NCBI GenBank assembly: GCA_027619415.1
Contig: JAQCFO010000004.1
Location: 31,835 to 95,834, forward strand
Length of the DNA: 64,000 nt
Origin: Bacteroidota bacterium
Lineage (GTDB): Bacteria; Bacteroidota; Bacteroidia; Flavobacteriales; Flavobacteriaceae
Direction: 5' to 3'
Shown: piece after piece, positions 1 to 64,000 of the stretch
Layout: each line of letters begins with the position of its first letter
Position numbering within the stretch: position 1 is the stretch's first letter
Notes under the pieces: generated by a model
Seen by the model: only the letters and a program-made list of their open reading frames with translations
The model's database searches: none
Told to the model about the DNA's origin: nothing
Position numbers and translations under genes: made by a program

Positions 1-252
1 GAAATTTTAAAAAATTACAATTACACTTTTTTGTTAGTTTCTGATGAAAGAATTTCAAAAATATCTAAGTTTAAAAATGATAAAAAATATAATTTTAATT
101 TTTTAAAATCTGTTGGATCAAATGAAACTCTTGGAATCTATTCTTTACCAACAGCATATATTTTTAATGAAAAAGGAATAAAAATTGAAACTATTGTCGG
201 AACAATTGTTTGGGATTCTGAGCAAATGATAAAAAAATTAAAAACATTGTAG
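1..252 (+). CDS. C-terminal part of a thioredoxin-like (TlpA/redoxin-type) protein, truncated by the window edge
   Basis: Open frame from the window start; '..YSLPTAYIFNEKGIKIETIVGTIVWDSEQMIKKL' matches the cis-Pro and C-terminal part of a thioredoxin fold; the catalytic region lies outside the window. Confidence 0.6.
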   Translation, partial: EILKNYNYTFLLVSDERISKISKFKNDKKYNFNFLKSVGSNETLGIYSLPTAYIFNEKGIKIETIVGTIVWDSEQMIKKLKTL

Positions 253-253
253 T

Positions 254-1453
254 TTGAAAAAATTCATTATAACTTTAACTTTACTAACTATAATTTCTTG
301 TACAACAAATAAGGTCTTTATAGAGGATATTTCCTTTTTATATGGAGATAATAATGCACAACCTAATTTAGTTTATTCCAATGGTACTTTATCATTATCA
401 TGGATTTCTTCTAAAAAAGAAGATAAAGCTTCCTTATATTTTAGTCAGTTTAAAAAAGGAAAATGGATTAAACCACAAAAAATTGCTTATGGTTCCGACT
501 GGTTTGTTAATTGGGCTGATTTCCCTGCTCATGCAATTAACGAGGATTTAATAATTACAAGCTATTTAAAGAAATCGGCTTCGGGAACATATACTTACGA
601 TGTTATTTTAAATTTACAGAAATTATCTGGAGAGAAAATAAAAGAAGATTTTATATTAAATACTGATGGTGCTAAAGCAGAACATGGTTTTGTAAGTATC
701 ATCCCTAATAATAATAAAGGGTTTTTTGTTACATGGTTAGATGGAAGAAATACTGTAGAAAAGAAACTAGATGGACATCACAAACCAATGACAATTCGTT
801 TTGCAGAAATTACTAATACTGGAGATGTTATAAATGAAAGCGAACTCGATACAGCAGTTTGTGATTGTTGTCAGACATCAATAGCGATGACTAATAATGG
901 ACCTATAATTGTTTATAGGGATAGAAGTGAGAAAGAGGTAAGAGACATTTATACTATCAGAAATATAAATGGAGTTTGGGAAGAACCTAATCTGTTACAT
1001 AATGATGGATGGATAATAAATGGATGTCCTGTAAATGGTCCTAAAGTTGCTGTGAATTCTACAAACCTTGCTGTTGCTTGGTTTACGGTAGTTAATAATA
1101 ATCCTTTAGTGAATGTTTCATTTTCAAAAAATAATGGTGATTCTTTTGGTACTCCATTCAAACTTAATGACCATGGTGCAATAGGTAGAGTAGATGTTGC
1201 ATTTTTAAATAATGAGGAAGTAATAGTTAGTTACATGGAAGTTGATGATATTGGAACGTATTTGAGAATAAAAAAGGTTTCAGTTAATGGAAAAATTTCT
1301 AAGCCAATTACGATATCTAAAATTGATGGTGGAAGAAATACAGGAGTTCCTCAGTTGGAAATAATAAATAATGAAATTTTTATTGTTTGGACTATTTCTG
1401 TAGGAGGAATGAATCAGTTGAAATCTATAAAATTTAACTCGAAAAACATCTAG
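254..1453 (+). CDS. Sialidase/BNR-like repeat lipoprotein (probable exo-alpha-sialidase-family beta-propeller)
   Basis: Lipoprotein signal 'MKKFIITLTLLTIISC'; repeated 'SFSKNNGDSFGTPF'-type BNR/Asp-box-like stretches; starts 1 bp after the upstream stop (TTG start). Confidence 0.65.
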   Translation: MKKFIITLTLLTIISCTTNKVFIEDISFLYGDNNAQPNLVYSNGTLSLSWISSKKEDKASLYFSQFKKGKWIKPQKIAYGSDWFVNWADFPAHAINEDLIITSYLKKSASGTYTYDVILNLQKLSGEKIKEDFILNTDGAKAEHGFVSIIPNNNKGFFVTWLDGRNTVEKKLDGHHKPMTIRFAEITNTGDVINESELDTAVCDCCQTSIAMTNNGPIIVYRDRSEKEVRDIYTIRNINGVWEEPNLLHNDGWIINGCPVNGPKVAVNSTNLAVAWFTVVNNNPLVNVSFSKNNGDSFGTPFKLNDHGAIGRVDVAFLNNEEVIVSYMEVDDIGTYLRIKKVSVNGKISKPITISKIDGGRNTGVPQLEIINNEIFIVWTISVGGMNQLKSIKFNSKNI

Positions 1454-1671
1454 AAAACCCTCATTTGTGCACATCAGGTGACACACTTAAGTATATTTTG
1501 TATGTAGACATGGTAGATGGTAAACAAACACCAGTGGCTGCTTTATCTAACTTAACAACTAAAACAGCAAGTGTAGCTCTAGAGCCTGCAACCACTTATT
1601 ACTGGAGAGTGAAGACGTCAGATAGTATAAATTCGAGTTACTCAATTGTGTAGTCGTTTAAAACACAGTAA
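1453..1671 (+). pseudogene. 3' remnant of a fibronectin-III-like surface protein gene with an in-frame TAG
   Basis: '..SGDTLKYILYVDMVDGKQTPVAALSNLTTKTASVALEPATTYYWRVKTSDSINSSYSIV*SFKTQ*'; Fn3-like ending in which the expected W (SxVWSFxT) is replaced by TAG at 1651-1653; no start or N-terminus. Confidence 0.6.
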
Positions 1672-1678
1672 GGGTTAG

Positions 1679-1782
1679 TATTATACGTACTTATACAAAC
1701 ATCTCCCGTCAAAAGAAAACCGATATTATTTAAGTAGGGTAGCACCAATTAAAAATTACTATTGAGATTTTTTTGGTTTTTA
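1679..1782. repeat. 104-bp repeat, copy 1
   Basis: Ungapped by-eye alignment to 4747-4850, 92/104 identical. Confidence 0.85.
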
Positions 1783-1877
1783 CTTTTAAATCAGCAACTT
1801 CAATTAAGTAGGTTAAACATACAGTTATCTATAAAGGGAGAAGATTAATACGGTCTAGATAATTGTTAAATTTAAGC

Positions 1878-3086
1878 ATGAAAAAAATTATATTTTTATT
1901 TTCTTTACTTATTATAGGGTGCAGTAAAGACTCAGATGATATTTCCCCAAATATTATAAACACAATTTCCCCTGAACCATTTATTATATACCCATCTTCT
2001 TTTCAAACTCACGAATTTAATCGTGGTTATTTTAGTCTTCATACTACCAAACTTCCCGATAACGGAAAATTAATTGTTGGGGTAACATATGTTGATTTTA
2101 ATAATGATGGATATGCTGATATAATTGGTAAGGATGAGAATAATCCTACCGTAGTAAAATTATATACAAATGATGGTAATAACAACTATACGGTTTCTGA
2201 GTTGATTACCGAAAATAAACAAAATGGTATGCGTAGGGGTATGAGAAAAATCATAACCGCGGATATTAATAATGATGGAAAATTGGATATACTTACGGGG
2301 TTAGCTCCTGATGTGGAGAATGACCCAAAGGGGTTATTTATTTTACAAAATAAAGGAAACATATTTTACGAACATACTATATTAAGTGGGGATGATGATT
2401 GGATGCATACTATTTCTACAGCAGATATCAATAACGATGGATATGTAGATGTAGTTCCAGGAGGAAAAAACTTTGTTTTGATGGGTAATGGTGATTTTAC
2501 ATTTGAAAAAAAATATTTACCAAATTATATAAGAAGAGGTACAGCTATAACAGAAGAATTGATTGATTTAAATAACGATGGGTATGTAGATATATTAATT
2601 GGTCATCACTTAGGTATGTGGGACAATTGGACTGATGATGAATATAAAAATTCAGTAACAATACATTATGGAACTGGAGATGAAAATTTATTTACCAGAG
2701 GCTATGTGTTAGAATCAAACTACTACGGAACAAATATAACATTAGATTTTTCAGTAATTGATTTTGATGGTGATGGTGATTACGATGTATTTGTTAATAG
2801 TAATTTTGATTATGGTTCAAAATATGTTATTCAATATCACGAAAATGTTGGTTATATGAATTTTGTAAATAAATCAAATGATGTGTTTGAAAATGAATGT
2901 AATCTTGTAATAAATCATTATGATATCGATTGGATTAAATTTATTGATATGGATGGTACTGGTAAAAAAGAATTGATGATAGAAGGTGCTAATTGGGATA
3001 AAACAAACGCTGAATATAATGAACCAAAATTTAATGGATTCAAATTAAATTCAAATAATAAATTTGAAAGAGTGTTACTAAAATAG
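1878..3086 (+). CDS. FG-GAP/VCBS-repeat lipoprotein
   Basis: Lipoprotein signal 'MKKIIFLFSLLIIGCS'; repeated D-x-N-N-D-G-x-x-D motifs (DFNNDGYAD, DINNDGKLD, DINNDGYVD, DLNNDGYVD, DFDGDGDYD). Confidence 0.85.
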   Translation: MKKIIFLFSLLIIGCSKDSDDISPNIINTISPEPFIIYPSSFQTHEFNRGYFSLHTTKLPDNGKLIVGVTYVDFNNDGYADIIGKDENNPTVVKLYTNDGNNNYTVSELITENKQNGMRRGMRKIITADINNDGKLDILTGLAPDVENDPKGLFILQNKGNIFYEHTILSGDDDWMHTISTADINNDGYVDVVPGGKNFVLMGNGDFTFEKKYLPNYIRRGTAITEELIDLNNDGYVDILIGHHLGMWDNWTDDEYKNSVTIHYGTGDENLFTRGYVLESNYYGTNITLDFSVIDFDGDGDYDVFVNSNFDYGSKYVIQYHENVGYMNFVNKSNDVFENECNLVINHYDIDWIKFIDMDGTGKKELMIEGANWDKTNAEYNEPKFNGFKLNSNNKFERVLLK

Positions 3087-3236
3087 ATGGAACTAAAATT
3101 GTTGCCCAGATAAAAGAAAACTTTTTATAATTACAATATTTAATCCATTACAAACTTAAAGCCAGTTGAGATACATCCCTAATTATTTTTCAAATTTGTA
3201 TATTGTTATAAATATAATATTTAACAAAATACCATT

Positions 3237-4664
3237 ATGAAACTTATTAAGATTTTTATACTTATTACTTTATTCATTTCATGTTCAAATGAAGTTGTAG
3301 AAAATAATTCAATCTCATTTTCTGAAAAAAACTATGATGAAGCATTTCAATTAATTGAATATTGGCTTAATGCACAAAAAGATTACGAAAACTTAACAGG
3401 CTTAACTGCTATGGTAGGAAGTGAGGATGGAATTATTTGGTCAGAGGCTTTTGGAATGGCAAATGAAAAGGACTTGATGAGTGTTGAAAATACTTTTAGC
3501 ATTTGTTCAATTTCTAAATTATTTACATCCATTGCAATAATGAAACTTATAGAAGAGAAAAAAATTGCTTTAAATGACCCAATAAATAAACTATTGCCGT
3601 GGTTTGATTTGAAACAACAGTTTGAAAACTCTCCGCCATTAACAATTAAATCAATATTAACTCATTCCTCAGGACTTCCTAGAGAATCAAATCACCCATA
3701 CTGGTCATGGCCTGATTTCCTATTTCCTTCAAAAGAAGATGTGGTAAAAGAGCTTAAAAATCAAGAAATGTTATATCCAAGTTCCAAATATTATCAATAC
3801 AGTAATTTAGGGTTATCTCTTTTAGGCTATGTTGTTGAAGAAGTGTCTGGAGAATCTTTTGAAGATTATATAGATAAAAATATTTTAGAACCTTTAAAGA
3901 TGAAAGACACGAAAACTTATATGTCTAAAGAAGATTATGGAGAGGTGTTATCTATAGGGTATTCTTCAATTAAAAGAGATAGAAATAGAGATAAAGTAAA
4001 TTTTTTCAATGCTGATGGAATAGCGGCAGCAGCAGGTTTTACTTCAAATGTAGAGGATCTTGCAAAATTTGCAGCTTGGCAGATGAAATTATTAAATTCC
4101 TTAGAAAAAAATATTATATCATCAGAAACATTAAAGGAAATGCACAAGGTGAGTTGGGACGATGAGTTGAGTTCCGTAACAAGAGGGTTAGGTTTTGGTG
4201 TCTATGACTTTGGCGGAGAAAGTTGGGTAGGCCATGGAGGCTCTTGTCCAGGTTACAGATCTCAATTATATCTAAACCCAAAAATGGGAATTTCATACTC
4301 TGTAATGATCAATTCAAGTGGAACTAACCCTGAAAAATATATTCAAGGAATTCATCAAATTTTAAAAAAAGTAGCATTAAAGAAAGAAATACTTTCAAAT
4401 AAGTTCAAGGAAATTGAAGGGATTTATATAGCTCAACCTTGGGGAAGTGAAACTTATATTCAGTCATGGGGAAATCATTTAGCTCTTTTAAAAGTGCCAT
4501 CAAATTCTCCTGACTTAACTTTATATAAAAAAATAGAAATAGACATTTTTAAAAGAATTTTGAAAAATGGTGAATTGGGGGAAAAATTAGAAATATTAAG
4601 AGATGAAAAAGAGGGTGTTATTGGATTTAAATCACATCAAAATATATATTCTAAATCAAAATAA
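3237..4664 (+). CDS. Serine hydrolase, beta-lactamase (class C/PBP4*-like) family lipoprotein
   Basis: S-x-x-K motif 'SISK', Y-S-N motif 'QYSNLG', 'GHGG' motif; lipoprotein signal '..LFISCS'. Confidence 0.85.
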   Translation: MKLIKIFILITLFISCSNEVVENNSISFSEKNYDEAFQLIEYWLNAQKDYENLTGLTAMVGSEDGIIWSEAFGMANEKDLMSVENTFSICSISKLFTSIAIMKLIEEKKIALNDPINKLLPWFDLKQQFENSPPLTIKSILTHSSGLPRESNHPYWSWPDFLFPSKEDVVKELKNQEMLYPSSKYYQYSNLGLSLLGYVVEEVSGESFEDYIDKNILEPLKMKDTKTYMSKEDYGEVLSIGYSSIKRDRNRDKVNFFNADGIAAAAGFTSNVEDLAKFAAWQMKLLNSLEKNIISSETLKEMHKVSWDDELSSVTRGLGFGVYDFGGESWVGHGGSCPGYRSQLYLNPKMGISYSVMINSSGTNPEKYIQGIHQILKKVALKKEILSNKFKEIEGIYIAQPWGSETYIQSWGNHLALLKVPSNSPDLTLYKKIEIDIFKRILKNGELGEKLEILRDEKEGVIGFKSHQNIYSKSK

Positions 4665-4746
4665 AAAAGACTTAATATGAAATTCAAACCTATTTTGGTT
4701 TCCTTCGGATTAGATATATCTTCTTCTAAGACACCCTGAACCTCAC

Positions 4747-4850
4747 TATTATACATCATTATACAAACACCTCCCTTCAAAAGAAAACCGATATTATTTG
4801 AGAAGGGTAGGAATAATTAATAATTACTCTTGAGATTTTTTTGGTTTTTA
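4747..4850. repeat. 104-bp repeat, copy 2
   Basis: Ungapped by-eye alignment to 1679-1782; contains CCCTTC...GAAGGG inverted repeat. Confidence 0.85.
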
Positions 4851-4889
4851 GTAATGCTGGCCGTACAATAATCGTACAAGTTTTAAAAA

Positions 4890-4932
4890 GAAAAACCCTA
4901 ATCACTTGTTTATAAAGTAGTTAGGGTTTTAC
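4890..4932 (-). terminator. Rho-independent terminator downstream of tRNA-Ser
   Basis: Inverted repeat AAAACCCTAA...TTAGGGTTTT; on the minus strand it is followed by TTTTTCTTTTT. Confidence 0.7.
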
Positions 4933-4937
4933 TAAGC

Positions 4938-5021
4938 GGAGAAGAAGGGATTCGAACCCCTGGTACCTTGCAGTACGCTAGTTTTCAAGACTAGTGCATT
5001 CGACCACTCTGCCACTTCTCC
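4938..5021 (-). tRNA. tRNA-Ser (anticodon TGA)
   Basis: Minus strand GGAGAAGTGGCAGAGTGGTCGAATGCACTAGTCTTGAAAACTAGCG...GGTTCGAATCCCTTCTTCTCC: 7-bp acceptor stem, CTTGAAA anticodon loop, variable arm, T arm. Confidence 0.95.
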
Positions 5022-5030
5022 AATCGGATG

Positions 5031-5061
5031 CAAATATAACTTCATTTTTATTTTGACCCAA
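5031..5061 (-). promoter_or_regulatory. Bacteroidetes-type promoter for tRNA-Ser
   Basis: Minus strand TTG-N20-TATATTTG matches the Bacteroidetes -33 TTG / -7 TAnnTTTG consensus, about 10 nt before the tRNA 5' end. Confidence 0.65.
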
Positions 5062-5107
5062 TTTTATTTAAAAAATTATATAAATTCCTTTTTACTACAT
5101 TTGAAAT

Positions 5108-5878
5108 ATGTTTGAATTTGATCAATCATTATGGGTTTATGCATTATTAATATTCGTAGGTTTTATTGCTGGATTTATGAATACAATGGCAGGAGGAGGT
5201 TCGCTACTAACGCTTCCTTTATTAATTTTTTTAGGATTACCTGCAGCAGTTGCAAATGGAACTAACAGAGTAGCTATACTAATGTCTACTTCATCTGCAA
5301 CTCTTGGTTTTAAGAGCAAGAACGTTTCCACTTATCCATTTAATATTTATTTAGGAATATCAGGTCTTTTTGGTGCTTTGATTGGTGCAAAATTAGCTAT
5401 TGAGATAAATGGTGATTTATTTAATAAAATACTAGCTGTTATTATGATTATAGTTGTTGGTTTAATTGTATTTAAGCCTAAAATTAATCACAATAATCTG
5501 ATTGAAAGATTAACAGGTAAACATCTTTTTATTTCTATTCTTGCATTCTTTTTTATTGGTGTTTACGGAGGCTTTATAAATGCTGGTATTGGTTTTGTAA
5601 TTATGTTGTTTTTACACTATTATAATAGATTAAATTTAGTTAAAGTCAATTCAGCTAAAGTTGTAATTGTTTTAATATATACTATAGGTGCTTTAGTAAC
5701 ATTTGCTTTAGCAGATAAAGTAAATTGGACTTTCGGTTTATTTCTTGCATCAGGTAATTTTATAGGTGGTTGGACATCTAGCAGATGGTCTGTTAAAAAA
5801 GGTGAGAAATCAATTAAAGTATTTTTAATTGTGATGGTGGTCTTAATGTCAATAAAACTTTGGTTTTTTAGTAATTGA
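5108..5878 (+). CDS. TSUP (TauE/SafE) family sulfite exporter-like permease
   Basis: Hydrophobic protein with '[33 protein letters not shown]' motif; TACATTTG (-7-like) directly upstream. Confidence 0.88.
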
Positions 5879-7007
5879 TATATTCTACAATTTCTAAACC
5901 ATAACCAATCATTCCAATCCTTTTTATTTGAGAACTATTTGTTAGTAATTGGATTTTAGAAACTTTTAGTTCATGGAGTATTTGTGCTCCAATACCAAAA
6001 TCTTTTTTATCCATCAGAATCGGTGTTGATTTTATTTTATTTTTTGATTGTATAGATTTTAATTTCTTTAACCTAAATAGTATATTACTAGGGTTGGGTG
6101 TTTGATTTATAAAGACAATTACTCCATTTTCGTTTGAATTAATTTTTTTAAAAATATTTTCAAATGTTTCATCTGAATTAGAGGTTAATGAAGTTAGTAA
6201 GTCATTGTTGGTTAATGATGAGTTTATACGCACGTAAACTGGATCATTTATATCCCAGTCACCTTTAGTTAAAGCTATGTGAACTTGATTATTGTTGGTC
6301 TGTTGAAAAGCGTGTAATTTATATTCTCCAAACCTTGTATTAAAGTTAAAACAATCCTTCTTAGATATTAGACTGTCATGTTTCATTCGATATGCTACTA
6401 AATCTTCTATGGAGACAACCTTTAAGTTAAGTTTCTTTGCAACTATAATTAAATCAGGTAATCTTGCCATAGATCCATCTTCTGTCATTATTTCACATAT
6501 AACACCAGCTGGTGAATATCCAGCAAGTCTTGCAAAATCTATAGCTGCTTCTGTGTGACCAGTTCTCCGAAGTACTCCTCCATCTTTAGCAATTAATGGA
6601 AATATGTGACCTGGCCTAGCTAAATCATCACTTTTCGTACTTTCATCTACTATAGCTCTTATTGTTTTTGATCTATCTGAGGCTGATATCCCAGATGTAA
6701 CACCATTCCCCCTCATATCAACTGAAACAGTAAAAGCTGTATCCATAGGATCAGTATTGTTTGACACCATTGGATTTAGATTAAGCTTCTTTGATCTACT
6801 TTCAGTTAGAGGAACACATATTAATCCCCTTCCGTGCTTAGCCATGAAGTTTATTATTTCAGGTGTAACTAAATCTGCTGCGCAAATAAAATCCCCTTCA
6901 TTTTCTCTATTTTCATCATCAACAACTATTATTACTTTACCAGCTTTTATATCTTCTATAGCCTCTTTAATAGTGTTTAGTTTTATTTTATTATTTGTTA
7001 TAGACAT
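5868..7007 (-). CDS. ribB: 3,4-dihydroxy-2-butanone-4-phosphate synthase with a degenerate GTP cyclohydrolase II-like C-terminal domain
   Basis: N-terminus 'VVDDENRENEGDFICAAD', 'RPGHIFPL', 'GHTEAAIDFARLAG'; the C-terminal domain keeps 'DFGIGAQIL..GYGLEIVE' but lacks the Zn/catalytic motifs. Confidence 0.92.
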   Translation of the reverse strand: MSITNNKIKLNTIKEAIEDIKAGKVIIVVDDENRENEGDFICAADLVTPEIINFMAKHGRGLICVPLTESRSKKLNLNPMVSNNTDPMDTAFTVSVDMRGNGVTSGISASDRSKTIRAIVDESTKSDDLARPGHIFPLIAKDGGVLRRTGHTEAAIDFARLAGYSPAGVICEIMTEDGSMARLPDLIIVAKKLNLKVVSIEDLVAYRMKHDSLISKKDCFNFNTRFGEYKLHAFQQTNNNQVHIALTKGDWDINDPVYVRINSSLTNNDLLTSLTSNSDETFENIFKKINSNENGVIVFINQTPNPSNILFRLKKLKSIQSKNKIKSTPILMDKKDFGIGAQILHELKVSKIQLLTNSSQIKRIGMIGYGLEIVEYINY

Positions 7008-7026
7008 TTTTTAAATATAAGATGTT

Positions 7027-8478
7027 TTAAATTTTTTTTAACGTTATAATTTTATTTAGAAGAGCTCTAAAAGGATACGTTATTTTATCAAAATTAATTA
7101 TTGACCTGTCTGTTGAAGCTCTCCATATTAAATAAATTCCTAATGGCAGCATAATTAAATTTGGAATCCAACTAGCTATTAATGGATCCAAACTTCCATC
7201 TTCTGCAGCATTCCTGCTAAAAGTTCCTAGAAAATGATAGCTTAAGAATAGTATTAAAGAAATAACCATAGGAAGACCAAACCCTCCTTTTCTTATAATA
7301 GCACCTAAGGGAGCACCAACAAAAAATAAAATTAATGAACTTAATGCCAATGCGTATTTATCAAATAAATTTGATTTATGAAGATTGATAATTTTTTCTT
7401 TTATAAAAAATGTGTTTTTTTGGTTAACTAGAACTTGTTTTTGACTATTAAGTACATTTAAAACTGCATCAACTATATTAATCTGTATGTCTTTAGGATA
7501 ATCATTTAAATGGCTTCTGTAATCAATATAAAGATCTTTATTTATGCTTTTTATGTTCATCCTAATATTGTTTTGAAAATTTGTTATTCCAGTTCTTGTA
7601 TAAAAGTTTTTACCAAAATTTTCATATCTAAAAGCTAATTTGTTTGATAACGAGTCAATACTAAATTTTAATTGTGATACATTTTGCATTCTATAGGTAT
7701 TGCTATACTTTTCATCATCAAAATCCACTTGATTAAATCCACTTAAATCTATATTCATTATATACTTTTCAAAAGAAACATAGGAGTGAGGAACAAACTG
7801 TTTGTTATTTGGCCTTGTACTTTCAATGTCTTGATATCTTTTACCATTTTTTAAAATTAGTTGTAAAAGTTTGTCTGATTCTTCACTGATTAACTCACCA
7901 CTTTTGGCTTTTATTACAAGTGTGTTTTTTGAATTAGAGTTATTTCTATGAATAATTACATCTTCTAAAAGCGTGTTGTTTGGTCCATATTTTCTTGCAA
8001 CCTTAATACTCATCGTGTTGATATCATTAAAAACACCTTCAGTTATTGCTAGAGCTGGCTTTAATTTTGCTAAATTTTTCCTTAAGTTGTAGGATTTAAA
8101 TTCAGCAAACGGTATTAAAGTGTTTGCAATAAAAAACATCCCAATGCAAAGAGATAAGTTAAATACAACTATACTTTTCATTGCTGTGAAAAGTGACATC
8201 CCAGAAGATTTAATTGCTACTAATTCATATTGTTCAGAAAGATTCCCAAATGTCATTATAGAAGCTAGCAAAACTGTTAAGGGAAGTACTAAGGGTAGCA
8301 GCTTTGGAGAGTAATATAATAAGAATTTAAATAAAATTTCAAAATCTATTTCTTTTCCTGCTAAATCATCAATAAACACCCATATTATCTGAATTAAAAA
8401 AATAAACATCAAGATAAAGAAGAAGCTAAAAAAAATTTTCAGATATGATGTTAATATATATTTATGAAGAATCTTCAT
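7027..8478 (-). CDS. LptF/LptG family (YjgP/YjgQ) permease
   Basis: 'ILHKYILTSYLKIFFSFF', N- and C-terminal TM triplets, 'GAPLGAIIRKGGFGLP' motif. Confidence 0.88.
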   Translation of the reverse strand: MKILHKYILTSYLKIFFSFFFILMFIFLIQIIWVFIDDLAGKEIDFEILFKFLLYYSPKLLPLVLPLTVLLASIMTFGNLSEQYELVAIKSSGMSLFTAMKSIVVFNLSLCIGMFFIANTLIPFAEFKSYNLRKNLAKLKPALAITEGVFNDINTMSIKVARKYGPNNTLLEDVIIHRNNSNSKNTLVIKAKSGELISEESDKLLQLILKNGKRYQDIESTRPNNKQFVPHSYVSFEKYIMNIDLSGFNQVDFDDEKYSNTYRMQNVSQLKFSIDSLSNKLAFRYENFGKNFYTRTGITNFQNNIRMNIKSINKDLYIDYRSHLNDYPKDIQINIVDAVLNVLNSQKQVLVNQKNTFFIKEKIINLHKSNLFDKYALALSSLILFFVGAPLGAIIRKGGFGLPMVISLILFLSYHFLGTFSRNAAEDGSLDPLIASWIPNLIMLPLGIYLIWRASTDRSIINFDKITYPFRALLNKIITLKKI

Positions 8479-8482
8479 TTCT

Positions 8483-9121
8483 TTAAAGAGTTTCTATATA
8501 ATAATTTTCATAATTACTTTTATCAAAGACAAATGTTTTTTCATCTATCGTAGGATTATAATTAATGTTATTTACTTTTAGAATTGTCTTAGTTTTGTTT
8601 TTGCCGATTTCAACTAACTTAGAAATATTAAAATTACTAATATTAACTCCTAGAAATAAATGACTTATTTCTGAGTCTGAGTCAATAGGAATAAGCTTTA
8701 CAAATTGAACCTTGTCGTTATTGTTAATTTCAAGTCTATCCCATAACAACATGTATCCACTTCTATAAAAATCTAACAATTGAGATGGTCTTATAGTTTG
8801 CTGTTCTTCATCGTTCATACTTGAAATTATAACTTCTTCATTTTCTTTTACTATTGTGTATATATAATTTGAATCACATATTTGTGTTAAGCCCATAAAA
8901 TTCAAAACATAACTGTCATCTTTAATTATAATAGAGCCCTTTGAATCCTGATTAATTCCCTCAAATTTGTTTTCTAAAGTATAAGTAAAATCAATCTGGT
9001 AACTTTTTGCTTCATCAATTTTTTCTGAAACTTTATTTAATAAATTCTCTGCTTTGATATCATTCTGACCATAAATGAAATTAATGATAAGTAGAGATGT
9101 AAATAATAAAACATTTTTCAT
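8483..9121 (-). CDS. LolA-like outer membrane lipoprotein carrier protein
   Basis: Signal peptide; 'AENLLNKVSEKIDEAKSYQIDFTYTLENK' LolA-like N-terminus; location after ftsK. Confidence 0.8.
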   Translation of the reverse strand: MKNVLLFTSLLIINFIYGQNDIKAENLLNKVSEKIDEAKSYQIDFTYTLENKFEGINQDSKGSIIIKDDSYVLNFMGLTQICDSNYIYTIVKENEEVIISSMNDEEQQTIRPSQLLDFYRSGYMLLWDRLEINNNDKVQFVKLIPIDSDSEISHLFLGVNISNFNISKLVEIGKNKTKTILKVNNINYNPTIDEKTFVFDKSNYENYYIETL

Positions 9122-11457
9122 TAATTATTTTTTTCGTTTTCTAAAAATGCATTTAACGAAGCAAGATCAGTTATTAGAACTTCTCTTGCCCTACTCCCGT
9201 CAAAAGTTCCGACAATACCAGCTGCTTCTAACTGATCTATTATTCTTCCAGCTCTATTATACCCCAATTTCATTTTTCTTTGAATAAGAGATGCAGATCC
9301 TTGCTGTGCAATTACTATTACTTCTGCTGCTTCTTTAAACAAAACATCTCTATCATCAATATTATTATCCATTGAGTTTGAACTCTCTTCGCCAATATAT
9401 TCTGGCAATTCATATGCTTTAGCATAAGCTCTTTGTGATCCTATGAAATTTGTAATTTTTTGAATCTCAGGTGTGTCTACAAAGGCACATTGTATTCTTA
9501 CAAGCTCATTTCCTTGAGTATATAACATATCACCACGACCTATTAATTGATCAGCCCCTCCGCTATCTAAAATCGTTCTTGAATCAATTTTAGAAGTTAC
9601 CCTAAAAGCTATTCTGGCAGGGAAATTTGCTTTTATAATTCCTGTAATTACATTTACAGAAGGTCTTTGAGTTGCTATGATTAAATGAATACCAACAGCT
9701 CGTGCCAATTGTGCCAATCGGGCTATAGGAGTTTCTACTTCTTTTCCAGCAGTCATTATTAAGTCTGCAAATTCATCAATAATCAATACTATGTATGGTA
9801 AAAAAACATTACCAGCATCTGGGTTTAATTTTCTCTGTTTAAACTTAGTATTGTACTCTTTAATATTTCTGCATAGAGCGTTTTTAAGCATTTCATAACG
9901 GTTATCCATTTCTATACAAAGAGAATTCAATGTTTTTATTACAGCTTTGTTGTCAGTTATAATTGCTTCGTCTGTATCAGGAAGTTTTGCTAAATAATGT
10001 CTTTCAATTTTATTAAAAAGCGTTAATTCAACTTTTTTGGGATCAACTAATACAAATTTAACTTCTGAGGGATGTTTCTTGTATATCAGAGATGTTAGTA
10101 CCGCGTTTAAACCAACAGACTTTCCTTGCCCTGTAGCTCCAGCCATTAGTAAGTGTGGCATTTTTACCAAATCAACTACATATGACTCATTACTAATTGT
10201 TTTCCCCAACACTAAAGGAAGTTCCATTTCTGATTCTTGAAAGTTTTTAGAAGCAATTACAGAACGCATAGAAACAATTGTTGCATTTTTATTAGGAACT
10301 TCTATTCCAATTGTTCCTTTACCTGGTATTGGCGCTATGATTCTAATTCCAAGTGCAGACAGAGATAAAGCTATATCATCTTCTAAATTTTTTATTTTTG
10401 AAATTCTAACTCCAGCTTCTGGAACTATTTCATATAATGTAACTGTGGGACCAATGGTCGCTTTAATTTGATCAATTTCAATTTTATAATTTTTTAAAGT
10501 TTCTATAATTTTCTCTTTATTTTCCTCTAACTCTTCTTCATTAATAGTGATAGTTCCTCCATTGTCGTAATCTTTTAGTAGATCAATAGATGGTGTTTGA
10601 AAGTTTTTAAGTTCAAGAGTATGATCATATTCTCCAAATTTTTTAACTAAATTTTTAGCAATTGAATCTTCATCTAATATTTCTTCTTTTTGATTTTCCT
10701 TAATTTCAATTTTAATATCTTCTTTTGGGTTTGTTTTATTAATAGAAGAGAAATTTTCTATTGTTGGTTTGAAACTTTCTTTTTTTATATTAAATTTAGA
10801 TACCGAATCTAAATCGATAGTAGTATTTATACTTTCTTTTTCAACCTCAATCCTTTCATCTTCATTGTTAAATGAATTTTTATTTTTAATCAATAGAGAT
10901 TTGGTCCAACTAAAGACTTTCTCAGGAGTTAAATTTATTCTAATCACTAAGTAAGAAAACAAACCAAAAACTAATATTGATATTACACCAATATCTCCTA
11001 CATATATTGATATAAATTCACTTAACTCATAGCCAATAGATCCCCCCAAAAGCTTATTTGAGAAAAAATATCCAAAGAAAATTGAAAACCAAATCATTAT
11101 TAATACACCCCAAATCCATTTATTTATGAGTTTTTTAGAATTTGCACCAACAAAATAAGAAAGCCCAGTTATTAGCAACAAGATTGAAAATATGAATGAT
11201 GCTATTCCAAACATTCTGTAAATTAAAAAATGACTTAGAATGGCGCCAAACTTTTTTGCAACATTAATAGAGTTTACCTCTTTGTTGAAAAAATTTTCAA
11301 TATCTGATTGATCTACTCTCCAAGTGTTGAAGTAAGATAATAATGAGGCAAAAGTTAAAATTGAAAATAAAATCAAAAAAACACCCAGCATTATCTGATG
11401 ACTACGACTTAATGTGAATGTTTCGTTAAAGTTTAATTTGGTATTAGATTTAGCCAT
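9121..11457 (-). CDS. ftsK: DNA translocase FtsK
   Basis: 'MAGATGQGKSVGLNAVLTSLIYKKHP', 'LIIDEFADLI', C-terminal gamma-like winged helix 'LIQRKMKLGYNRAGRIIDQLEAAGIVG'. Confidence 0.97.
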   Translation of the reverse strand: MAKSNTKLNFNETFTLSRSHQIMLGVFLILFSILTFASLLSYFNTWRVDQSDIENFFNKEVNSINVAKKFGAILSHFLIYRMFGIASFIFSILLLITGLSYFVGANSKKLINKWIWGVLIMIWFSIFFGYFFSNKLLGGSIGYELSEFISIYVGDIGVISILVFGLFSYLVIRINLTPEKVFSWTKSLLIKNKNSFNNEDERIEVEKESINTTIDLDSVSKFNIKKESFKPTIENFSSINKTNPKEDIKIEIKENQKEEILDEDSIAKNLVKKFGEYDHTLELKNFQTPSIDLLKDYDNGGTITINEEELEENKEKIIETLKNYKIEIDQIKATIGPTVTLYEIVPEAGVRISKIKNLEDDIALSLSALGIRIIAPIPGKGTIGIEVPNKNATIVSMRSVIASKNFQESEMELPLVLGKTISNESYVVDLVKMPHLLMAGATGQGKSVGLNAVLTSLIYKKHPSEVKFVLVDPKKVELTLFNKIERHYLAKLPDTDEAIITDNKAVIKTLNSLCIEMDNRYEMLKNALCRNIKEYNTKFKQRKLNPDAGNVFLPYIVLIIDEFADLIMTAGKEVETPIARLAQLARAVGIHLIIATQRPSVNVITGIIKANFPARIAFRVTSKIDSRTILDSGGADQLIGRGDMLYTQGNELVRIQCAFVDTPEIQKITNFIGSQRAYAKAYELPEYIGEESSNSMDNNIDDRDVLFKEAAEVIVIAQQGSASLIQRKMKLGYNRAGRIIDQLEAAGIVGTFDGSRAREVLITDLASLNAFLENEKNN

Positions 11458-11498
11458 AATTGGTGAATAACAAAAGTAAAGATTTAAATTTAAAATTA

Positions 11499-12965
11499 TT
11501 AAACTGTTTTACTATCTAGTTTTTTAATTTTAATATTGAGTCCAGCAAAAATTAAAGTCATAAAAAAACTAAGCCAGTTAAAAACAGCATAAATAAAATA
11601 ATCTAATACACTTACTCCTAAAACACTTGATTGGTATGCTCCACAAGTATTCCATGGTATTAAAACAGAAGTAACAGTTCCAGTATCTTCAAGTGTTCTA
11701 CTTAAATTTTCTGGAGCTAGATTTTTTTCTTTGTAGGCTTTTGAAAACATTTTACCAGGAATTACTATTGACAAATATTGATCAGAAGCAGTTAGGTTAA
11801 TCACTAAACAACTTCCTGCTGTACTAGCAAATAATGAAAAAGTAGACTTACCTAATTCTAAAAGAGAGCTACTTATTTTATTTAACGATCCAATAGCTTC
11901 CATAATTCCTCCAAATACCATAGCACATATTACAAGCCAAATTGTATTAAGCATACCTTTCATTCCTCCACTTGTAAACAAGTCATTTAAATCAGGGTTC
12001 CCTGAATCTATAGATATATCAGTTGTGATGGCATTTAATATTGAAACGTATGCATTTTTTATTGTTAATGTACTCGAGCCTGATATTTGTTTGAGTAATT
12101 CAGGTTGAAAAATTACTGCAAATACTCCACCTAGTATTGTCCCTATAAATAAAGCTATTAAAGGAGGTGTTTTTTTAAATATCATAAAAATCACAATAAT
12201 TGGCACAATAAAAACTAATGGGTTAATGTTAAATGTATTACTTATGGTATTTATTAATAATTCATTATTTGTAGGGCCTGTTGAAACAACAAAAAAGTTT
12301 ATTATTATAAAGACAATTAAGGTTATAATAATTGTTGGAATTGTTGTAAGAGTTAAGTATTTAATGTGAGTAAACAGGTCAGATCCTGAAATTGCAGGAG
12401 CTAGGTTTGTTGTATCACTCAAAGGAGATAATTTATCTCCAAAATATGCGCCTGAAATAATTGCGCCAGCTGCCATTCCTGTAGGAATTCCAATAGCTTT
12501 AGATATACCAATGAGTGCTATTCCAACCGTTGCAGATGTAGTCCAGCTACTTCCGGTAGCGAGAGAAATTATTACACATATAATCAAGCAAGAAGGTAAG
12601 AAAATTGAAGGGTGAAGTATTTTTAAACCATAATAAATCATTGATGGTATAATCCCGCTAATCAACCATGTACCTGATAACGCTCCAACAAACAACAAAA
12701 TTAATATAGCTCCTGTAATTGACTTTAAATTAGTTGATACAGCATTAATCATAGCGCTGAATTCAATGCTTTTTTTAAAACCTATAACTGCAGCAATAGC
12801 AGCTCCAATTAATAAAACAAATTGGTTAGACCCTCCCATTGCTTCATCTCCATAAATATTAACATTATATGCTAATAAAATAACTAAAAGAAGTACCGGA
12901 GTTAGTGCTTCAAATAAAGAAATGTTAAAATTTTTATCACTTGTATTTGAGGATTTTTTAATCAT
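11499..12965 (-). CDS. nhaC: Na+/H+ antiporter NhaC family
   Basis: Multi-TM protein with 'GAYFGDKLSPLSDTTNLAPA' NhaC signature. Confidence 0.9.
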   Translation of the reverse strand: MIKKSSNTSDKNFNISLFEALTPVLLLVILLAYNVNIYGDEAMGGSNQFVLLIGAAIAAVIGFKKSIEFSAMINAVSTNLKSITGAILILLFVGALSGTWLISGIIPSMIYYGLKILHPSIFLPSCLIICVIISLATGSSWTTSATVGIALIGISKAIGIPTGMAAGAIISGAYFGDKLSPLSDTTNLAPAISGSDLFTHIKYLTLTTIPTIIITLIVFIIINFFVVSTGPTNNELLINTISNTFNINPLVFIVPIIVIFMIFKKTPPLIALFIGTILGGVFAVIFQPELLKQISGSSTLTIKNAYVSILNAITTDISIDSGNPDLNDLFTSGGMKGMLNTIWLVICAMVFGGIMEAIGSLNKISSSLLELGKSTFSLFASTAGSCLVINLTASDQYLSIVIPGKMFSKAYKEKNLAPENLSRTLEDTGTVTSVLIPWNTCGAYQSSVLGVSVLDYFIYAVFNWLSFFMTLIFAGLNIKIKKLDSKTV

Positions 12966-13044
12966 AATGCTAATATAAGATTACTTATAAAAATAATTCA
13001 ATTTTTAATCTACTGATTATAATTAAATAAAATAAAAACATTTG

Positions 13045-13052
13045 TACTTTTG
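13045..13052 (+). promoter_or_regulatory. Candidate -7 element upstream of lpdA
   Basis: TACTTTTG matches TAnnTTTG 11 bp before the ATG; -33 not convincing. Confidence 0.4.
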
Positions 13053-13063
13053 AAAAAAAAACA

Positions 13064-14467
13064 ATGGATCAATTTGATGTTGTGGTTATAGGATCTGGAC
13101 CTGGAGGTTATGTTTGCGCTATTAGATGCGCTCAGTTAGGCATGAAAACAGCTATAATCGAAAAGTATGACACTTTAGGAGGAACTTGTTTAAATGTAGG
13201 CTGTATACCTTCCAAATCTCTTTTAGACTCATCTCACCATTATTATGATGCATTAAAACATTTTGATTCTCATGGTATAATTATAGATGGTGAATTAAAA
13301 GTTGATTTACAAAAAATGATATTAAGAAAAGATTCCGTTGTGGATCAAACTACAAAAGGAATTGATTATTTGATGTCTAAAAATAAAATTACTGTTTTTA
13401 AGGGTTTAGGCTCTTTTGTTGATTCTTCAAAAATTAACATTAGTAAAGTTGAAAATGATAAGCAAATCTCTTTCAAATCTGCAGTAATTGCAACTGGTTC
13501 TAAACCATCTTCTCTACCTTTTGCTAAAATTGATAAAGAGAGAATAATCACTTCTAATGAAGCTTTAAAGCTTAAAGAAATTCCAAAAAAACTTATCGTT
13601 ATAGGAGGAGGAGTGATTGGATTAGAGTTAGGTCAGGTTTATAATAGGTTAGGATCTGAAGTTTCAGTAATTGAGTATTCGGACACTATAACTCCATTTA
13701 TGGATTCTTCTGTGTCAAAAGAATTGATAAGGATTTTTAAGAAACAAAAAATCAAATTTTATTTATCTCATAAAGTATTTAATGTTATTTCTTCTGTTGA
13801 TTCTGTAACTATTCAAGCTGAAGATAGTAATGGAAATAAGGTAACTTTTGATGGTGATTATTGTTTGGTTTCAGTTGGAAGAATACCATATACTGATGGA
13901 TTAAACCTTGATGTTATCGGATTAAGTATAAACAACAAAGGTGAAATAGAAGTAAATGAGAATCTACAAACTAGTCAAGCTAATGTGTATGCGATAGGTG
14001 ATGTGATAAAAGGCCCTATGTTAGCTCATAAAGCTGAAGAAGAGGGGGTTATGGTTGCTGAAATAATAGCTAATCAAAAACCACATATTAATTATAATTT
14101 AATTCCTAATGTCATATATACCTGGCCAGAAGTAGCATCTGTTGGGAAAACTGAAGAACAATTGATTCAAATGGGTGTTTCTTTTAAAACAGGGCAGTTT
14201 CCAATGCGAGCTTTAGGAAGAGCTAGAGCTAGTATGGATGTTGATGGTTTTGTAAAAATATTAGCAGACAGTAAGACTGATGAAATATTAGGAGTTCACA
14301 TTATTGGAGCTAGAGCTGCGGACTTAATTGCCGAAGCAGTAACGGCAATGGAATTTAGAGCTTCTGCAGAAGATTTATCCAGAATGAGCCATGCACATCC
14401 AACATATGCCGAAGCTATTAAAGAAGCTGCTTTAGCAGCTACTGAAAATAGGCCTCTACATATTTAA
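13064..14467 (+). CDS. lpdA: Dihydrolipoyl dehydrogenase
   Basis: 'VVIGSGPGGYVCAIRCAQLG', 'GGTCLNVGCIPSK', C-terminal 'HAHPTYAEAIKEAAL'. Confidence 0.97.
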   Translation: MDQFDVVVIGSGPGGYVCAIRCAQLGMKTAIIEKYDTLGGTCLNVGCIPSKSLLDSSHHYYDALKHFDSHGIIIDGELKVDLQKMILRKDSVVDQTTKGIDYLMSKNKITVFKGLGSFVDSSKINISKVENDKQISFKSAVIATGSKPSSLPFAKIDKERIITSNEALKLKEIPKKLIVIGGGVIGLELGQVYNRLGSEVSVIEYSDTITPFMDSSVSKELIRIFKKQKIKFYLSHKVFNVISSVDSVTIQAEDSNGNKVTFDGDYCLVSVGRIPYTDGLNLDVIGLSINNKGEIEVNENLQTSQANVYAIGDVIKGPMLAHKAEEEGVMVAEIIANQKPHINYNLIPNVIYTWPEVASVGKTEEQLIQMGVSFKTGQFPMRALGRARASMDVDGFVKILADSKTDEILGVHIIGARAADLIAEAVTAMEFRASAEDLSRMSHAHPTYAEAIKEAALAATENRPLHI

Positions 14468-14468
14468 T

Positions 14469-15749
14469 TCAATAAGTATTTTTCATTTTTAATTTTATTT
14501 CTTTTAAACACAGATTACCTATGCTTCCTTTTAAGGTGTGATTAAATTTTCTATTTGGTTTAAACTTATTTAGTTCAATTTCATTTGAAATTTTTAAATA
14601 TGCATCTCTAAATGTCATTCCTTTAGAAACAAGATCGTTAATATTTTCTACTGAAAACATATATTTATACTTTTCATCATCAACTATTTTTTCTCTTATT
14701 TGTATTTTTTGAATTGTATAAGAAATTATTTTTATGCAGTTTTTAATTTCATTAACAGATTCTATTATTTTTCCTTTAAAAACCTGCATATCTCTATGAT
14801 ATCCACTGGTTAAGTTTGTTGAAACTATAGTAAACTCATTTGATAATGATTGAATTATATTACACTTAGCTCTGATTAATTCAAAAACATCTGGATTTTT
14901 TTTATGCGGCATTATACTAGAGCCAGTTGTAATTTCATTTGGAAAAGAAATGAAATTTAGTTCTTGAGTCATGTAAAAGCATATGTCAGCTGAAAATTTA
15001 GATAAAGTATGAGCAATAGATCCTATAGCAATTGCTACAGACTTCTCTGATTTTCCTCTATTCATTTGAGCTGAAACTACATTATACTTTAAGTCACTAA
15101 AACCTAACTCTTTTGTCGTGAAATCTCTGTCTATTTTAAAAGAACTTCCATATCCTGCTGCACTTCCAAGAGGATTTTGATCATTAATTTTAAATGCAGT
15201 ATTTATGTAGAGTATGTCATCAATTAGACATTCTGCATATGCAGAAAACCAAAGTCCAAATGATGATGGCATAGCAACTTGCATATGTGTATATCCTGGA
15301 ATTAAATTTTCTTTATTTTCATTGGAAAGTTTTATTAATATATCAAATAATTCTTTTGTCAATAATTTAATTTCACTCAATTCGTCTTTTAAATACAATT
15401 GAGTTGCAACTAGTACTTGATCATTTCTAGATCTACCAGTATGAATTTTCTTCCCGACATCTCCAAGTTTTTCAGTTAAGATGTATTCAATTTTTGAATG
15501 AACATCTTCAAATATTTCTTCAATTTCAAATGTCCCATTATTAATGTCATTATTAATTTTTTTTAATTCATTTAACAATTTATTTAATTCATTAGTATTT
15601 AAAATATTTATTTTACATAACATTTTAGCATGAGCTATAGATCCTATTATATCATATTTAGCTAAATACAAGTCATTTATCCTGTCATTTCCGATAGTAA
15701 AATTTTCTATTTTTTTATTCAATTCATCATTTTTATTCCAGAGTTTCAT
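14469..15749 (-). CDS. argH: Argininosuccinate lyase
   Basis: 'HTGRSRNDQVLVATQLYLKD', 'GSSIMPHKKNPDVFELIRAK'. Confidence 0.97.
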   Translation of the reverse strand: MKLWNKNDELNKKIENFTIGNDRINDLYLAKYDIIGSIAHAKMLCKINILNTNELNKLLNELKKINNDINNGTFEIEEIFEDVHSKIEYILTEKLGDVGKKIHTGRSRNDQVLVATQLYLKDELSEIKLLTKELFDILIKLSNENKENLIPGYTHMQVAMPSSFGLWFSAYAECLIDDILYINTAFKINDQNPLGSAAGYGSSFKIDRDFTTKELGFSDLKYNVVSAQMNRGKSEKSVAIAIGSIAHTLSKFSADICFYMTQELNFISFPNEITTGSSIMPHKKNPDVFELIRAKCNIIQSLSNEFTIVSTNLTSGYHRDMQVFKGKIIESVNEIKNCIKIISYTIQKIQIREKIVDDEKYKYMFSVENINDLVSKGMTFRDAYLKISNEIELNKFKPNRKFNHTLKGSIGNLCLKEIKLKMKNTY

Positions 15750-15760
15750 AATTATTTTTT

Positions 15761-16816
15761 TTAAATAATATTATTTAATAATTTTAAATAAATAGGTATT
15801 GCTTTTTTAATTTCATCGATATAGATAAATTCATTTGCAGTATGAGACCTAGTTGAATCACCTGGACCAATTTTAATTGAAGGAAATGAAATTTTAGATT
15901 GATCAGATAAAGTAGGTGAGCCATATTTTTCAATTTTTAACTTATTTGCTGCTATAACTACAGGATGGTTAGTATAAATAGTAGATGAATTTAGATTCAA
16001 GGATCTAGGTTTGATTTCACATGGCGCTTCTTTTTTTAAAATCTCATAAATTTCATTGTTTGTATAACAGTCATTTACTCTAACATCTAATACCAATTCT
16101 AATTCTGAAGGAACGACATTGTGTTGATTTCCTGATTTAATTTGAGTTACTGTAACTTTGGTTTCTCCAAGAAATTTAGATTTCTTTTCAAAACGTATAT
16201 TGTTGATCCAATTTAAAACTTCAATAGAATTAATTATCGGATTATCGTTGTTTTCATGTGCAGCGTGACTTGACGTTCCTTTAATTTTTAAATCAAACAC
16301 AATCAAACCTCTTTCTGCAACAGCCATTTTCATTAGAGTTGGCTCACCTACTATAGCAAAATTAATTTCAGGAATTAAAGGAATAATTGAAGTAATACCA
16401 TTATTCCCAGAAGATTCTTCTTCTGCAGATGCTAAGATTATAATATTATATTTTAATTTTTTCTTGTTATATAAATATGTAAAAACAGCTATTAATGATA
16501 CAAGCGCACCTCCTGCGTCATTACTTCCTAAACCGTATAATTTCCCTTTGTCAATACTGTTGTCAAAAGGATTTCTGGTGTATCCTTTGTTTGGCTTTAC
16601 CGTATCATGATGAGAGTTTAAAAGAATTGTTGGCTTATTTATATCAAAAAATTTATTTTTAGCGTAGACATTGTTTTTATTTCTATTGAATTCAATGTCA
16701 TATTTTTTAAACCACTTTTCAATAATATTGGCTGTTTTTTCTTCGTTAAACGAAAACGATTCTTCTGCAATTAAATCTTGTAATAATTTTATTGCATTTA
16801 AAATTAATTTTTCCAT
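15761..16816 (-). CDS. argE: M20 family N-acyl-ornithine deacylase (ArgE-type)
   Basis: 'LLNSHHDTVKP', 'GLGSNDAGGALVS', 'ASAEEESSGNNG'; within the arg cluster. Confidence 0.88.
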   Translation of the reverse strand: MEKLILNAIKLLQDLIAEESFSFNEEKTANIIEKWFKKYDIEFNRNKNNVYAKNKFFDINKPTILLNSHHDTVKPNKGYTRNPFDNSIDKGKLYGLGSNDAGGALVSLIAVFTYLYNKKKLKYNIIILASAEEESSGNNGITSIIPLIPEINFAIVGEPTLMKMAVAERGLIVFDLKIKGTSSHAAHENNDNPIINSIEVLNWINNIRFEKKSKFLGETKVTVTQIKSGNQHNVVPSELELVLDVRVNDCYTNNEIYEILKKEAPCEIKPRSLNLNSSTIYTNHPVVIAANKLKIEKYGSPTLSDQSKISFPSIKIGPGDSTRSHTANEFIYIDEIKKAIPIYLKLLNNII

Positions 16817-17595
16817 TATTCTAAAGTTAATTTAGTACAATTATTTTCTTCGTTAATAATATTGTGATTTCCAATAAACACATTCTCCACACCTTTTTCC
16901 AAAGCAGAAAAACAATTTTCAATTTTCGGAATCATTCCATCAGTAATTATATTTTTATTTATTAAATCCTTGTATTCAGATAGTCTAATATATTTCTTTA
17001 TACTACTTTCGTCATTTTGATCAATTAATAAACCTGGTTTGTCAAAACAATATTTTAGAGTAACATCAAATTCTTTTGATAATGCAATAGAAACAACAGA
17101 AGTAATTGAGTCAGCATTAGTATTTAAAATTTGTCCTTGACCATCATGTGATAATGAACAAACAACAGGTGTTATATTAGAGTTTAATAAAATTTTAATA
17201 ATATCTACGTTAACTTCTTCTATATCTCCGACAAAGCCATAATCTATTTCATTAATAACTCTTTTTTTAGCTCTGATTAAATTGCAATCAACTCCAGACA
17301 AGCCTATTGTATTGCAATTGTATTTTTGAAGTTTAGCAACAATATTTTTGTTTAACAATCCCGCATAAGTCATTATGATTACATCTAAAGTTTTACCGTC
17401 TGTAATTCTTCTTCCATTTATTAATTTCGCGTCAATTCCAAGTTTGTTTAAGTTATCTGAAGCTACTAAACCACCTCCGTGAACTAGTAATTTCATTCCT
17501 TCAATTTTAGAAAAATCTTTTAAAAATTGATTTAAAATAATTTTATCATTTATTATGCCTCCTCCAACTTTAACTATTGTTAATTTATTTCTCAT
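16816..17595 (-). CDS. argB: Acetylglutamate (or N-acylglutamate) kinase
   Basis: 'VKVGGGIINDKIIL', 'LLVHGGG', 'NGRRITDG', 'LNTNADSITSVVSIAL'. Confidence 0.93.
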   Translation of the reverse strand: MRNKLTIVKVGGGIINDKIILNQFLKDFSKIEGMKLLVHGGGLVASDNLNKLGIDAKLINGRRITDGKTLDVIIMTYAGLLNKNIVAKLQKYNCNTIGLSGVDCNLIRAKKRVINEIDYGFVGDIEEVNVDIIKILLNSNITPVVCSLSHDGQGQILNTNADSITSVVSIALSKEFDVTLKYCFDKPGLLIDQNDESSIKKYIRLSEYKDLINKNIITDGMIPKIENCFSALEKGVENVFIGNHNIINEENNCTKLTLE

Positions 17596-18535
17596 TAGTA
17601 ATCATTTTTTTTAAAATAATTTGAGCTGCATATGTTCTATTGTTAGCTTGTTGAATTACTAATGAATTATCTGAATCAATTACCTTGTCTGAAACAATTA
17701 CATTTCTTCTTACAGGGAGACAATGCATGAATTTTGCATTATTAGTTAATTCCATTTTTTCCGTATTAATTAACCATGAATTATCATTGAGCAATATTTT
17801 CCCGTAATTGTCATAGCTGGACCAATTTTTTGCATAAATAAAATCAGCATTTTTAAATGCTTTTTTTTGATCATAAATAACCTTTATTCCTTGAGTTATT
17901 TCTGGATTTAGATTATAACCTTCAGGATTAGCAATAACAAACTCATAATCAGTAACCTTCATCATATTAACAAATGAATTTGCAACAGCATGTGGAAGAG
18001 CTTTTGGGTGAGGCGCCCAGCTCAAAACTACTTTTGGTTTAGATGTTTTAATGTTTTCTTTAATTGTTATCGCATCAGCTAATGCTTGTAAGGGATGAGC
18101 TATAGAGCTCTCCATGTTTAATACTGGTACTGTCGCGTATTTTAAGAAAGAGTTTATTATTTTTTCTCCTTCATCATCAACTTTGTTTGTAAGAGTTGCA
18201 AATGCTCTAATTGCAATAATATCACAATATTGAGAAATAACTTTAGCTGCTTCTTTAATGTGTTCAGCTTTATCACCAGACATTATCGATTGATCTTCAA
18301 ATTCAAGATTCCATCCTTCATTATTAAAATTCATGATCATGGTATTTAAACCTAAAAGTGAAGCGGCTTTTAAAGTGCTCAACCTGGTTCTAAGACTTGG
18401 GTTAAAGAATATCATGCCTAAAATTTTATTTTCTCCAATTTTTTTAAAAGCATGTGAATTGTTTTTTAAAAATATCGCTTGTTTAACAAGAGATTTATAA
18501 TCCACTACATCATTAATGTTTATAAAATTTTTCAT
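17585..18535 (-). CDS. N-acetyl/N-succinyl-ornithine carbamoyltransferase
   Basis: 'MIFFNPSLRTRLST', 'SSIAHPLQALADAITI', 'FMHCLPVRRNVIVSD' typical of the Bacteroidetes ArgF' family; acetyl versus succinyl specificity not resolved. Confidence 0.9.
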   Translation of the reverse strand: MKNFININDVVDYKSLVKQAIFLKNNSHAFKKIGENKILGMIFFNPSLRTRLSTLKAASLLGLNTMIMNFNNEGWNLEFEDQSIMSGDKAEHIKEAAKVISQYCDIIAIRAFATLTNKVDDEGEKIINSFLKYATVPVLNMESSIAHPLQALADAITIKENIKTSKPKVVLSWAPHPKALPHAVANSFVNMMKVTDYEFVIANPEGYNLNPEITQGIKVIYDQKKAFKNADFIYAKNWSSYDNYGKILLNDNSWLINTEKMELTNNAKFMHCLPVRRNVIVSDKVIDSDNSLVIQQANNRTYAAQIILKKMITNEK

Positions 18536-19659
18536 GATAATTCTATTTTTAAAGCATCATAAAGCATATCGATATGTTTTTTTTTAATATTTAAAGGAGG
18601 AAGTATTCTTAATAGATTTTTGTTTGAACTCCCACCAGTAAAAATTTTATGTTTAAAAATTAATTTTTTTCTCAGTTCTTTTACTTCAAAATCAAATTCT
18701 AAACCAAGCATTAAACCTCTTCCTTTAATATTCATTACTGATTTAATATTTGATATTTTTTTTATAAAATAGTTGCCTAATTCTTTTGAATTATTCATTA
18801 GTTGTTCATTTTCAATTGTTTGTAAAACTGCAATGACTGCTGAACAAGCGAGGTGATTTCCTCCAAAAGTTGTTCCTAACATACCGAATTGAGCATTTAT
18901 TTTTTTACTTATTAATACTCCACCAACAGGAAAGCCATTTCCCATTCCTTTTGCCATAGAGATAATATCTGGCTCGATTCCATGTTTTTGAAATGCAAAA
19001 AAGTCACCAGTTCTTCCAAAGCCTGATTGAACTTCATCAGCAATAAGGCACACATTACTTTTTTTACATATATCAGCTAAGAATTTAACAAAATCTGTAT
19101 CAGGCTCATTTAAACCGCCAACTCCCTGTATAGATTCAATTATTACTGCACACACATCCTTTTTACATATTTCTTTTTTTAGATTTTCTTTATCGTTAAA
19201 ATTTAAAAAAGTCACATTAATTGAATTATTAAGTTTGGATTTTATACTTAAGTTGTCCGTTGAAGCTAAAGCAGCATTACTTCTCCCATGAAATGAATTT
19301 TTAAATGCAATAATTTTTGATTTTCCTGTATTAAAAGAGGCTACTTGTAAAGCATTTTCATTTGCTTCTGCTCCAGTACTACACATGAATAGATTATAAT
19401 CTACGCAGTTAGACTGTTTTATAATTTCATCTGCAACTTTTTGCTGTAGCTCGTTAATTATATAATTTGAATAAAAACCAATTTTATTTAATTGATTTGA
19501 TAATTCTTTAATATATAATGGGTGACTGTGTCCGATTGAAATAACCGCATGACCACCATATAAATCAAGAAATTTTGTACCATCCTTGTCATATACATAA
19601 CATCCTTTAGCATGTGATGGTATAATTTGATATAAAGGATAAACATTGAATAAATTCAT
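18532..19659 (-). CDS. argD: Acyl-ornithine aminotransferase
   Basis: 'YDKDGTKFLDLYGGHAVISIGHSHP', 'FKNSFHGRSNAALA', 'LIADEVQSGFGRTGDFFAFQ..DIISMAKGMGNGFPVGGVL'. Confidence 0.95.
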   Translation of the reverse strand: MNLFNVYPLYQIIPSHAKGCYVYDKDGTKFLDLYGGHAVISIGHSHPLYIKELSNQLNKIGFYSNYIINELQQKVADEIIKQSNCVDYNLFMCSTGAEANENALQVASFNTGKSKIIAFKNSFHGRSNAALASTDNLSIKSKLNNSINVTFLNFNDKENLKKEICKKDVCAVIIESIQGVGGLNEPDTDFVKFLADICKKSNVCLIADEVQSGFGRTGDFFAFQKHGIEPDIISMAKGMGNGFPVGGVLISKKINAQFGMLGTTFGGNHLACSAVIAVLQTIENEQLMNNSKELGNYFIKKISNIKSVMNIKGRGLMLGLEFDFEVKELRKKLIFKHKIFTGGSSNKNLLRILPPLNIKKKHIDMLYDALKIELS

Positions 19660-19661
19660 AT

Positions 19662-20660
19662 TTAAAACATTGAACTTTTTAATTTTAATCCTGCATTTTC
19701 ATTTAATTTGAACATTAAATTCATGTTTTGAATTGCTTGACCTGAAGCTCCTTTTATTAAATTATCAATAATTGAAGTGATTAATATTTTGTCATTACTC
19801 TTACTTATATGAATTAGACATTTGTTAGTGTTTATAACTTGTTTTAAATGAATTTCATTTTCAGAAATCACAACAAATGGATGGTTTTTATAAAATATTT
19901 TGTATAAATCTTTTATTACATTTAGATCAACATCACTGTTAAAATAACTAGTACAGAATATTCCTCTAGTAAAATTACCTCTAACTGGTAAGAAATTAAT
20001 TTTATTGGATTTGTTAGATATTTTATTAAATGAAAAATAAATTTCTCCTAGATGTTGATGAGTAAAGGGTTTGTACCAAGAAACATTGCTGTTTCTCCAA
20101 TTGAAATGTGATGTATTGTTAAGCTTTATTCCTGCTCCAGTACTTCCTGTTATGGCGTTGGTGTGAATTTCACTATTTATAAAATTATTTTTTATTGCGG
20201 GAATTAAACCCAACTGTATTGCAGTAGCAAAACATCCTGGATTTGAAATGTTTTTTGCATTTTTAATTTCTTCTTTTTGAAGTTCTGGTAAGCCGTAAAC
20301 AAAGGATCTGGTTGTATTGGTATTTTTTTTTACAAATGAGTTTTCAAGTCTAAAATCTTGACTTAAATCAATTATTCTAGTTTTAGGGTTTATATTGTGG
20401 TTATTTAAAAACTTATTTGAATTACCATGACCTAAGCATAAAAATAATACATCAACATTGTCAACTAGTTTGTTTACAAATTTCATATTTAATTCACCTG
20501 TTAGGTCTTGATGAATATCAGAAATATACCTTTCATTATTGACATTACTATACGCAAAAATTAGTTCAGATTCTGGGTGGTTTATTAGTAACCTTATAAG
20601 CTCCCCACCTGTATATCCAGATGCACCTACAATCCCAATTCCAATTTTATTTATTGACAT
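19662..20660 (-). CDS. argC: N-acyl-gamma-glutamyl-phosphate reductase
   Basis: 'GIVGASGYTGGELIRLL', 'NPGCFATAIQLGLIP', 'PFTHQHLGEI'. Confidence 0.96.
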   Translation of the reverse strand: MSINKIGIGIVGASGYTGGELIRLLINHPESELIFAYSNVNNERYISDIHQDLTGELNMKFVNKLVDNVDVLFLCLGHGNSNKFLNNHNINPKTRIIDLSQDFRLENSFVKKNTNTTRSFVYGLPELQKEEIKNAKNISNPGCFATAIQLGLIPAIKNNFINSEIHTNAITGSTGAGIKLNNTSHFNWRNSNVSWYKPFTHQHLGEIYFSFNKISNKSNKINFLPVRGNFTRGIFCTSYFNSDVDLNVIKDLYKIFYKNHPFVVISENEIHLKQVINTNKCLIHISKSNDKILITSIIDNLIKGASGQAIQNMNLMFKLNENAGLKLKSSMF

Positions 20661-21825
20661 GTTTATATATTTTATTTTGATTAGAAGTAATTTTTATAAA
20701 ACCTTTCGCATCTTCAGCAGTCCATTTTTTATTTACTTCTCCGTAAGAACCAAAACCTGAATTCATAAGATCGTTATTTGATCTTATTCCATTTAATTCG
20801 AATCTATATGGGCTAAGAGTAGCAAATACTTCTCCGTTAACATTTTTTTGACTACTATCTAAAAAGCTTTCAATATCTCTAATTACAGGTTCTAAATACT
20901 GACCTTCATGAAGAAGCATGCCATAAAAATTTGATAATTGTTCTTTTTGGAATTGCTGCCATTTTGTTAACGTGTGTTTTTCTAATAAATGATGAGCTTT
21001 TAAAATTAACATTGGTCCTCCAGCTTGAAAACCAACTCTTCCTTTAATACCAATAATTGTATCACCAACGTGTATGTCTCTACCAATACAATATCGATCA
21101 CAAATTTTTGATATTTTTTCTATGCATTCGACCGGATCATATTGCTGATCGTCTATTCCAGAGATCTCTCCTTTATTAAAACTTAATTTAATTTCTTTTT
21201 TAAATGTGTTCTTTAGGCTGTTAGGATATGCTTCTTCTGGTAATTTTCTTTCAGAAGATAAAGTTTCGTAACCACCAATACTAGTACCCCAAAGTCCTTT
21301 ATTTATAGAATATTTTGCTTTTTCCCAATTAAATTTTACTCCATTATTTTTTAAATATTTAATTTCATCCTGCCTTGATAAATTACCATCTCTAATTGGA
21401 GTTATTATTTTAATTTCTGGAGCAATTACTTGAAAAACCATATCAAATCTAACTTGGTCATTTCCAGCTCCAGTGCTTCCATGAGCTAGATGGGTTGCAT
21501 TATGTTTTTTTGCGTATTTCGCTATTTCTAAAGCCTGTATAGTTCTTTCAGCACTTACTGAAAGAGGGTAGGTATTGTTCCTAAGTACATTTCCAAAGAC
21601 TAAAAATTTAATTATTTTATTGTAATATGATTGAACAGCATTAATTGATTTAAACTGAAATGCACCCATTTTAATTGCTTTTTCTTTAATTTTTTCAGTT
21701 TCACTTATTGTAAAGCCGCCAGTATTTATGTTAATCGCATGAACTTCATTTCCTTCTTTAGAAAGCTTATTAAGACAATATGAAGTGTCAAGACCTCCAC
21801 TATATGCTAATATTATTTTTTTCAT
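20647..21825 (-). CDS. argG: Argininosuccinate synthase
   Basis: 'KKIILAYSGGLDTSYCLNKL', 'AHGSTGAGNDQVRFD'; start at internal ATG 21825, with ATGA overlap to the upstream gene. Confidence 0.95.
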   Translation of the reverse strand: MKKIILAYSGGLDTSYCLNKLSKEGNEVHAININTGGFTISETEKIKEKAIKMGAFQFKSINAVQSYYNKIIKFLVFGNVLRNNTYPLSVSAERTIQALEIAKYAKKHNATHLAHGSTGAGNDQVRFDMVFQVIAPEIKIITPIRDGNLSRQDEIKYLKNNGVKFNWEKAKYSINKGLWGTSIGGYETLSSERKLPEEAYPNSLKNTFKKEIKLSFNKGEISGIDDQQYDPVECIEKISKICDRYCIGRDIHVGDTIIGIKGRVGFQAGGPMLILKAHHLLEKHTLTKWQQFQKEQLSNFYGMLLHEGQYLEPVIRDIESFLDSSQKNVNGEVFATLSPYRFELNGIRSNNDLMNSGFGSYGEVNKKWTAEDAKGFIKITSNQNKIYKHVNK

Positions 21826-22352
21826 TTGTTTGATTTTGAATTGTAAAGCATCCCTGTGCAAAGGCACATTTCTCTTTTGGTTCTAATTAATACATCATAA
21901 TTTTTACATGTTTGACAGCCTTTCCAGAATTCATCATCATCTGTCAACTCAGAGAAAGTCACTGGCTTGTATCCTAATTCGTAATTAATTTTCATAACTG
22001 GTAGACCAGTTGTTATCCCAAATATTTTGGCATCTGGATATTTTTTTTTTGAATGATTGAAAATCAGAGTTTTGATTTTCTTAGCTAACCCATTTCCTCT
22101 AAATTTTGGAGCAACGATTAACCCTGAATGAGCAACATATTTTCCATGACTCCATACCTCTATATAGCAAAAACCTGCAAATTCATTATTGTTAATAGCT
22201 ATTATGGCATTTTTATTTTCAATTTTAGTTCTTATATATTGAGGAGTCCTCAAAGCAATGCCAGTTCCTCTGACCTTGGCAGATAAACTAATAGTTTCTG
22301 AAATTATGTTACAATATTTAATGTGCTTCAATGAAGCAATGAGGATTTTCAC
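21822..22352 (-). CDS. GNAT family N-acetyltransferase, first gene of the arg cluster
   Basis: 'HSGLIVAPKFRGNGLAKKIKTLIFNHSKKKYP' acetyl-CoA-binding motif; probable GTG start at 22352; C-terminal CxxC...CxC. Confidence 0.82.
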   Translation of the reverse strand: MKILIASLKHIKYCNIISETISLSAKVRGTGIALRTPQYIRTKIENKNAIIAINNNEFAGFCYIEVWSHGKYVAHSGLIVAPKFRGNGLAKKIKTLIFNHSKKKYPDAKIFGITTGLPVMKINYELGYKPVTFSELTDDDEFWKGCQTCKNYDVLIRTKREMCLCTGMLYNSKSNK

Positions 22353-22394
22353 GATGATTTTAAAAAAAAAAATAATTAAGATTGAATTTGAAAT

Positions 22395-22416
22395 GAAACT
22401 GGACTCACCTAGTTTC
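22395..22416 (-). promoter_or_regulatory. Hairpin in the putative 5' leader of the arg cluster
   Basis: Inverted repeat GAAACTgg..cctAGTTTC between the proposed GTG start and the upstream GC-rich patch. Confidence 0.35.
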
Positions 22417-22633
22417 TTAAATAGAAAAAGACCCAATAGGGCGGGCGCGACGTGAAACGCGAGTTATAGTAATGGCTATATATATTCTATTTATAAAATT
22501 CACAAAAGCAAATATGAAATATTTTTTTGTATTTACAAAATTTTATTTTGAGTATCAATATCTCTAAATTAAAAGCATTTAGGGTAGGCAAGAGACTAAT
22601 TAGAATGGGACTGCTTATTATTTTGAATTTATT

Positions 22634-23101
22634 TTAGCAACAAGTTCCTAATGTTGAACAAGAAGATTGATTATTTAAATCGGATAATTTTATTTTTTGT
22701 ATTTCCAAAGGAATTCCACAATTATCTTTTGACAAACAATCAGTTTGTTTAGATTTTAATAAAAAATTTTTTCCATCAAAATCAAGTGCAAATTTACTAA
22801 TGCTTTCTGCTTGATATTCAACTTCTATATCTAAATCATCTATTTTTAAAATTTTTTCTGATAATTTGATAATTTTTAATAACCTTTTCGGATGCAATCT
22901 ATGGTCAAAATCATTTGCATTCCAAAGTTGAAAATTTACAATTTCTTCATTTCTTAAGTTTCCACCACAATCAATAAAATTTTTAGTGATTTTACCAACT
23001 TCTGTAATATGAAAGTGCTTAGGAACAAATTCCTTATTCGGCAATTTAAACTCTATTATTTCCAATTTTAATAAAACTAATTTTAATTCTGATAATTTCA
23101 T
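22634..23101 (-). CDS. DUF6428-like hypothetical protein with Cys-rich C-terminus
   Basis: 155 aa, 'KLPNKEFVPKHFHITEVGKITKNFIDCGG', ends '..SSCSTLGTCC'; family name from memory, not searched. Confidence 0.6.
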   Translation of the reverse strand: MKLSELKLVLLKLEIIEFKLPNKEFVPKHFHITEVGKITKNFIDCGGNLRNEEIVNFQLWNANDFDHRLHPKRLLKIIKLSEKILKIDDLDIEVEYQAESISKFALDFDGKNFLLKSKQTDCLSKDNCGIPLEIQKIKLSDLNNQSSCSTLGTCC

Positions 23102-23281
23102 AATGCAAATATATACGTTGCTGAATTAAAAAATAAAATATTCCTATATAGATTGAATTAGGATTAGTTGCTTTAAAAGTTGTATTTGTAAAATTCACTT
23201 TGCTAATATTAAAAAAAAATCAAATTAAACTATTGATAAGAATACTATTAGTTAAATTAGCTATAAATAAATATTCCTTAA

Positions 23282-24568
23282 TTGATTAGAGTTTCTAGAT
23301 CCTTTAAATTAAAAGATGTCAGTTCTTTTAAGAAAAAACTTTTTAAATGGTCCGCTAATTCGGATATTTCAGTTTTTTTAAATTCCAATAATTATGAGTC
23401 TGACATAGGTGAGTATGATGCGATTTTAGCCATAGGACTTCATTCAAAAACTCAATTTACTAAACAAAATTCTTTAACAAAATTAGACGATTACATTAAT
23501 CAAACTAAAGATTGGGTTTTTGGATATTTATCTTATGATTTGAAAAATGAATTAGAAAAACTTAATAGTAAAAACATTGATAGTTTTTTCCTGCCAAATT
23601 TATTTTTTTTTCAACCAAAAAAAATATGGTTAGTTTCTAAACATTCAGTTGAGGCACTTTATTTAGACGGAAGTCTAATTCAAGACGATTGGATTGAAAT
23701 TAACGAAACATCTCCTTTTTATAATTTTTCAAAGTCAAACAAAATAAAATTAAAAAAAAGATTGAATAAAAATCAATACAAAAATAACATTTGCTTATTA
23801 TTAAATCATATTAACAGGGGGGATGTGTATGAGGCTAATTATTGTATGGAATGGTTTTCTGAAAATTCCGTGATAATTCCAGAAGAAGTATACCTTAAAC
23901 TTAACGAAATTTCTACAACACCTATGAGTGCTTATTTTAAAAATAAGAATCTTTACCTGTTGTCTTCTTCACCTGAAAGATATATTAAAAGAATTAATGA
24001 CAGGATCGTAAGTCAACCCATAAAAGGGACTTCCAGAAGAGATCAAAATAATTTGATAGATTCAAAATTAATGAAAGAACTAGAGCTTAATGTTAAAGAA
24101 AGATCTGAAAATATAATGATTGTTGATCTAATTCGTAACGATCTTTCTAGATTTTCTATTCCGGGATCTGTTAAAGTTAATGAGTTATGTAAAGTGTATC
24201 CTTTTAAACAAGTTCATCAAATGATATCAACTGTAGAATCTAAAGTTCAATCTAATTTAAGTTTTGCAGAAATTATAAAATCTACTTTTCCTATGGGAAG
24301 TATGACAGGAGCACCTAAAGTAAGAGCAATGACTATTATTGAAAATTTGGAAGTTTCTACTCGTGGTTTATATAGTGGTGCATTAGGTTACATAAAGCCA
24401 ACAGGTGATTTTGATTTTAATGTAGTTATAAGGTCTCTGATTTATGATTCAGACACTAAATATCTTTCTTTTCATGTTGGTAGCGCTATCACTTCTAAAT
24501 CAGAAATTTTAAAAGAATATGATGAATGCTTGCTTAAGGCAAAAGCAATGATTTCCGTGTTAAAATAA
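23282..24568 (+). CDS. pabB: Aminodeoxychorismate synthase component I-like (chorismate-binding)
   Basis: 'QPIKGTSRR' (PIKGT is PabB-type), 'ENIMIVDLIRNDLSR', 'GSMTGAPKVRAM'. Confidence 0.85.
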   Translation: MIRVSRSFKLKDVSSFKKKLFKWSANSDISVFLNSNNYESDIGEYDAILAIGLHSKTQFTKQNSLTKLDDYINQTKDWVFGYLSYDLKNELEKLNSKNIDSFFLPNLFFFQPKKIWLVSKHSVEALYLDGSLIQDDWIEINETSPFYNFSKSNKIKLKKRLNKNQYKNNICLLLNHINRGDVYEANYCMEWFSENSVIIPEEVYLKLNEISTTPMSAYFKNKNLYLLSSSPERYIKRINDRIVSQPIKGTSRRDQNNLIDSKLMKELELNVKERSENIMIVDLIRNDLSRFSIPGSVKVNELCKVYPFKQVHQMISTVESKVQSNLSFAEIIKSTFPMGSMTGAPKVRAMTIIENLEVSTRGLYSGALGYIKPTGDFDFNVVIRSLIYDSDTKYLSFHVGSAITSKSEILKEYDECLLKAKAMISVLK

Positions 24569-24605
24569 TTAATTTTTATATATTAAAAACGTAATATTGC
24601 TTTTG

Positions 24606-25889
24606 ATGATTGATCAATTTGAAAAACATATCTATAATGAATTTCCTTTTTTAAAAAATTCAAAACTACTTGTTTGTGTTAGTGGTGGCGTTGATAGTAT
24701 GGTTCTTTCTAATTTGTTATTACAATTAGAATATAAAATTGGTATTGCACACTGTAATTTTAATCTACGAGGAAGTGAAAGTGACTTGGATGAAGAGTTT
24801 GTTAGAGAATATGCTAAAAACAAATCTATTGTATTTCATTTTAAATCCTTTAAAACTAAACTTGCTAAGCACTCTACTCAAATGGCGGCAAGAACTTTAA
24901 GGTATGATTGGTTTAATTATCTTTTGCATTCAAAAGAATATGATTATATTTTAACAGCACATCATTTAGATGACTCTTTAGAGACGTTTATTTTAAACTT
25001 AAGTAGAGCTTCAGGGATTGAAGGTTTGTTAGGGATAAAGCCTATTAATAACAACTTAATTCGTCCATTATTAATATTTTCAAAAGAAAATTTAATTAGT
25101 TATGCAATAGAAACCAATATTAAATGGAGAGAAGATTCTTCAAATATAAAAGACGATTATTTAAGAAATAAAATAAGAAATAATATAATTCCTCAATTAA
25201 AAGAATTAGATCCAAATTTTTTGATTCAATCTAAAAAATCTATGAACTTCCTTAGAGAATCAAATGAAGTTTTAAAAAGATACGTGAATGAATTTAAAAA
25301 TGAACATTTTATTAATATAGATAATCAAATTAAAATTTTTAAAACTTCAATTATCAAAATAGAATCTGAAAATTTTATTTATGAGTTATTTAAAAAATAT
25401 GGTTTTAAATCACCTAAAGAAATCTTGAGTTTGTGTAAATCAATTTCAGGAAAAATGATTAAATCAAGTGAGTACACATTATTAAGTGACAGAGATTTTT
25501 TAATTATAAAACTGAGCAACCTTGTTGATAATAATAAATATAATGTTGGGCTTGATGGAATTCAAGAACCTATTAAATTAACTGTTTCAAAAGGGGTTTT
25601 TAATGAAGATTATAATTCTAATATATTATTTTTGGATATAAAAGAAATTAAACTTCCTTTAATTCTAAGGAAATATAAAAAGGCTGATTTTTTTTATCCT
25701 AATAAAATGAATGGAAAAAAAATGATTTCTAAGTATTTTAAAGACGAAAAAATGTCTTACTTTGACAAACAAAATCAATGGTTATTGTGTGACGGTTCGG
25801 AGATCTTGTGGGTAGTTGGCATGAGATTTGATAAAAGAAAATACATAACTAAAAATGCTAATATTAAAATTGAATTCAATGAAGTTTAG
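24606..25889 (+). CDS. tilS: tRNA(Ile)-lysidine synthetase
   Basis: 'LLVCVSGGVDSMVLSNLL' PP-loop, 'AHCNFNLRGSESDLDEEFV', 'TAHHLDDSLETFILNL'. Confidence 0.95.
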   Translation: MIDQFEKHIYNEFPFLKNSKLLVCVSGGVDSMVLSNLLLQLEYKIGIAHCNFNLRGSESDLDEEFVREYAKNKSIVFHFKSFKTKLAKHSTQMAARTLRYDWFNYLLHSKEYDYILTAHHLDDSLETFILNLSRASGIEGLLGIKPINNNLIRPLLIFSKENLISYAIETNIKWREDSSNIKDDYLRNKIRNNIIPQLKELDPNFLIQSKKSMNFLRESNEVLKRYVNEFKNEHFINIDNQIKIFKTSIIKIESENFIYELFKKYGFKSPKEILSLCKSISGKMIKSSEYTLLSDRDFLIIKLSNLVDNNKYNVGLDGIQEPIKLTVSKGVFNEDYNSNILFLDIKEIKLPLILRKYKKADFFYPNKMNGKKMISKYFKDEKMSYFDKQNQWLLCDGSEILWVVGMRFDKRKYITKNANIKIEFNEV

Positions 25890-27831
25890 ATTACTACTTT
25901 TTATTTTTTTTATTTTTTCTCAATTTAGTTTTTCTCAAGAACCTGTATCTTTTTCCACATCTGTTAAAAAGGTTTCTGATGATACATATGAACTAATCAC
26001 TAATTCAAAAATCGAATCTAATTGGCGTTTGTATTCTCAAAATTTAATTGATGGCGGAGCAATTCCAACAGAATTTATTTTTAACGATTCTGATAATTAT
26101 GATTTAATAGAAGGTGTTAAAGAATCTAAATCGATAACAAAGTTTGATCCGATATTTGGTATAGATCAATCATATTTTATAAATGAATCTTCGTTTATTC
26201 AATCTGTTAAGATTATTGATAAATCTATAAACACAATTAAAGCAATTATTGCATATCAAGCCTGTGATGATATGGTTTGTATTTTTAGAGAAGCAGAGTT
26301 GGTTTTTAATTTAGATGGGTCTGTTAACGCAATAGTTAATGAAAACCTGACAACGGATTTAGTTATTGACAAGTCTAATCCGTTAGTTTTAGATTTAAAA
26401 AATACAGATGTCTTAGAATCTTATTCATCTTCAGAAAACTTGTCTTCAAACCCATATTTAAATTTACTTATTTTAGGGTTTTTAGGTGGCTTACTAGCCC
26501 TGTTAACACCTTGTGTTTTTCCGATGATCCCTTTAACAGTTTCTTTTTTTACAAATAAAGGTTCGGATTCTTCCTTAAATGCTTTTATTTATGGGAGTTT
26601 TATAATTTTAATTTACATTTCTTTAAGTATTCCATTTCATTTTATAGATTCATTAGATCCAGAAATATTAAACAGTATTTCTACTAACGCTGTACTAAAT
26701 GTTTTATTTTTTATAGTGTTTGTTGTTTTTGCTTTTTCTTTTTTTGGATTTTATGAAATCACAATTCCATCAAGCTGGATAAATTCTATTGATTCTAAGT
26801 CTAATAGTATTGGAGGTTTTATAGGGGTGTTTTTTATGGCCTTAACATTGGTATTAGTTTCTTTTTCATGTACCGGACCAATACTTGGTTCACTTTTAGT
26901 AGGATCAATTTCATCTCAAGGAGGAGCGATGCAATTAACAATAGGAATGCTAGGTTTTGGAATAGCCTTGGCTCTTCCTTTTACACTATTTGCATTGTTC
27001 CCTAACTTATTAAATTCATTACCTAAGTCAGGAAGATGGATGAATACTTTTAAAGTGATTTTAGGCTTTCTTGAATTAGGTTTTGCATTTAAGTTTTTGT
27101 CTAATGCCGATTTAGTAGAGCATTGGGGAATACTTAAAAGAGAAATATTTATTGGTATTTGGGTTTTGGTTTTATTATTATTATTTTCTTATCTGATAGG
27201 ACTTTTTAAATTCCCTCATGAAAGTCAGAAAATAAAGCAATCTAAGTTTAATGTAGTACTTAGCATATTATCTCTGTCATTTGCGGTTTATCTTTCTCCT
27301 GCCTTATTGCCTGATGGGTCTAATAAAGCAAGACTTTTAAGTGGATTTACACCACCATCATTTTATAGTGTGTATTCTAAGACTTCAGATTGTCCACTAG
27401 GTTTTCAATGTTTCAAAGATTTCGAATCTGGATTAGAGTTTGCTAAAGCTAATAATAAGCCAATTTTATTAGATTTTACAGGTTGGGCTTGTGTAAATTG
27501 TAGAAGAATTGAGGAAAACGTATGGACTGACCCTGCAATATTCAATTTAATTAATGATAATTTTGTTTTAATTTCTTTATATGTTGATGATAGAAAAGAA
27601 TTAGATGAAAAAGATAAAATTTCTTTGAAATATAAATCTGGAAAAATCAAGGAAATAAATACAATAGGAGAGAAGTCCGCTACTTTTCAAGCATTGAATT
27701 TTAAAAGTGCATCACAGCCTTTTTATGTTCTATTAGATACTGATCTAAGAATACTAAACAGTCCAATACAATACACTTCAAAGGATATATATAAAGCTTG
27801 GCTTGAGGAAGGGTTGGAGAATTTAAAGTAA
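25879..27831 (+). CDS. DsbD-family thiol:disulfide interchange protein
   Basis: N-terminal DsbD domain 'AYQACDDMVCIF', 'LLTPCVFPMIPLTVSFF', 'SCTGPILGSLL', C-terminal thioredoxin 'GWACVNCRRIEENVW'. Confidence 0.93.
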   Translation: MKFRLLLFIFFIFSQFSFSQEPVSFSTSVKKVSDDTYELITNSKIESNWRLYSQNLIDGGAIPTEFIFNDSDNYDLIEGVKESKSITKFDPIFGIDQSYFINESSFIQSVKIIDKSINTIKAIIAYQACDDMVCIFREAELVFNLDGSVNAIVNENLTTDLVIDKSNPLVLDLKNTDVLESYSSSENLSSNPYLNLLILGFLGGLLALLTPCVFPMIPLTVSFFTNKGSDSSLNAFIYGSFIILIYISLSIPFHFIDSLDPEILNSISTNAVLNVLFFIVFVVFAFSFFGFYEITIPSSWINSIDSKSNSIGGFIGVFFMALTLVLVSFSCTGPILGSLLVGSISSQGGAMQLTIGMLGFGIALALPFTLFALFPNLLNSLPKSGRWMNTFKVILGFLELGFAFKFLSNADLVEHWGILKREIFIGIWVLVLLLLFSYLIGLFKFPHESQKIKQSKFNVVLSILSLSFAVYLSPALLPDGSNKARLLSGFTPPSFYSVYSKTSDCPLGFQCFKDFESGLEFAKANNKPILLDFTGWACVNCRRIEENVWTDPAIFNLINDNFVLISLYVDDRKELDEKDKISLKYKSGKIKEINTIGEKSATFQALNFKSASQPFYVLLDTDLRILNSPIQYTSKDIYKAWLEEGLENLK

Positions 27832-28302
27832 ATTTTTAATTAATCCATTTTGATAAATTAAAGGTTTTAACAAGTTTTCATTTAATTCACCTTCAAGTAC
27901 CTTACCGACATATATGTAATGATCACCTGCCTCTATTTTTTCAGTTACTTGGCATTCTAAAAATGCAATTGAATTTGATATTTTTTTAATTTGATTATTA
28001 GAATTTATTGTATCAACACCCTTAAATGTTTGTTCAGGCTTAAGCTTGTTATTAGCAAATTGATTACAAATGTTTATTTGTTTTTCATTAAGAATATTAA
28101 CTATAAAGAAGTTCTTTTTTTTTAAAGCAATATTAGATTTTGCCTCTTTATTTAAGCAAAATAAAATTAAAAAAGGATCAATTGAAACTGAAGTGAAAGA
28201 ACTGGCAGTAAACCCATAATCTGTCATTTTATCATTTGATGTAATTACTGTAACACCTGTTGTAAAACTTCCACAAATTTTTTTAAAGAGATCTTTTTCC
28301 AT
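27823..28302 (-). CDS. Flavin reductase-like protein (FMN-binding split barrel)
   Basis: 'FTTGVTVITSND..YGFTASSFTSVSIDPFLILFCLN'. Confidence 0.88.
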   Translation of the reverse strand: MEKDLFKKICGSFTTGVTVITSNDKMTDYGFTASSFTSVSIDPFLILFCLNKEAKSNIALKKKNFFIVNILNEKQINICNQFANNKLKPEQTFKGVDTINSNNQIKKISNSIAFLECQVTEKIEAGDHYIYVGKVLEGELNENLLKPLIYQNGLIKNLL

Positions 28303-28317
28303 GTATATAATTTTTGA

Positions 28318-29037
28318 TTAAATATACTTATAAACCATTTCAAAAGGAACTCTAAATTGAGGTCCGTAAACACCTTTTTTTTCTCTTTCCCCACAACCAA
28401 TAACCATGTTAATTTCAGACCCTCTAGGTAGTTTTAATATTTTTTTAACAATTAGACTATCAAAACCTTCCATTGGACAAGTGTCATATCCAATCTCTGA
28501 CATACTGATCATAAAATTTTGTGAAGCTAAACCAGCACTTTTATGCGCTACAATTCTCAAATCGCTATTTAAGGTTTGTCTAACAACTGGAGTGAACAGT
28601 CCTACAATTTGAAACATTATATATTTAAAAAGACCTAGAATTCCTAAAAAATCAAAATAAAGAATTGGTATTAGTTTTGAATAGTAATTTAAAGCAAGTT
28701 TATATCTTTTTGTTGTTATTGAATTTTCTTTATACTGTTTGTTTAGAAATTCTATATTCTTTTTCGCTCTCTTTCGCCAGAGATTTTTTCTTGTTACTAC
28801 AACTACAATTTGAGAAGCTGTTTTTGCTGCACTTTGGTTCATGCAGGCTTTAGAAAGTTTTTTTAAGTATAAAGGATCATTTACGTGAATAAACTCCCAT
28901 AGTTGAAGGTTACTGCTGTTAGGTGCTAAAGTTGCATTGTGGATACATTCTTTAACTTTATTACTTTCAATTTTACTGTCTTTAAAAATTCTTACTGACC
29001 TTCTATCTTTAATTGCCTGAGATACTGTTTTTTCCAT
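28318..29037 (-). CDS. Nitroreductase family protein
   Basis: 'IKDRRSVRIFKD', 'ATLAPNSSNLQLWEFIHV', 'ISMSEIGYDTCPMEGF'. Confidence 0.88.
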   Translation of the reverse strand: MEKTVSQAIKDRRSVRIFKDSKIESNKVKECIHNATLAPNSSNLQLWEFIHVNDPLYLKKLSKACMNQSAAKTASQIVVVVTRKNLWRKRAKKNIEFLNKQYKENSITTKRYKLALNYYSKLIPILYFDFLGILGLFKYIMFQIVGLFTPVVRQTLNSDLRIVAHKSAGLASQNFMISMSEIGYDTCPMEGFDSLIVKKILKLPRGSEINMVIGCGEREKKGVYGPQFRVPFEMVYKYI

Positions 29038-29072
29038 TTATTTTTTAAATTAGGCTTCCAAAATACCATTAA

Positions 29073-30455
29073 TCACTGAATTAACTTAAGTAGTTTTTTT
29101 AAAAAATTAATTTTGTTTTTAAAGGGGGGGTATCTTAATGGGGGATCTATCCACAACGGTTTTGATAAATATGGTTTAAAATGTGAAAATGTTTTGAATG
29201 TTGATTCTCCATGATATTTTCCCATACCACTTTGTCCGATTCCTCCAAAAGGCAATCTATCATTAGCTATATGAATAACCGTGTCATTAATAGCTCCTCC
29301 TCCAAATGGATAAGATTCTAAAAATTTTCTTCCAAAGGCGATGTTTTTAGTAAATATATAGAGAGCTAATGGATGAGAATATTTTTTAATAACTTTATCA
29401 ACTTCATTAAAATCATCGTATCCTATAATTGGAAGTATAGGGCCAAATATTTCGTCCTGCATTAGTTTAGAATCTAGATTATCTAATTCAACAAGTGTGG
29501 GTTGAAAATATTTTTTATCAATATCAGTATTTCCACCATAAAGTATTTTTTGATTTTCAATTAATGATGATAAATAGTTCATGTGCTTTTCGCTTATTAT
29601 TCTTCCGTATTCAACTGATTCAATAGGTTTCTCTCCATAAGTTTTAATTATTTGGTTTTTTAACTCTGTAATTAACTTAGATTTAATCTTGTTATCCACA
29701 ATTAAAAAATCTGGAGCAATACATGTTTGACCGCAATTCGTGAATTTTCCCCAAACAATTCTTTTTGCAGTAACCTTTAATGAAGCTGTTTTGTCAATTA
29801 CACAAGGGTTTTTTCCCCCTAATTCAAGTGTGACTGGCGTTAAATTTTTTGCTGCTTCTTTTGCTACTATTTTACCAACGCTAACACTTCCAGTGAAGAA
29901 AATGTAATCCCATTTAAACTTTAATATTTCAGATGCAATTTCTGGACCTCCTTGAACAACCTTAACAAAACCATCATCAAAAACACTAGATAATATTTTA
30001 TTTAAAATTTTAGATGTGTTTACAGAATATTCAGATGGCTTTAATAAAACTGTATTTCCAGCTGCAACTGCGCCAATTAATGGAGCAATTGCTAATTGAA
30101 ATGGATAGTTCCATGGAGATATGTGTAATGTGTTTCCATAAGGCTCGGCTATAATATAATCAGATGAAGGAAAATTAAGTAATGATGATCTGACTGGCTT
30201 TCTTTTAACCCATTTTTTGATATTTTTTAAAGCTATTTTAATTTCAAAATAAACAAATGCAATTTCAGTTAAATAGCTTTCTCCACTAGATTTGCCTAAA
30301 TCATTATTTAAAGCATTTTCAATATCTTTTTCATTGAGTTCTATCTCTTTTTTTAAATTCTTTAATAATGATATTCTAAAATTTATATCAATAGTTTTTT
30401 TTGAATCAAAATAATTTTTTTGTTTATCAATTATTCTTTTTAATGTATTATCCAT
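29073..30455 (-). CDS. Aldehyde dehydrogenase family protein
   Basis: 'SPWNYPFQLAIAPLIGAVAAGNTVLLKPSE', 'VTLELGGKNPCVID', 'NCGQTCIAPDFL'. Confidence 0.93.
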   Translation of the reverse strand: MDNTLKRIIDKQKNYFDSKKTIDINFRISLLKNLKKEIELNEKDIENALNNDLGKSSGESYLTEIAFVYFEIKIALKNIKKWVKRKPVRSSLLNFPSSDYIIAEPYGNTLHISPWNYPFQLAIAPLIGAVAAGNTVLLKPSEYSVNTSKILNKILSSVFDDGFVKVVQGGPEIASEILKFKWDYIFFTGSVSVGKIVAKEAAKNLTPVTLELGGKNPCVIDKTASLKVTAKRIVWGKFTNCGQTCIAPDFLIVDNKIKSKLITELKNQIIKTYGEKPIESVEYGRIISEKHMNYLSSLIENQKILYGGNTDIDKKYFQPTLVELDNLDSKLMQDEIFGPILPIIGYDDFNEVDKVIKKYSHPLALYIFTKNIAFGRKFLESYPFGGGAINDTVIHIANDRLPFGGIGQSGMGKYHGESTFKTFSHFKPYLSKPLWIDPPLRYPPFKNKINFLKKLLKLIQ

Positions 30456-30515
30456 AATAAAGGGTAAAATAATTATGTCATTATTGACGAATCAATAAAA
30501 ATATACATTATAAAA

Positions 30516-30544
30516 TTGTTAAGAGTAAAAAATAAATACTTTTG
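30516..30544 (+). promoter_or_regulatory. Candidate promoter of the ilv operon
   Basis: TTG-N18-TACTTTTG, close to the Bacteroidetes TTG/TAnnTTTG consensus. Confidence 0.5.
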
Positions 30545-30589
30545 ATTAATTTTATATTAATAAATAATACAAATATTTTATAAATATAT

Positions 30590-30619
30590 CCTTCTCTTAA
30601 TTATGTGAAGGGTTTTTTT
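30590..30619 (+). terminator. Terminator/attenuator-like hairpin in the ilvD leader
   Basis: CCTTCTC-TTAATTAT-GTGAAGG followed by G and seven T, 13 nt upstream of the ilvD ATG; no upstream plus-strand gene. Confidence 0.5.
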
Positions 30620-30632
30620 ACTGTTTTTATAA

Positions 30633-32303
30633 ATGAAATTAAATAAATATAGTTATGTTGTAACTCAGGATTCATCTCAACCGGCAGCTAAAGCTATGTT
30701 GCATGCCATTGGTTTGTCTGAAGATGATTTAAACAAACCTTTTATTGGTATTGCTAGTACTGGATATGAAGGCAATCCTTGCAATATGCACTTAAACGAT
30801 TTGTCGAAATCAATAAAGGAAGGAGTAAATAATGCTGAAATTAATGGTCTAATTTTTAACACCATTGGAGTTAGTGATGGTATTTCAATGGGAACACAAG
30901 GGATGCGTTACTCTTTACCTTCAAGAGATATTATAGCTGATTCCATAGAGACAGTTGTTCAAGCTATGGCTTACGATGGGTTAATTACAGTAGTTGGTTG
31001 TGACAAAAACATGCCAGGCGCGTTAATAGCTATGATAAGACTTAATAGACCCTCTATTTTAGTTTATGGTGGAACAATTGCTCCAGGTTGTCATAATAAC
31101 AAGAAACTCGATGTTGTATCAGCTTTTGAAGCTTGGGGGGAGAATGTAGCTGGAAAAATTGATGAAACTGAATTTAAAGCAATTGTAAAAAATGCATGTC
31201 CTGGAGCTGGAGCATGTGGAGGAATGTATACTGCTAATACAATGTCTTCAGCTATTGAAGCTATGGGGATGTCTCTTCCTTATAGTTCATCGAACCCAGC
31301 AATCAGTTCTGAAAAAAATAATGAATGTAATGAGTTAGGTAAAGCGGTAAAGAATCTTTTAATTAAAGATTTAAAACCTTTGGATATAATTACTAAAAAA
31401 TCTTTAGAAAATGCTGTAAGATTAATAACTGTTTTAGGTGGATCAACAAATGCTGTATTGCATTTGTTAGCTATTGCTAAAGCGGCAAAAATTAAATTTT
31501 CAATTGACGATTTTCAAATTATTTCCGAAACAACACCTTTTTTAGCGGATCTAAAACCTAGCGGAAAATTTTTAATGGAAGACCTTCACAATGTAGGCGG
31601 AATTCCTGCTGTAATGAAATATATGTTAGATAACAATTATCTTGATGGAGATTGTATGACTGTTACAGGTAAGACTATTTCAGAAAATTTATCTTCAGTA
31701 AAGGCACTTTCTTCAAATCAAAAAATAATTAAACCTTTTAATAAACCAATAAAAAAAACAGGTCATATTAGAATATTATATGGAAATTTAGCAATAAATG
31801 GTTCTGTAGCTAAAATTACTGGAAAAGAAGGATTATATTTTACTGGTTTAGCAAAAGTTTTTGATTGCGAAAATGAAGCAAATGATGGAATTAAAAAAGG
31901 TCTAGTTAATAAAGGAGATGTTGTTGTGATTAGATATGTTGGTCCTAAAGGAGGACCTGGAATGCCAGAAATGCTAAAACCAACTTCAGCTATAATGGGA
32001 TGTGGTTTAGGTAAAGATGTTGCTTTAATTACTGATGGAAGATTTTCAGGAGGAACACATGGCTTTGTAGTAGGTCATATTACACCAGAGGCTCAAGATG
32101 GCGGAAATATTGCTTTAATTAAAAATGGAGATAAAATAGTTATTGACGCCGTAAGCAATACCATAAATGTTGATGTTTCTGTAAAAGAATTATTAAAAAG
32201 AAAATCCAAATGGCTAAAGCCTAAGATTAAATTTGATAGTGGAGTATTGTATAATTATATTAGAAATGTTTCTGATGCCTCTAGTGGGTGTGTAACTGAT
32301 TAA
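30633..32303 (+). CDS. ilvD: Dihydroxy-acid dehydratase
   Basis: '[19 protein letters not shown]', '[16 protein letters not shown]', '[15 protein letters not shown]'. Confidence 0.98.
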
Positions 32304-32306
32304 GTT

Positions 32307-34004
32307 ATGAGTAAAATAACTAGAATATCTGGCGCAGAAGCCGTGATTAAGTCTCTTTTAAAAGAAGGAATTGATTTGATTTATGGTTATCCCGGAGGAG
32401 CTATTATGCCTATTTATGATGAGCTTCACAAGTATGAAGATAAATTAAATCATGTTTTAACAAGGCACGAGCAAGGAGCCACTCATGCTGCTCAAGGATT
32501 TGCTAGAGTAACGGGAAAAGTAGGAGTGGTGATGGCAACTTCTGGACCTGGTGCTACAAATTTAATTACAGGAATTGCAGATGCTCAAATAGATTCAACT
32601 CCAATGGTTTGTATAACTGGACAAGTCGCATCACACTTATTAGGTTCCGACGCATTTCAAGAAACAGATATAATTGGTATTTCTTCTCCAGTAACTAAAT
32701 GGAACTGTCAGGTAACTAAAGCTTCTGAAATTCCTAAAGTTTTAGCAAAAGCTTTTTACATTGCTAAATCTGGTAGGCCGGGCCCAGTTTTGATAGATAT
32801 CACAAAAGATGCCCAATTTGAATTAATGGAGTTTTCTTATTCACAATGTAAATCAGTAAGAAGCTACATTCCTGTTCCTGATTATTCAATTAAACAATTG
32901 AAAAAAGCTGCTGAATTAATTAACAATGCTAAAAAACCTTTAATTGTCTTTGGTCAGGGAGTTATTTTAGGAAATGCAGAAACTGAATTTAAAAATTTTA
33001 TTGAAAAAACTGGAATTCCTTCAGCATGGACTATACTTGGTTTATCTGCCCTTCCTTCTGATCATCCATTAAATGTTGGAATGGTTGGAATGCACGGAAA
33101 CTATGCTCCGAATGTTTTAACTAACCAATGTGATTTGCTAATTGCTGTGGGAATGCGATTCGATGATAGAGTAACAGGAAATTTAGATACTTATGCTAAA
33201 CAGGCAAAAATAATACATTTCGACATTGATCCTGCTGAAATAAACAAAATAGTTGAAGTTGACGTTCCATTACTAGGAAATGTAAAAGAAACGCTTCCAG
33301 AGATATTGAAATTGGTAAATAAAAATAACCATGAAAGTTGGTTGGGGAAATTTCATTCTTTATATGAAATAGAATATAATAAAGTCATAAAAGAAGAACT
33401 GCATCCAACTAAAGAAGGTTTAAGTATGGCTGAAGTGGTGAAAGAAATAAATATAGCATCAAAAGGAAATGCTATAATAATAACAGATGTAGGTCAACAT
33501 CAAATGGTTGCTTGTAGGTATGCTAGGTTTAACAAATCTAAATCTAACGTTACGTCAGGTGGATTAGGAACTATGGGTTTTGCCCTCCCTGCTGCTTTAG
33601 GAGCAAAGATGGGTGCTCCAGAAAGGGAAGTTGTTGCTATAATTGGTGATGGCGGATTTCAAATGACTATTCAAGAATTAGGTACGATTTTTCAAACTGG
33701 TAGTGCAGTAAAAATTGTTGTTCTTAATAACAATTACTTAGGAATGGTTAGACAATGGCAGGAAATGTTTTTTGAAAAAAGATACGCTTCTACTGAGCTC
33801 ATTAATCCTGATTTTGTGACTATCGCAAAGGGATATTATATTGAAGCAAAAAAAGTGAGTAAGAGAGAAGAATTAAAGTCTTCTATAGAGTTGATGATGA
33901 ATTCTAAGAAACCATTTTTCCTTGAAGTTTCAGTTGAAAAAGAACATAATGTTTTTCCAATGATTCCAACAGGAGCATCAGTGTCTGATATTAGATTAGA
34001 TTAA
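32307..34004 (+). CDS. ilvB: Acetolactate synthase large subunit
   Basis: 'GYPGGAIMPIYDEL', 'RHEQGATHAAQGFARVTGKVGV', TPP motif 'IIGDGGFQMTIQELGTIFQ..VVLNNNYLGMVRQWQEMFF'. Confidence 0.98.
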   Translation: MSKITRISGAEAVIKSLLKEGIDLIYGYPGGAIMPIYDELHKYEDKLNHVLTRHEQGATHAAQGFARVTGKVGVVMATSGPGATNLITGIADAQIDSTPMVCITGQVASHLLGSDAFQETDIIGISSPVTKWNCQVTKASEIPKVLAKAFYIAKSGRPGPVLIDITKDAQFELMEFSYSQCKSVRSYIPVPDYSIKQLKKAAELINNAKKPLIVFGQGVILGNAETEFKNFIEKTGIPSAWTILGLSALPSDHPLNVGMVGMHGNYAPNVLTNQCDLLIAVGMRFDDRVTGNLDTYAKQAKIIHFDIDPAEINKIVEVDVPLLGNVKETLPEILKLVNKNNHESWLGKFHSLYEIEYNKVIKEELHPTKEGLSMAEVVKEINIASKGNAIIITDVGQHQMVACRYARFNKSKSNVTSGGLGTMGFALPAALGAKMGAPEREVVAIIGDGGFQMTIQELGTIFQTGSAVKIVVLNNNYLGMVRQWQEMFFEKRYASTELINPDFVTIAKGYYIEAKKVSKREELKSSIELMMNSKKPFFLEVSVEKEHNVFPMIPTGASVSDIRLD

Positions 34005-34009
34005 TAATT

Positions 34010-34543
34010 ATGAGTGAATTAAACAAAACATATACAATTTCAGTTTATACAGAAAATAATCTTGGTTTGTTAAATAGAATTTCTGCAATATTTCTAAAAC
34101 GACATATTAGCATAGAAAGCTTCACAACTTCTGAATCTGAGATTGAAAATATTTTTAGATTTATTATAGTAGTTAATATTACTAAATCTAGAGTAGAAAG
34201 AGTCGTCAAACAAATAGAAAAACAAATTGAAGTTATAGCCGCTTTTTATCATTCAAATGAAGAAACTATTTTTTTAGAAACAGCATTGTATAAGATTAAA
34301 TCACAATCATTATTTAATGAAAAACCCCTACAAAAAATAATCAAAAATAGTCAAGCGAATATCATTACAGTTTCTCCAGAATATTTTGTAATTGAAAAAA
34401 CTGGATGGAGAAAGGATACAGAGAAGTTATATTATGATTTGGAGCCATATGGGTTATTACAATTTGTTAGATCAGGAAGAATTTCAGTTTCAAAAGAACC
34501 AATGAACATTTCGAATATTCTAGGATTAAATACAGATAAATAA
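34010..34543 (+). CDS. ilvN: Acetolactate synthase small subunit (ACT domain)
   Basis: 'YTISVYTENNLGLLNRISAIFLKRHISIESFT' ACT domain between ilvB and ilvC. Confidence 0.95.
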   Translation: MSELNKTYTISVYTENNLGLLNRISAIFLKRHISIESFTTSESEIENIFRFIIVVNITKSRVERVVKQIEKQIEVIAAFYHSNEETIFLETALYKIKSQSLFNEKPLQKIIKNSQANIITVSPEYFVIEKTGWRKDTEKLYYDLEPYGLLQFVRSGRISVSKEPMNISNILGLNTDK

Positions 34544-34546
34544 ATT

Positions 34547-36016
34547 ATGAAAAATTATTTTAATCAATTACCATTAAGTCAAAAAATTGAGCAATTAGCA
34601 AAATGCAGACTTATGGACACTTCTGAATTTGAAGATGGAGTATCTATATTAAAAGGGAAAAATATTGTAATTATAGGATGTGGAGCCCAAGGGTTGAATC
34701 AAGGTTTAAATATGAGAGATTCAGGTTTGAATGTATCATATGCATTAAGGCAAGCAGCAATTGATCAAAAAAGAGATTCTTACAATAATGCTATATCAAA
34801 TGAATTTAAAGTTGGTACGTTTGAAGCAATGATTCCAAAAGCTGATATGGTTTTAAATTTAACACCTGATAAAAATCATACTGATGTTGTTAATAAACTA
34901 ATGCCATTAATGAAAAAAGATTCAATACTTTCATATTCTCATGGCTTTAATATAGTAGAAGAAGGACTAACTGTGAGAAATGATATTACCGTAATAATGG
35001 TAGCACCTAAGTCTCCTGGAAGCGAATTAAGAGAAGAATATAAAAGAGGTTTTGGAGTTCCAACACTTATAGCAGTTCATCCAGCTAATAATCCACATAA
35101 TAATGGTTTGGATCTTGCAAAAGCTTATGCAGTTGCAACAGGTGGACATAAAGCAGGTGTGTTAGAGTCTTCTTTTGTAGCTGAGGTTAAGTCAGACTTA
35201 ATGGGAGAACAGACAATATTGTGTGGTGTATTGCAAACTGGGTCTATATTATCATTTAATAAAATGATTGAAAATGGTATTGATCCTAGTTATGCCTCTA
35301 AATTAATCCAATTTGGATGGGAAACTATTACTGAAGCCTTAAAGCATGGTGGAATCACTAATATGATGGACAGGTTAAATAATGCAGCTAAAATTGAAGC
35401 TTTTAAAATATCGGAAGAATTAAAAGCTATTATGAGACCATTGTTTCAAAAACATATGGATGATATAATGTCTGGTCATTTTTCATCTATAATGATGGAA
35501 GATTGGTCTAATAATGATGTGAATTTATTAAAGTGGAGAGCTCAAACTGGAGAAACAATATTTGAAAAAACTCCAACAACAACTGATGAAATTTCAGAAC
35601 AGGAATTTTTTGATAATGGATTGCTTATGGTATCATTTATTCGCTCAGGTGTTGAACTAGCTTTTGAAACAATGACTAGTTCAGGAATAATAGCTGAATC
35701 AGCATATTACGAATCATTACATGAAACTCCTTTAATTGCTAATCTTATAGCGAAAAACAAGTTGTTTGAAATGAATAGAATAATTTCTGATACAGCTGAA
35801 TACGGTTGTTATTTATTTGATCATGCTTGTAAGCCTTTACTTAATGACTTCTTTAAGACTATTTCAAATAATCATATTGGAGAGAAGTTTTTAAATAAAG
35901 ATAAAATTGACAATTCAGATTTAATTAAAATAAATGAAATAATTAGAAATCACCCTGTTGAAATTATTGGAAAAAAGCTAAGAAATTCAATGAAATCAAT
36001 GAAATCAATAAACTAA
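34547..36016 (+). CDS. ilvC: Ketol-acid reductoisomerase (long, class II type)
   Basis: '[32 protein letters not shown]', '[20 protein letters not shown]', '[16 protein letters not shown]'. Confidence 0.97.
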
Positions 36017-36020
36017 AAAA

Positions 36021-37601
36021 ATGAATTCTGTACCTAAAAAATTTCAAATAAATAGTGTCATTCACAACAATGAATATTTAATTAACGGAAAAATCTCTAA
36101 ATGGTCAGGTAATAAAGCGAATGTTTATTCTACTCTTTTATGCGATACTGATGAAAAAGAACCTCTTTTAATCGGGACATCTCCCGAAATGTCAACTGAA
36201 TCAGCAATGGAAGCTTTAAATGCAGCTTCAAGTTCTTATGATTCAGGAATGGGAAAGTGGCCAAGAATGAAAGTTTACGAAAGAATTAACTGCATGTCTG
36301 CTTTTGTTCAGAAAATGATTCTTAAAAGAGAGGAGATAGTTAAACTTTTAATGTGGGAAATTGGAAAAAACTTAAATGACTCTAAAAAAGAATTTGATAG
36401 AACAATTGAATACATTAACGATACTATTGAAGAATATAAAAGAATTGACAGAAAGTGTGCAACTATTCAAAACCAATCAGGAGTTAGAGCATTAATAAGA
36501 AGGGGTCCATTAGGTGTTGTTCTTTGCTTGGGACCATATAATTATCCATTAAACGAAACTTTTGCATTGCTTATCCCTGCCATTATAATGGGTAATACAA
36601 CGATATTTAAGCCTGCTAAACACGGTGTTTTATTAATAGCTCCTCTTTTAGAAGCGTTCAAAGAATCTTTTCCACCAGGTGTAGTCAATATCATTTTTGG
36701 AAGAGGTAGGGTTATAGCTTCTCCTATAATGAAAAGTGGAAAAGTTGATGTTTTATCATTAATTGGGCATAGTTCATCAGCTATTGCATTACAAGATTTA
36801 CACCCTCAAAAAAATAGATTACGTTTAGTATTAGGTTTAGAGGCTAAAAATCCTGCAATTATTTTAAAAGATGCAGATTTAGACTTAACAGTAAATGAAT
36901 GTCTCTCCGGATCGCTGTCATTTAATGGACAAAGATGCACTGCTATAAAAATCATTTATGTTCATGAAGATATTAAAGATGAGTTTTTATATAAATTTTC
37001 GAAAAAGGTTGATGAACTAGAATTAGGCATGCCATGGGATAATACGTTTTTAACTCCTCTTCCAGAACCATCAAAACCTCAATATATTTCTGATTTAATT
37101 GATGATGCTACTTCATTGGGAGCTAAAATAATAAACAAAAAAGGTGGAATTAAATATAAAAATTTTGTTTTTCCTGCTGTTCTATATCCAGTATCTAAAA
37201 ACATGAGAGTTTTTAAGGAAGAACAATTTGGTCCAGTTGTCCCTGTTGTTTCATATAATGATGTTTCTAAGCCATTAGATGATATGTGTGATTCAAATTA
37301 TGGACAGCAAGCTAGTATATTTGGAAAAAATGTTGATACATTGGGTCCAATTATTGATTCTCTAGTGAATTTAGTGTGTAGGGTTAATTTAAATAGTGCT
37401 TGTCAAAGAGGACCAGATAAATATCCATTTACTGGCCGAAAAGATTCAGCTGTTTCAACTCTAAGTGTCCATGATGCTTTAAGATCTTTTTCAATTAGAA
37501 CATTCGTTGCTTCTAATGACAACGAATTAAATAAGAGTATTTTAAGAGAAATGATAGATTCTAAAAAATCGAACTTTATTAGGACTGACTATTATCTTTA
37601 G
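36021..37601 (+). CDS. gapN: NADP-dependent glyceraldehyde-3-phosphate dehydrogenase-like aldehyde dehydrogenase
   Basis: '[33 protein letters not shown]', '[18 protein letters not shown]', '[17 protein letters not shown]' GapN-like active site. Confidence 0.85.
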
Positions 37602-38716
37602 GAATTAAGCATTACAGGCATAACAAGCATTGTGATTTGTTCGAAATCATTGTCAGTTTTCGTTGGAGTTAAGATTCCAGCTCTATTAGGAAGTGATAAT
37701 TCAAGCTTAACCTCGTCTGAATCAATATTAGACAGCATTTCCACTAGAAATCTAGAATTAAAACCAATTTGTATATCATCTCCATTATAATTACAGCTAA
37801 GTCTCTCTTCCGCTTTATTACTGTAATCTAAATCTTCTGCAGAAATAATCAATTCATTTCCTGTAATTTTTAATCTAATTTGATGAGTTGTTTTATTTGA
37901 AAAAATACTTACTCTTTTTGTTGAATTAAGAAACAAAGCTCTGTCAACAGTAAGTACATTAGGATTTTCTTTTGGAATTACCGCCTCATAATTAGGATAT
38001 TTTCCATCAATGAGTCTGCAAGTTAAAGTTAAATTAGAAAATATAAATTTTGCATTACTTTCATTAAACTCAATATTAACATCAAAGTCATTATTAATTA
38101 AAATTCCTTTTAAAATATTAAGTGGTTTTTTAGGCATTATAAATTCAATTAATTTATCTGATTTATAATCTGTTCTTACATATCTAACTAACTTATGTGC
38201 GTCAGTTGCTACAAATGTGGAATTCTCACTTGAGAATTGAAAGAAAACACCACTCATAATAGGTCTTAAATCATCATTTCCAGAAGCAAAAATCGTAGTA
38301 TTTATAGCTTGATATAAGACTTTGGATGAGATAACAGAATTAGATGCATCAGTAATTGCTAATGTTTTTGGAAAATCATCTCCTTTTGCATAAGCAAGAG
38401 CATACTTTCCGTGATTTGAACTTATTTCTATAATATTGTTTTCTAAAACATTAAATGTTAAAGGTTGTTCTGGAAAAGTTTTTAGAGTATCAATAAGTAG
38501 TTTAGCAGGAATAGCTACAGTTCCTTCCTTGTCAGAGTCAACTTTAACATCTGCAGTAAGAGTAGTTTCTAGGTCTGAAGCTGTAATTCTTAAAATATTT
38601 TTTGAAATTTTAAATAAAAAATAATCTAAAATTGGCAGAGTATTATTAGTATTTAAAATACCTCCTAAAACTTGAATGTTTTTAAGTAATAAAGAACTTG
38701 AAACTATAAACTTCAT
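37598..38716 (-). CDS. dnaN: DNA polymerase III beta sliding clamp
   Basis: '[34 protein letters not shown]', '[11 protein letters not shown]', C-terminal '[10 protein letters not shown]'; internal ATG 38716 preferred. Confidence 0.95.
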
Positions 38717-38793
38717 AATTAAATTATATACTTGTAAATATATTAGAAACAATCGTTAAAATAAAACTAATTTATTAACACTTTTTACAAGCT

Positions 38794-39624
38794 TCATTCA
38801 AACTGTATAGTTACTATATCTCTATATTTTAATCCGAACAAACTACTTGCTCCCCCTGTTTTCCCTGGGATACTTTTGTATATAGCCAGTTCAAGGAAAT
38901 TCGATTTATTAAAAAGAGCTATTTTCTTACCATCTTCTTTTCTTATTTCTTTTTTAACATCAAACTTAATTGCTTCACTATATGAGTTTACAATTGATTC
39001 AAATTTGTAATTTCGTGCATTGATGGAGTATGGTCTCGACTTGCCAAATTCATCAAAAATAGTTTTCGAAATATTAGTGACAACATTTTCATAATTATCT
39101 ATATAAATAATATTGCCAGTGATTTCTTTGTTTTTTTCATTTATTATTGGATTGATATCATAAAGTTCTTTTAACTCATAAATTCTTTTACCTACAAGAT
39201 CAATAGATCCTCCTCTATATATATGAGCAGCTACTTTAACAAACACATCTAAAACTGGGAAACTGGTAGATTCTTCGTTATGAATATTTATTTCAATTAT
39301 TTTTTCAGGATTAATTTTTGAAGAGATAAGAGACATTATTCCATTATTAGCGCATATAAAATAATGACCATCTAAAATCATAGCAATGTGATTTTGCTCA
39401 GGTGTTTTTTCAGAATCTATCCCTATAATATGAATTGATCCTTCAGGAAAATTCTTATAAGAATTTTGTATTATATAAGCTCCTTCAATTATATTGAAAG
39501 GAGATATATTGTGTGATATATCAATGATATTTATATTTTTAATCTCGTTGTGAAGGGCTCCTTTCAATGAACCAACAAAGTGATCTTTATTACCAAAATC
39601 AGTTGTTAATGTAATTAGGCTCAT
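38794..39624 (-). CDS. SAM hydroxide adenosyltransferase (DUF62) family protein
   Basis: 'ITLTTDFGNKDHFVGSLKGAL', 'FICANNGIMSLI'. Confidence 0.88.
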   Translation of the reverse strand: MSLITLTTDFGNKDHFVGSLKGALHNEIKNINIIDISHNISPFNIIEGAYIIQNSYKNFPEGSIHIIGIDSEKTPEQNHIAMILDGHYFICANNGIMSLISSKINPEKIIEINIHNEESTSFPVLDVFVKVAAHIYRGGSIDLVGKRIYELKELYDINPIINEKNKEITGNIIYIDNYENVVTNISKTIFDEFGKSRPYSINARNYKFESIVNSYSEAIKFDVKKEIRKEDGKKIALFNKSNFLELAIYKSIPGKTGGASSLFGLKYRDIVTIQFE

Positions 39625-39702
39625 TTGTTAAAAAAAATTAATATATAAGATTAAAAATTACATAAATTTACAACTTGCCAATAAATAATACGCATAGCTT
39701 AA

Positions 39703-40656
39703 GTGAAAAAAACTGAATATTTTATTAACCAGATACATCCATCAGAATTTTTTGATAAAAAAGACTATGATCTTGTTTTATTAATAAAGAAACATTTTAC
39801 AAAAATAAAAATAATTCTAAAAGGTGATCGGTTGATTCTAAATGGCGATGCTTCTTTAGTAACTCAATTAACTGCAAGACTAGATACATTATTATTACTT
39901 ATCAAAAGTAAAAACAATATTATTAATGATGAATTTATAAATTCTATTTTAAGTGGAAATGGAAAAGAGATAATAGAAACTAATAAAACTAAACTTATTT
40001 TGTATGGAGTTGGCAAGAAGCCAATAAAGGCACATACTGTTAATCAAATTAAGATTGTTGTTGCATTTGAAAAAAATGATATGGTTTTTGCTGTTGGTCC
40101 AGCTGGAACTGGAAAAACTTATACAGGAATTGCTATTGCAGTTAAAGCATTAAAAGATAAAGCTGTTAAAAAGATAATCTTAACTAGACCTGCCGTTGAA
40201 TCGGGTGAGAGCTTAGGCTTTTTACCTGGAGAATTAAAAGATAAGTTAGATCCCTATATGCAACCATTATATGATTCATTAAAAGATATGATTGCTATAG
40301 AAAAGCTAGAAGATTACATTAAAAGAGGGATTATTGAAATAGCTCCTTTGGCTTATATGCGCGGAAGAACATTAGATGATGCTTTTGTAATTTTAGATGA
40401 GGGACAAAACGCTACTTATAATCAAATGAAAATGTTTTTAACCAGAATGGGTAATAATGCTAAATTTATGATTAATGGAGATCCTGATCAAATCGATCTA
40501 CCTACAAAAATAAAATCTGGTTTAAAGGAAGCAAGTATTTTACTTAAGAACATTAAAGGTATCAAAATTGTACAGTTAGACGATAGTGATGTGTTAAGAC
40601 ATGAAGTTGTAAAAAGAATTATAGATGCTTATAAAACAAAAGAAGAATTAACATGA
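39703..40656 (+). CDS. PhoH family ATPase
   Basis: 'VFAVGPAGTGKTYTGIAIAVKAL', 'RPAVESGESLGFLPGELKDKLDPYMQPLYD', 'VILDEGQNATYNQMKMFLTRMG'. Confidence 0.95.
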   Translation: MKKTEYFINQIHPSEFFDKKDYDLVLLIKKHFTKIKIILKGDRLILNGDASLVTQLTARLDTLLLLIKSKNNIINDEFINSILSGNGKEIIETNKTKLILYGVGKKPIKAHTVNQIKIVVAFEKNDMVFAVGPAGTGKTYTGIAIAVKALKDKAVKKIILTRPAVESGESLGFLPGELKDKLDPYMQPLYDSLKDMIAIEKLEDYIKRGIIEIAPLAYMRGRTLDDAFVILDEGQNATYNQMKMFLTRMGNNAKFMINGDPDQIDLPTKIKSGLKEASILLKNIKGIKIVQLDDSDVLRHEVVKRIIDAYKTKEELT

Positions 40657-41603
40657 ATTCAATTACAAAAACAGATTTTAAATTTGAAAATCAAATTTCT
40701 AAATATTCAGGAAAAGTAAGGGATGTATACAATATTGACAATAAATACCTAGTAATGGTTGCTTCAGATAGGTTATCCGCTTTTGATATTGTTTTGCCAA
40801 AGGGAATCCCTTATAAGGGACAAATTTTAAATCAAATTGCATGTAAAATGTTAAATGAAACATCTCATATTGTCCAAAATTGGCTAATAGACTCTCCAGA
40901 TCCAAATGTATCAATTGGACAAATTTGTGAACCTTTTAAAATTGAAATGGTAATAAGGGGTTATTTATCAGGCCATGCTGCAAGATTATATAATTCTGGA
41001 ATAAGACAAATTTGTGGAATTAACATGCCAGAAGGTATGTCGGAAAATGATAAATTCAAATCTCCTATTATAACTCCTACTACTAAAGCAGTAAATGGTC
41101 AGCATGATGAAGATATTTCAAAAGAGGAGTTGTTAAATAAAAACATAGTTTCTATAGAAGATTACAAAATATTAGAAGATTATACATACAAGTTATTTTC
41201 TGAAGGTTCAAGAATTGCAAATAAACAAGGTTTAATATTGGTAGATACTAAATATGAGTTTGGAAAAAATTCAAATGGGGATATAATTTTAATTGATGAA
41301 ATTCATACTCCAGACTCTTCAAGGTATTTTTATTTAGATTCATATAAAAAATTACAAAGATCAAGATCCACTCAAAAGCAATTATCTAAAGAGTTTGTTA
41401 GACAGTGGCTTATAAATAAAGGTTTCCAAGGGAAAAAAGGAGAAGTTATCCCAGAAATGAATTCAGACTATATAAAAGAAGTTTCAGAAAGATACATAGA
41501 GCTTTATGAGAAAATAACTGGATCTAAGTTTGTTAAATCAGAAACAAGCGATATTCAATCAAGAATTCAGTTAAATGTTAATTCTTATTTTAAATCAAAA
41601 TAA
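40653..41603 (+). CDS. purC: SAICAR synthetase
   Basis: 'YSGKVRDVYNIDNKYLVMVASDRLSAFD', 'VIRGYLSGHAARLY', 'LIDEIHTPDSSRYF'. Confidence 0.96.
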   Translation: MNSITKTDFKFENQISKYSGKVRDVYNIDNKYLVMVASDRLSAFDIVLPKGIPYKGQILNQIACKMLNETSHIVQNWLIDSPDPNVSIGQICEPFKIEMVIRGYLSGHAARLYNSGIRQICGINMPEGMSENDKFKSPIITPTTKAVNGQHDEDISKEELLNKNIVSIEDYKILEDYTYKLFSEGSRIANKQGLILVDTKYEFGKNSNGDIILIDEIHTPDSSRYFYLDSYKKLQRSRSTQKQLSKEFVRQWLINKGFQGKKGEVIPEMNSDYIKEVSERYIELYEKITGSKFVKSETSDIQSRIQLNVNSYFKSK

Positions 41604-42487
41604 GTAGATACTATGCTCTTAACATTATAACTGCGATCAATCCATAAAATATCATTCTTTTTATTTAACCAAGTAATTTGCCTCTTTGCATACCTTCTTG
41701 TGTTTTTTTTAATTTCTTCGATGTAAGTTTCTAAAGATTTTGTACTATTTAAATAATCAAAAAGTTCTTTATATCCTACTGTTTGAAGTGCAGTTAAACT
41801 CTTATACTTTTTGAGCAATTTAACTTCATTCAGTAAGCCACTTATAAGCATTTGGTCAACTCTATTATTAATCAATTTATATAAATCTTTTCTTTCAATA
41901 TTAATTGCAATTGGAAAAACTTTATATGGACGATTTAATTTAGTTTTATTTAAAAAACTTGAGTAAGGTTTTTTGGAAGAAATACAAACTTCTAAAGCTC
42001 TGATAATTCTTCTAGAATTATAAATATCTATTTTTTCATAGTATTTTAGATCAAGCTCTTTTAATTTATTCTGAAGGAATTCTATTCCATTCACTTCATA
42101 CTGCTTGTTTAACTTATTTCTAACACCCAAATCTATTTCTGGAAATTTATCTATACCGTTTATTGAAGCGTCCATGTATAATCCAGATCCTCCAACCATT
42201 ATCATAAAATCGTTAGTTTTGAACTTGTTGTTTAAAATTTCATTTGATTCAATTTCAAAATCATTGATAGTATAACGATCTAAAATAGATTTGTGCTGTA
42301 TACAGTGGTGTCTTACTGTAGAAAGCTCAATACTTGAAGGAACACCGGTTCCAATACTCATTTCTTTGTAAAATTGCCTTGAATCACAGGAAATAATTTC
42401 ACAATTTAATAATTGTGCCAACTCTATACTAAACTTTGTTTTGCCAACTGCTGTAGGTCCAGAAATTGTAATTAAAGTTTTTTTCAT
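41585..42487 (-). CDS. miaA: tRNA dimethylallyltransferase
   Basis: 'ISGPTAVGKTKFSIELA', 'ISCDSRQFYKEMSIGTGVPS', 'RRYAKRQITWLNK'. Confidence 0.95.
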   Translation of the reverse strand: MKKTLITISGPTAVGKTKFSIELAQLLNCEIISCDSRQFYKEMSIGTGVPSSIELSTVRHHCIQHKSILDRYTINDFEIESNEILNNKFKTNDFMIMVGGSGLYMDASINGIDKFPEIDLGVRNKLNKQYEVNGIEFLQNKLKELDLKYYEKIDIYNSRRIIRALEVCISSKKPYSSFLNKTKLNRPYKVFPIAINIERKDLYKLINNRVDQMLISGLLNEVKLLKKYKSLTALQTVGYKELFDYLNSTKSLETYIEEIKKNTRRYAKRQITWLNKKNDILWIDRSYNVKSIVSTYFDLK

Positions 42488-43797
42488 ACTAACTTATCAA
42501 TATTAATTATTTTTTCAACTTTATGTTTATTTATGTAATTAACAATCAATGATTCAGATCCTTCAATTTCTTCTGAACTAGTAATTAACGACTCTAGGAT
42601 TTCTATATTATTAATTTGATAATTAAGAGTAAAATAACCGTATCCTATGTATTTATTGTTTTTAATTAATAGAACACTTTTTTCATCAACACTTCTTCCT
42701 TTATCAATTATTAACATATTGACAAATGGAAAACTATACTTTTTTAATATTTCAAAAATATTTAAATTACTTTTCTCAGATTTATTACTTTCTAGATTAT
42801 ATTTCATGTTTAAAACTGATAGTTTTTTATTAGCAAGTTTTAACGATGAATATGTTTCAATAAATTCTATAGAGTCGTGATAATGCAATATTCTTAGAAA
42901 TTTAAAATTATCATTATCTGTACAAATTTCTAAACCAAACTTCTTTATGGTATTTTTCAATAAGCTGTTAAACTTAGGCTGATGGGTTTTTATTTCCTTA
43001 TTCTCTTTTAATAGGGCTATCAGTTCACTTCCAGTATTTTCATAGCTTACATCGTTTAATTCTAATCTAATTTTCAATGATTTGTTACTAATTCCAGTTA
43101 AATGTTGATTAACCCTATTTTTAATAGATTTACTTTTTCCTATATAAATAATTTTTCCGTTAGAATCGTGAAAATAATATATTCCTATTTCATTTTTTAA
43201 ATTTTTTACTAAATCTGCCCATTTGTTTATTTTTGGTTTAACATCTTTTACAATTGAACTATTGAATATCTCTTTTTTTATGTCTTTTACAAGTAATAGT
43301 TTGAATAATTCTAATGTAGCTTTAGCATCTCCAGAAGCTCTGTGCCTATTACTAATTGGAATTCCAAGTGATTTTACCAAGTTTCCTAATTTATAAGAAC
43401 TCATGTTTGGAATTAGTTTTTTTGAAAGATTAACAGTACATAGCTGAGGAGTTATAAATTCATATCCTAATCTATCAAACTCTATTTTCAGCATCCTATA
43501 GTCAAATGATGAATTATGTGCTACAAGAATAGTTTTATCTGTAATTTCTAATATTCTTTTAGCAATTTGAAAAAATTTCGGTGCATTTACTAACATATTA
43601 TCCGTTATACCTGTTAATTGCTGTACAAAGGGTTGTATTGGTATTTCAGGGTTAACTAAACTTATAAATTGATCAATAATATCTACTCCATCAAATTTAT
43701 AGATGGCAATTTCAGTAATACCTTCTTGATTAAATTTTCCTCCTGTTGTTTCTACGTCAATAATTGAATACAATTTTTTTTTATTTACGTTTACCAA
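42484..43797 (-). CDS. DnaQ-like 3'-5' exonuclease fused to a UvrC/Cho-like GIY-YIG domain
   Basis: 'SIIDVETTGGKFNQEGITEIAIYKFDG', 'VAHNSSFDYRMLKIEF', then 'GIYYFHDSNGKIIYIGKSKSIKNRVNQHLTG'. Confidence 0.9.
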   Translation of the reverse strand: MVNVNKKKLYSIIDVETTGGKFNQEGITEIAIYKFDGVDIIDQFISLVNPEIPIQPFVQQLTGITDNMLVNAPKFFQIAKRILEITDKTILVAHNSSFDYRMLKIEFDRLGYEFITPQLCTVNLSKKLIPNMSSYKLGNLVKSLGIPISNRHRASGDAKATLELFKLLLVKDIKKEIFNSSIVKDVKPKINKWADLVKNLKNEIGIYYFHDSNGKIIYIGKSKSIKNRVNQHLTGISNKSLKIRLELNDVSYENTGSELIALLKENKEIKTHQPKFNSLLKNTIKKFGLEICTDNDNFKFLRILHYHDSIEFIETYSSLKLANKKLSVLNMKYNLESNKSEKSNLNIFEILKKYSFPFVNMLIIDKGRSVDEKSVLLIKNNKYIGYGYFTLNYQINNIEILESLITSSEEIEGSESLIVNYINKHKVEKIINIDKLV

Positions 43798-44431
43798 AAA
43801 TAGTGCTACCTAACCTTATAAGATTACTTTGGCATTCAATTGCTATATTATAGTCTCCACTCATCCCCATCGATAAAATATCAAGAGATAATTTTTTTTT
43901 ATGCTTGTTAAACAAATCTTTTAAAGAGTTGAATTGACTTTTTATAATATCTTGATTATTAGTGAAGCTAGCCATTCCCATTAATCCAACAACTTTAAGA
44001 TTGTTAAATGTGGATAATAGTTCATCTTTCATAATCATATCAAAATCATTAATTGAAAATCCGAACTTTGTTTTATCATTAGTGATGTCAATCTGAATTA
44101 AAATATTAATGATTTTAGTATTATTTATTGCTTGTTTATTGATTTCTTTAATAAGTTTAATACTATCCACACTGTGTATTAAATGAATAAACGGAGCTAT
44201 ATATTTAACTTTATTTGTTTGAAGGTGACCAATCATGTGCCATTTAATATCTTTTGGAAGGGCATCATGTTTTAAAATTAGTTCTTGGATCTTGTTTTCA
44301 CCAAAATCTAATTGGCCAGTATTATAAGCTAATATAATATCCTCATTTGGTTTAGTTTTTGAAACCGCAACAAGACTTACATTTTGAGGTAATTCATATT
44401 TAATTTTCTGTAAATTATCGACAATGTTCAT
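43781..44431 (-). CDS. YggS family PLP homeostasis protein
   Basis: 'VSLVAVSKTKPNEDIILAYNTGQLDFGENKIQEL', 'WHMIGHLQTNKVKYI', 'SMGMSGDYNIAIE'. Confidence 0.94.
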   Translation of the reverse strand: MNIVDNLQKIKYELPQNVSLVAVSKTKPNEDIILAYNTGQLDFGENKIQELILKHDALPKDIKWHMIGHLQTNKVKYIAPFIHLIHSVDSIKLIKEINKQAINNTKIINILIQIDITNDKTKFGFSINDFDMIMKDELLSTFNNLKVVGLMGMASFTNNQDIIKSQFNSLKDLFNKHKKKLSLDILSMGMSGDYNIAIECQSNLIRLGSTIFGKRK

Positions 44432-45384
44432 TGAATTTTTTTAATAATTTTATTGGCCAAATTCAGAGCTAAATAACCGTCTTCTAAACTTATAACTGGT
44501 TTTGAATTATTGTTTATTGTAAAGGCAAATGAATTATGCTCTTCAACAATTGCATTAGTTATTTTTATTTCTGGATTCTGATAATTTATTTGTTTTTTAT
44601 CTCCGTTGGAATTTTCAATAATCATTGCATATTTATCTGAATTATTAATTGCATTAGATATTTTTACAATTTCACTTTTCTTTTCTAAAAAATCTACAGA
44701 AATATAGGTATGATTTTGAAAAAAACGAGTTTTTCTCATGTTTTTTAATGAAATTCTACTTGATGTGAAGTTTGCAACACAACCATTTTCAAATTCAACT
44801 CTTGCATTGGTAATATCAGGTGTTTCACTAATTACACAAACTCCATTCGCACTTACTGATTTAATTTTTGATTTAACTATGCTAAGAACAATATCTATAT
44901 CATGGATCATAAGATCTAGAACTACTGAAACATCATTTCCTCTTGGATTAAATTCAGCAAGCCTATGGCATTCTATGAATTTTGGATTATTGATAGTCTC
45001 TTTTATACTCACGTAAGCTGGATTAAAACGTTCAACATGACCGACTTGACCAATTAGATTTTTATCTTTTGCTAATTGAACTAACTCTTTAGCTTGCTTA
45101 ACAGTAGAAGTAATTGGTTTTTCAATAAAAATATGTTTATTATTTTCTAAACATATTTTAGCTATTTCATAATGAGTAGTGGTATTAGAACAAATAAAAA
45201 CCACATCAACTGAATTTATTAAATCAATCGCATCTTTAAAGTTAATATAATCAACACCTAGTTTTTTGGATTTTTTTAAATCTTTATCATGAAATCCTAT
45301 AACATCATATAATTTTGACTCGTTAAGAAGCTTAAGATGAATAGTACCCAAATGACCTGTTCCAATAACACCTACTTTTATCAT
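44428..45384 (-). CDS. Gfo/Idh/MocA family oxidoreductase
   Basis: 'KVGVIGTGHLGTIHLKLL', 'HIFIEKPITSTVKQAKEL', 'VVLDLMIHDIDIVLSI'. Confidence 0.9.
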   Translation of the reverse strand: MIKVGVIGTGHLGTIHLKLLNESKLYDVIGFHDKDLKKSKKLGVDYINFKDAIDLINSVDVVFICSNTTTHYEIAKICLENNKHIFIEKPITSTVKQAKELVQLAKDKNLIGQVGHVERFNPAYVSIKETINNPKFIECHRLAEFNPRGNDVSVVLDLMIHDIDIVLSIVKSKIKSVSANGVCVISETPDITNARVEFENGCVANFTSSRISLKNMRKTRFFQNHTYISVDFLEKKSEIVKISNAINNSDKYAMIIENSNGDKKQINYQNPEIKITNAIVEEHNSFAFTINNNSKPVISLEDGYLALNLANKIIKKIQ

Positions 45385-45443
45385 CTAATATTTTTTTCAA
45401 AAATACAATTCTTATTTATTAATTTTATAATAATTAAAAGCTA

Positions 45444-46085
45444 TTGTTAGATACTTCAAAACATAAGGGTTTAAGAAAAAGGTTAGTTGAAGAACTAATT
45501 AAAAAGGGTATTGATTCAAGAATGGTTTTAAACGCTATTTTAAATATTCCAAGACATTTGTTTATTGATAATGATTTTGAGGCACACGCTTATATAGATA
45601 AAGCATTCCCGATTGATTCTAATCAAACAATATCTCAACCTTATACTGTGGCATTTCAAACAACGATCCTGGGGATAGAAAAAAATGACAAAGTTCTTGA
45701 GATAGGTACAGGTTCTGGCTATCAGACAGCTGTATTAGTAAAACTAAATGCTAATGTTTACACTATTGAAAGGCAACATTTATTATACAGAAAATCTATG
45801 AAGAGGTTAAATTTTTTAGGCTATTCACCAAAATTAGTAAAATATGGAGATGGTTACTTGGGTCTGCCAGAACATGCACCATTTGATAAAATATTGGTTA
45901 CTGCAGGAGCTTCCAAAATTCCAAAAAAATTACTTCTTCAATTAAAAATAGGAGGAAAAATTATTATTCCTATTGGAGAATTGAATCAAGAAATGACATT
46001 AATAATTAGAAAAAGTGAAACTAAATTTGAGAAAAAAAAATTAGGTAAGTTTAATTTTGTTCCGATGCTAAAAAAAACTAATTAA
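45444..46085 (+). CDS. pcm: Protein-L-isoaspartate O-methyltransferase
   Basis: 'QTISQPYTVAFQTTILGIEKNDKVLEIGTGSGYQTAVLVKL'; TTG start. Confidence 0.93.
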   Translation: MLDTSKHKGLRKRLVEELIKKGIDSRMVLNAILNIPRHLFIDNDFEAHAYIDKAFPIDSNQTISQPYTVAFQTTILGIEKNDKVLEIGTGSGYQTAVLVKLNANVYTIERQHLLYRKSMKRLNFLGYSPKLVKYGDGYLGLPEHAPFDKILVTAGASKIPKKLLLQLKIGGKIIIPIGELNQEMTLIIRKSETKFEKKKLGKFNFVPMLKKTN

Positions 46086-46086
46086 A

Positions 46087-46539
46087 TTATTTCTTTTTTA
46101 ACCTATCCAGCTGAATCTTGTTTTCTCTATTTTTTATAGCATGCCTTTTATCGTATGTTTTTTTTCCTTTAGCTAATGAAATTAAAATTTTAGCAAAACC
46201 ATTTTCGCTAATAAATACTTTTAATGGAATTATAGTTAAACCAGTATTTCTAACTTCTTTTAATAATTTTTTTAATTCATTTTTATTTAAAAGTAATTTT
46301 CTTTGACTTCTAGTCTGGTGATTAAACTGATTACCAAACAAATATTCATCAATAAACATATTAATAATAAACAATTCGCCTAAGTCATTGAATTCACAAA
46401 AACTGTCAGAAATAGAGGTTTTACCATCTCTTATAGATTTAATTTCTGTTCCAGTTAAGACAATTCCTGCCGAATACTGGTCTAACAACTCGTATTCAAA
46501 CTTAGCTTTCTTATTTAGTATATTTACTTTTTTAATCAC
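46087..46539 (-). CDS. smpB: SsrA-binding protein
   Basis: 'LNKKAKFEYELLDQYSAGIVLTGTEIKSIRDGKTSISDSFC', 'KGKKTYDKRHAIKNRE'. Confidence 0.97.
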   Translation of the reverse strand: MIKKVNILNKKAKFEYELLDQYSAGIVLTGTEIKSIRDGKTSISDSFCEFNDLGELFIINMFIDEYLFGNQFNHQTRSQRKLLLNKNELKKLLKEVRNTGLTIIPLKVFISENGFAKILISLAKGKKTYDKRHAIKNRENKIQLDRLKKK

Positions 46540-46570
46540 AGAACAAAGTTAACAAGTATATTTCACTTAT

Positions 46571-46903
46571 ATGGCTAAAATTAATTGGATTGAAATTAAT
46601 TCATTAGATGATATTACAAAATTAAGAGATAATTACATAGTAATTTTCAAACACTCACCTAGATGTGTTGTTAGTAAAATTGTTTTTACAAGATTTGAAT
46701 TTGCTTTTCATGAAAATTTAAACATTCAAAAATACATTTACATTGATGTAATAAAAACGAAAGAACTTTCAAAAAATATTTCTAATAAATATAGCGTCTA
46801 TCATGAGTCTCCTCAGTTAATATTGTTAAAAGATGATGAAGTTTTACACCATTCATCTCATTCGGATATTAAATTTTCTAATTTGAACAATTATATAATA
46901 TAA
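46571..46903 (+). CDS. YtxJ-like monothiol thioredoxin-fold protein (bacillithiol system)
   Basis: 'IVIFKHSPRCVVSKIVFTRFE' and 'VYHESPQLILLKDDEVLHHSSHSDI'. Confidence 0.82.
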   Translation: MAKINWIEINSLDDITKLRDNYIVIFKHSPRCVVSKIVFTRFEFAFHENLNIQKYIYIDVIKTKELSKNISNKYSVYHESPQLILLKDDEVLHHSSHSDIKFSNLNNYII

Positions 46904-46940
46904 ATTGTTAATTGTTTTTTGATTTATTTTAATTTATTTA

Positions 46941-46971
46941 TTGGTTTGATCTTTTATCATGTTTAAATTTG
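46941..46971 (+). promoter_or_regulatory. Candidate promoter of glyA
   Basis: TTG-N20-TAAATTTG, followed by the glyA ATG at 46987. Confidence 0.6.
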
Positions 46972-46986
46972 TTTAAAATTTATAAA

Positions 46987-48261
46987 ATGAGAGTTGATAA
47001 AGAAATAAGTGATTTAATTAATAAAGAAGAAATTAGACAATTAAGAGGCGTAGAATTAATTGCATCTGAAAATTTCACTAGCCCTGCAGTTATGGAGGCT
47101 ACAGGTTCAATTTTAACAAATAAATATGCCGAAGGATACCCCGGTAAAAGGTATTACGGTGGATGTGAAGTTGTTGATGAAATAGAAACTTTAGCTATTA
47201 ATAGAGCTAAAGAGCTTTTTGGAGCCTCTTATGCTAATGTTCAGCCTCATTCGGGTTCACAAGCTAATACTGCCGTTTATCATGCGTTTTTAAATCCTGG
47301 TGATAAAATACTAGGTTTCGATTTATCTCATGGTGGTCACTTAACTCATGGTTCTCCCGTAAATTTTAGTGGAAGGTTATATGACCCTGTTTTTTATGGA
47401 GTTGAAAAAGAAACAGGAATATTGAATTATGATAAGATTTTAGAAATTGCTAAAAAAGAAAAACCAAAATTAATTATAGCTGGTGCTTCGGCTTACTCTA
47501 GAGATATTGATTTTGAAAAGTTTAGAGAAATTGCAGATCAAGTAGATGCATTTTTATTAGCAGACATATCTCATCCTTCTGGTTTAATTGCAAAAGGTAT
47601 TTTAAATGATCCAATTCCTTATTGCCATGTTGTAACAACTACAACTCATAAAACACTAAGAGGACCAAGAGGTGGTTTAATATTAATGGGAGAAGATTTT
47701 GACAATCCATTTGGAATCAAATTAAAGAGCGGTTCATTAAAAAAAATGTCTTCATTAATAGACTTAGCTGTATTTCCAGGAAATCAAGGCGGTCCATTGG
47801 AACATGTAATTGCTGGAAAAGCGATTGCATTTGGAGAAGCATTGAAAGATGATTTTATGACTTACATGATACAAGTTAGGCAGAATGCAAAAGTAATGGC
47901 AGAAGAATTTGTTAAAAGGGGTTATAATATAATTTCTGGTGGAACAGACAATCATATGATACTAATTGATTTAAGAAATAAAAATATTTCAGGAAAAGAT
48001 GCTGAATTAGTATTGGTTCGAGCTGATATTACAGCAAATAAAAACATGGTTCCATTTGATGACAAGTCTCCTTTTGTTACTTCAGGAATTAGGTTTGGAA
48101 CCCCAGCAATAACTACTAGAGGACTTAAAGAAAAAGATATGATTACAATAGTAGATTTAATAGATAGAGTTATAAAACAACCTGATAACGATATGGAAAT
48201 AAATTGTGTAAAAAAAGAAGTGAATCAGTTAATGGCAGGAAGAGCTTTGTTTAATTATTGA
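46987..48261 (+). CDS. glyA: Serine hydroxymethyltransferase
   Basis: '[48 protein letters not shown]', '[14 protein letters not shown]'; ATG at 46987 preferred. Confidence 0.98.
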
Positions 48262-49286
48262 TTTTCTAATATTTTAATTTCAAATAATTTATTCCAATTT
48301 TTTCCAGTAACAAAAAAAGTTTTTCTTTGCTTATTATATGCTATTCCGTTTAAAACATCAAGTTTAGAATGCTGTTTGACTTTTGTTTTTAAACCATTAA
48401 AATCAATAACACCCTCAACTTTACCGCTTTTTGGATCTATAATTAAACCTACTTCCTTGTTGAATTGGTAAGTATTGGCATAAATTTTACCTTCATACCA
48501 TTCTAATTCATTTATTTTTTTAATTATTTTATTGTCAGTTACAACACTGAAATTATAAAGTTCATTTAAGTTTACTGGGTCAAGAACCCAAATTTTTTCT
48601 GTTCCATCTGATTTGTACAATTTTTCGCCATCATTACATAATCCCCAACCCTCAAGACTGTTTTCATAACTAAAAGATTTAATTAAATTAAAATCATTTT
48701 TATTATATACAAAACCAACCTTTTCTTTCCAGGTTAATTGAAAAATTTTATCATCGATAATTGTTATTCCTTCCCCAAAATATGATTTGTCTAGAATTAT
48801 TTTATTTAAAACCTTTCCTGTTTTAAAATCCACCTTTTTTAATGTTGAGAATCCATACTGACCAGTACCCTCATATAAATTAAAATCATCATCAAATTCA
48901 AGCCCCTGAGTATATGAATTAATGTCATGATCAAATTCATTTATAATTTTATAAGTGTAAAGCTTGGGTTTAGTAGCAGAATATATAATTATATTTTTTT
49001 GAATAATGAAATTTTCATCATTTACTTTAAAAGATGCTTTTATAGTATTGACACCAAGCTCGTTATTCAAAACATAATTGGGGGAAATTTTTACATTATC
49101 TATAGAAAAAATTAAATCTGTTAGAGTGTTATTAGTAGGATTATTAATTACTAAATCTATTATGTTACCATTATTTAAATACTCATTTGTTTTAGAAATA
49201 TGTATAGAATAGTCATGGCTTACATTAACATCACATGAAATTAGAGTAATTATAATTAATAACACATATAGTTTTATGACTCTCAT
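48255..49286 (-). CDS. Glutaminyl-peptide (glutamine) cyclotransferase-like lipoprotein
   Basis: '[39 protein letters not shown]', '[21 protein letters not shown]'. Confidence 0.88.
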
Positions 49287-49361
49287 TTTAGAAATTTATT
49301 AATCAAATTTAAATATTAATAATTAACCCTTAACATATTTAATTATAAAAACTTATATATA

Positions 49362-49369
49362 TATATTTG
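49362..49369 (+). promoter_or_regulatory. Candidate -7 element of the SRP RNA gene
   Basis: TATATTTG 4 nt before the SRP RNA 5' end; no clear -33 TTG. Confidence 0.5.
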
Positions 49370-49373
49370 TAAT

Positions 49374-49469
49374 GGGCAAGTCTTACACAACCAGCTCCTG
49401 TTTAATCCCCCAGGGTGGGAACACAGCAAGGGTCGATGGTTGTAGCAGTGTGATGTAAGTAGCTTGCCC
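49374..49469 (+). ncRNA. ffs: Bacterial small-type SRP RNA (4.5S-like)
   Basis: GGGCAAG...CTTGCCC closing helix, 'GGTGGGAACACAGCAAGG' conserved tip, followed by a T-run. Confidence 0.9.
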
Positions 49470-49476
49470 TTTTTTT

Positions 49477-50280
49477 ATGTCTAAAACAGTTCTAGTTACT
49501 GGCGCATCATCAGGAATAGGTAAATCTATAGCTCTTTATTTATGTTCTAAAGGTTTCAAAGTGTACGGTACATGCCGTAATCCTAAGAAATATGATATTA
49601 TAGATTTTATTTTATTAAAATGTGATATAACTTTAATTAATGAAATTAAGAATGTTGTTAATTTTGTTTTAAAAAAAGAAGGAAGAATAGATATATTAAT
49701 AAATAATGCTGGAATAGGAATTACTGGCCCTGTAGAGGAGACATCTGAATCTGATATTAAATCTGCCTTTGAAACAAACTTTTTTGGACCAATTAATATC
49801 ATTAAGGCATGTATTCCCTCAATGAGAAGACATAAAACTGGTTTAATTATTAATATTACTTCTGTAATGGGTTATTTCGCAATGCCATTTAGAGGAGTTT
49901 ATAGTGCTACTAAAAGTTCAATGGAAATAATTGGAGAAGCATTTAGTATGGAATTAAACAAGTTCAATATTAAAGTAGTTAATATTGCTCCAGGTGACTT
50001 TAAGACTGGTATAATATCTAGAAGAATAAACAGTCCTAGTATTCAGAAATCTTCTTACGAAAAAGATTATGTGAAATGTATTAATTCTGCTAACAGTCAA
50101 GTGAAGAATGCTCTTTCGCCAGATATTATTTCAAAATTAGTTTATAAAATAATTTTATCTAAAAATCCAAAAATTCATTATAAAGTAGGTGCGTTTATTC
50201 AAAAATTTTCAATAGTTTTAAAAAGACTTTTACCAGATAGATTATTTGAAAAAATAATACTTTATTATAACAAAAATTAA
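49477..50280 (+). CDS. SDR family oxidoreductase
   Basis: '[18 protein letters not shown]', '[14 protein letters not shown]', '[15 protein letters not shown]'. Confidence 0.94.
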
Positions 50281-50291
50281 ACCTATTACAT

Positions 50292-50945
50292 ATGAAATTC
50301 TTTATTGATACAGCAAATTTAGAACAAATAAAAGAGGCACAGGACTTAGGTGTTCTTGATGGAGTAACTACAAACCCATCTTTAATGGCTAAAGAAGGGA
50401 TTACGGGACATCAAAATATTTTAGATCATTATGTGAAGATTTGTAATATTGTTGATGGAGATGTCTCGGCTGAAGTAATTTCAACTGATTTTGAAGGAAT
50501 GGTGGAAGAGGGTGAGGCTCTTGCTAAATTACATTCTCAAATTGTAGTTAAAATTCCGATGATTTTAGATGGTATAAAAGCAATAAAATATTTTTCAAAC
50601 AAAGGCATAAGAACTAACTGTACTCTAATTTTTTCTGTTGGTCAAGCTCTTATTGCTGCAAAAGCTGGCGCAACATACGTTTCTCCTTTTATTGGAAGAC
50701 TTGACGACATTTCAACTGATGGTCTAAATTTAATATCAGAAATCGCAAATGTTTATGATAATTATGCTTTTAATACTCAAATACTTGCAGCTTCAATTCG
50801 ACATACTATGCACGTAATAGATTGTGCTAAAATTGGTGCGGACGTAATGACTGGTCCACTTTCGTCTATTAAAGGTTTAATAAATCATCCTCTTACTGAT
50901 ATAGGTTTAGAAAAATTCTTGAAAGATTATAAGAAAGGAAATTAA
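50292..50945 (+). CDS. Transaldolase / fructose-6-phosphate aldolase family
   Basis: '[36 protein letters not shown]', '[12 protein letters not shown]'. Confidence 0.95.
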
Positions 50946-52285
50946 TTTAAGTTTAAATAAGTTTCTAACTCATTAATAGTCAAAATTTTATTTATTTCTC
51001 CTTTTTTGTTAGTTATGATAACTTTATTTAGGTTATTTAAAATCATTTTTTTGCTCATGTTTTCAAAGTTTACAGATCTAAAATGATTGAGGTGTGTTCT
51101 ATTTTTGTATTTATTTATTATGTTTTTCCATTTTCCATTATCAGTGTTAATATTAATAGCATGAAAATCATAATTTTTATTATAATCTAATATTCTGTTA
51201 ATTCTTTTAAACAAGCCAATTTGATGAGAATTTTGTTCGTAAGACCAAAAAACAAATATTACTGGATTTTTATTATCAAAATCTGTAGTTTTTATTATTG
51301 AATTGTTTTTATCTATTAATTCGATTTCTGGAATAATATTTCCTGATTGTAAAGAAATTATATTACTAAACAATTGATTTATTTCTGCATTAGTTTTTTC
51401 ATTTTTAGAAGTTTCTAAAAATTTATTTAAAAAAGTATCAATATTAACTAAGTTTGATTCTTCAAGAAGGTATTCGTAAGCAATGTATCTTAAAATTTTA
51501 GATCTAATTATAGCTTGAGATATATTTTTTTTTACAAAATCTATTCTATTTAAATTATAATCTAATTTAGAAATATTTTTTTTATTTTGAAATTGACTAG
51601 ACTCGTTAAATATTCTAGATACAATGTAATCTAAGTATGGTTTAAAATTAGATAAGCTCCCTATGTTAAGATCAATGTCGTTTCTAAAATCATATATTTC
51701 ACTAGAGTTTAGATTGAGTTCTAGATTAGAAATGTAAGTTTCTAAACTTGAATAAACAGGTAGCTTAATAGCATGTTTTAAAATAAGTTTAGTTGTTTTA
51801 GTAGTTGAATTATTTTTTATAAACCTTACATATTCATCAGTTTTGTTTTTTAACAACGAATCGATAATTTTTTTAAACTCTTTTTCTTTTAAATTACTTT
51901 TAGATTTTATAAAAATTTCCTCCTCTTCATGTTTTAAAAATATATCAATTAGATAATTGTTTTTGGAGGATCCTTTTCCAGTAAAAACTAAAGATTCGTC
52001 AAAGTCTAATACGTTTAATCTTAAAATTAAACTATCTCCCTTTTCAAGAATTAAATATTGAAATTCAGGTAGATGAAAGAAGTTGTAAAGTCCATCATCA
52101 ACACTATCTAATTTTGAAAAAAAAATTCCAGCCTCGTTAATATTGATTTTCTTAATTAAATTTTCATCTTTTCGAATAAATATTTCATTATTATTTTTTT
52201 TTAAAATTTTACCTCCTATATACGTGTCTTGTTCATTAGAACATGAAATTAACAGTATAATAAATGTTAAAAATATTTTTTTCAA
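50942..52285 (-). CDS. TlpA-like thioredoxin-fold lipoprotein lacking CxxC
   Basis: Lipoprotein signal '..IILLISCS'; C-terminal '[16 protein letters not shown]' in the position of a TlpA WCxxC. Confidence 0.65.
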
Positions 52286-52360
52286 GAGTGATTAACTAAA
52301 TAAATACTTATAATAATAAATTTAAAGATAAATAAAGAATAATCATATAATTGATTTTAT

Positions 52361-52368
52361 TAAATTTG
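52361..52368 (+). promoter_or_regulatory. Candidate -7 element upstream of the ABC-F gene
   Basis: TAAATTTG matches TAnnTTTG; -33 not evident. Confidence 0.35.
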
Positions 52369-52389
52369 CATCCTAAATTAGAAAAATTT

Positions 52390-54012
52390 ATGTTAAGCGT
52401 TTCAAATCTTTCAGTTCAATTTGGCAAAAGAGTTTTGTTTGATGAAGTTAATACAGCTTTTGTAAAAGGAAATTGTTATGGTATTATTGGTGCAAATGGA
52501 GCTGGTAAATCCACATTTTTAAAAATCCTTTCAAAATCATTTGAACCAAATTCTGGAAACGTTCATTTGGAAGCTGGAAAAAGATTATCTGTTTTAGAGC
52601 AAAATCACTTTGCTTTTGATCATAAACAAGTTTTAGCAACAGTTATAATGGGTAACGAGGTTCTTTTTAACATTAAAAATGAAATGGATCAAATTTATGC
52701 AAAGTCTGATTTTTCTGATAGCGACAGTGATAGAGTAGGAGTTTTACAATTAGAATATGAAGAGATGGATGGTTGGAATGCAGAAAGTTCTGCTGCGGCT
52801 TTATTATCTAATTTAGACATCAAAGAAGGTTTACACTTTAAAAATATGTCTGAACTAGATGGTGTACAAAAAGTTAAAGTATTATTGGCACAAGCTTTAT
52901 TTGGAGATCCTGATGTTCTAATAATGGATGAACCAACAAATGATTTAGATTTTGAAACTATTAAATGGTTAGAAAATTTTATAGCAAACTATGATAATAC
53001 TGTAATAGTGGTATCTCATGATAGGCACTTTTTAGATTCAGTATGTACTCATATTTCTGACATAGATTTTGGTAAAATTAATCATTTCTCTGGAAATTAC
53101 ACATTTTGGTATGAATCAAGTCAATTAGCTCTAAGACAGAAAACACAACAAAATAAAAAATCTGAAGAAAAGAAAAAAGAATTAGAAGATTTTATAGCTA
53201 GGTTTAGTGCTAATGCATCAAAATCTAAGCAAGCTACTTCTAGAAAAAAAATGTTAGACAACCTAAATATAGAGGATATAAAACCTTCGTCAAGAAGATA
53301 CCCTGCCATTATATATACATCAGAGAGAGAAGCTGGCGATCAAATACTTAGTGTTGAAAATTTAAGCTATTCTGATTCTTCTAGTGTATTGTTTGATAAA
53401 ATTGATTTTAATTTAAACAAAGGAGATAAGGTTGTTTTATATTCAAAAGATACTAGAGCAACAACTGCATTTTATGAAATATTGAATAATAACTTGAAAT
53501 CAAAATCTGGAAGATTTGATTGGGGAATTACTACATCACAATCTTATTTGCCACTAGACAATAGTTCTTTTTTTAATCAAAAAACAAATTTAGTAGATTG
53601 GCTAAGACAATGGGCTAAAAATGATGAAGAGAGAGAAGAGGTTTTTATAAGAGGTTTTTTAGGTAAAATGATTTTTAGTGGTGAAGAGGCTTTAAAGACT
53701 TGTGATGTTTTATCTGGAGGTGAAAAAGTAAGATGTATGCTTTCTAGAATGATGATGCTTAGATCTAACGTATTAATGTTTGATGAACCAACAAGTCATT
53801 TAGATTTAGAATCCATTACTGCTTTAAATAATTCTATTAAAAAATTTAAAGGGAATGTTATATTAACTACTCATGATTATGAATTTGCTCAATCAGTAGG
53901 AAATAGAGTTATAGAAATAACACCTTATGGACTAATAGATAGGATAAACACTTTTGATGAATACATGAACGACTCCAAGGTTCAAGAATTAAGGAAAAAG
54001 TTATATTCCTAA
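52390..54012 (+). CDS. ABC-F family ATP-binding protein
   Basis: Duplicated ABC domains: 'GIIGANGAGKSTFLKIL', 'LIMDEPTNDLDFET', 'LSGGEKVRCMLSRMMML', 'LMFDEPTSHLDLES'; start at internal ATG 52390. Confidence 0.94.
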   Translation: MLSVSNLSVQFGKRVLFDEVNTAFVKGNCYGIIGANGAGKSTFLKILSKSFEPNSGNVHLEAGKRLSVLEQNHFAFDHKQVLATVIMGNEVLFNIKNEMDQIYAKSDFSDSDSDRVGVLQLEYEEMDGWNAESSAAALLSNLDIKEGLHFKNMSELDGVQKVKVLLAQALFGDPDVLIMDEPTNDLDFETIKWLENFIANYDNTVIVVSHDRHFLDSVCTHISDIDFGKINHFSGNYTFWYESSQLALRQKTQQNKKSEEKKKELEDFIARFSANASKSKQATSRKKMLDNLNIEDIKPSSRRYPAIIYTSEREAGDQILSVENLSYSDSSSVLFDKIDFNLNKGDKVVLYSKDTRATTAFYEILNNNLKSKSGRFDWGITTSQSYLPLDNSSFFNQKTNLVDWLRQWAKNDEEREEVFIRGFLGKMIFSGEEALKTCDVLSGGEKVRCMLSRMMMLRSNVLMFDEPTSHLDLESITALNNSIKKFKGNVILTTHDYEFAQSVGNRVIEITPYGLIDRINTFDEYMNDSKVQELRKKLYS

Positions 54013-54216
54013 CTTATTTAATATGTTTTTAGCTTTTTCAACTTCATCATGAAAAACAAAAAGTTTAATTTGATCAAAACTTGAAACTCCAAAACCAGCT
54101 AATCTAGCAGATTCAAGTTCATTTTTTACAATTGGAAAAATAGAATTCAATTCTAATTCGTTTATAACCCTTTTGGAGTTCACAAAAGAACCTTCGTATA
54201 TTTTAATTACTGGCAA
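54001..54216 (-). CDS. DUF2007-type small protein
   Basis: 'VIKIYEGSFVNSKRVINELELNSIFPIVKNE'. Confidence 0.75.
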   Translation of the reverse strand: MPVIKIYEGSFVNSKRVINELELNSIFPIVKNELESARLAGFGVSSFDQIKLFVFHDEVEKAKNILNKLGI

Positions 54217-54217
54217 A

Positions 54218-56632
54218 TTAAGATCTTAATCTAGCTTTAAATTCATTTTCAATCTTTTTTTGAACTTTATTCATTGTGGTTTGGATTTCTTTTTCTGTTA
54301 AAGTTTTTTTGTTATCCATTAAAGAAAAACTTAAAGTGTAAGACTTTTTCCCGACTGGTAATTTTTTATCTTCATACACATCAGAAAGATTCATGTCAAT
54401 TAAATTTTTACTTTTAGAATTGTTAAAAACTAAATTTTGAATATCATTATATTTTATTTCTTTATTAAATAAAAAATTCAACTCTCTATTTACTGATGGA
54501 AATTTTGAAATTGGTTTATATTTTTTAAACTCTTCTAAAAAGTTTTTTAAAATTAAATCCATATCTAAAGATGCGTAATATACTTGTTGATTTATTTCAA
54601 ATATGGATTTAGTTTTATTTGAAACAGCACCAATTATAGCGTATCTATCATTACCATTAAAAAGTTCTAAAGCTTTATCAAACCCATTAAATTCAATAAT
54701 CTTTTCGTTTACGCTGATTGATAGTCTATCAAATAAATTTAAAATAATGTTTTTTAAAGAATAAAAATCTGTAATAGTGCTGCTATTATTCCAATTTTTT
54801 TTAATCATCTCTACTGAAAATAAAATTCCTAATTTTCTAGATTCTTTATTGACTTCATCAAGTTGTTCGTAAATTTTTCCGAATTCATAAAAATTAGTAT
54901 TTCTGTTCTTTCTATTTAAGTTATATTTTAAAGTTTTAAGACAAGATTCTAATAAAGAAGTTCTTAATTCTGCAACATCAGAGCTTAATGAATTAATAAT
55001 TTTTACACTTTTTCTTTCTGAAATAGTTAAATTATTTTTTGTTAATGAGTTATTGATGATTTCATTAAATCCTAAAGAATTTAAATAATTTGAAATAATG
55101 TTTTCTGTTTTAAAGTGAAGATTTTTTTCTGTACTATTTAAAGAAATAGATAAGTTGCTTGATAAGGAAATTTCATTAAATCCGTATATTCTTAAAATTT
55201 CTTCAACAACATCACACTCTCTTGTTACATCATGTCTATAGTTAGGTACTATAATTCCTAATCCAGTTTCAGTAATGTTATTTATTTTGAAATCTAAAGA
55301 GATTAAAATAGATTTAATATCTTCTCTAGGTATTTCTTGACCTATTAATTTATTCGTTTTTTCAAAATTTAATAGAATAGAAGTTTCTTCTGGTTTATTT
55401 GGGAACTCGTCTATAATATCACTTGATATTTTACCATCACATATTTCACAAATTAGTATTGCAGCCCTTTTAAGTGAGTATTCTACGGAATCAATACATA
55501 TACCTCTTTCAAATCTAAATGAGGCGTCACTATTTATTCCGTGATACTTAGCTGTTTTTCTAATGTTTACTGGGTTAAAATAGGCGCTTTCTAAAAAAAT
55601 AGATTTTGTTTCATTTGATATGCTATAATCTTGACCTCCAAAAACTCCAGCTATACACATAGGAGTGTCTGAATCACAGATCATTAAATCAGAATCTTGA
55701 AGCTTTCTAGAAACACCGTCTAATGTTACAAAATCAGTGATATTTTTTAATTTTTTAATATTAATTTTTTTCGTTGAAATTTTATCTAAATCATATGCAT
55801 GTAATGGTTGTCCTATTTCGTGTAATACATAATTAGTAATATCAACTACATTGTTTAAAGGAGAGAGGCCTATAGATTTTAAACGATTCTTTAACCATTT
55901 AGGAGATTCTTTTATAGTGACATTTTCTATACAAACTCCTGAAAATCTAGGGCACATTTCAGTATCGTGAATATTAACATTAACTTTTTGAGTTCTTGAA
56001 TTTATGTGAAATGATGAAACAGAAGGTGTAATCAATTCATACACTGTTCCCCTATGCATCAACGCAGCTCTTAGATCTCTTGCAACCCCAAAATGACTCA
56101 TAGCATCTGATCTATTAGGAGTTAATCCTATATTAAATATTTTGTCAGTATAATTGTCATATATTTTAGAAACTTTTGTTCCTGCTTTATTTTTTTTATC
56201 TAAAACAATTATACCTTCATGAGAATTACCGATTCCTATCTCATCTTCAGAACAAATCATTCCTTGACTAATTTCACCTCTAATTTTACTTTTAATAATT
56301 TTAAACTTTTCGTTGTTTATCGGATATAAAGTAGTGCCGACAGTAGCAACTACAACTTTTTGATTTAATTGAATATTAGGTGCTCCACATACAATCTGTA
56401 GAGGTTCTTCAGTACCAATATCAACTTTTGTAAGTTTTAACCTATCAGCATTTGGATGTTTATCACAGTAAACAACTTCACCAACTACTAAGCCCTCAAG
56501 ATTTCCTTTATATTCTTGATAGTTTTCTATTCCTTCAACCTCTAAACCTATATCGGTTAGAATTTCTGATACTTCATCAATTTTTAAATCAATTTTTAAA
56601 AAATCTTTAAGCCAATTAAAAGATATATTCAT
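54218..56632 (-). CDS. pheT: Phenylalanyl-tRNA synthetase beta subunit
   Basis: 'MNISFNWLKDFLKIDL', tRNA-binding domain 'CDKHPNADRLKLTKVDIG', B5 and anticodon-binding domains. Confidence 0.97.
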   Translation of the reverse strand: MNISFNWLKDFLKIDLKIDEVSEILTDIGLEVEGIENYQEYKGNLEGLVVGEVVYCDKHPNADRLKLTKVDIGTEEPLQIVCGAPNIQLNQKVVVATVGTTLYPINNEKFKIIKSKIRGEISQGMICSEDEIGIGNSHEGIIVLDKKNKAGTKVSKIYDNYTDKIFNIGLTPNRSDAMSHFGVARDLRAALMHRGTVYELITPSVSSFHINSRTQKVNVNIHDTEMCPRFSGVCIENVTIKESPKWLKNRLKSIGLSPLNNVVDITNYVLHEIGQPLHAYDLDKISTKKINIKKLKNITDFVTLDGVSRKLQDSDLMICDSDTPMCIAGVFGGQDYSISNETKSIFLESAYFNPVNIRKTAKYHGINSDASFRFERGICIDSVEYSLKRAAILICEICDGKISSDIIDEFPNKPEETSILLNFEKTNKLIGQEIPREDIKSILISLDFKINNITETGLGIIVPNYRHDVTRECDVVEEILRIYGFNEISLSSNLSISLNSTEKNLHFKTENIISNYLNSLGFNEIINNSLTKNNLTISERKSVKIINSLSSDVAELRTSLLESCLKTLKYNLNRKNRNTNFYEFGKIYEQLDEVNKESRKLGILFSVEMIKKNWNNSSTITDFYSLKNIILNLFDRLSISVNEKIIEFNGFDKALELFNGNDRYAIIGAVSNKTKSIFEINQQVYYASLDMDLILKNFLEEFKKYKPISKFPSVNRELNFLFNKEIKYNDIQNLVFNNSKSKNLIDMNLSDVYEDKKLPVGKKSYTLSFSLMDNKKTLTEKEIQTTMNKVQKKIENEFKARLRS

Positions 56633-56686
56633 TTGCTTTTTTTATTAAATGTAAAGATACAATTAAGAAATTTTATTTATAAAATA

Positions 56687-58792
56687 TTAACTAATGTATT
56701 TCCAAAGTAAATTATTTTTATTTAAAGAGAAATACTCTTTCTTAATTTCTTTATTATCACTAAGTTTTAAACTTGGATCTATACTAATTAACTCTTTAGC
56801 ATCCTCTCTAGCTAACTCCAATATGTCTCTATCCTTTATTATGTCAGCAATTTTAAAATTCAACAGCCCACTTTGTTGAGTTCCTAATAGGTTTCCAGGA
56901 CCTCTTAATTCCATGTCAACTTCTGATATTCTGAAACCATCGTTTGTGCTAGTCATGGTTTTAATTCTTGTTTTAGCTTCATTACTAATTTTTTCTTTAC
57001 TCATTAAAATACAATAACTATTTTCAGATCCACGGCCAACTCTTCCTCTCAACTGATGTAGTTGAGATAAGCCAAATCTTTCAGAACTTTCAATAACCAT
57101 TACCGATGCATTTGGTATATTCACACCTACCTCAATTACTGTAGTAGAAACCATTATTTGAGTTTGCCCATTTTTGAATCTATCCATTTCAATAGTTTTA
57201 TCAGCTGGCTTCATTCTACCATGTAAGATACTTATTTGATAATTTTCAACAGGAAATTCTCTTATTATACTTTCGTAACCATCAATTAGATCTTTATAGT
57301 CCATAACCTTAGATTCTTCAATTAAAGGATAAACTACATATATTTGTCTGCCTTTTGAAATTTCATTTCTTATGAATTTAAACACCTCTAAACGATTTCT
57401 GTCTGTTCGATGAACTGTATTTACTTTTTTTCTTCCTGGAGGTAATTCATCTATAATTGAAATATCCAAATCACCATAAACACTCATAGCCAGAGTCCTG
57501 GGAATAGGTGTAGCTGTCATAACTAATATATGAGGAGGAGTTGTATTTTTTTTCCATAATTTTGATCTTTGAGCAACGCCAAAACGATGCTGTTCATCAA
57601 TAATTGCAAATCCTAAATTTTTAAAAACAACTTTATCTTCTAAAACTGCATGAGTTCCTATTAAAATATCAACTAAGCCATTTTTTAATTCCTCAAAAAG
57701 AGTAATTCTTTCTTTCTTTGAAGTTGAACCAGTTAAAAGTTTAACATTTAAATTGATTTTAGATAAAGAATCGCTGATACTTTTAAAATGTTGCTGAGCT
57801 AATATTTCAGTAGGAGCGATTAAGCATGTTTGAAAATTATTATCAATAGCAATTAATGAACACAAAATAGCTACGATTGTTTTTCCAGATCCTACATCAC
57901 CTTGTAGAAGTCTATTCATTTGAGCATTGGATGAAAAATCTTTTCTAATATCTTTTACAACTCTTTTTTGAGCATTAGTAAGTTTAAAGTCTAAATGATG
58001 ATTATAAAAAGTATTAAAATATTTACCAACATTAGAAAAAACAAAGCCTTTGAATCTATTTTTATTTGATAAGTTTTTAAACAAAAACTGTAACTGAATA
58101 AAAAAAAACTCCTCATATTTCAATCTGAATTGTGCCTTTGCTAAAAGTATTTGACTTTTAGGAAAATGTAGATTAAAAAATGCTTCAAACCTTGTGAGCA
58201 TTGTATATCTTTCATTTATTGTCTTACTTAAGTTTTCATTAAAATTATTTGAAGAATTTTGAAAAATATTTATAATAAACTCTCTAATTAATTTATTTGT
58301 TATTCCCCTAGAAACTAGAGTTTCTGTGGAGCTATAAATAGGCAAAAGATTATGTTTTGTACTTTTTTTATGCTTATTTAAAAGTTCTATTTCAGGATGC
58401 ACAATCGAACACATATTGTTAAACCAATTAATCTTTCCATAAACTACATAGTTTTCATTTAAGTTAATTGATTTTTCAATCCACTTCACTGCTCTAAACC
58501 AAATAATTTCTATTTTATTTTCACCGTCACTAAAAACTCCTATTAATCTTTTAGATTTAATATTATTAGAATATTTTAGATTAATAAATTTCCCTATAAT
58601 CTGAACTTCTGAATTTGTTTTTTCTAACTCACTTATTTTATGATATTTAGTTCTATCGATATATCTAAAAGGAAAATAATTCAATAGATCGTTATAAGTA
58701 AAAACTTTCAATTCTGACTTTAATAAACTAGCCCTATTAGGGCCAATTCCCTTTAAATAATCAATTGGTGTAAATAAATAATTTTCTTTCAC
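56687..58792 (-). CDS. recG: ATP-dependent DNA helicase RecG
   Basis: 'LKGIGPNRASLLKSEL', 'RLLQGDVGSGKTIVAILC', 'IIDEQHRFGVAQRSKL', 'MTATPIPRTLAMSVYGDLDISIIDELPPGRK'. Confidence 0.97.
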   Translation of the reverse strand: MKENYLFTPIDYLKGIGPNRASLLKSELKVFTYNDLLNYFPFRYIDRTKYHKISELEKTNSEVQIIGKFINLKYSNNIKSKRLIGVFSDGENKIEIIWFRAVKWIEKSINLNENYVVYGKINWFNNMCSIVHPEIELLNKHKKSTKHNLLPIYSSTETLVSRGITNKLIREFIINIFQNSSNNFNENLSKTINERYTMLTRFEAFFNLHFPKSQILLAKAQFRLKYEEFFFIQLQFLFKNLSNKNRFKGFVFSNVGKYFNTFYNHHLDFKLTNAQKRVVKDIRKDFSSNAQMNRLLQGDVGSGKTIVAILCSLIAIDNNFQTCLIAPTEILAQQHFKSISDSLSKINLNVKLLTGSTSKKERITLFEELKNGLVDILIGTHAVLEDKVVFKNLGFAIIDEQHRFGVAQRSKLWKKNTTPPHILVMTATPIPRTLAMSVYGDLDISIIDELPPGRKKVNTVHRTDRNRLEVFKFIRNEISKGRQIYVVYPLIEESKVMDYKDLIDGYESIIREFPVENYQISILHGRMKPADKTIEMDRFKNGQTQIMVSTTVIEVGVNIPNASVMVIESSERFGLSQLHQLRGRVGRGSENSYCILMSKEKISNEAKTRIKTMTSTNDGFRISEVDMELRGPGNLLGTQQSGLLNFKIADIIKDRDILELAREDAKELISIDPSLKLSDNKEIKKEYFSLNKNNLLWKYIS

Positions 58793-58871
58793 AACACTAA
58801 TATAATTTATTAACTTTATAAGGTAAAAATTACATACAAAAATTCTATAACAAAATTAACTTCATTAATAA

Positions 58872-61139
58872 TTGAAAGATTATTTAAGTAAATTAAACGA
58901 ATCTCAAAAATTACCTACAATTCACAGGAATGGACCTATAATGGTTATTGCTGGGGCAGGATCTGGAAAAACTAGAGTGTTGACTTATAGAATAGCTTAT
59001 TTAATGGAAATGGGTGTGGATCCTTTTTCTATTCTTGCACTAACTTTCACAAATAAGGCAGCTAGGGAAATGAAATCGAGAATTTCATTAATTGTTGGTG
59101 AAGAAAAATCAAAGAATTTATGGATGGGTACATTTCATTCAATTTTTGCTAGAATTCTAAGATCAGAAGCGGAACTTTTGGGTTATTCATCAAATTTTAC
59201 CATTTACGACACTCAAGATTCTGAAAGACTGATAGCTACTATCATTAAGGAATTAAAATTAGATAAAGACCTTTATAATTATAGAAATATTAGAAATAGG
59301 ATTTCCTCTTTAAAAAATAATTTAGTTACAATTAAGGCTTATTTAAGTAATCAAGAATTAATACAACAAGACAATGAGGCTAGAAGACCTATGTTTGGAA
59401 AGGTATATCAAACTTATGTTAATAGGTGCTTTAAAGCTTCTGCTATGGATTTTGATGATCTAATGTTGAAAACAAATGAGTTGCTAAATAGATTTCCTGA
59501 AGTATTAGCTAAATATCAAGAAAGATTTAAATATATACATGTAGATGAGTATCAAGATACTAATCACTCTCAATATTTAATAATAAAAGCTCTAGCTGAC
59601 CGCTATGAAAATTTATGTGTAGTAGGAGATGATGCTCAAAGTATATATGGCTTTAGAGGCGCTAACATTGAGAATATTTTAAGCTTTCAAAAAGATTATT
59701 TAAACTCAACTGTTTATAGGTTGGAGCAAAATTATCGATCAACTCAAAATATTGTTAATGCAGCAAATTCAGTAATAAAAAATAATATAAATAAATTAGA
59801 CAAAAATGTCTGGACAGAAAATGAAGAAGGTGATAAGATTCAAATAAATGAATCAATAACTGATTCTGAAGAAGGCAGGTATGTTGCTTCTTCAATATTT
59901 GAAAATAAAAATAATTTAAGATTAGACAACGACTCCTTTGCAGTTCTATACAGAACAAACGCTCAATCTAGATCAATTGAGGATGCTTTAAGAAGAAAAA
60001 ATATTTCATATCAAATTTATGGTGGACTTTCATTTTATCAACGAAAAGAGATTAAAGATATTCTGGCATATTTAAGAGTCATAATCAATCCTAGTGACGA
60101 AGAGAGTATTAAGAGAATCCTTAATTATCCTACAAGAGGAATTGGACAAACAACAGTGGATAAACTTCTTATTTATTCAAATGAAAATAATATTAGTCTA
60201 TTCAAGACTCTTGAAATACTAGAAAGCATAGATATAAACATTAATAATGGAACAAAAACTAAGTTAATTGATTTTTTGAACTTAATAAAAAGTTTTCAAC
60301 TTAGAAATAATAGTTTAAATGCTTTAGAAATTATAGACGAAGTTCTGAAAAGAATTGGAGTCATTAACCTTTTAAAAGTTGAAGGAACTCCAGAATCAAT
60401 AAGTAGAATAGAAAATATAGAAGAATTATTAAATGCTGTAAAGGATTTTATTGAAGGTGAAGAGGATATTATAAATTCAGAAGGTACTTTAAGTGATTTT
60501 TTAGAAGATGTAGCGTTAATTTCTGAATTAGATAAAGATGTAAATGAGACACAAAAAAAAGTTTCATTAATGACAATTCACCTTGCTAAAGGTTTAGAGT
60601 TTTCACATGTATATATAGTTGGTTTAGAAGAAGATCTTTTTCCGTCAGCTTTAAGTTCGAGCACTAGGTCAGATTTAGAAGAAGAAAGAAGATTGTTTTA
60701 TGTAGCTTTAACTAGAGCTGAAAAGAAAATAACTCTTACATATGCCAAAACTAGATATAGATGGGGTAAATTAAATGACTGTGAACCAAGTAGATTTATT
60801 AAAGAAATAGAAAGTAAATATACTAATCCTAATTACTCAGAAACTAAGTCTTTATTTCAATCTAGTGGCGCCTCTAATTCACTTAGGTTTAAAAAACTAG
60901 AAAAAAAAACCAATTTAAAACCTTTAGGCACGACTAGACTTGTTAATCAGAAATCCATTGGAAACTCAAATTTTACAGACTTAACAATGGGTGACTTTAT
61001 TATTCATAATAGATTCGGTAAAGGAGTGGTTATGGAAACGGAAGGTTTAGGTTTTGATAAAAAGGCAGAAGTAAAATTTGATACAAGTGGAATTAAAAAA
61101 ATATTATTAAAATTTGCTAAATATGAAAAAGTAAATTAA
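58872..61139 (+). CDS. UvrD/PcrA-like ATP-dependent DNA helicase
   Basis: 'VIAGAGSGKTRVLTYRIAYLM', 'VDEYQDTNHSQY', 'VGDDAQSIYGFRGA', 'MTIHLAKGLEFSHVYIVGLEEDLFP'; TTG start. Confidence 0.95.
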   Translation: MKDYLSKLNESQKLPTIHRNGPIMVIAGAGSGKTRVLTYRIAYLMEMGVDPFSILALTFTNKAAREMKSRISLIVGEEKSKNLWMGTFHSIFARILRSEAELLGYSSNFTIYDTQDSERLIATIIKELKLDKDLYNYRNIRNRISSLKNNLVTIKAYLSNQELIQQDNEARRPMFGKVYQTYVNRCFKASAMDFDDLMLKTNELLNRFPEVLAKYQERFKYIHVDEYQDTNHSQYLIIKALADRYENLCVVGDDAQSIYGFRGANIENILSFQKDYLNSTVYRLEQNYRSTQNIVNAANSVIKNNINKLDKNVWTENEEGDKIQINESITDSEEGRYVASSIFENKNNLRLDNDSFAVLYRTNAQSRSIEDALRRKNISYQIYGGLSFYQRKEIKDILAYLRVIINPSDEESIKRILNYPTRGIGQTTVDKLLIYSNENNISLFKTLEILESIDININNGTKTKLIDFLNLIKSFQLRNNSLNALEIIDEVLKRIGVINLLKVEGTPESISRIENIEELLNAVKDFIEGEEDIINSEGTLSDFLEDVALISELDKDVNETQKKVSLMTIHLAKGLEFSHVYIVGLEEDLFPSALSSSTRSDLEEERRLFYVALTRAEKKITLTYAKTRYRWGKLNDCEPSRFIKEIESKYTNPNYSETKSLFQSSGASNSLRFKKLEKKTNLKPLGTTRLVNQKSIGNSNFTDLTMGDFIIHNRFGKGVVMETEGLGFDKKAEVKFDTSGIKKILLKFAKYEKVN

Positions 61140-62902
61140 CCATTATACCTTCCATTGTTTTTGCTTCTTCTGTCAGATCTTCCTTTGAATTCCCTTTGCG
61201 AGCCACTTCTTTTGCTTTTGAAATTAGATTTACTTTTTTTATCTCTTTGAAACTTTCTTTCAACTTTTTCTTTAGAAATTTTAATTTCTAAACTAACTCC
61301 GTTAAAGTTTATTTTTGGACCTTTTTTTATAAGATCACTTTCAGCTTTAGCGTCAATTTCAAAAATACTATAAGACTCTCTAATGTCAATAGCTCCAATT
61401 TCAATTTCATTAGATTTTATTATTCTGTTTACTAATGAAATTAGTTCAATTGGAGTTACTCCATTTGTTCTACCAATATTAACTGATAAATTAGAAAAGT
61501 CAGTTCTGCTTCTAGACCTTTCTTTAAATGGTTTTCTGTCCTCACTTCTGTTTTCACTTTTTGTTTCACTTTTTGTTTCACTTTTAACGTCTTTAGAATT
61601 ATTATAATAGTCTAAAAATTTATTAAATTCCGCTGAAACAAAGTGTTTTATTAAATCTTCTCTTGAAAATGATTCTAATTTTAAGTAAATGTCTTCTAAA
61701 AAAGGTTCGATTTGTTTTTCATCTACTTTAACTTTTTGAATTTTTTCAATTAATTTTAAAAGTTGTTTTGAGCAAATTTCTTTCCCTGACGGAACTTCTT
61801 GTCTTATAAAGTTAATTTGAGATTTATTTTCAATTGATTTAAGTTTTCTTCCTTCTCTAGAATTTGAAATAGCTATTGAAATTCCGCTTTTTCCTGCTCT
61901 TCCTGTACGGCCACTTCTATGTGTGTATACTTCAGGGTCATCAGGAAGAGAATAATTAATTACATGTGTTAAGCTATCTACATCAAGGCCTCTTGCCGCG
62001 ACGTCAGTTGCTATTAATATTTGTAAAGATTTATCTCTAAACTTAGACATGACTTCATCTCTTTGACCTTGAGACAATTCACCATGAATGGCATCTGCAT
62101 TATAACCATCGTTCATAAACTTATTAGCAATATCTTGAGTTTCTCTTCTAGTTCTACAAAAAACAATCCCATAGATATCTGGATTAAAGTCAGCTATTCT
62201 TTTTAAGGTGTCATATTTATCTCTTGAGTTAACATTATAAACATGATGTTCAACATTTTTGGCTCCAGAATTTAATTTTTCTACAGTAATTTCTTCTGCA
62301 TCCTTCATGAATTTTTTAGAAATTGATCTTACTTCTCTAGACATAGTTGCAGAAAACAACATAGTTTGTCTATTTTCTGATGTAGTATTCAATATATAGT
62401 TTAAATCTTCCTTAAACCCCATACTTAGCATTTCATCTGCTTCATCTAAAACAACTTTATTTACAATATCTAATTTTAAAACTCTTCTTTTAATTAAGTC
62501 TTTTGTTCTTCCTGGTGTTCCTACTACAATTTGAACACCTCTTTTTATTGACTTTATTTGATTTTCAATACTTGTACCACCATATACCGCAATAATTTTG
62601 ACGTAATCTAAATGTTTTGCAAATTTTAATAAATCTTTAGAAATTTGGATGCATAATTCACGAGTAGGGCAGAGTATTATTGTTTGAACATGCTTTATTT
62701 TTGGATCCACTTGTTGTATACAAGGAAGGCCGAATGCAGCAGTTTTTCCAGTTCCAGTTTGAGCTAAAGCAATTAAATCTTTTTTTCCTTTAAGTAAGTA
62801 TGGAATTGCTTGCTCTTGAACTGCTGTAGGAGAAGTAAATCCCATTTCTTCAACAGCCATTAATAACCCTTTATTTATACCTAAATCTTTGAAATTGCCC
62901 AT
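61136..62902 (-). CDS. DEAD-box RNA helicase with DbpA-type RNA-binding domain
   Basis: 'ALAQTGTGKTAAFGLP', 'VLDEADEMLSMGF', 'SATMSREVRSI', 'HRSGRTGRAGKSG', basic C-terminal tail. Confidence 0.95.
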   Translation of the reverse strand: MGNFKDLGINKGLLMAVEEMGFTSPTAVQEQAIPYLLKGKKDLIALAQTGTGKTAAFGLPCIQQVDPKIKHVQTIILCPTRELCIQISKDLLKFAKHLDYVKIIAVYGGTSIENQIKSIKRGVQIVVGTPGRTKDLIKRRVLKLDIVNKVVLDEADEMLSMGFKEDLNYILNTTSENRQTMLFSATMSREVRSISKKFMKDAEEITVEKLNSGAKNVEHHVYNVNSRDKYDTLKRIADFNPDIYGIVFCRTRRETQDIANKFMNDGYNADAIHGELSQGQRDEVMSKFRDKSLQILIATDVAARGLDVDSLTHVINYSLPDDPEVYTHRSGRTGRAGKSGISIAISNSREGRKLKSIENKSQINFIRQEVPSGKEICSKQLLKLIEKIQKVKVDEKQIEPFLEDIYLKLESFSREDLIKHFVSAEFNKFLDYYNNSKDVKSETKSETKSENRSEDRKPFKERSRSRTDFSNLSVNIGRTNGVTPIELISLVNRIIKSNEIEIGAIDIRESYSIFEIDAKAESDLIKKGPKINFNGVSLEIKISKEKVERKFQRDKKSKSNFKSKRSGSQREFKGRSDRRSKNNGRYNG

Positions 62903-62983
62903 TTTTTTAATTAAGTGTGCAAATATCGTCTATTTAATTGGGTATTTAATAGCTTAAAAGAATTATTTAGTTTGAGATATATA

Positions 62984-63012
62984 TAAAAAAAACACACCTT
63001 AATAAGATGTGT
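62984..63012 (-). terminator. Rho-independent terminator of the OmpA-family gene
   Basis: Minus strand ACACATCTT-ATT-AAGGTGTGT followed by an eight-T run, 28 bp after the stop. Confidence 0.8.
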
Positions 63013-63039
63013 CATTTTTAATAGAATTAAATGTGTGTT

Positions 63040-63897
63040 TTAATTTGCTCCACCTTTCATGCCTTGTTCAATTAAATTATAGAATTGATCAAGTTTAGGA
63101 AGAACAACAATTCTAGTCCTTCTATTTTTAGATCTATTTTCAGCTGTTTCATTATCTGCAACAGGAACATAAAAACTTCTACCAGCAGCAGTCATTCTTT
63201 CAGGCTGAACACCAAAATCATTTTGCAAAACTCTTACAACAGAAGTTGCACGTTTAACACTTAAGTCCCAGTTATCAATTAACACTTCATTTTGTATTGA
63301 TTGATCATCAGTATGACCTTCAACAAGGAATTCAATTTCTGGCTTGTCTAAAACTACTTTAGCAACTTTTCCAAGGACTTCTTTAGCACGCTCAGAAACA
63401 ACATAACTGCCGCTGTTAAATAATAATTTATCAGATATAGATATAAAAACCACACCTTTTTCAACATTCACTTCAATGTCTTTATCATTAAAGTCAATAA
63501 AATTCCCTTTCAAACTAGTAACTAAAGCTAGAGTTACAGAATCTCTTCTAGTAACAGCATCACGCATATTTGTTATTTTCAAATCTTTTTCTTTCATACT
63601 CTCTAGAGATTTTTCTAAATTTTCTGCACCTTTTTGAGATAGAGTAGTAAGATTACCCATGTTGTTAATTAGATCCTCGTTATTGTTTTTTAAAAAAGCA
63701 ACTTGTTCTTTAAGGGATTTTAAATCTGCTTCAGCACTAACTTTTTCTTCAAAACAGTTGTTTAGCTTTAAAGTAGCTGAGTTTAACAAGTCTTTACTTT
63801 GTTGATTAACAGCTTCTAATGCAATATATTTCTTTTGAGAAACACAAGATGGAAGCATAAAAGATACAGTAAGTATCAGTAAAAATATTTTGTTCAT
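63040..63897 (-). CDS. OmpA family peptidoglycan-binding lipoprotein
   Basis: Signal '..SFMLPSCVSQKKY'; 'INFLVEGHTDDQS'-type OmpA_C motif ('IEFLVEGHTDDQSIQNEVLIDNWDLSVKRATSVVRVL'), 'ENRSKNRRTRIVVLPK'. Confidence 0.93.
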   Translation of the reverse strand: MNKIFLLILTVSFMLPSCVSQKKYIALEAVNQQSKDLLNSATLKLNNCFEEKVSAEADLKSLKEQVAFLKNNNEDLINNMGNLTTLSQKGAENLEKSLESMKEKDLKITNMRDAVTRRDSVTLALVTSLKGNFIDFNDKDIEVNVEKGVVFISISDKLLFNSGSYVVSERAKEVLGKVAKVVLDKPEIEFLVEGHTDDQSIQNEVLIDNWDLSVKRATSVVRVLQNDFGVQPERMTAAGRSFYVPVADNETAENRSKNRRTRIVVLPKLDQFYNLIEQGMKGGAN

Positions 63898-64000
63898 GTT
63901 TAGGTTTTTTTTAATTTTAATTCAAATTTAGTAAAAATTTTATACTCTTGAGTTAGATTAACTTTTATTTAATTCTAAGAATTTTCTTTTTTTAAGAATT

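Follow-up and report, generated by a model that had tools for sequence, protein, structure and literature searches.

Among uncultured, small-genome marine Flavobacteriaceae, genes for secreted enzymes and polysaccharide use vary greatly, and the route by which they are exchanged is largely obscure. Here we ask what two 104-bp repeats signify on either side of a two-gene segment beside a tRNA-Ser gene, in a 64,000-nucleotide stretch of a Flavobacteriaceae genome (hereafter the window). A preliminary description of this DNA had offered three options: a cassette boundary, a recombination remnant or a repeated 3′ regulatory element. We compared the repeat (the 104-mer) within the window's own genome (G000, a 1.66-Mb draft in 61 contigs), across the 22 genomes of the genus and in other members of the family.

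A direct repeat pair brackets two cargo genes beside tRNA-Ser

The two repeats align without gaps at 92 of 104 positions (blastn, E = 1.6e-34 within the window), exactly as first counted. The next-best window match to either copy has E = 0.017 (blastn), and chance is excluded as the source of the pair. The copies are 88% identical and share one orientation. The ORF map agrees with the earlier claim that both are noncoding, and the segment that they enclose contains, as described, only an FG-GAP lipoprotein and a PF00144 serine hydrolase near tRNA-Ser (Table 1). Homology outside the 104 bp differs between the copies: upstream of copy 1 lies the remnant of a fibronectin-III gene, and downstream of copy 2 come a direct repeat, then a terminator that runs into the tRNA.

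Table 1. Features of the repeat-bracketed segment and its surroundings, in window coordinates.
Feature	Position	Strand	Evidence or remark
Secreted BNR-like lipoprotein gene, cargo of the adjoining cassette	254..1453	+	no Pfam match
3′ remnant of a fibronectin-III-type gene, TTYYWRVKTSDSINSSYSIV	1465..1670 (approximate)	+	same remnant abuts the single repeat copy of G241
Repeat copy 1, 104 bp	1679..1782	+	blastn within window and own genome
Leader R3, recurrent, links copy 1 to the cargo start codon	1783..1877	+	sequence comparison
FG-GAP repeat lipoprotein	1878..3086	+	Pfam PF13517, E 1e-24
Serine hydrolase, beta-lactamase fold	3237..4664	+	PF00144
Repeat copy 2, 104 bp, probable tRNA-proximal end module	4747..4850	+	blastn; position relative to tRNA
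Direct repeat of type A, CCGTACAATAATCGTACAA, a 7-mer twice with an 11-bp period; probably an arm-type integrase site	4861..4879	+	pattern scan
Terminator hairpin AAAACCCTAA...TTAGGGTTTT, separating the direct repeat from the tRNA	4892..4930	.	sequence
tRNA-Ser(UGA), anchor and probable attachment site	4936..5021	-	tRNA search
TauE/SafE permease, where the conserved backbone begins	5108..5878	+	comparison with relatives, domain search

The cargo genes differ in how widely they occur. Among the 22 genomes of the genus, the FG-GAP gene is present in the window's genome only. At least 7 relatives carry serine-hydrolase DNA, on other contigs (G315 C4, G303 C30, G319 C37, G309 C51, G305 C38, G004 C7 and G241 C1), and DNA matching the BNR-like gene is found at other loci (G241 C1, G305 C18 and G318 C50). 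Pieces of leader R3 are matched in many genomes of the genus (query 1584-1696); on inspection, this leader holds no direct repeat, terminator or tRNA fragment. On the other side of the tRNA, the backbone continues after TauE/SafE with ribBA and then an LptG-like permease.

The 104-mer is dispersed across the genus and forms arrays

The pair itself stands, but the picture of just two copies does not: the window's genome carries five near-full copies plus several fragments, and a 29-bp remnant lies about 450 bp left of the window. At a threshold of E <= 1e-6, we identified 58 matches in 15 of the 22 genomes of the genus, with a maximum of 18 (G241); the genomes are drafts, and contigs often end in or beside a 104-mer. 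The exact 20-mer AAAGAAAACCGATATTATTT was also found in marine Flavobacteriaceae and Cryomorphaceae MAGs, several times in some. Matches of this 20-mer in a Planctomycete and in Desulfamplus fall inside coding sequence and were rejected as chance.

Arrays are most extensive in G241, with about ten copies on C1:1-50 kb and four on C4:145-156 kb. The array copies keep a single orientation and are spaced 1-10 kb apart, and between them lie one to several genes, mostly for secreted proteins or lipoproteins and some antisense. A decayed copy of the integrase found at the mnmE site of G004 borders a 104-mer array in G241 (L059:5148-6353).

Unrelated cargo genes open with near-identical signal-peptide DNA (ATGAAAAAACTAATTCTACTATTACTGTTTATTCCACTTGTTTCTTTT), and a few leaders are also common to them. 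Near-identical signal-peptide DNA MKKLILLLLFIPLVSFGQ recurs at L024:2060, L024:2745, L059:14536 (-), L061:11633, L065:18255 (-) and L067:1061 and 1435 (-). The signal-peptide block looks as if it had been shuffled between unrelated secreted-protein genes. Leader R4 was considered as a general left end of cassettes and rejected in that role; it stays a lead only, because an exact tRNA/tmRNA fragment precedes just one of its 13 instances.

The 104-mer has a fixed position relative to tRNA and tmRNA 3′ ends

The preliminary description had proposed looking for other copies at cargo-gene junctions or tRNA genes, and they do sit there, tmRNA included. We collected 54 distinct copies, 47 of which have enough flank to judge. 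An antisense tRNA or tmRNA 3′ end lies 40-126 bp downstream in 20 of these 47, at exactly 87 bp in 10, and window copy 2 likewise abuts such an end; on the upstream side, a tRNA or tmRNA 3′ end was found for none of the 47. Copies outside arrays adjoin tRNA-Ser(UGA), Ser(GCU), Leu(CAA), Ala(GGC), Asn(GUU) or tmRNA. The order downstream of the 104-mer is a short direct repeat, a terminator hairpin and the tRNA 3′ end, and truncated 104-mers begin at variable points.

Within arrays, exact 13-15-nt fragments of tRNA or tmRNA 3′ ends follow some copies, and many array copies have no such scar. These short scars include GCGGAGAGACGGG at L043, which is the 3′ end of Ser-GCU, GCGGAGAAAGAGG at L057, from Ser-UGA, and GGTGGAGTCGGAGGG at L164, from tmRNA; L092, where direct repeat A accompanies a 104-mer that has diverged, retains 47 nt of tRNA-Ala. 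Each scar occupies the expected position of the tRNA and starts in its last few bases. The short fragments score 13-15 and L092 scores 38, against a best score of 12 among 210 shuffled sequences. The short scars thus point to accretion of the arrays by serial integration at tRNA 3′ ends.

Direct repeats and a terminator accompany the 104-mer

The direct repeats that follow the 104-mer are of two types. Type A (CCGTACAATAATCGTACAA) consists of the 7-mer CGTACAA twice (CGTACAA-taat-CGTACAA) and has an 11-bp period; type B (GGCAACGATTCAGGCAACC) has a period of 12. With up to one mismatch, type A has 21 sites in 301 Flavobacteriaceae genomes, in which the reversed-pattern control has 0. Eighteen of the 21 sites are at intact tRNA or tmRNA genes, L092 is at the tRNA-Ala fragment and L097 lies within a G241 array, beside an apparently degraded tRNA-Ser end. 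A further site (L091, in G071) is about 15 bp upstream of the start codon of a tyrosine integrase, and in G137 a type-B repeat is 28 bp upstream of another integrase's start. Integrases of other family members also have short repeats immediately before their start codons. This placement before integrase start codons suggests that the direct repeats are probably arm-type integrase sites. The 104-mer pairs with different arm repeats, which argues that it is not itself an integrase-specific site. In other genomes, the terminator sequence of the window also follows Ser-GCU tRNAs and tmRNA; since it is common to different tRNA genes, it travels with the element.

Some occurrences of these repeats stand apart. 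Type A and the terminator occur without a recognisable 104-mer at tRNA-Met in G037 (L082), tmRNA in G224 (L090) and tRNA-Phe in G297 (L093). The type-A repeat and integrase of G071 (L091, L101; G071:C1:497867) belong to a phage-like region, near which no tRNA was found. A direct-repeat B match in G087 is within SulP coding sequence and was discarded as chance.

An integrase-bearing island occupies the orthologous tRNA-Ser locus in a related genus

In G137, which belongs to a different genus of the same family, the orthologous tRNA-Ser(UGA)/ribBA locus holds a complete island of 16.6 kb. The island begins with a tRNA-Ser 3′ fragment, direct repeat B, a 411-aa integrase (PF00589, E 7e-16; PF13102, E 1e-12; weak Arm-DNA-bind_5) and an excisionase (TIGR01764, E 2e-9; HTH_17). 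About 14 kb of other genes follow, and then a second direct repeat B with two differences from the first, a terminator and the intact tRNA-Ser. The 15-mer TTGCGGAGGAAGAGG is present at both island ends, 16.6 kb apart, and 13 of its nucleotides are the tRNA 3′ terminus. Near the tRNA-proximal end, the motifs ACAAACACC and TTTTTTGGGTTTTTA resemble the outer portions of the 104-mer and keep their order; because a 104-mer HMM gives no match to this end and only degenerate motifs are seen, their homology to the 104-mer is tentative.

Recognisable 104-mers (E about 1e-7 to 1e-9) do occur in G190 and G294. A terminator comes next there, then a tRNA 3′ fragment, further direct repeats and an integrase. 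Such junctions read as the end of one element set against the integrase end of the next. At L043, the Ser-GCU scar and then a type-B arm repeat lie 50 to 320 bp downstream of the 104-mer at 4556-4454 (-), and this arm repeat immediately precedes the start codon of a lipoprotein gene, the place taken by the integrase in G137. This one case suggests an integrase-less element with both arms.

Excisionase-type genes are followed in places by small proteins with an HTHSLI- or HIHLMF-like motif (L145:15885-16247 (-) and L078:413-787 (-)), which by eye resemble rolling-circle-type initiators and have no convincing family match.

The tRNA-Ser locus varies among relatives and includes an empty site

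The TauE-ribBA backbone is kept in most genomes of the genus, and in many relatives similarity to the window ends exactly at 4936, the tRNA 3′ terminus. For G241, G310, G315, G316 and G319, similarity extends further, across the end module in part or in full, before it ends. Content beyond the tRNA differs by relative and includes SusC/D and sulfatase-like clusters, oxidoreductases, peptidases and others.

A relative with the segment missing and one repeat copy left, for which the preliminary description had suggested a search, was found in G241. Its locus shares the fibronectin-III remnant, which is followed by one 104-mer only, direct repeat A, the terminator, tRNA-Ser and TauE, and the 3-kb FG-GAP/serine-hydrolase segment is absent. 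The earlier picture of clean excision is half right: the empty single-copy site exists, but the left junction of the segment carries no attachment-site scar. The distal-end tRNA 3′ fragment absent from this junction is present after other copies and in G137.

The tRNA-Ser(UGA) gene itself has two alleles, which differ in the anticodon stem, the variable arm and acceptor position 7. The variant allele occurs in G000/G241/G318, G315 and G316, and the nearest TauE relatives of G315 and G316 have the standard form, so that allele distribution is incongruent with TauE similarity (window 4936-5021; orthologues L127-L140, L118 and L120). Incongruent alleles and shared signal-peptide and leader DNA would fit frequent exchange at this locus.

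The genus shows no integrase linked to the 104-mer

No integrase linked to a full 104-mer was found in the 22 draft genomes of the genus. The window's genome has two recombinases, both Xer-sized, and the genus as a whole has a handful of tyrosine recombinases beyond the two Xer-sized ones of most genomes. None of the spare integrases examined is near a 104-mer or has direct repeat A or B, and an integrase within the element was seen only in G137. With no linked integrase in the genus, the cassettes would be either fossils or served by an integrase supplied in trans. In G004, an integrase accompanied by an HTH gene sits at the 3′ end of mnmE (L222:3299-4794).

IMG/VR scans for the exact core (20-mer), direct-repeat A, the gapped core and the integrase gave no match, and IMG/VR matches to the direct-repeat B and ATACAAACACCTCCC patterns are chance ones without a 104-mer. 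A viral origin of the 104-mer was dropped after these scans yielded no genuine match. In the phage collection searched, similarity was to tRNA-Ser only.

The 104-mer as a probable end module of tRNA-integrating islands

The fixed tRNA side and the complete G137 island indicate that, in islands integrated at tRNA genes, the 104-mer marks the end nearest the tRNA. We hold with good confidence that it is the tRNA-proximal (P′-side) end module of islands that carry cargo and insert at tRNA and tmRNA 3′ ends. The element runs in the order cargo, 104-mer, arm-type direct-repeat pair, terminator and tRNA 3′ end. Two of the initial options gain support in this way: the cassette boundary, more specifically as one end of tRNA-integrating islands in arrays, and the recombination remnant. 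A tyrosine integrase would recombine the ~13-nt tRNA 3′ core of the element with a chromosomal tRNA. Later insertions at the same tRNA would push older cassettes outward and produce arrays with 104-mers as internal boundaries; arms would then be lost, and cassettes shuffled, through decay and homologous recombination between repeats. On this reading, the current tRNA-proximal end in the window would be copy 2 and the newest cargo the FG-GAP/serine-hydrolase segment, and copy 1 would be the end module of the previous cassette, with its direct repeat, terminator and tRNA core gone. Because its left junction lacks a tRNA scar, the segment may have arrived by homologous recombination; either the insertion was no simple site-specific event or the scar has since been lost. 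Within the element, the 104-mer could possibly serve as a cis signal for excision, replication or packaging.

Ordinary homologous recombination could also account for this event by itself: exchange between dispersed 104-mers or shared blocks would have brought in the window segment, with the repeat as a seed and not a site-specific boundary. We give this slightly less than an even chance, on the strength of the scarless left junction (1783-1877), the identity of the two copies over 104 bp, the leader and signal-peptide DNA common to cargo genes, the serine hydrolase at other loci in relatives and the incongruent tRNA-Ser alleles, which are expected from allele replacement. Yet fixed tRNA distances, tRNA-fragment scars and an integrase-bearing island are left unexplained, and we regard homologous recombination as a mechanism layered onto island integration at tRNA genes, not a substitute for it.

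A role of the 104-mer as a repeated 3′ regulatory element or transcription terminator of cargo genes seems very unlikely, even though a cargo stop codon usually precedes it and its end is a T-rich tract. Its folding is at shuffle level on both strands (z-scores -0.7 to +1.4, RNA parameters) and an Rfam search gave no match. The CCCTTC/GAAGGG hairpin of the preliminary description proved not to be conserved as a structure: 84% of stem cells pair over the 41 copies compared, and one inner stem pair is C.A in 13 copies, with 4 compensated. Shuffle-level folding, the lack of an Rfam match and a stem that is not kept exclude a structured RNA or riboregulator. Several copies follow antisense genes, some have a promoter-like leader right after them and a separate terminator hairpin already precedes the tRNA, all of which leaves the regulatory option unsupported. 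A MITE-like or REP-like dispersed repeat that inserts near tRNA genes by coincidence would also be multi-copy, intergenic, short and dispersed, but we consider this highly improbable: the 104-mer ends (TATTATAC and GGTTTTTA) are not the inverted repeats of a MITE or insertion sequence, orientation and distance to the tRNA are fixed, truncations start variably, and the direct repeat, terminator and tRNA fragments accompany the 104-mer.

Comparison with known tRNA-targeted elements and cassettes

The class is a known one, that of tRNA-targeted, tycheposon-like islands; what is new is the conserved end module across arm types, the absence of linked integrases and the cassette arrays. A 10-kb tRNA-targeted island at tRNA-Arg of Riemerella anatipestifer has a Bacteroidota tyrosine integrase (PMC6764341). 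The G137 island resembles this type in its tRNA 3′ insertion, its integrase with SAM-like and catalytic domains, its excisionase and its tRNA-derived end repeats. The genus of the window differs in having no linked integrase, long same-orientation arrays and, inside the tRNA-proximal arm, a 104-bp module that recurs across different arm repeats and tRNA targets. Tycheposons of Prochlorococcus and Methylophilaceae (PMC10872708) are similarly small cargo islands of streamlined marine bacteria with a tRNA anchor and variable metabolic cargo; compared on recombinase, tRNA border and cargo, they carry a tyrosine recombinase, whereas none is linked here.

Like integron attC cassettes, the short cargo units are arrayed in one orientation, and each has a related ~100-bp repeat at its end. 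Unlike integrons, they are anchored at tRNAs and their scars are tRNA fragments. With RNA parameters, neither strand of the 104-mer folds better than shuffles. No integron integrase was seen beside the arrays examined, where the assemblies break. Integrase-less mobilizable or hitcher elements (PMC11389934) likewise have element ends without their own integrase, which suggests help in trans, but no helper was found for the present cassettes.

Integrase-less, trans-mobilised cassettes may stack at tRNA and tmRNA genes with the 104-mer as their common cis signal, in an integron-like but tRNA-anchored form of exchange; we offer this tentatively, as a somewhat unlikely extension. If true, one end module would work with different integrase arm sites and target tRNAs in streamlined marine Flavobacteriaceae. 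A literature search, with most subscription journals outside its reach, found no publication that describes the 104-mer module. The 104-mers would mark where streamlined genomes of uncultured ocean bacteria swap metabolic genes in and out, and they offer a sequence tag with which cassettes, arrays and insertion sites can be found directly in metagenomes. Trans-mobilised, tRNA-anchored gene gain without a linked integrase, comparable to a proposal for Prochlorococcus tycheposons, becomes testable in this way.

Elsewhere in the window, positions 49367-49473 correspond to a small SRP RNA of the Bacteroidales type (Rfam RF04183).
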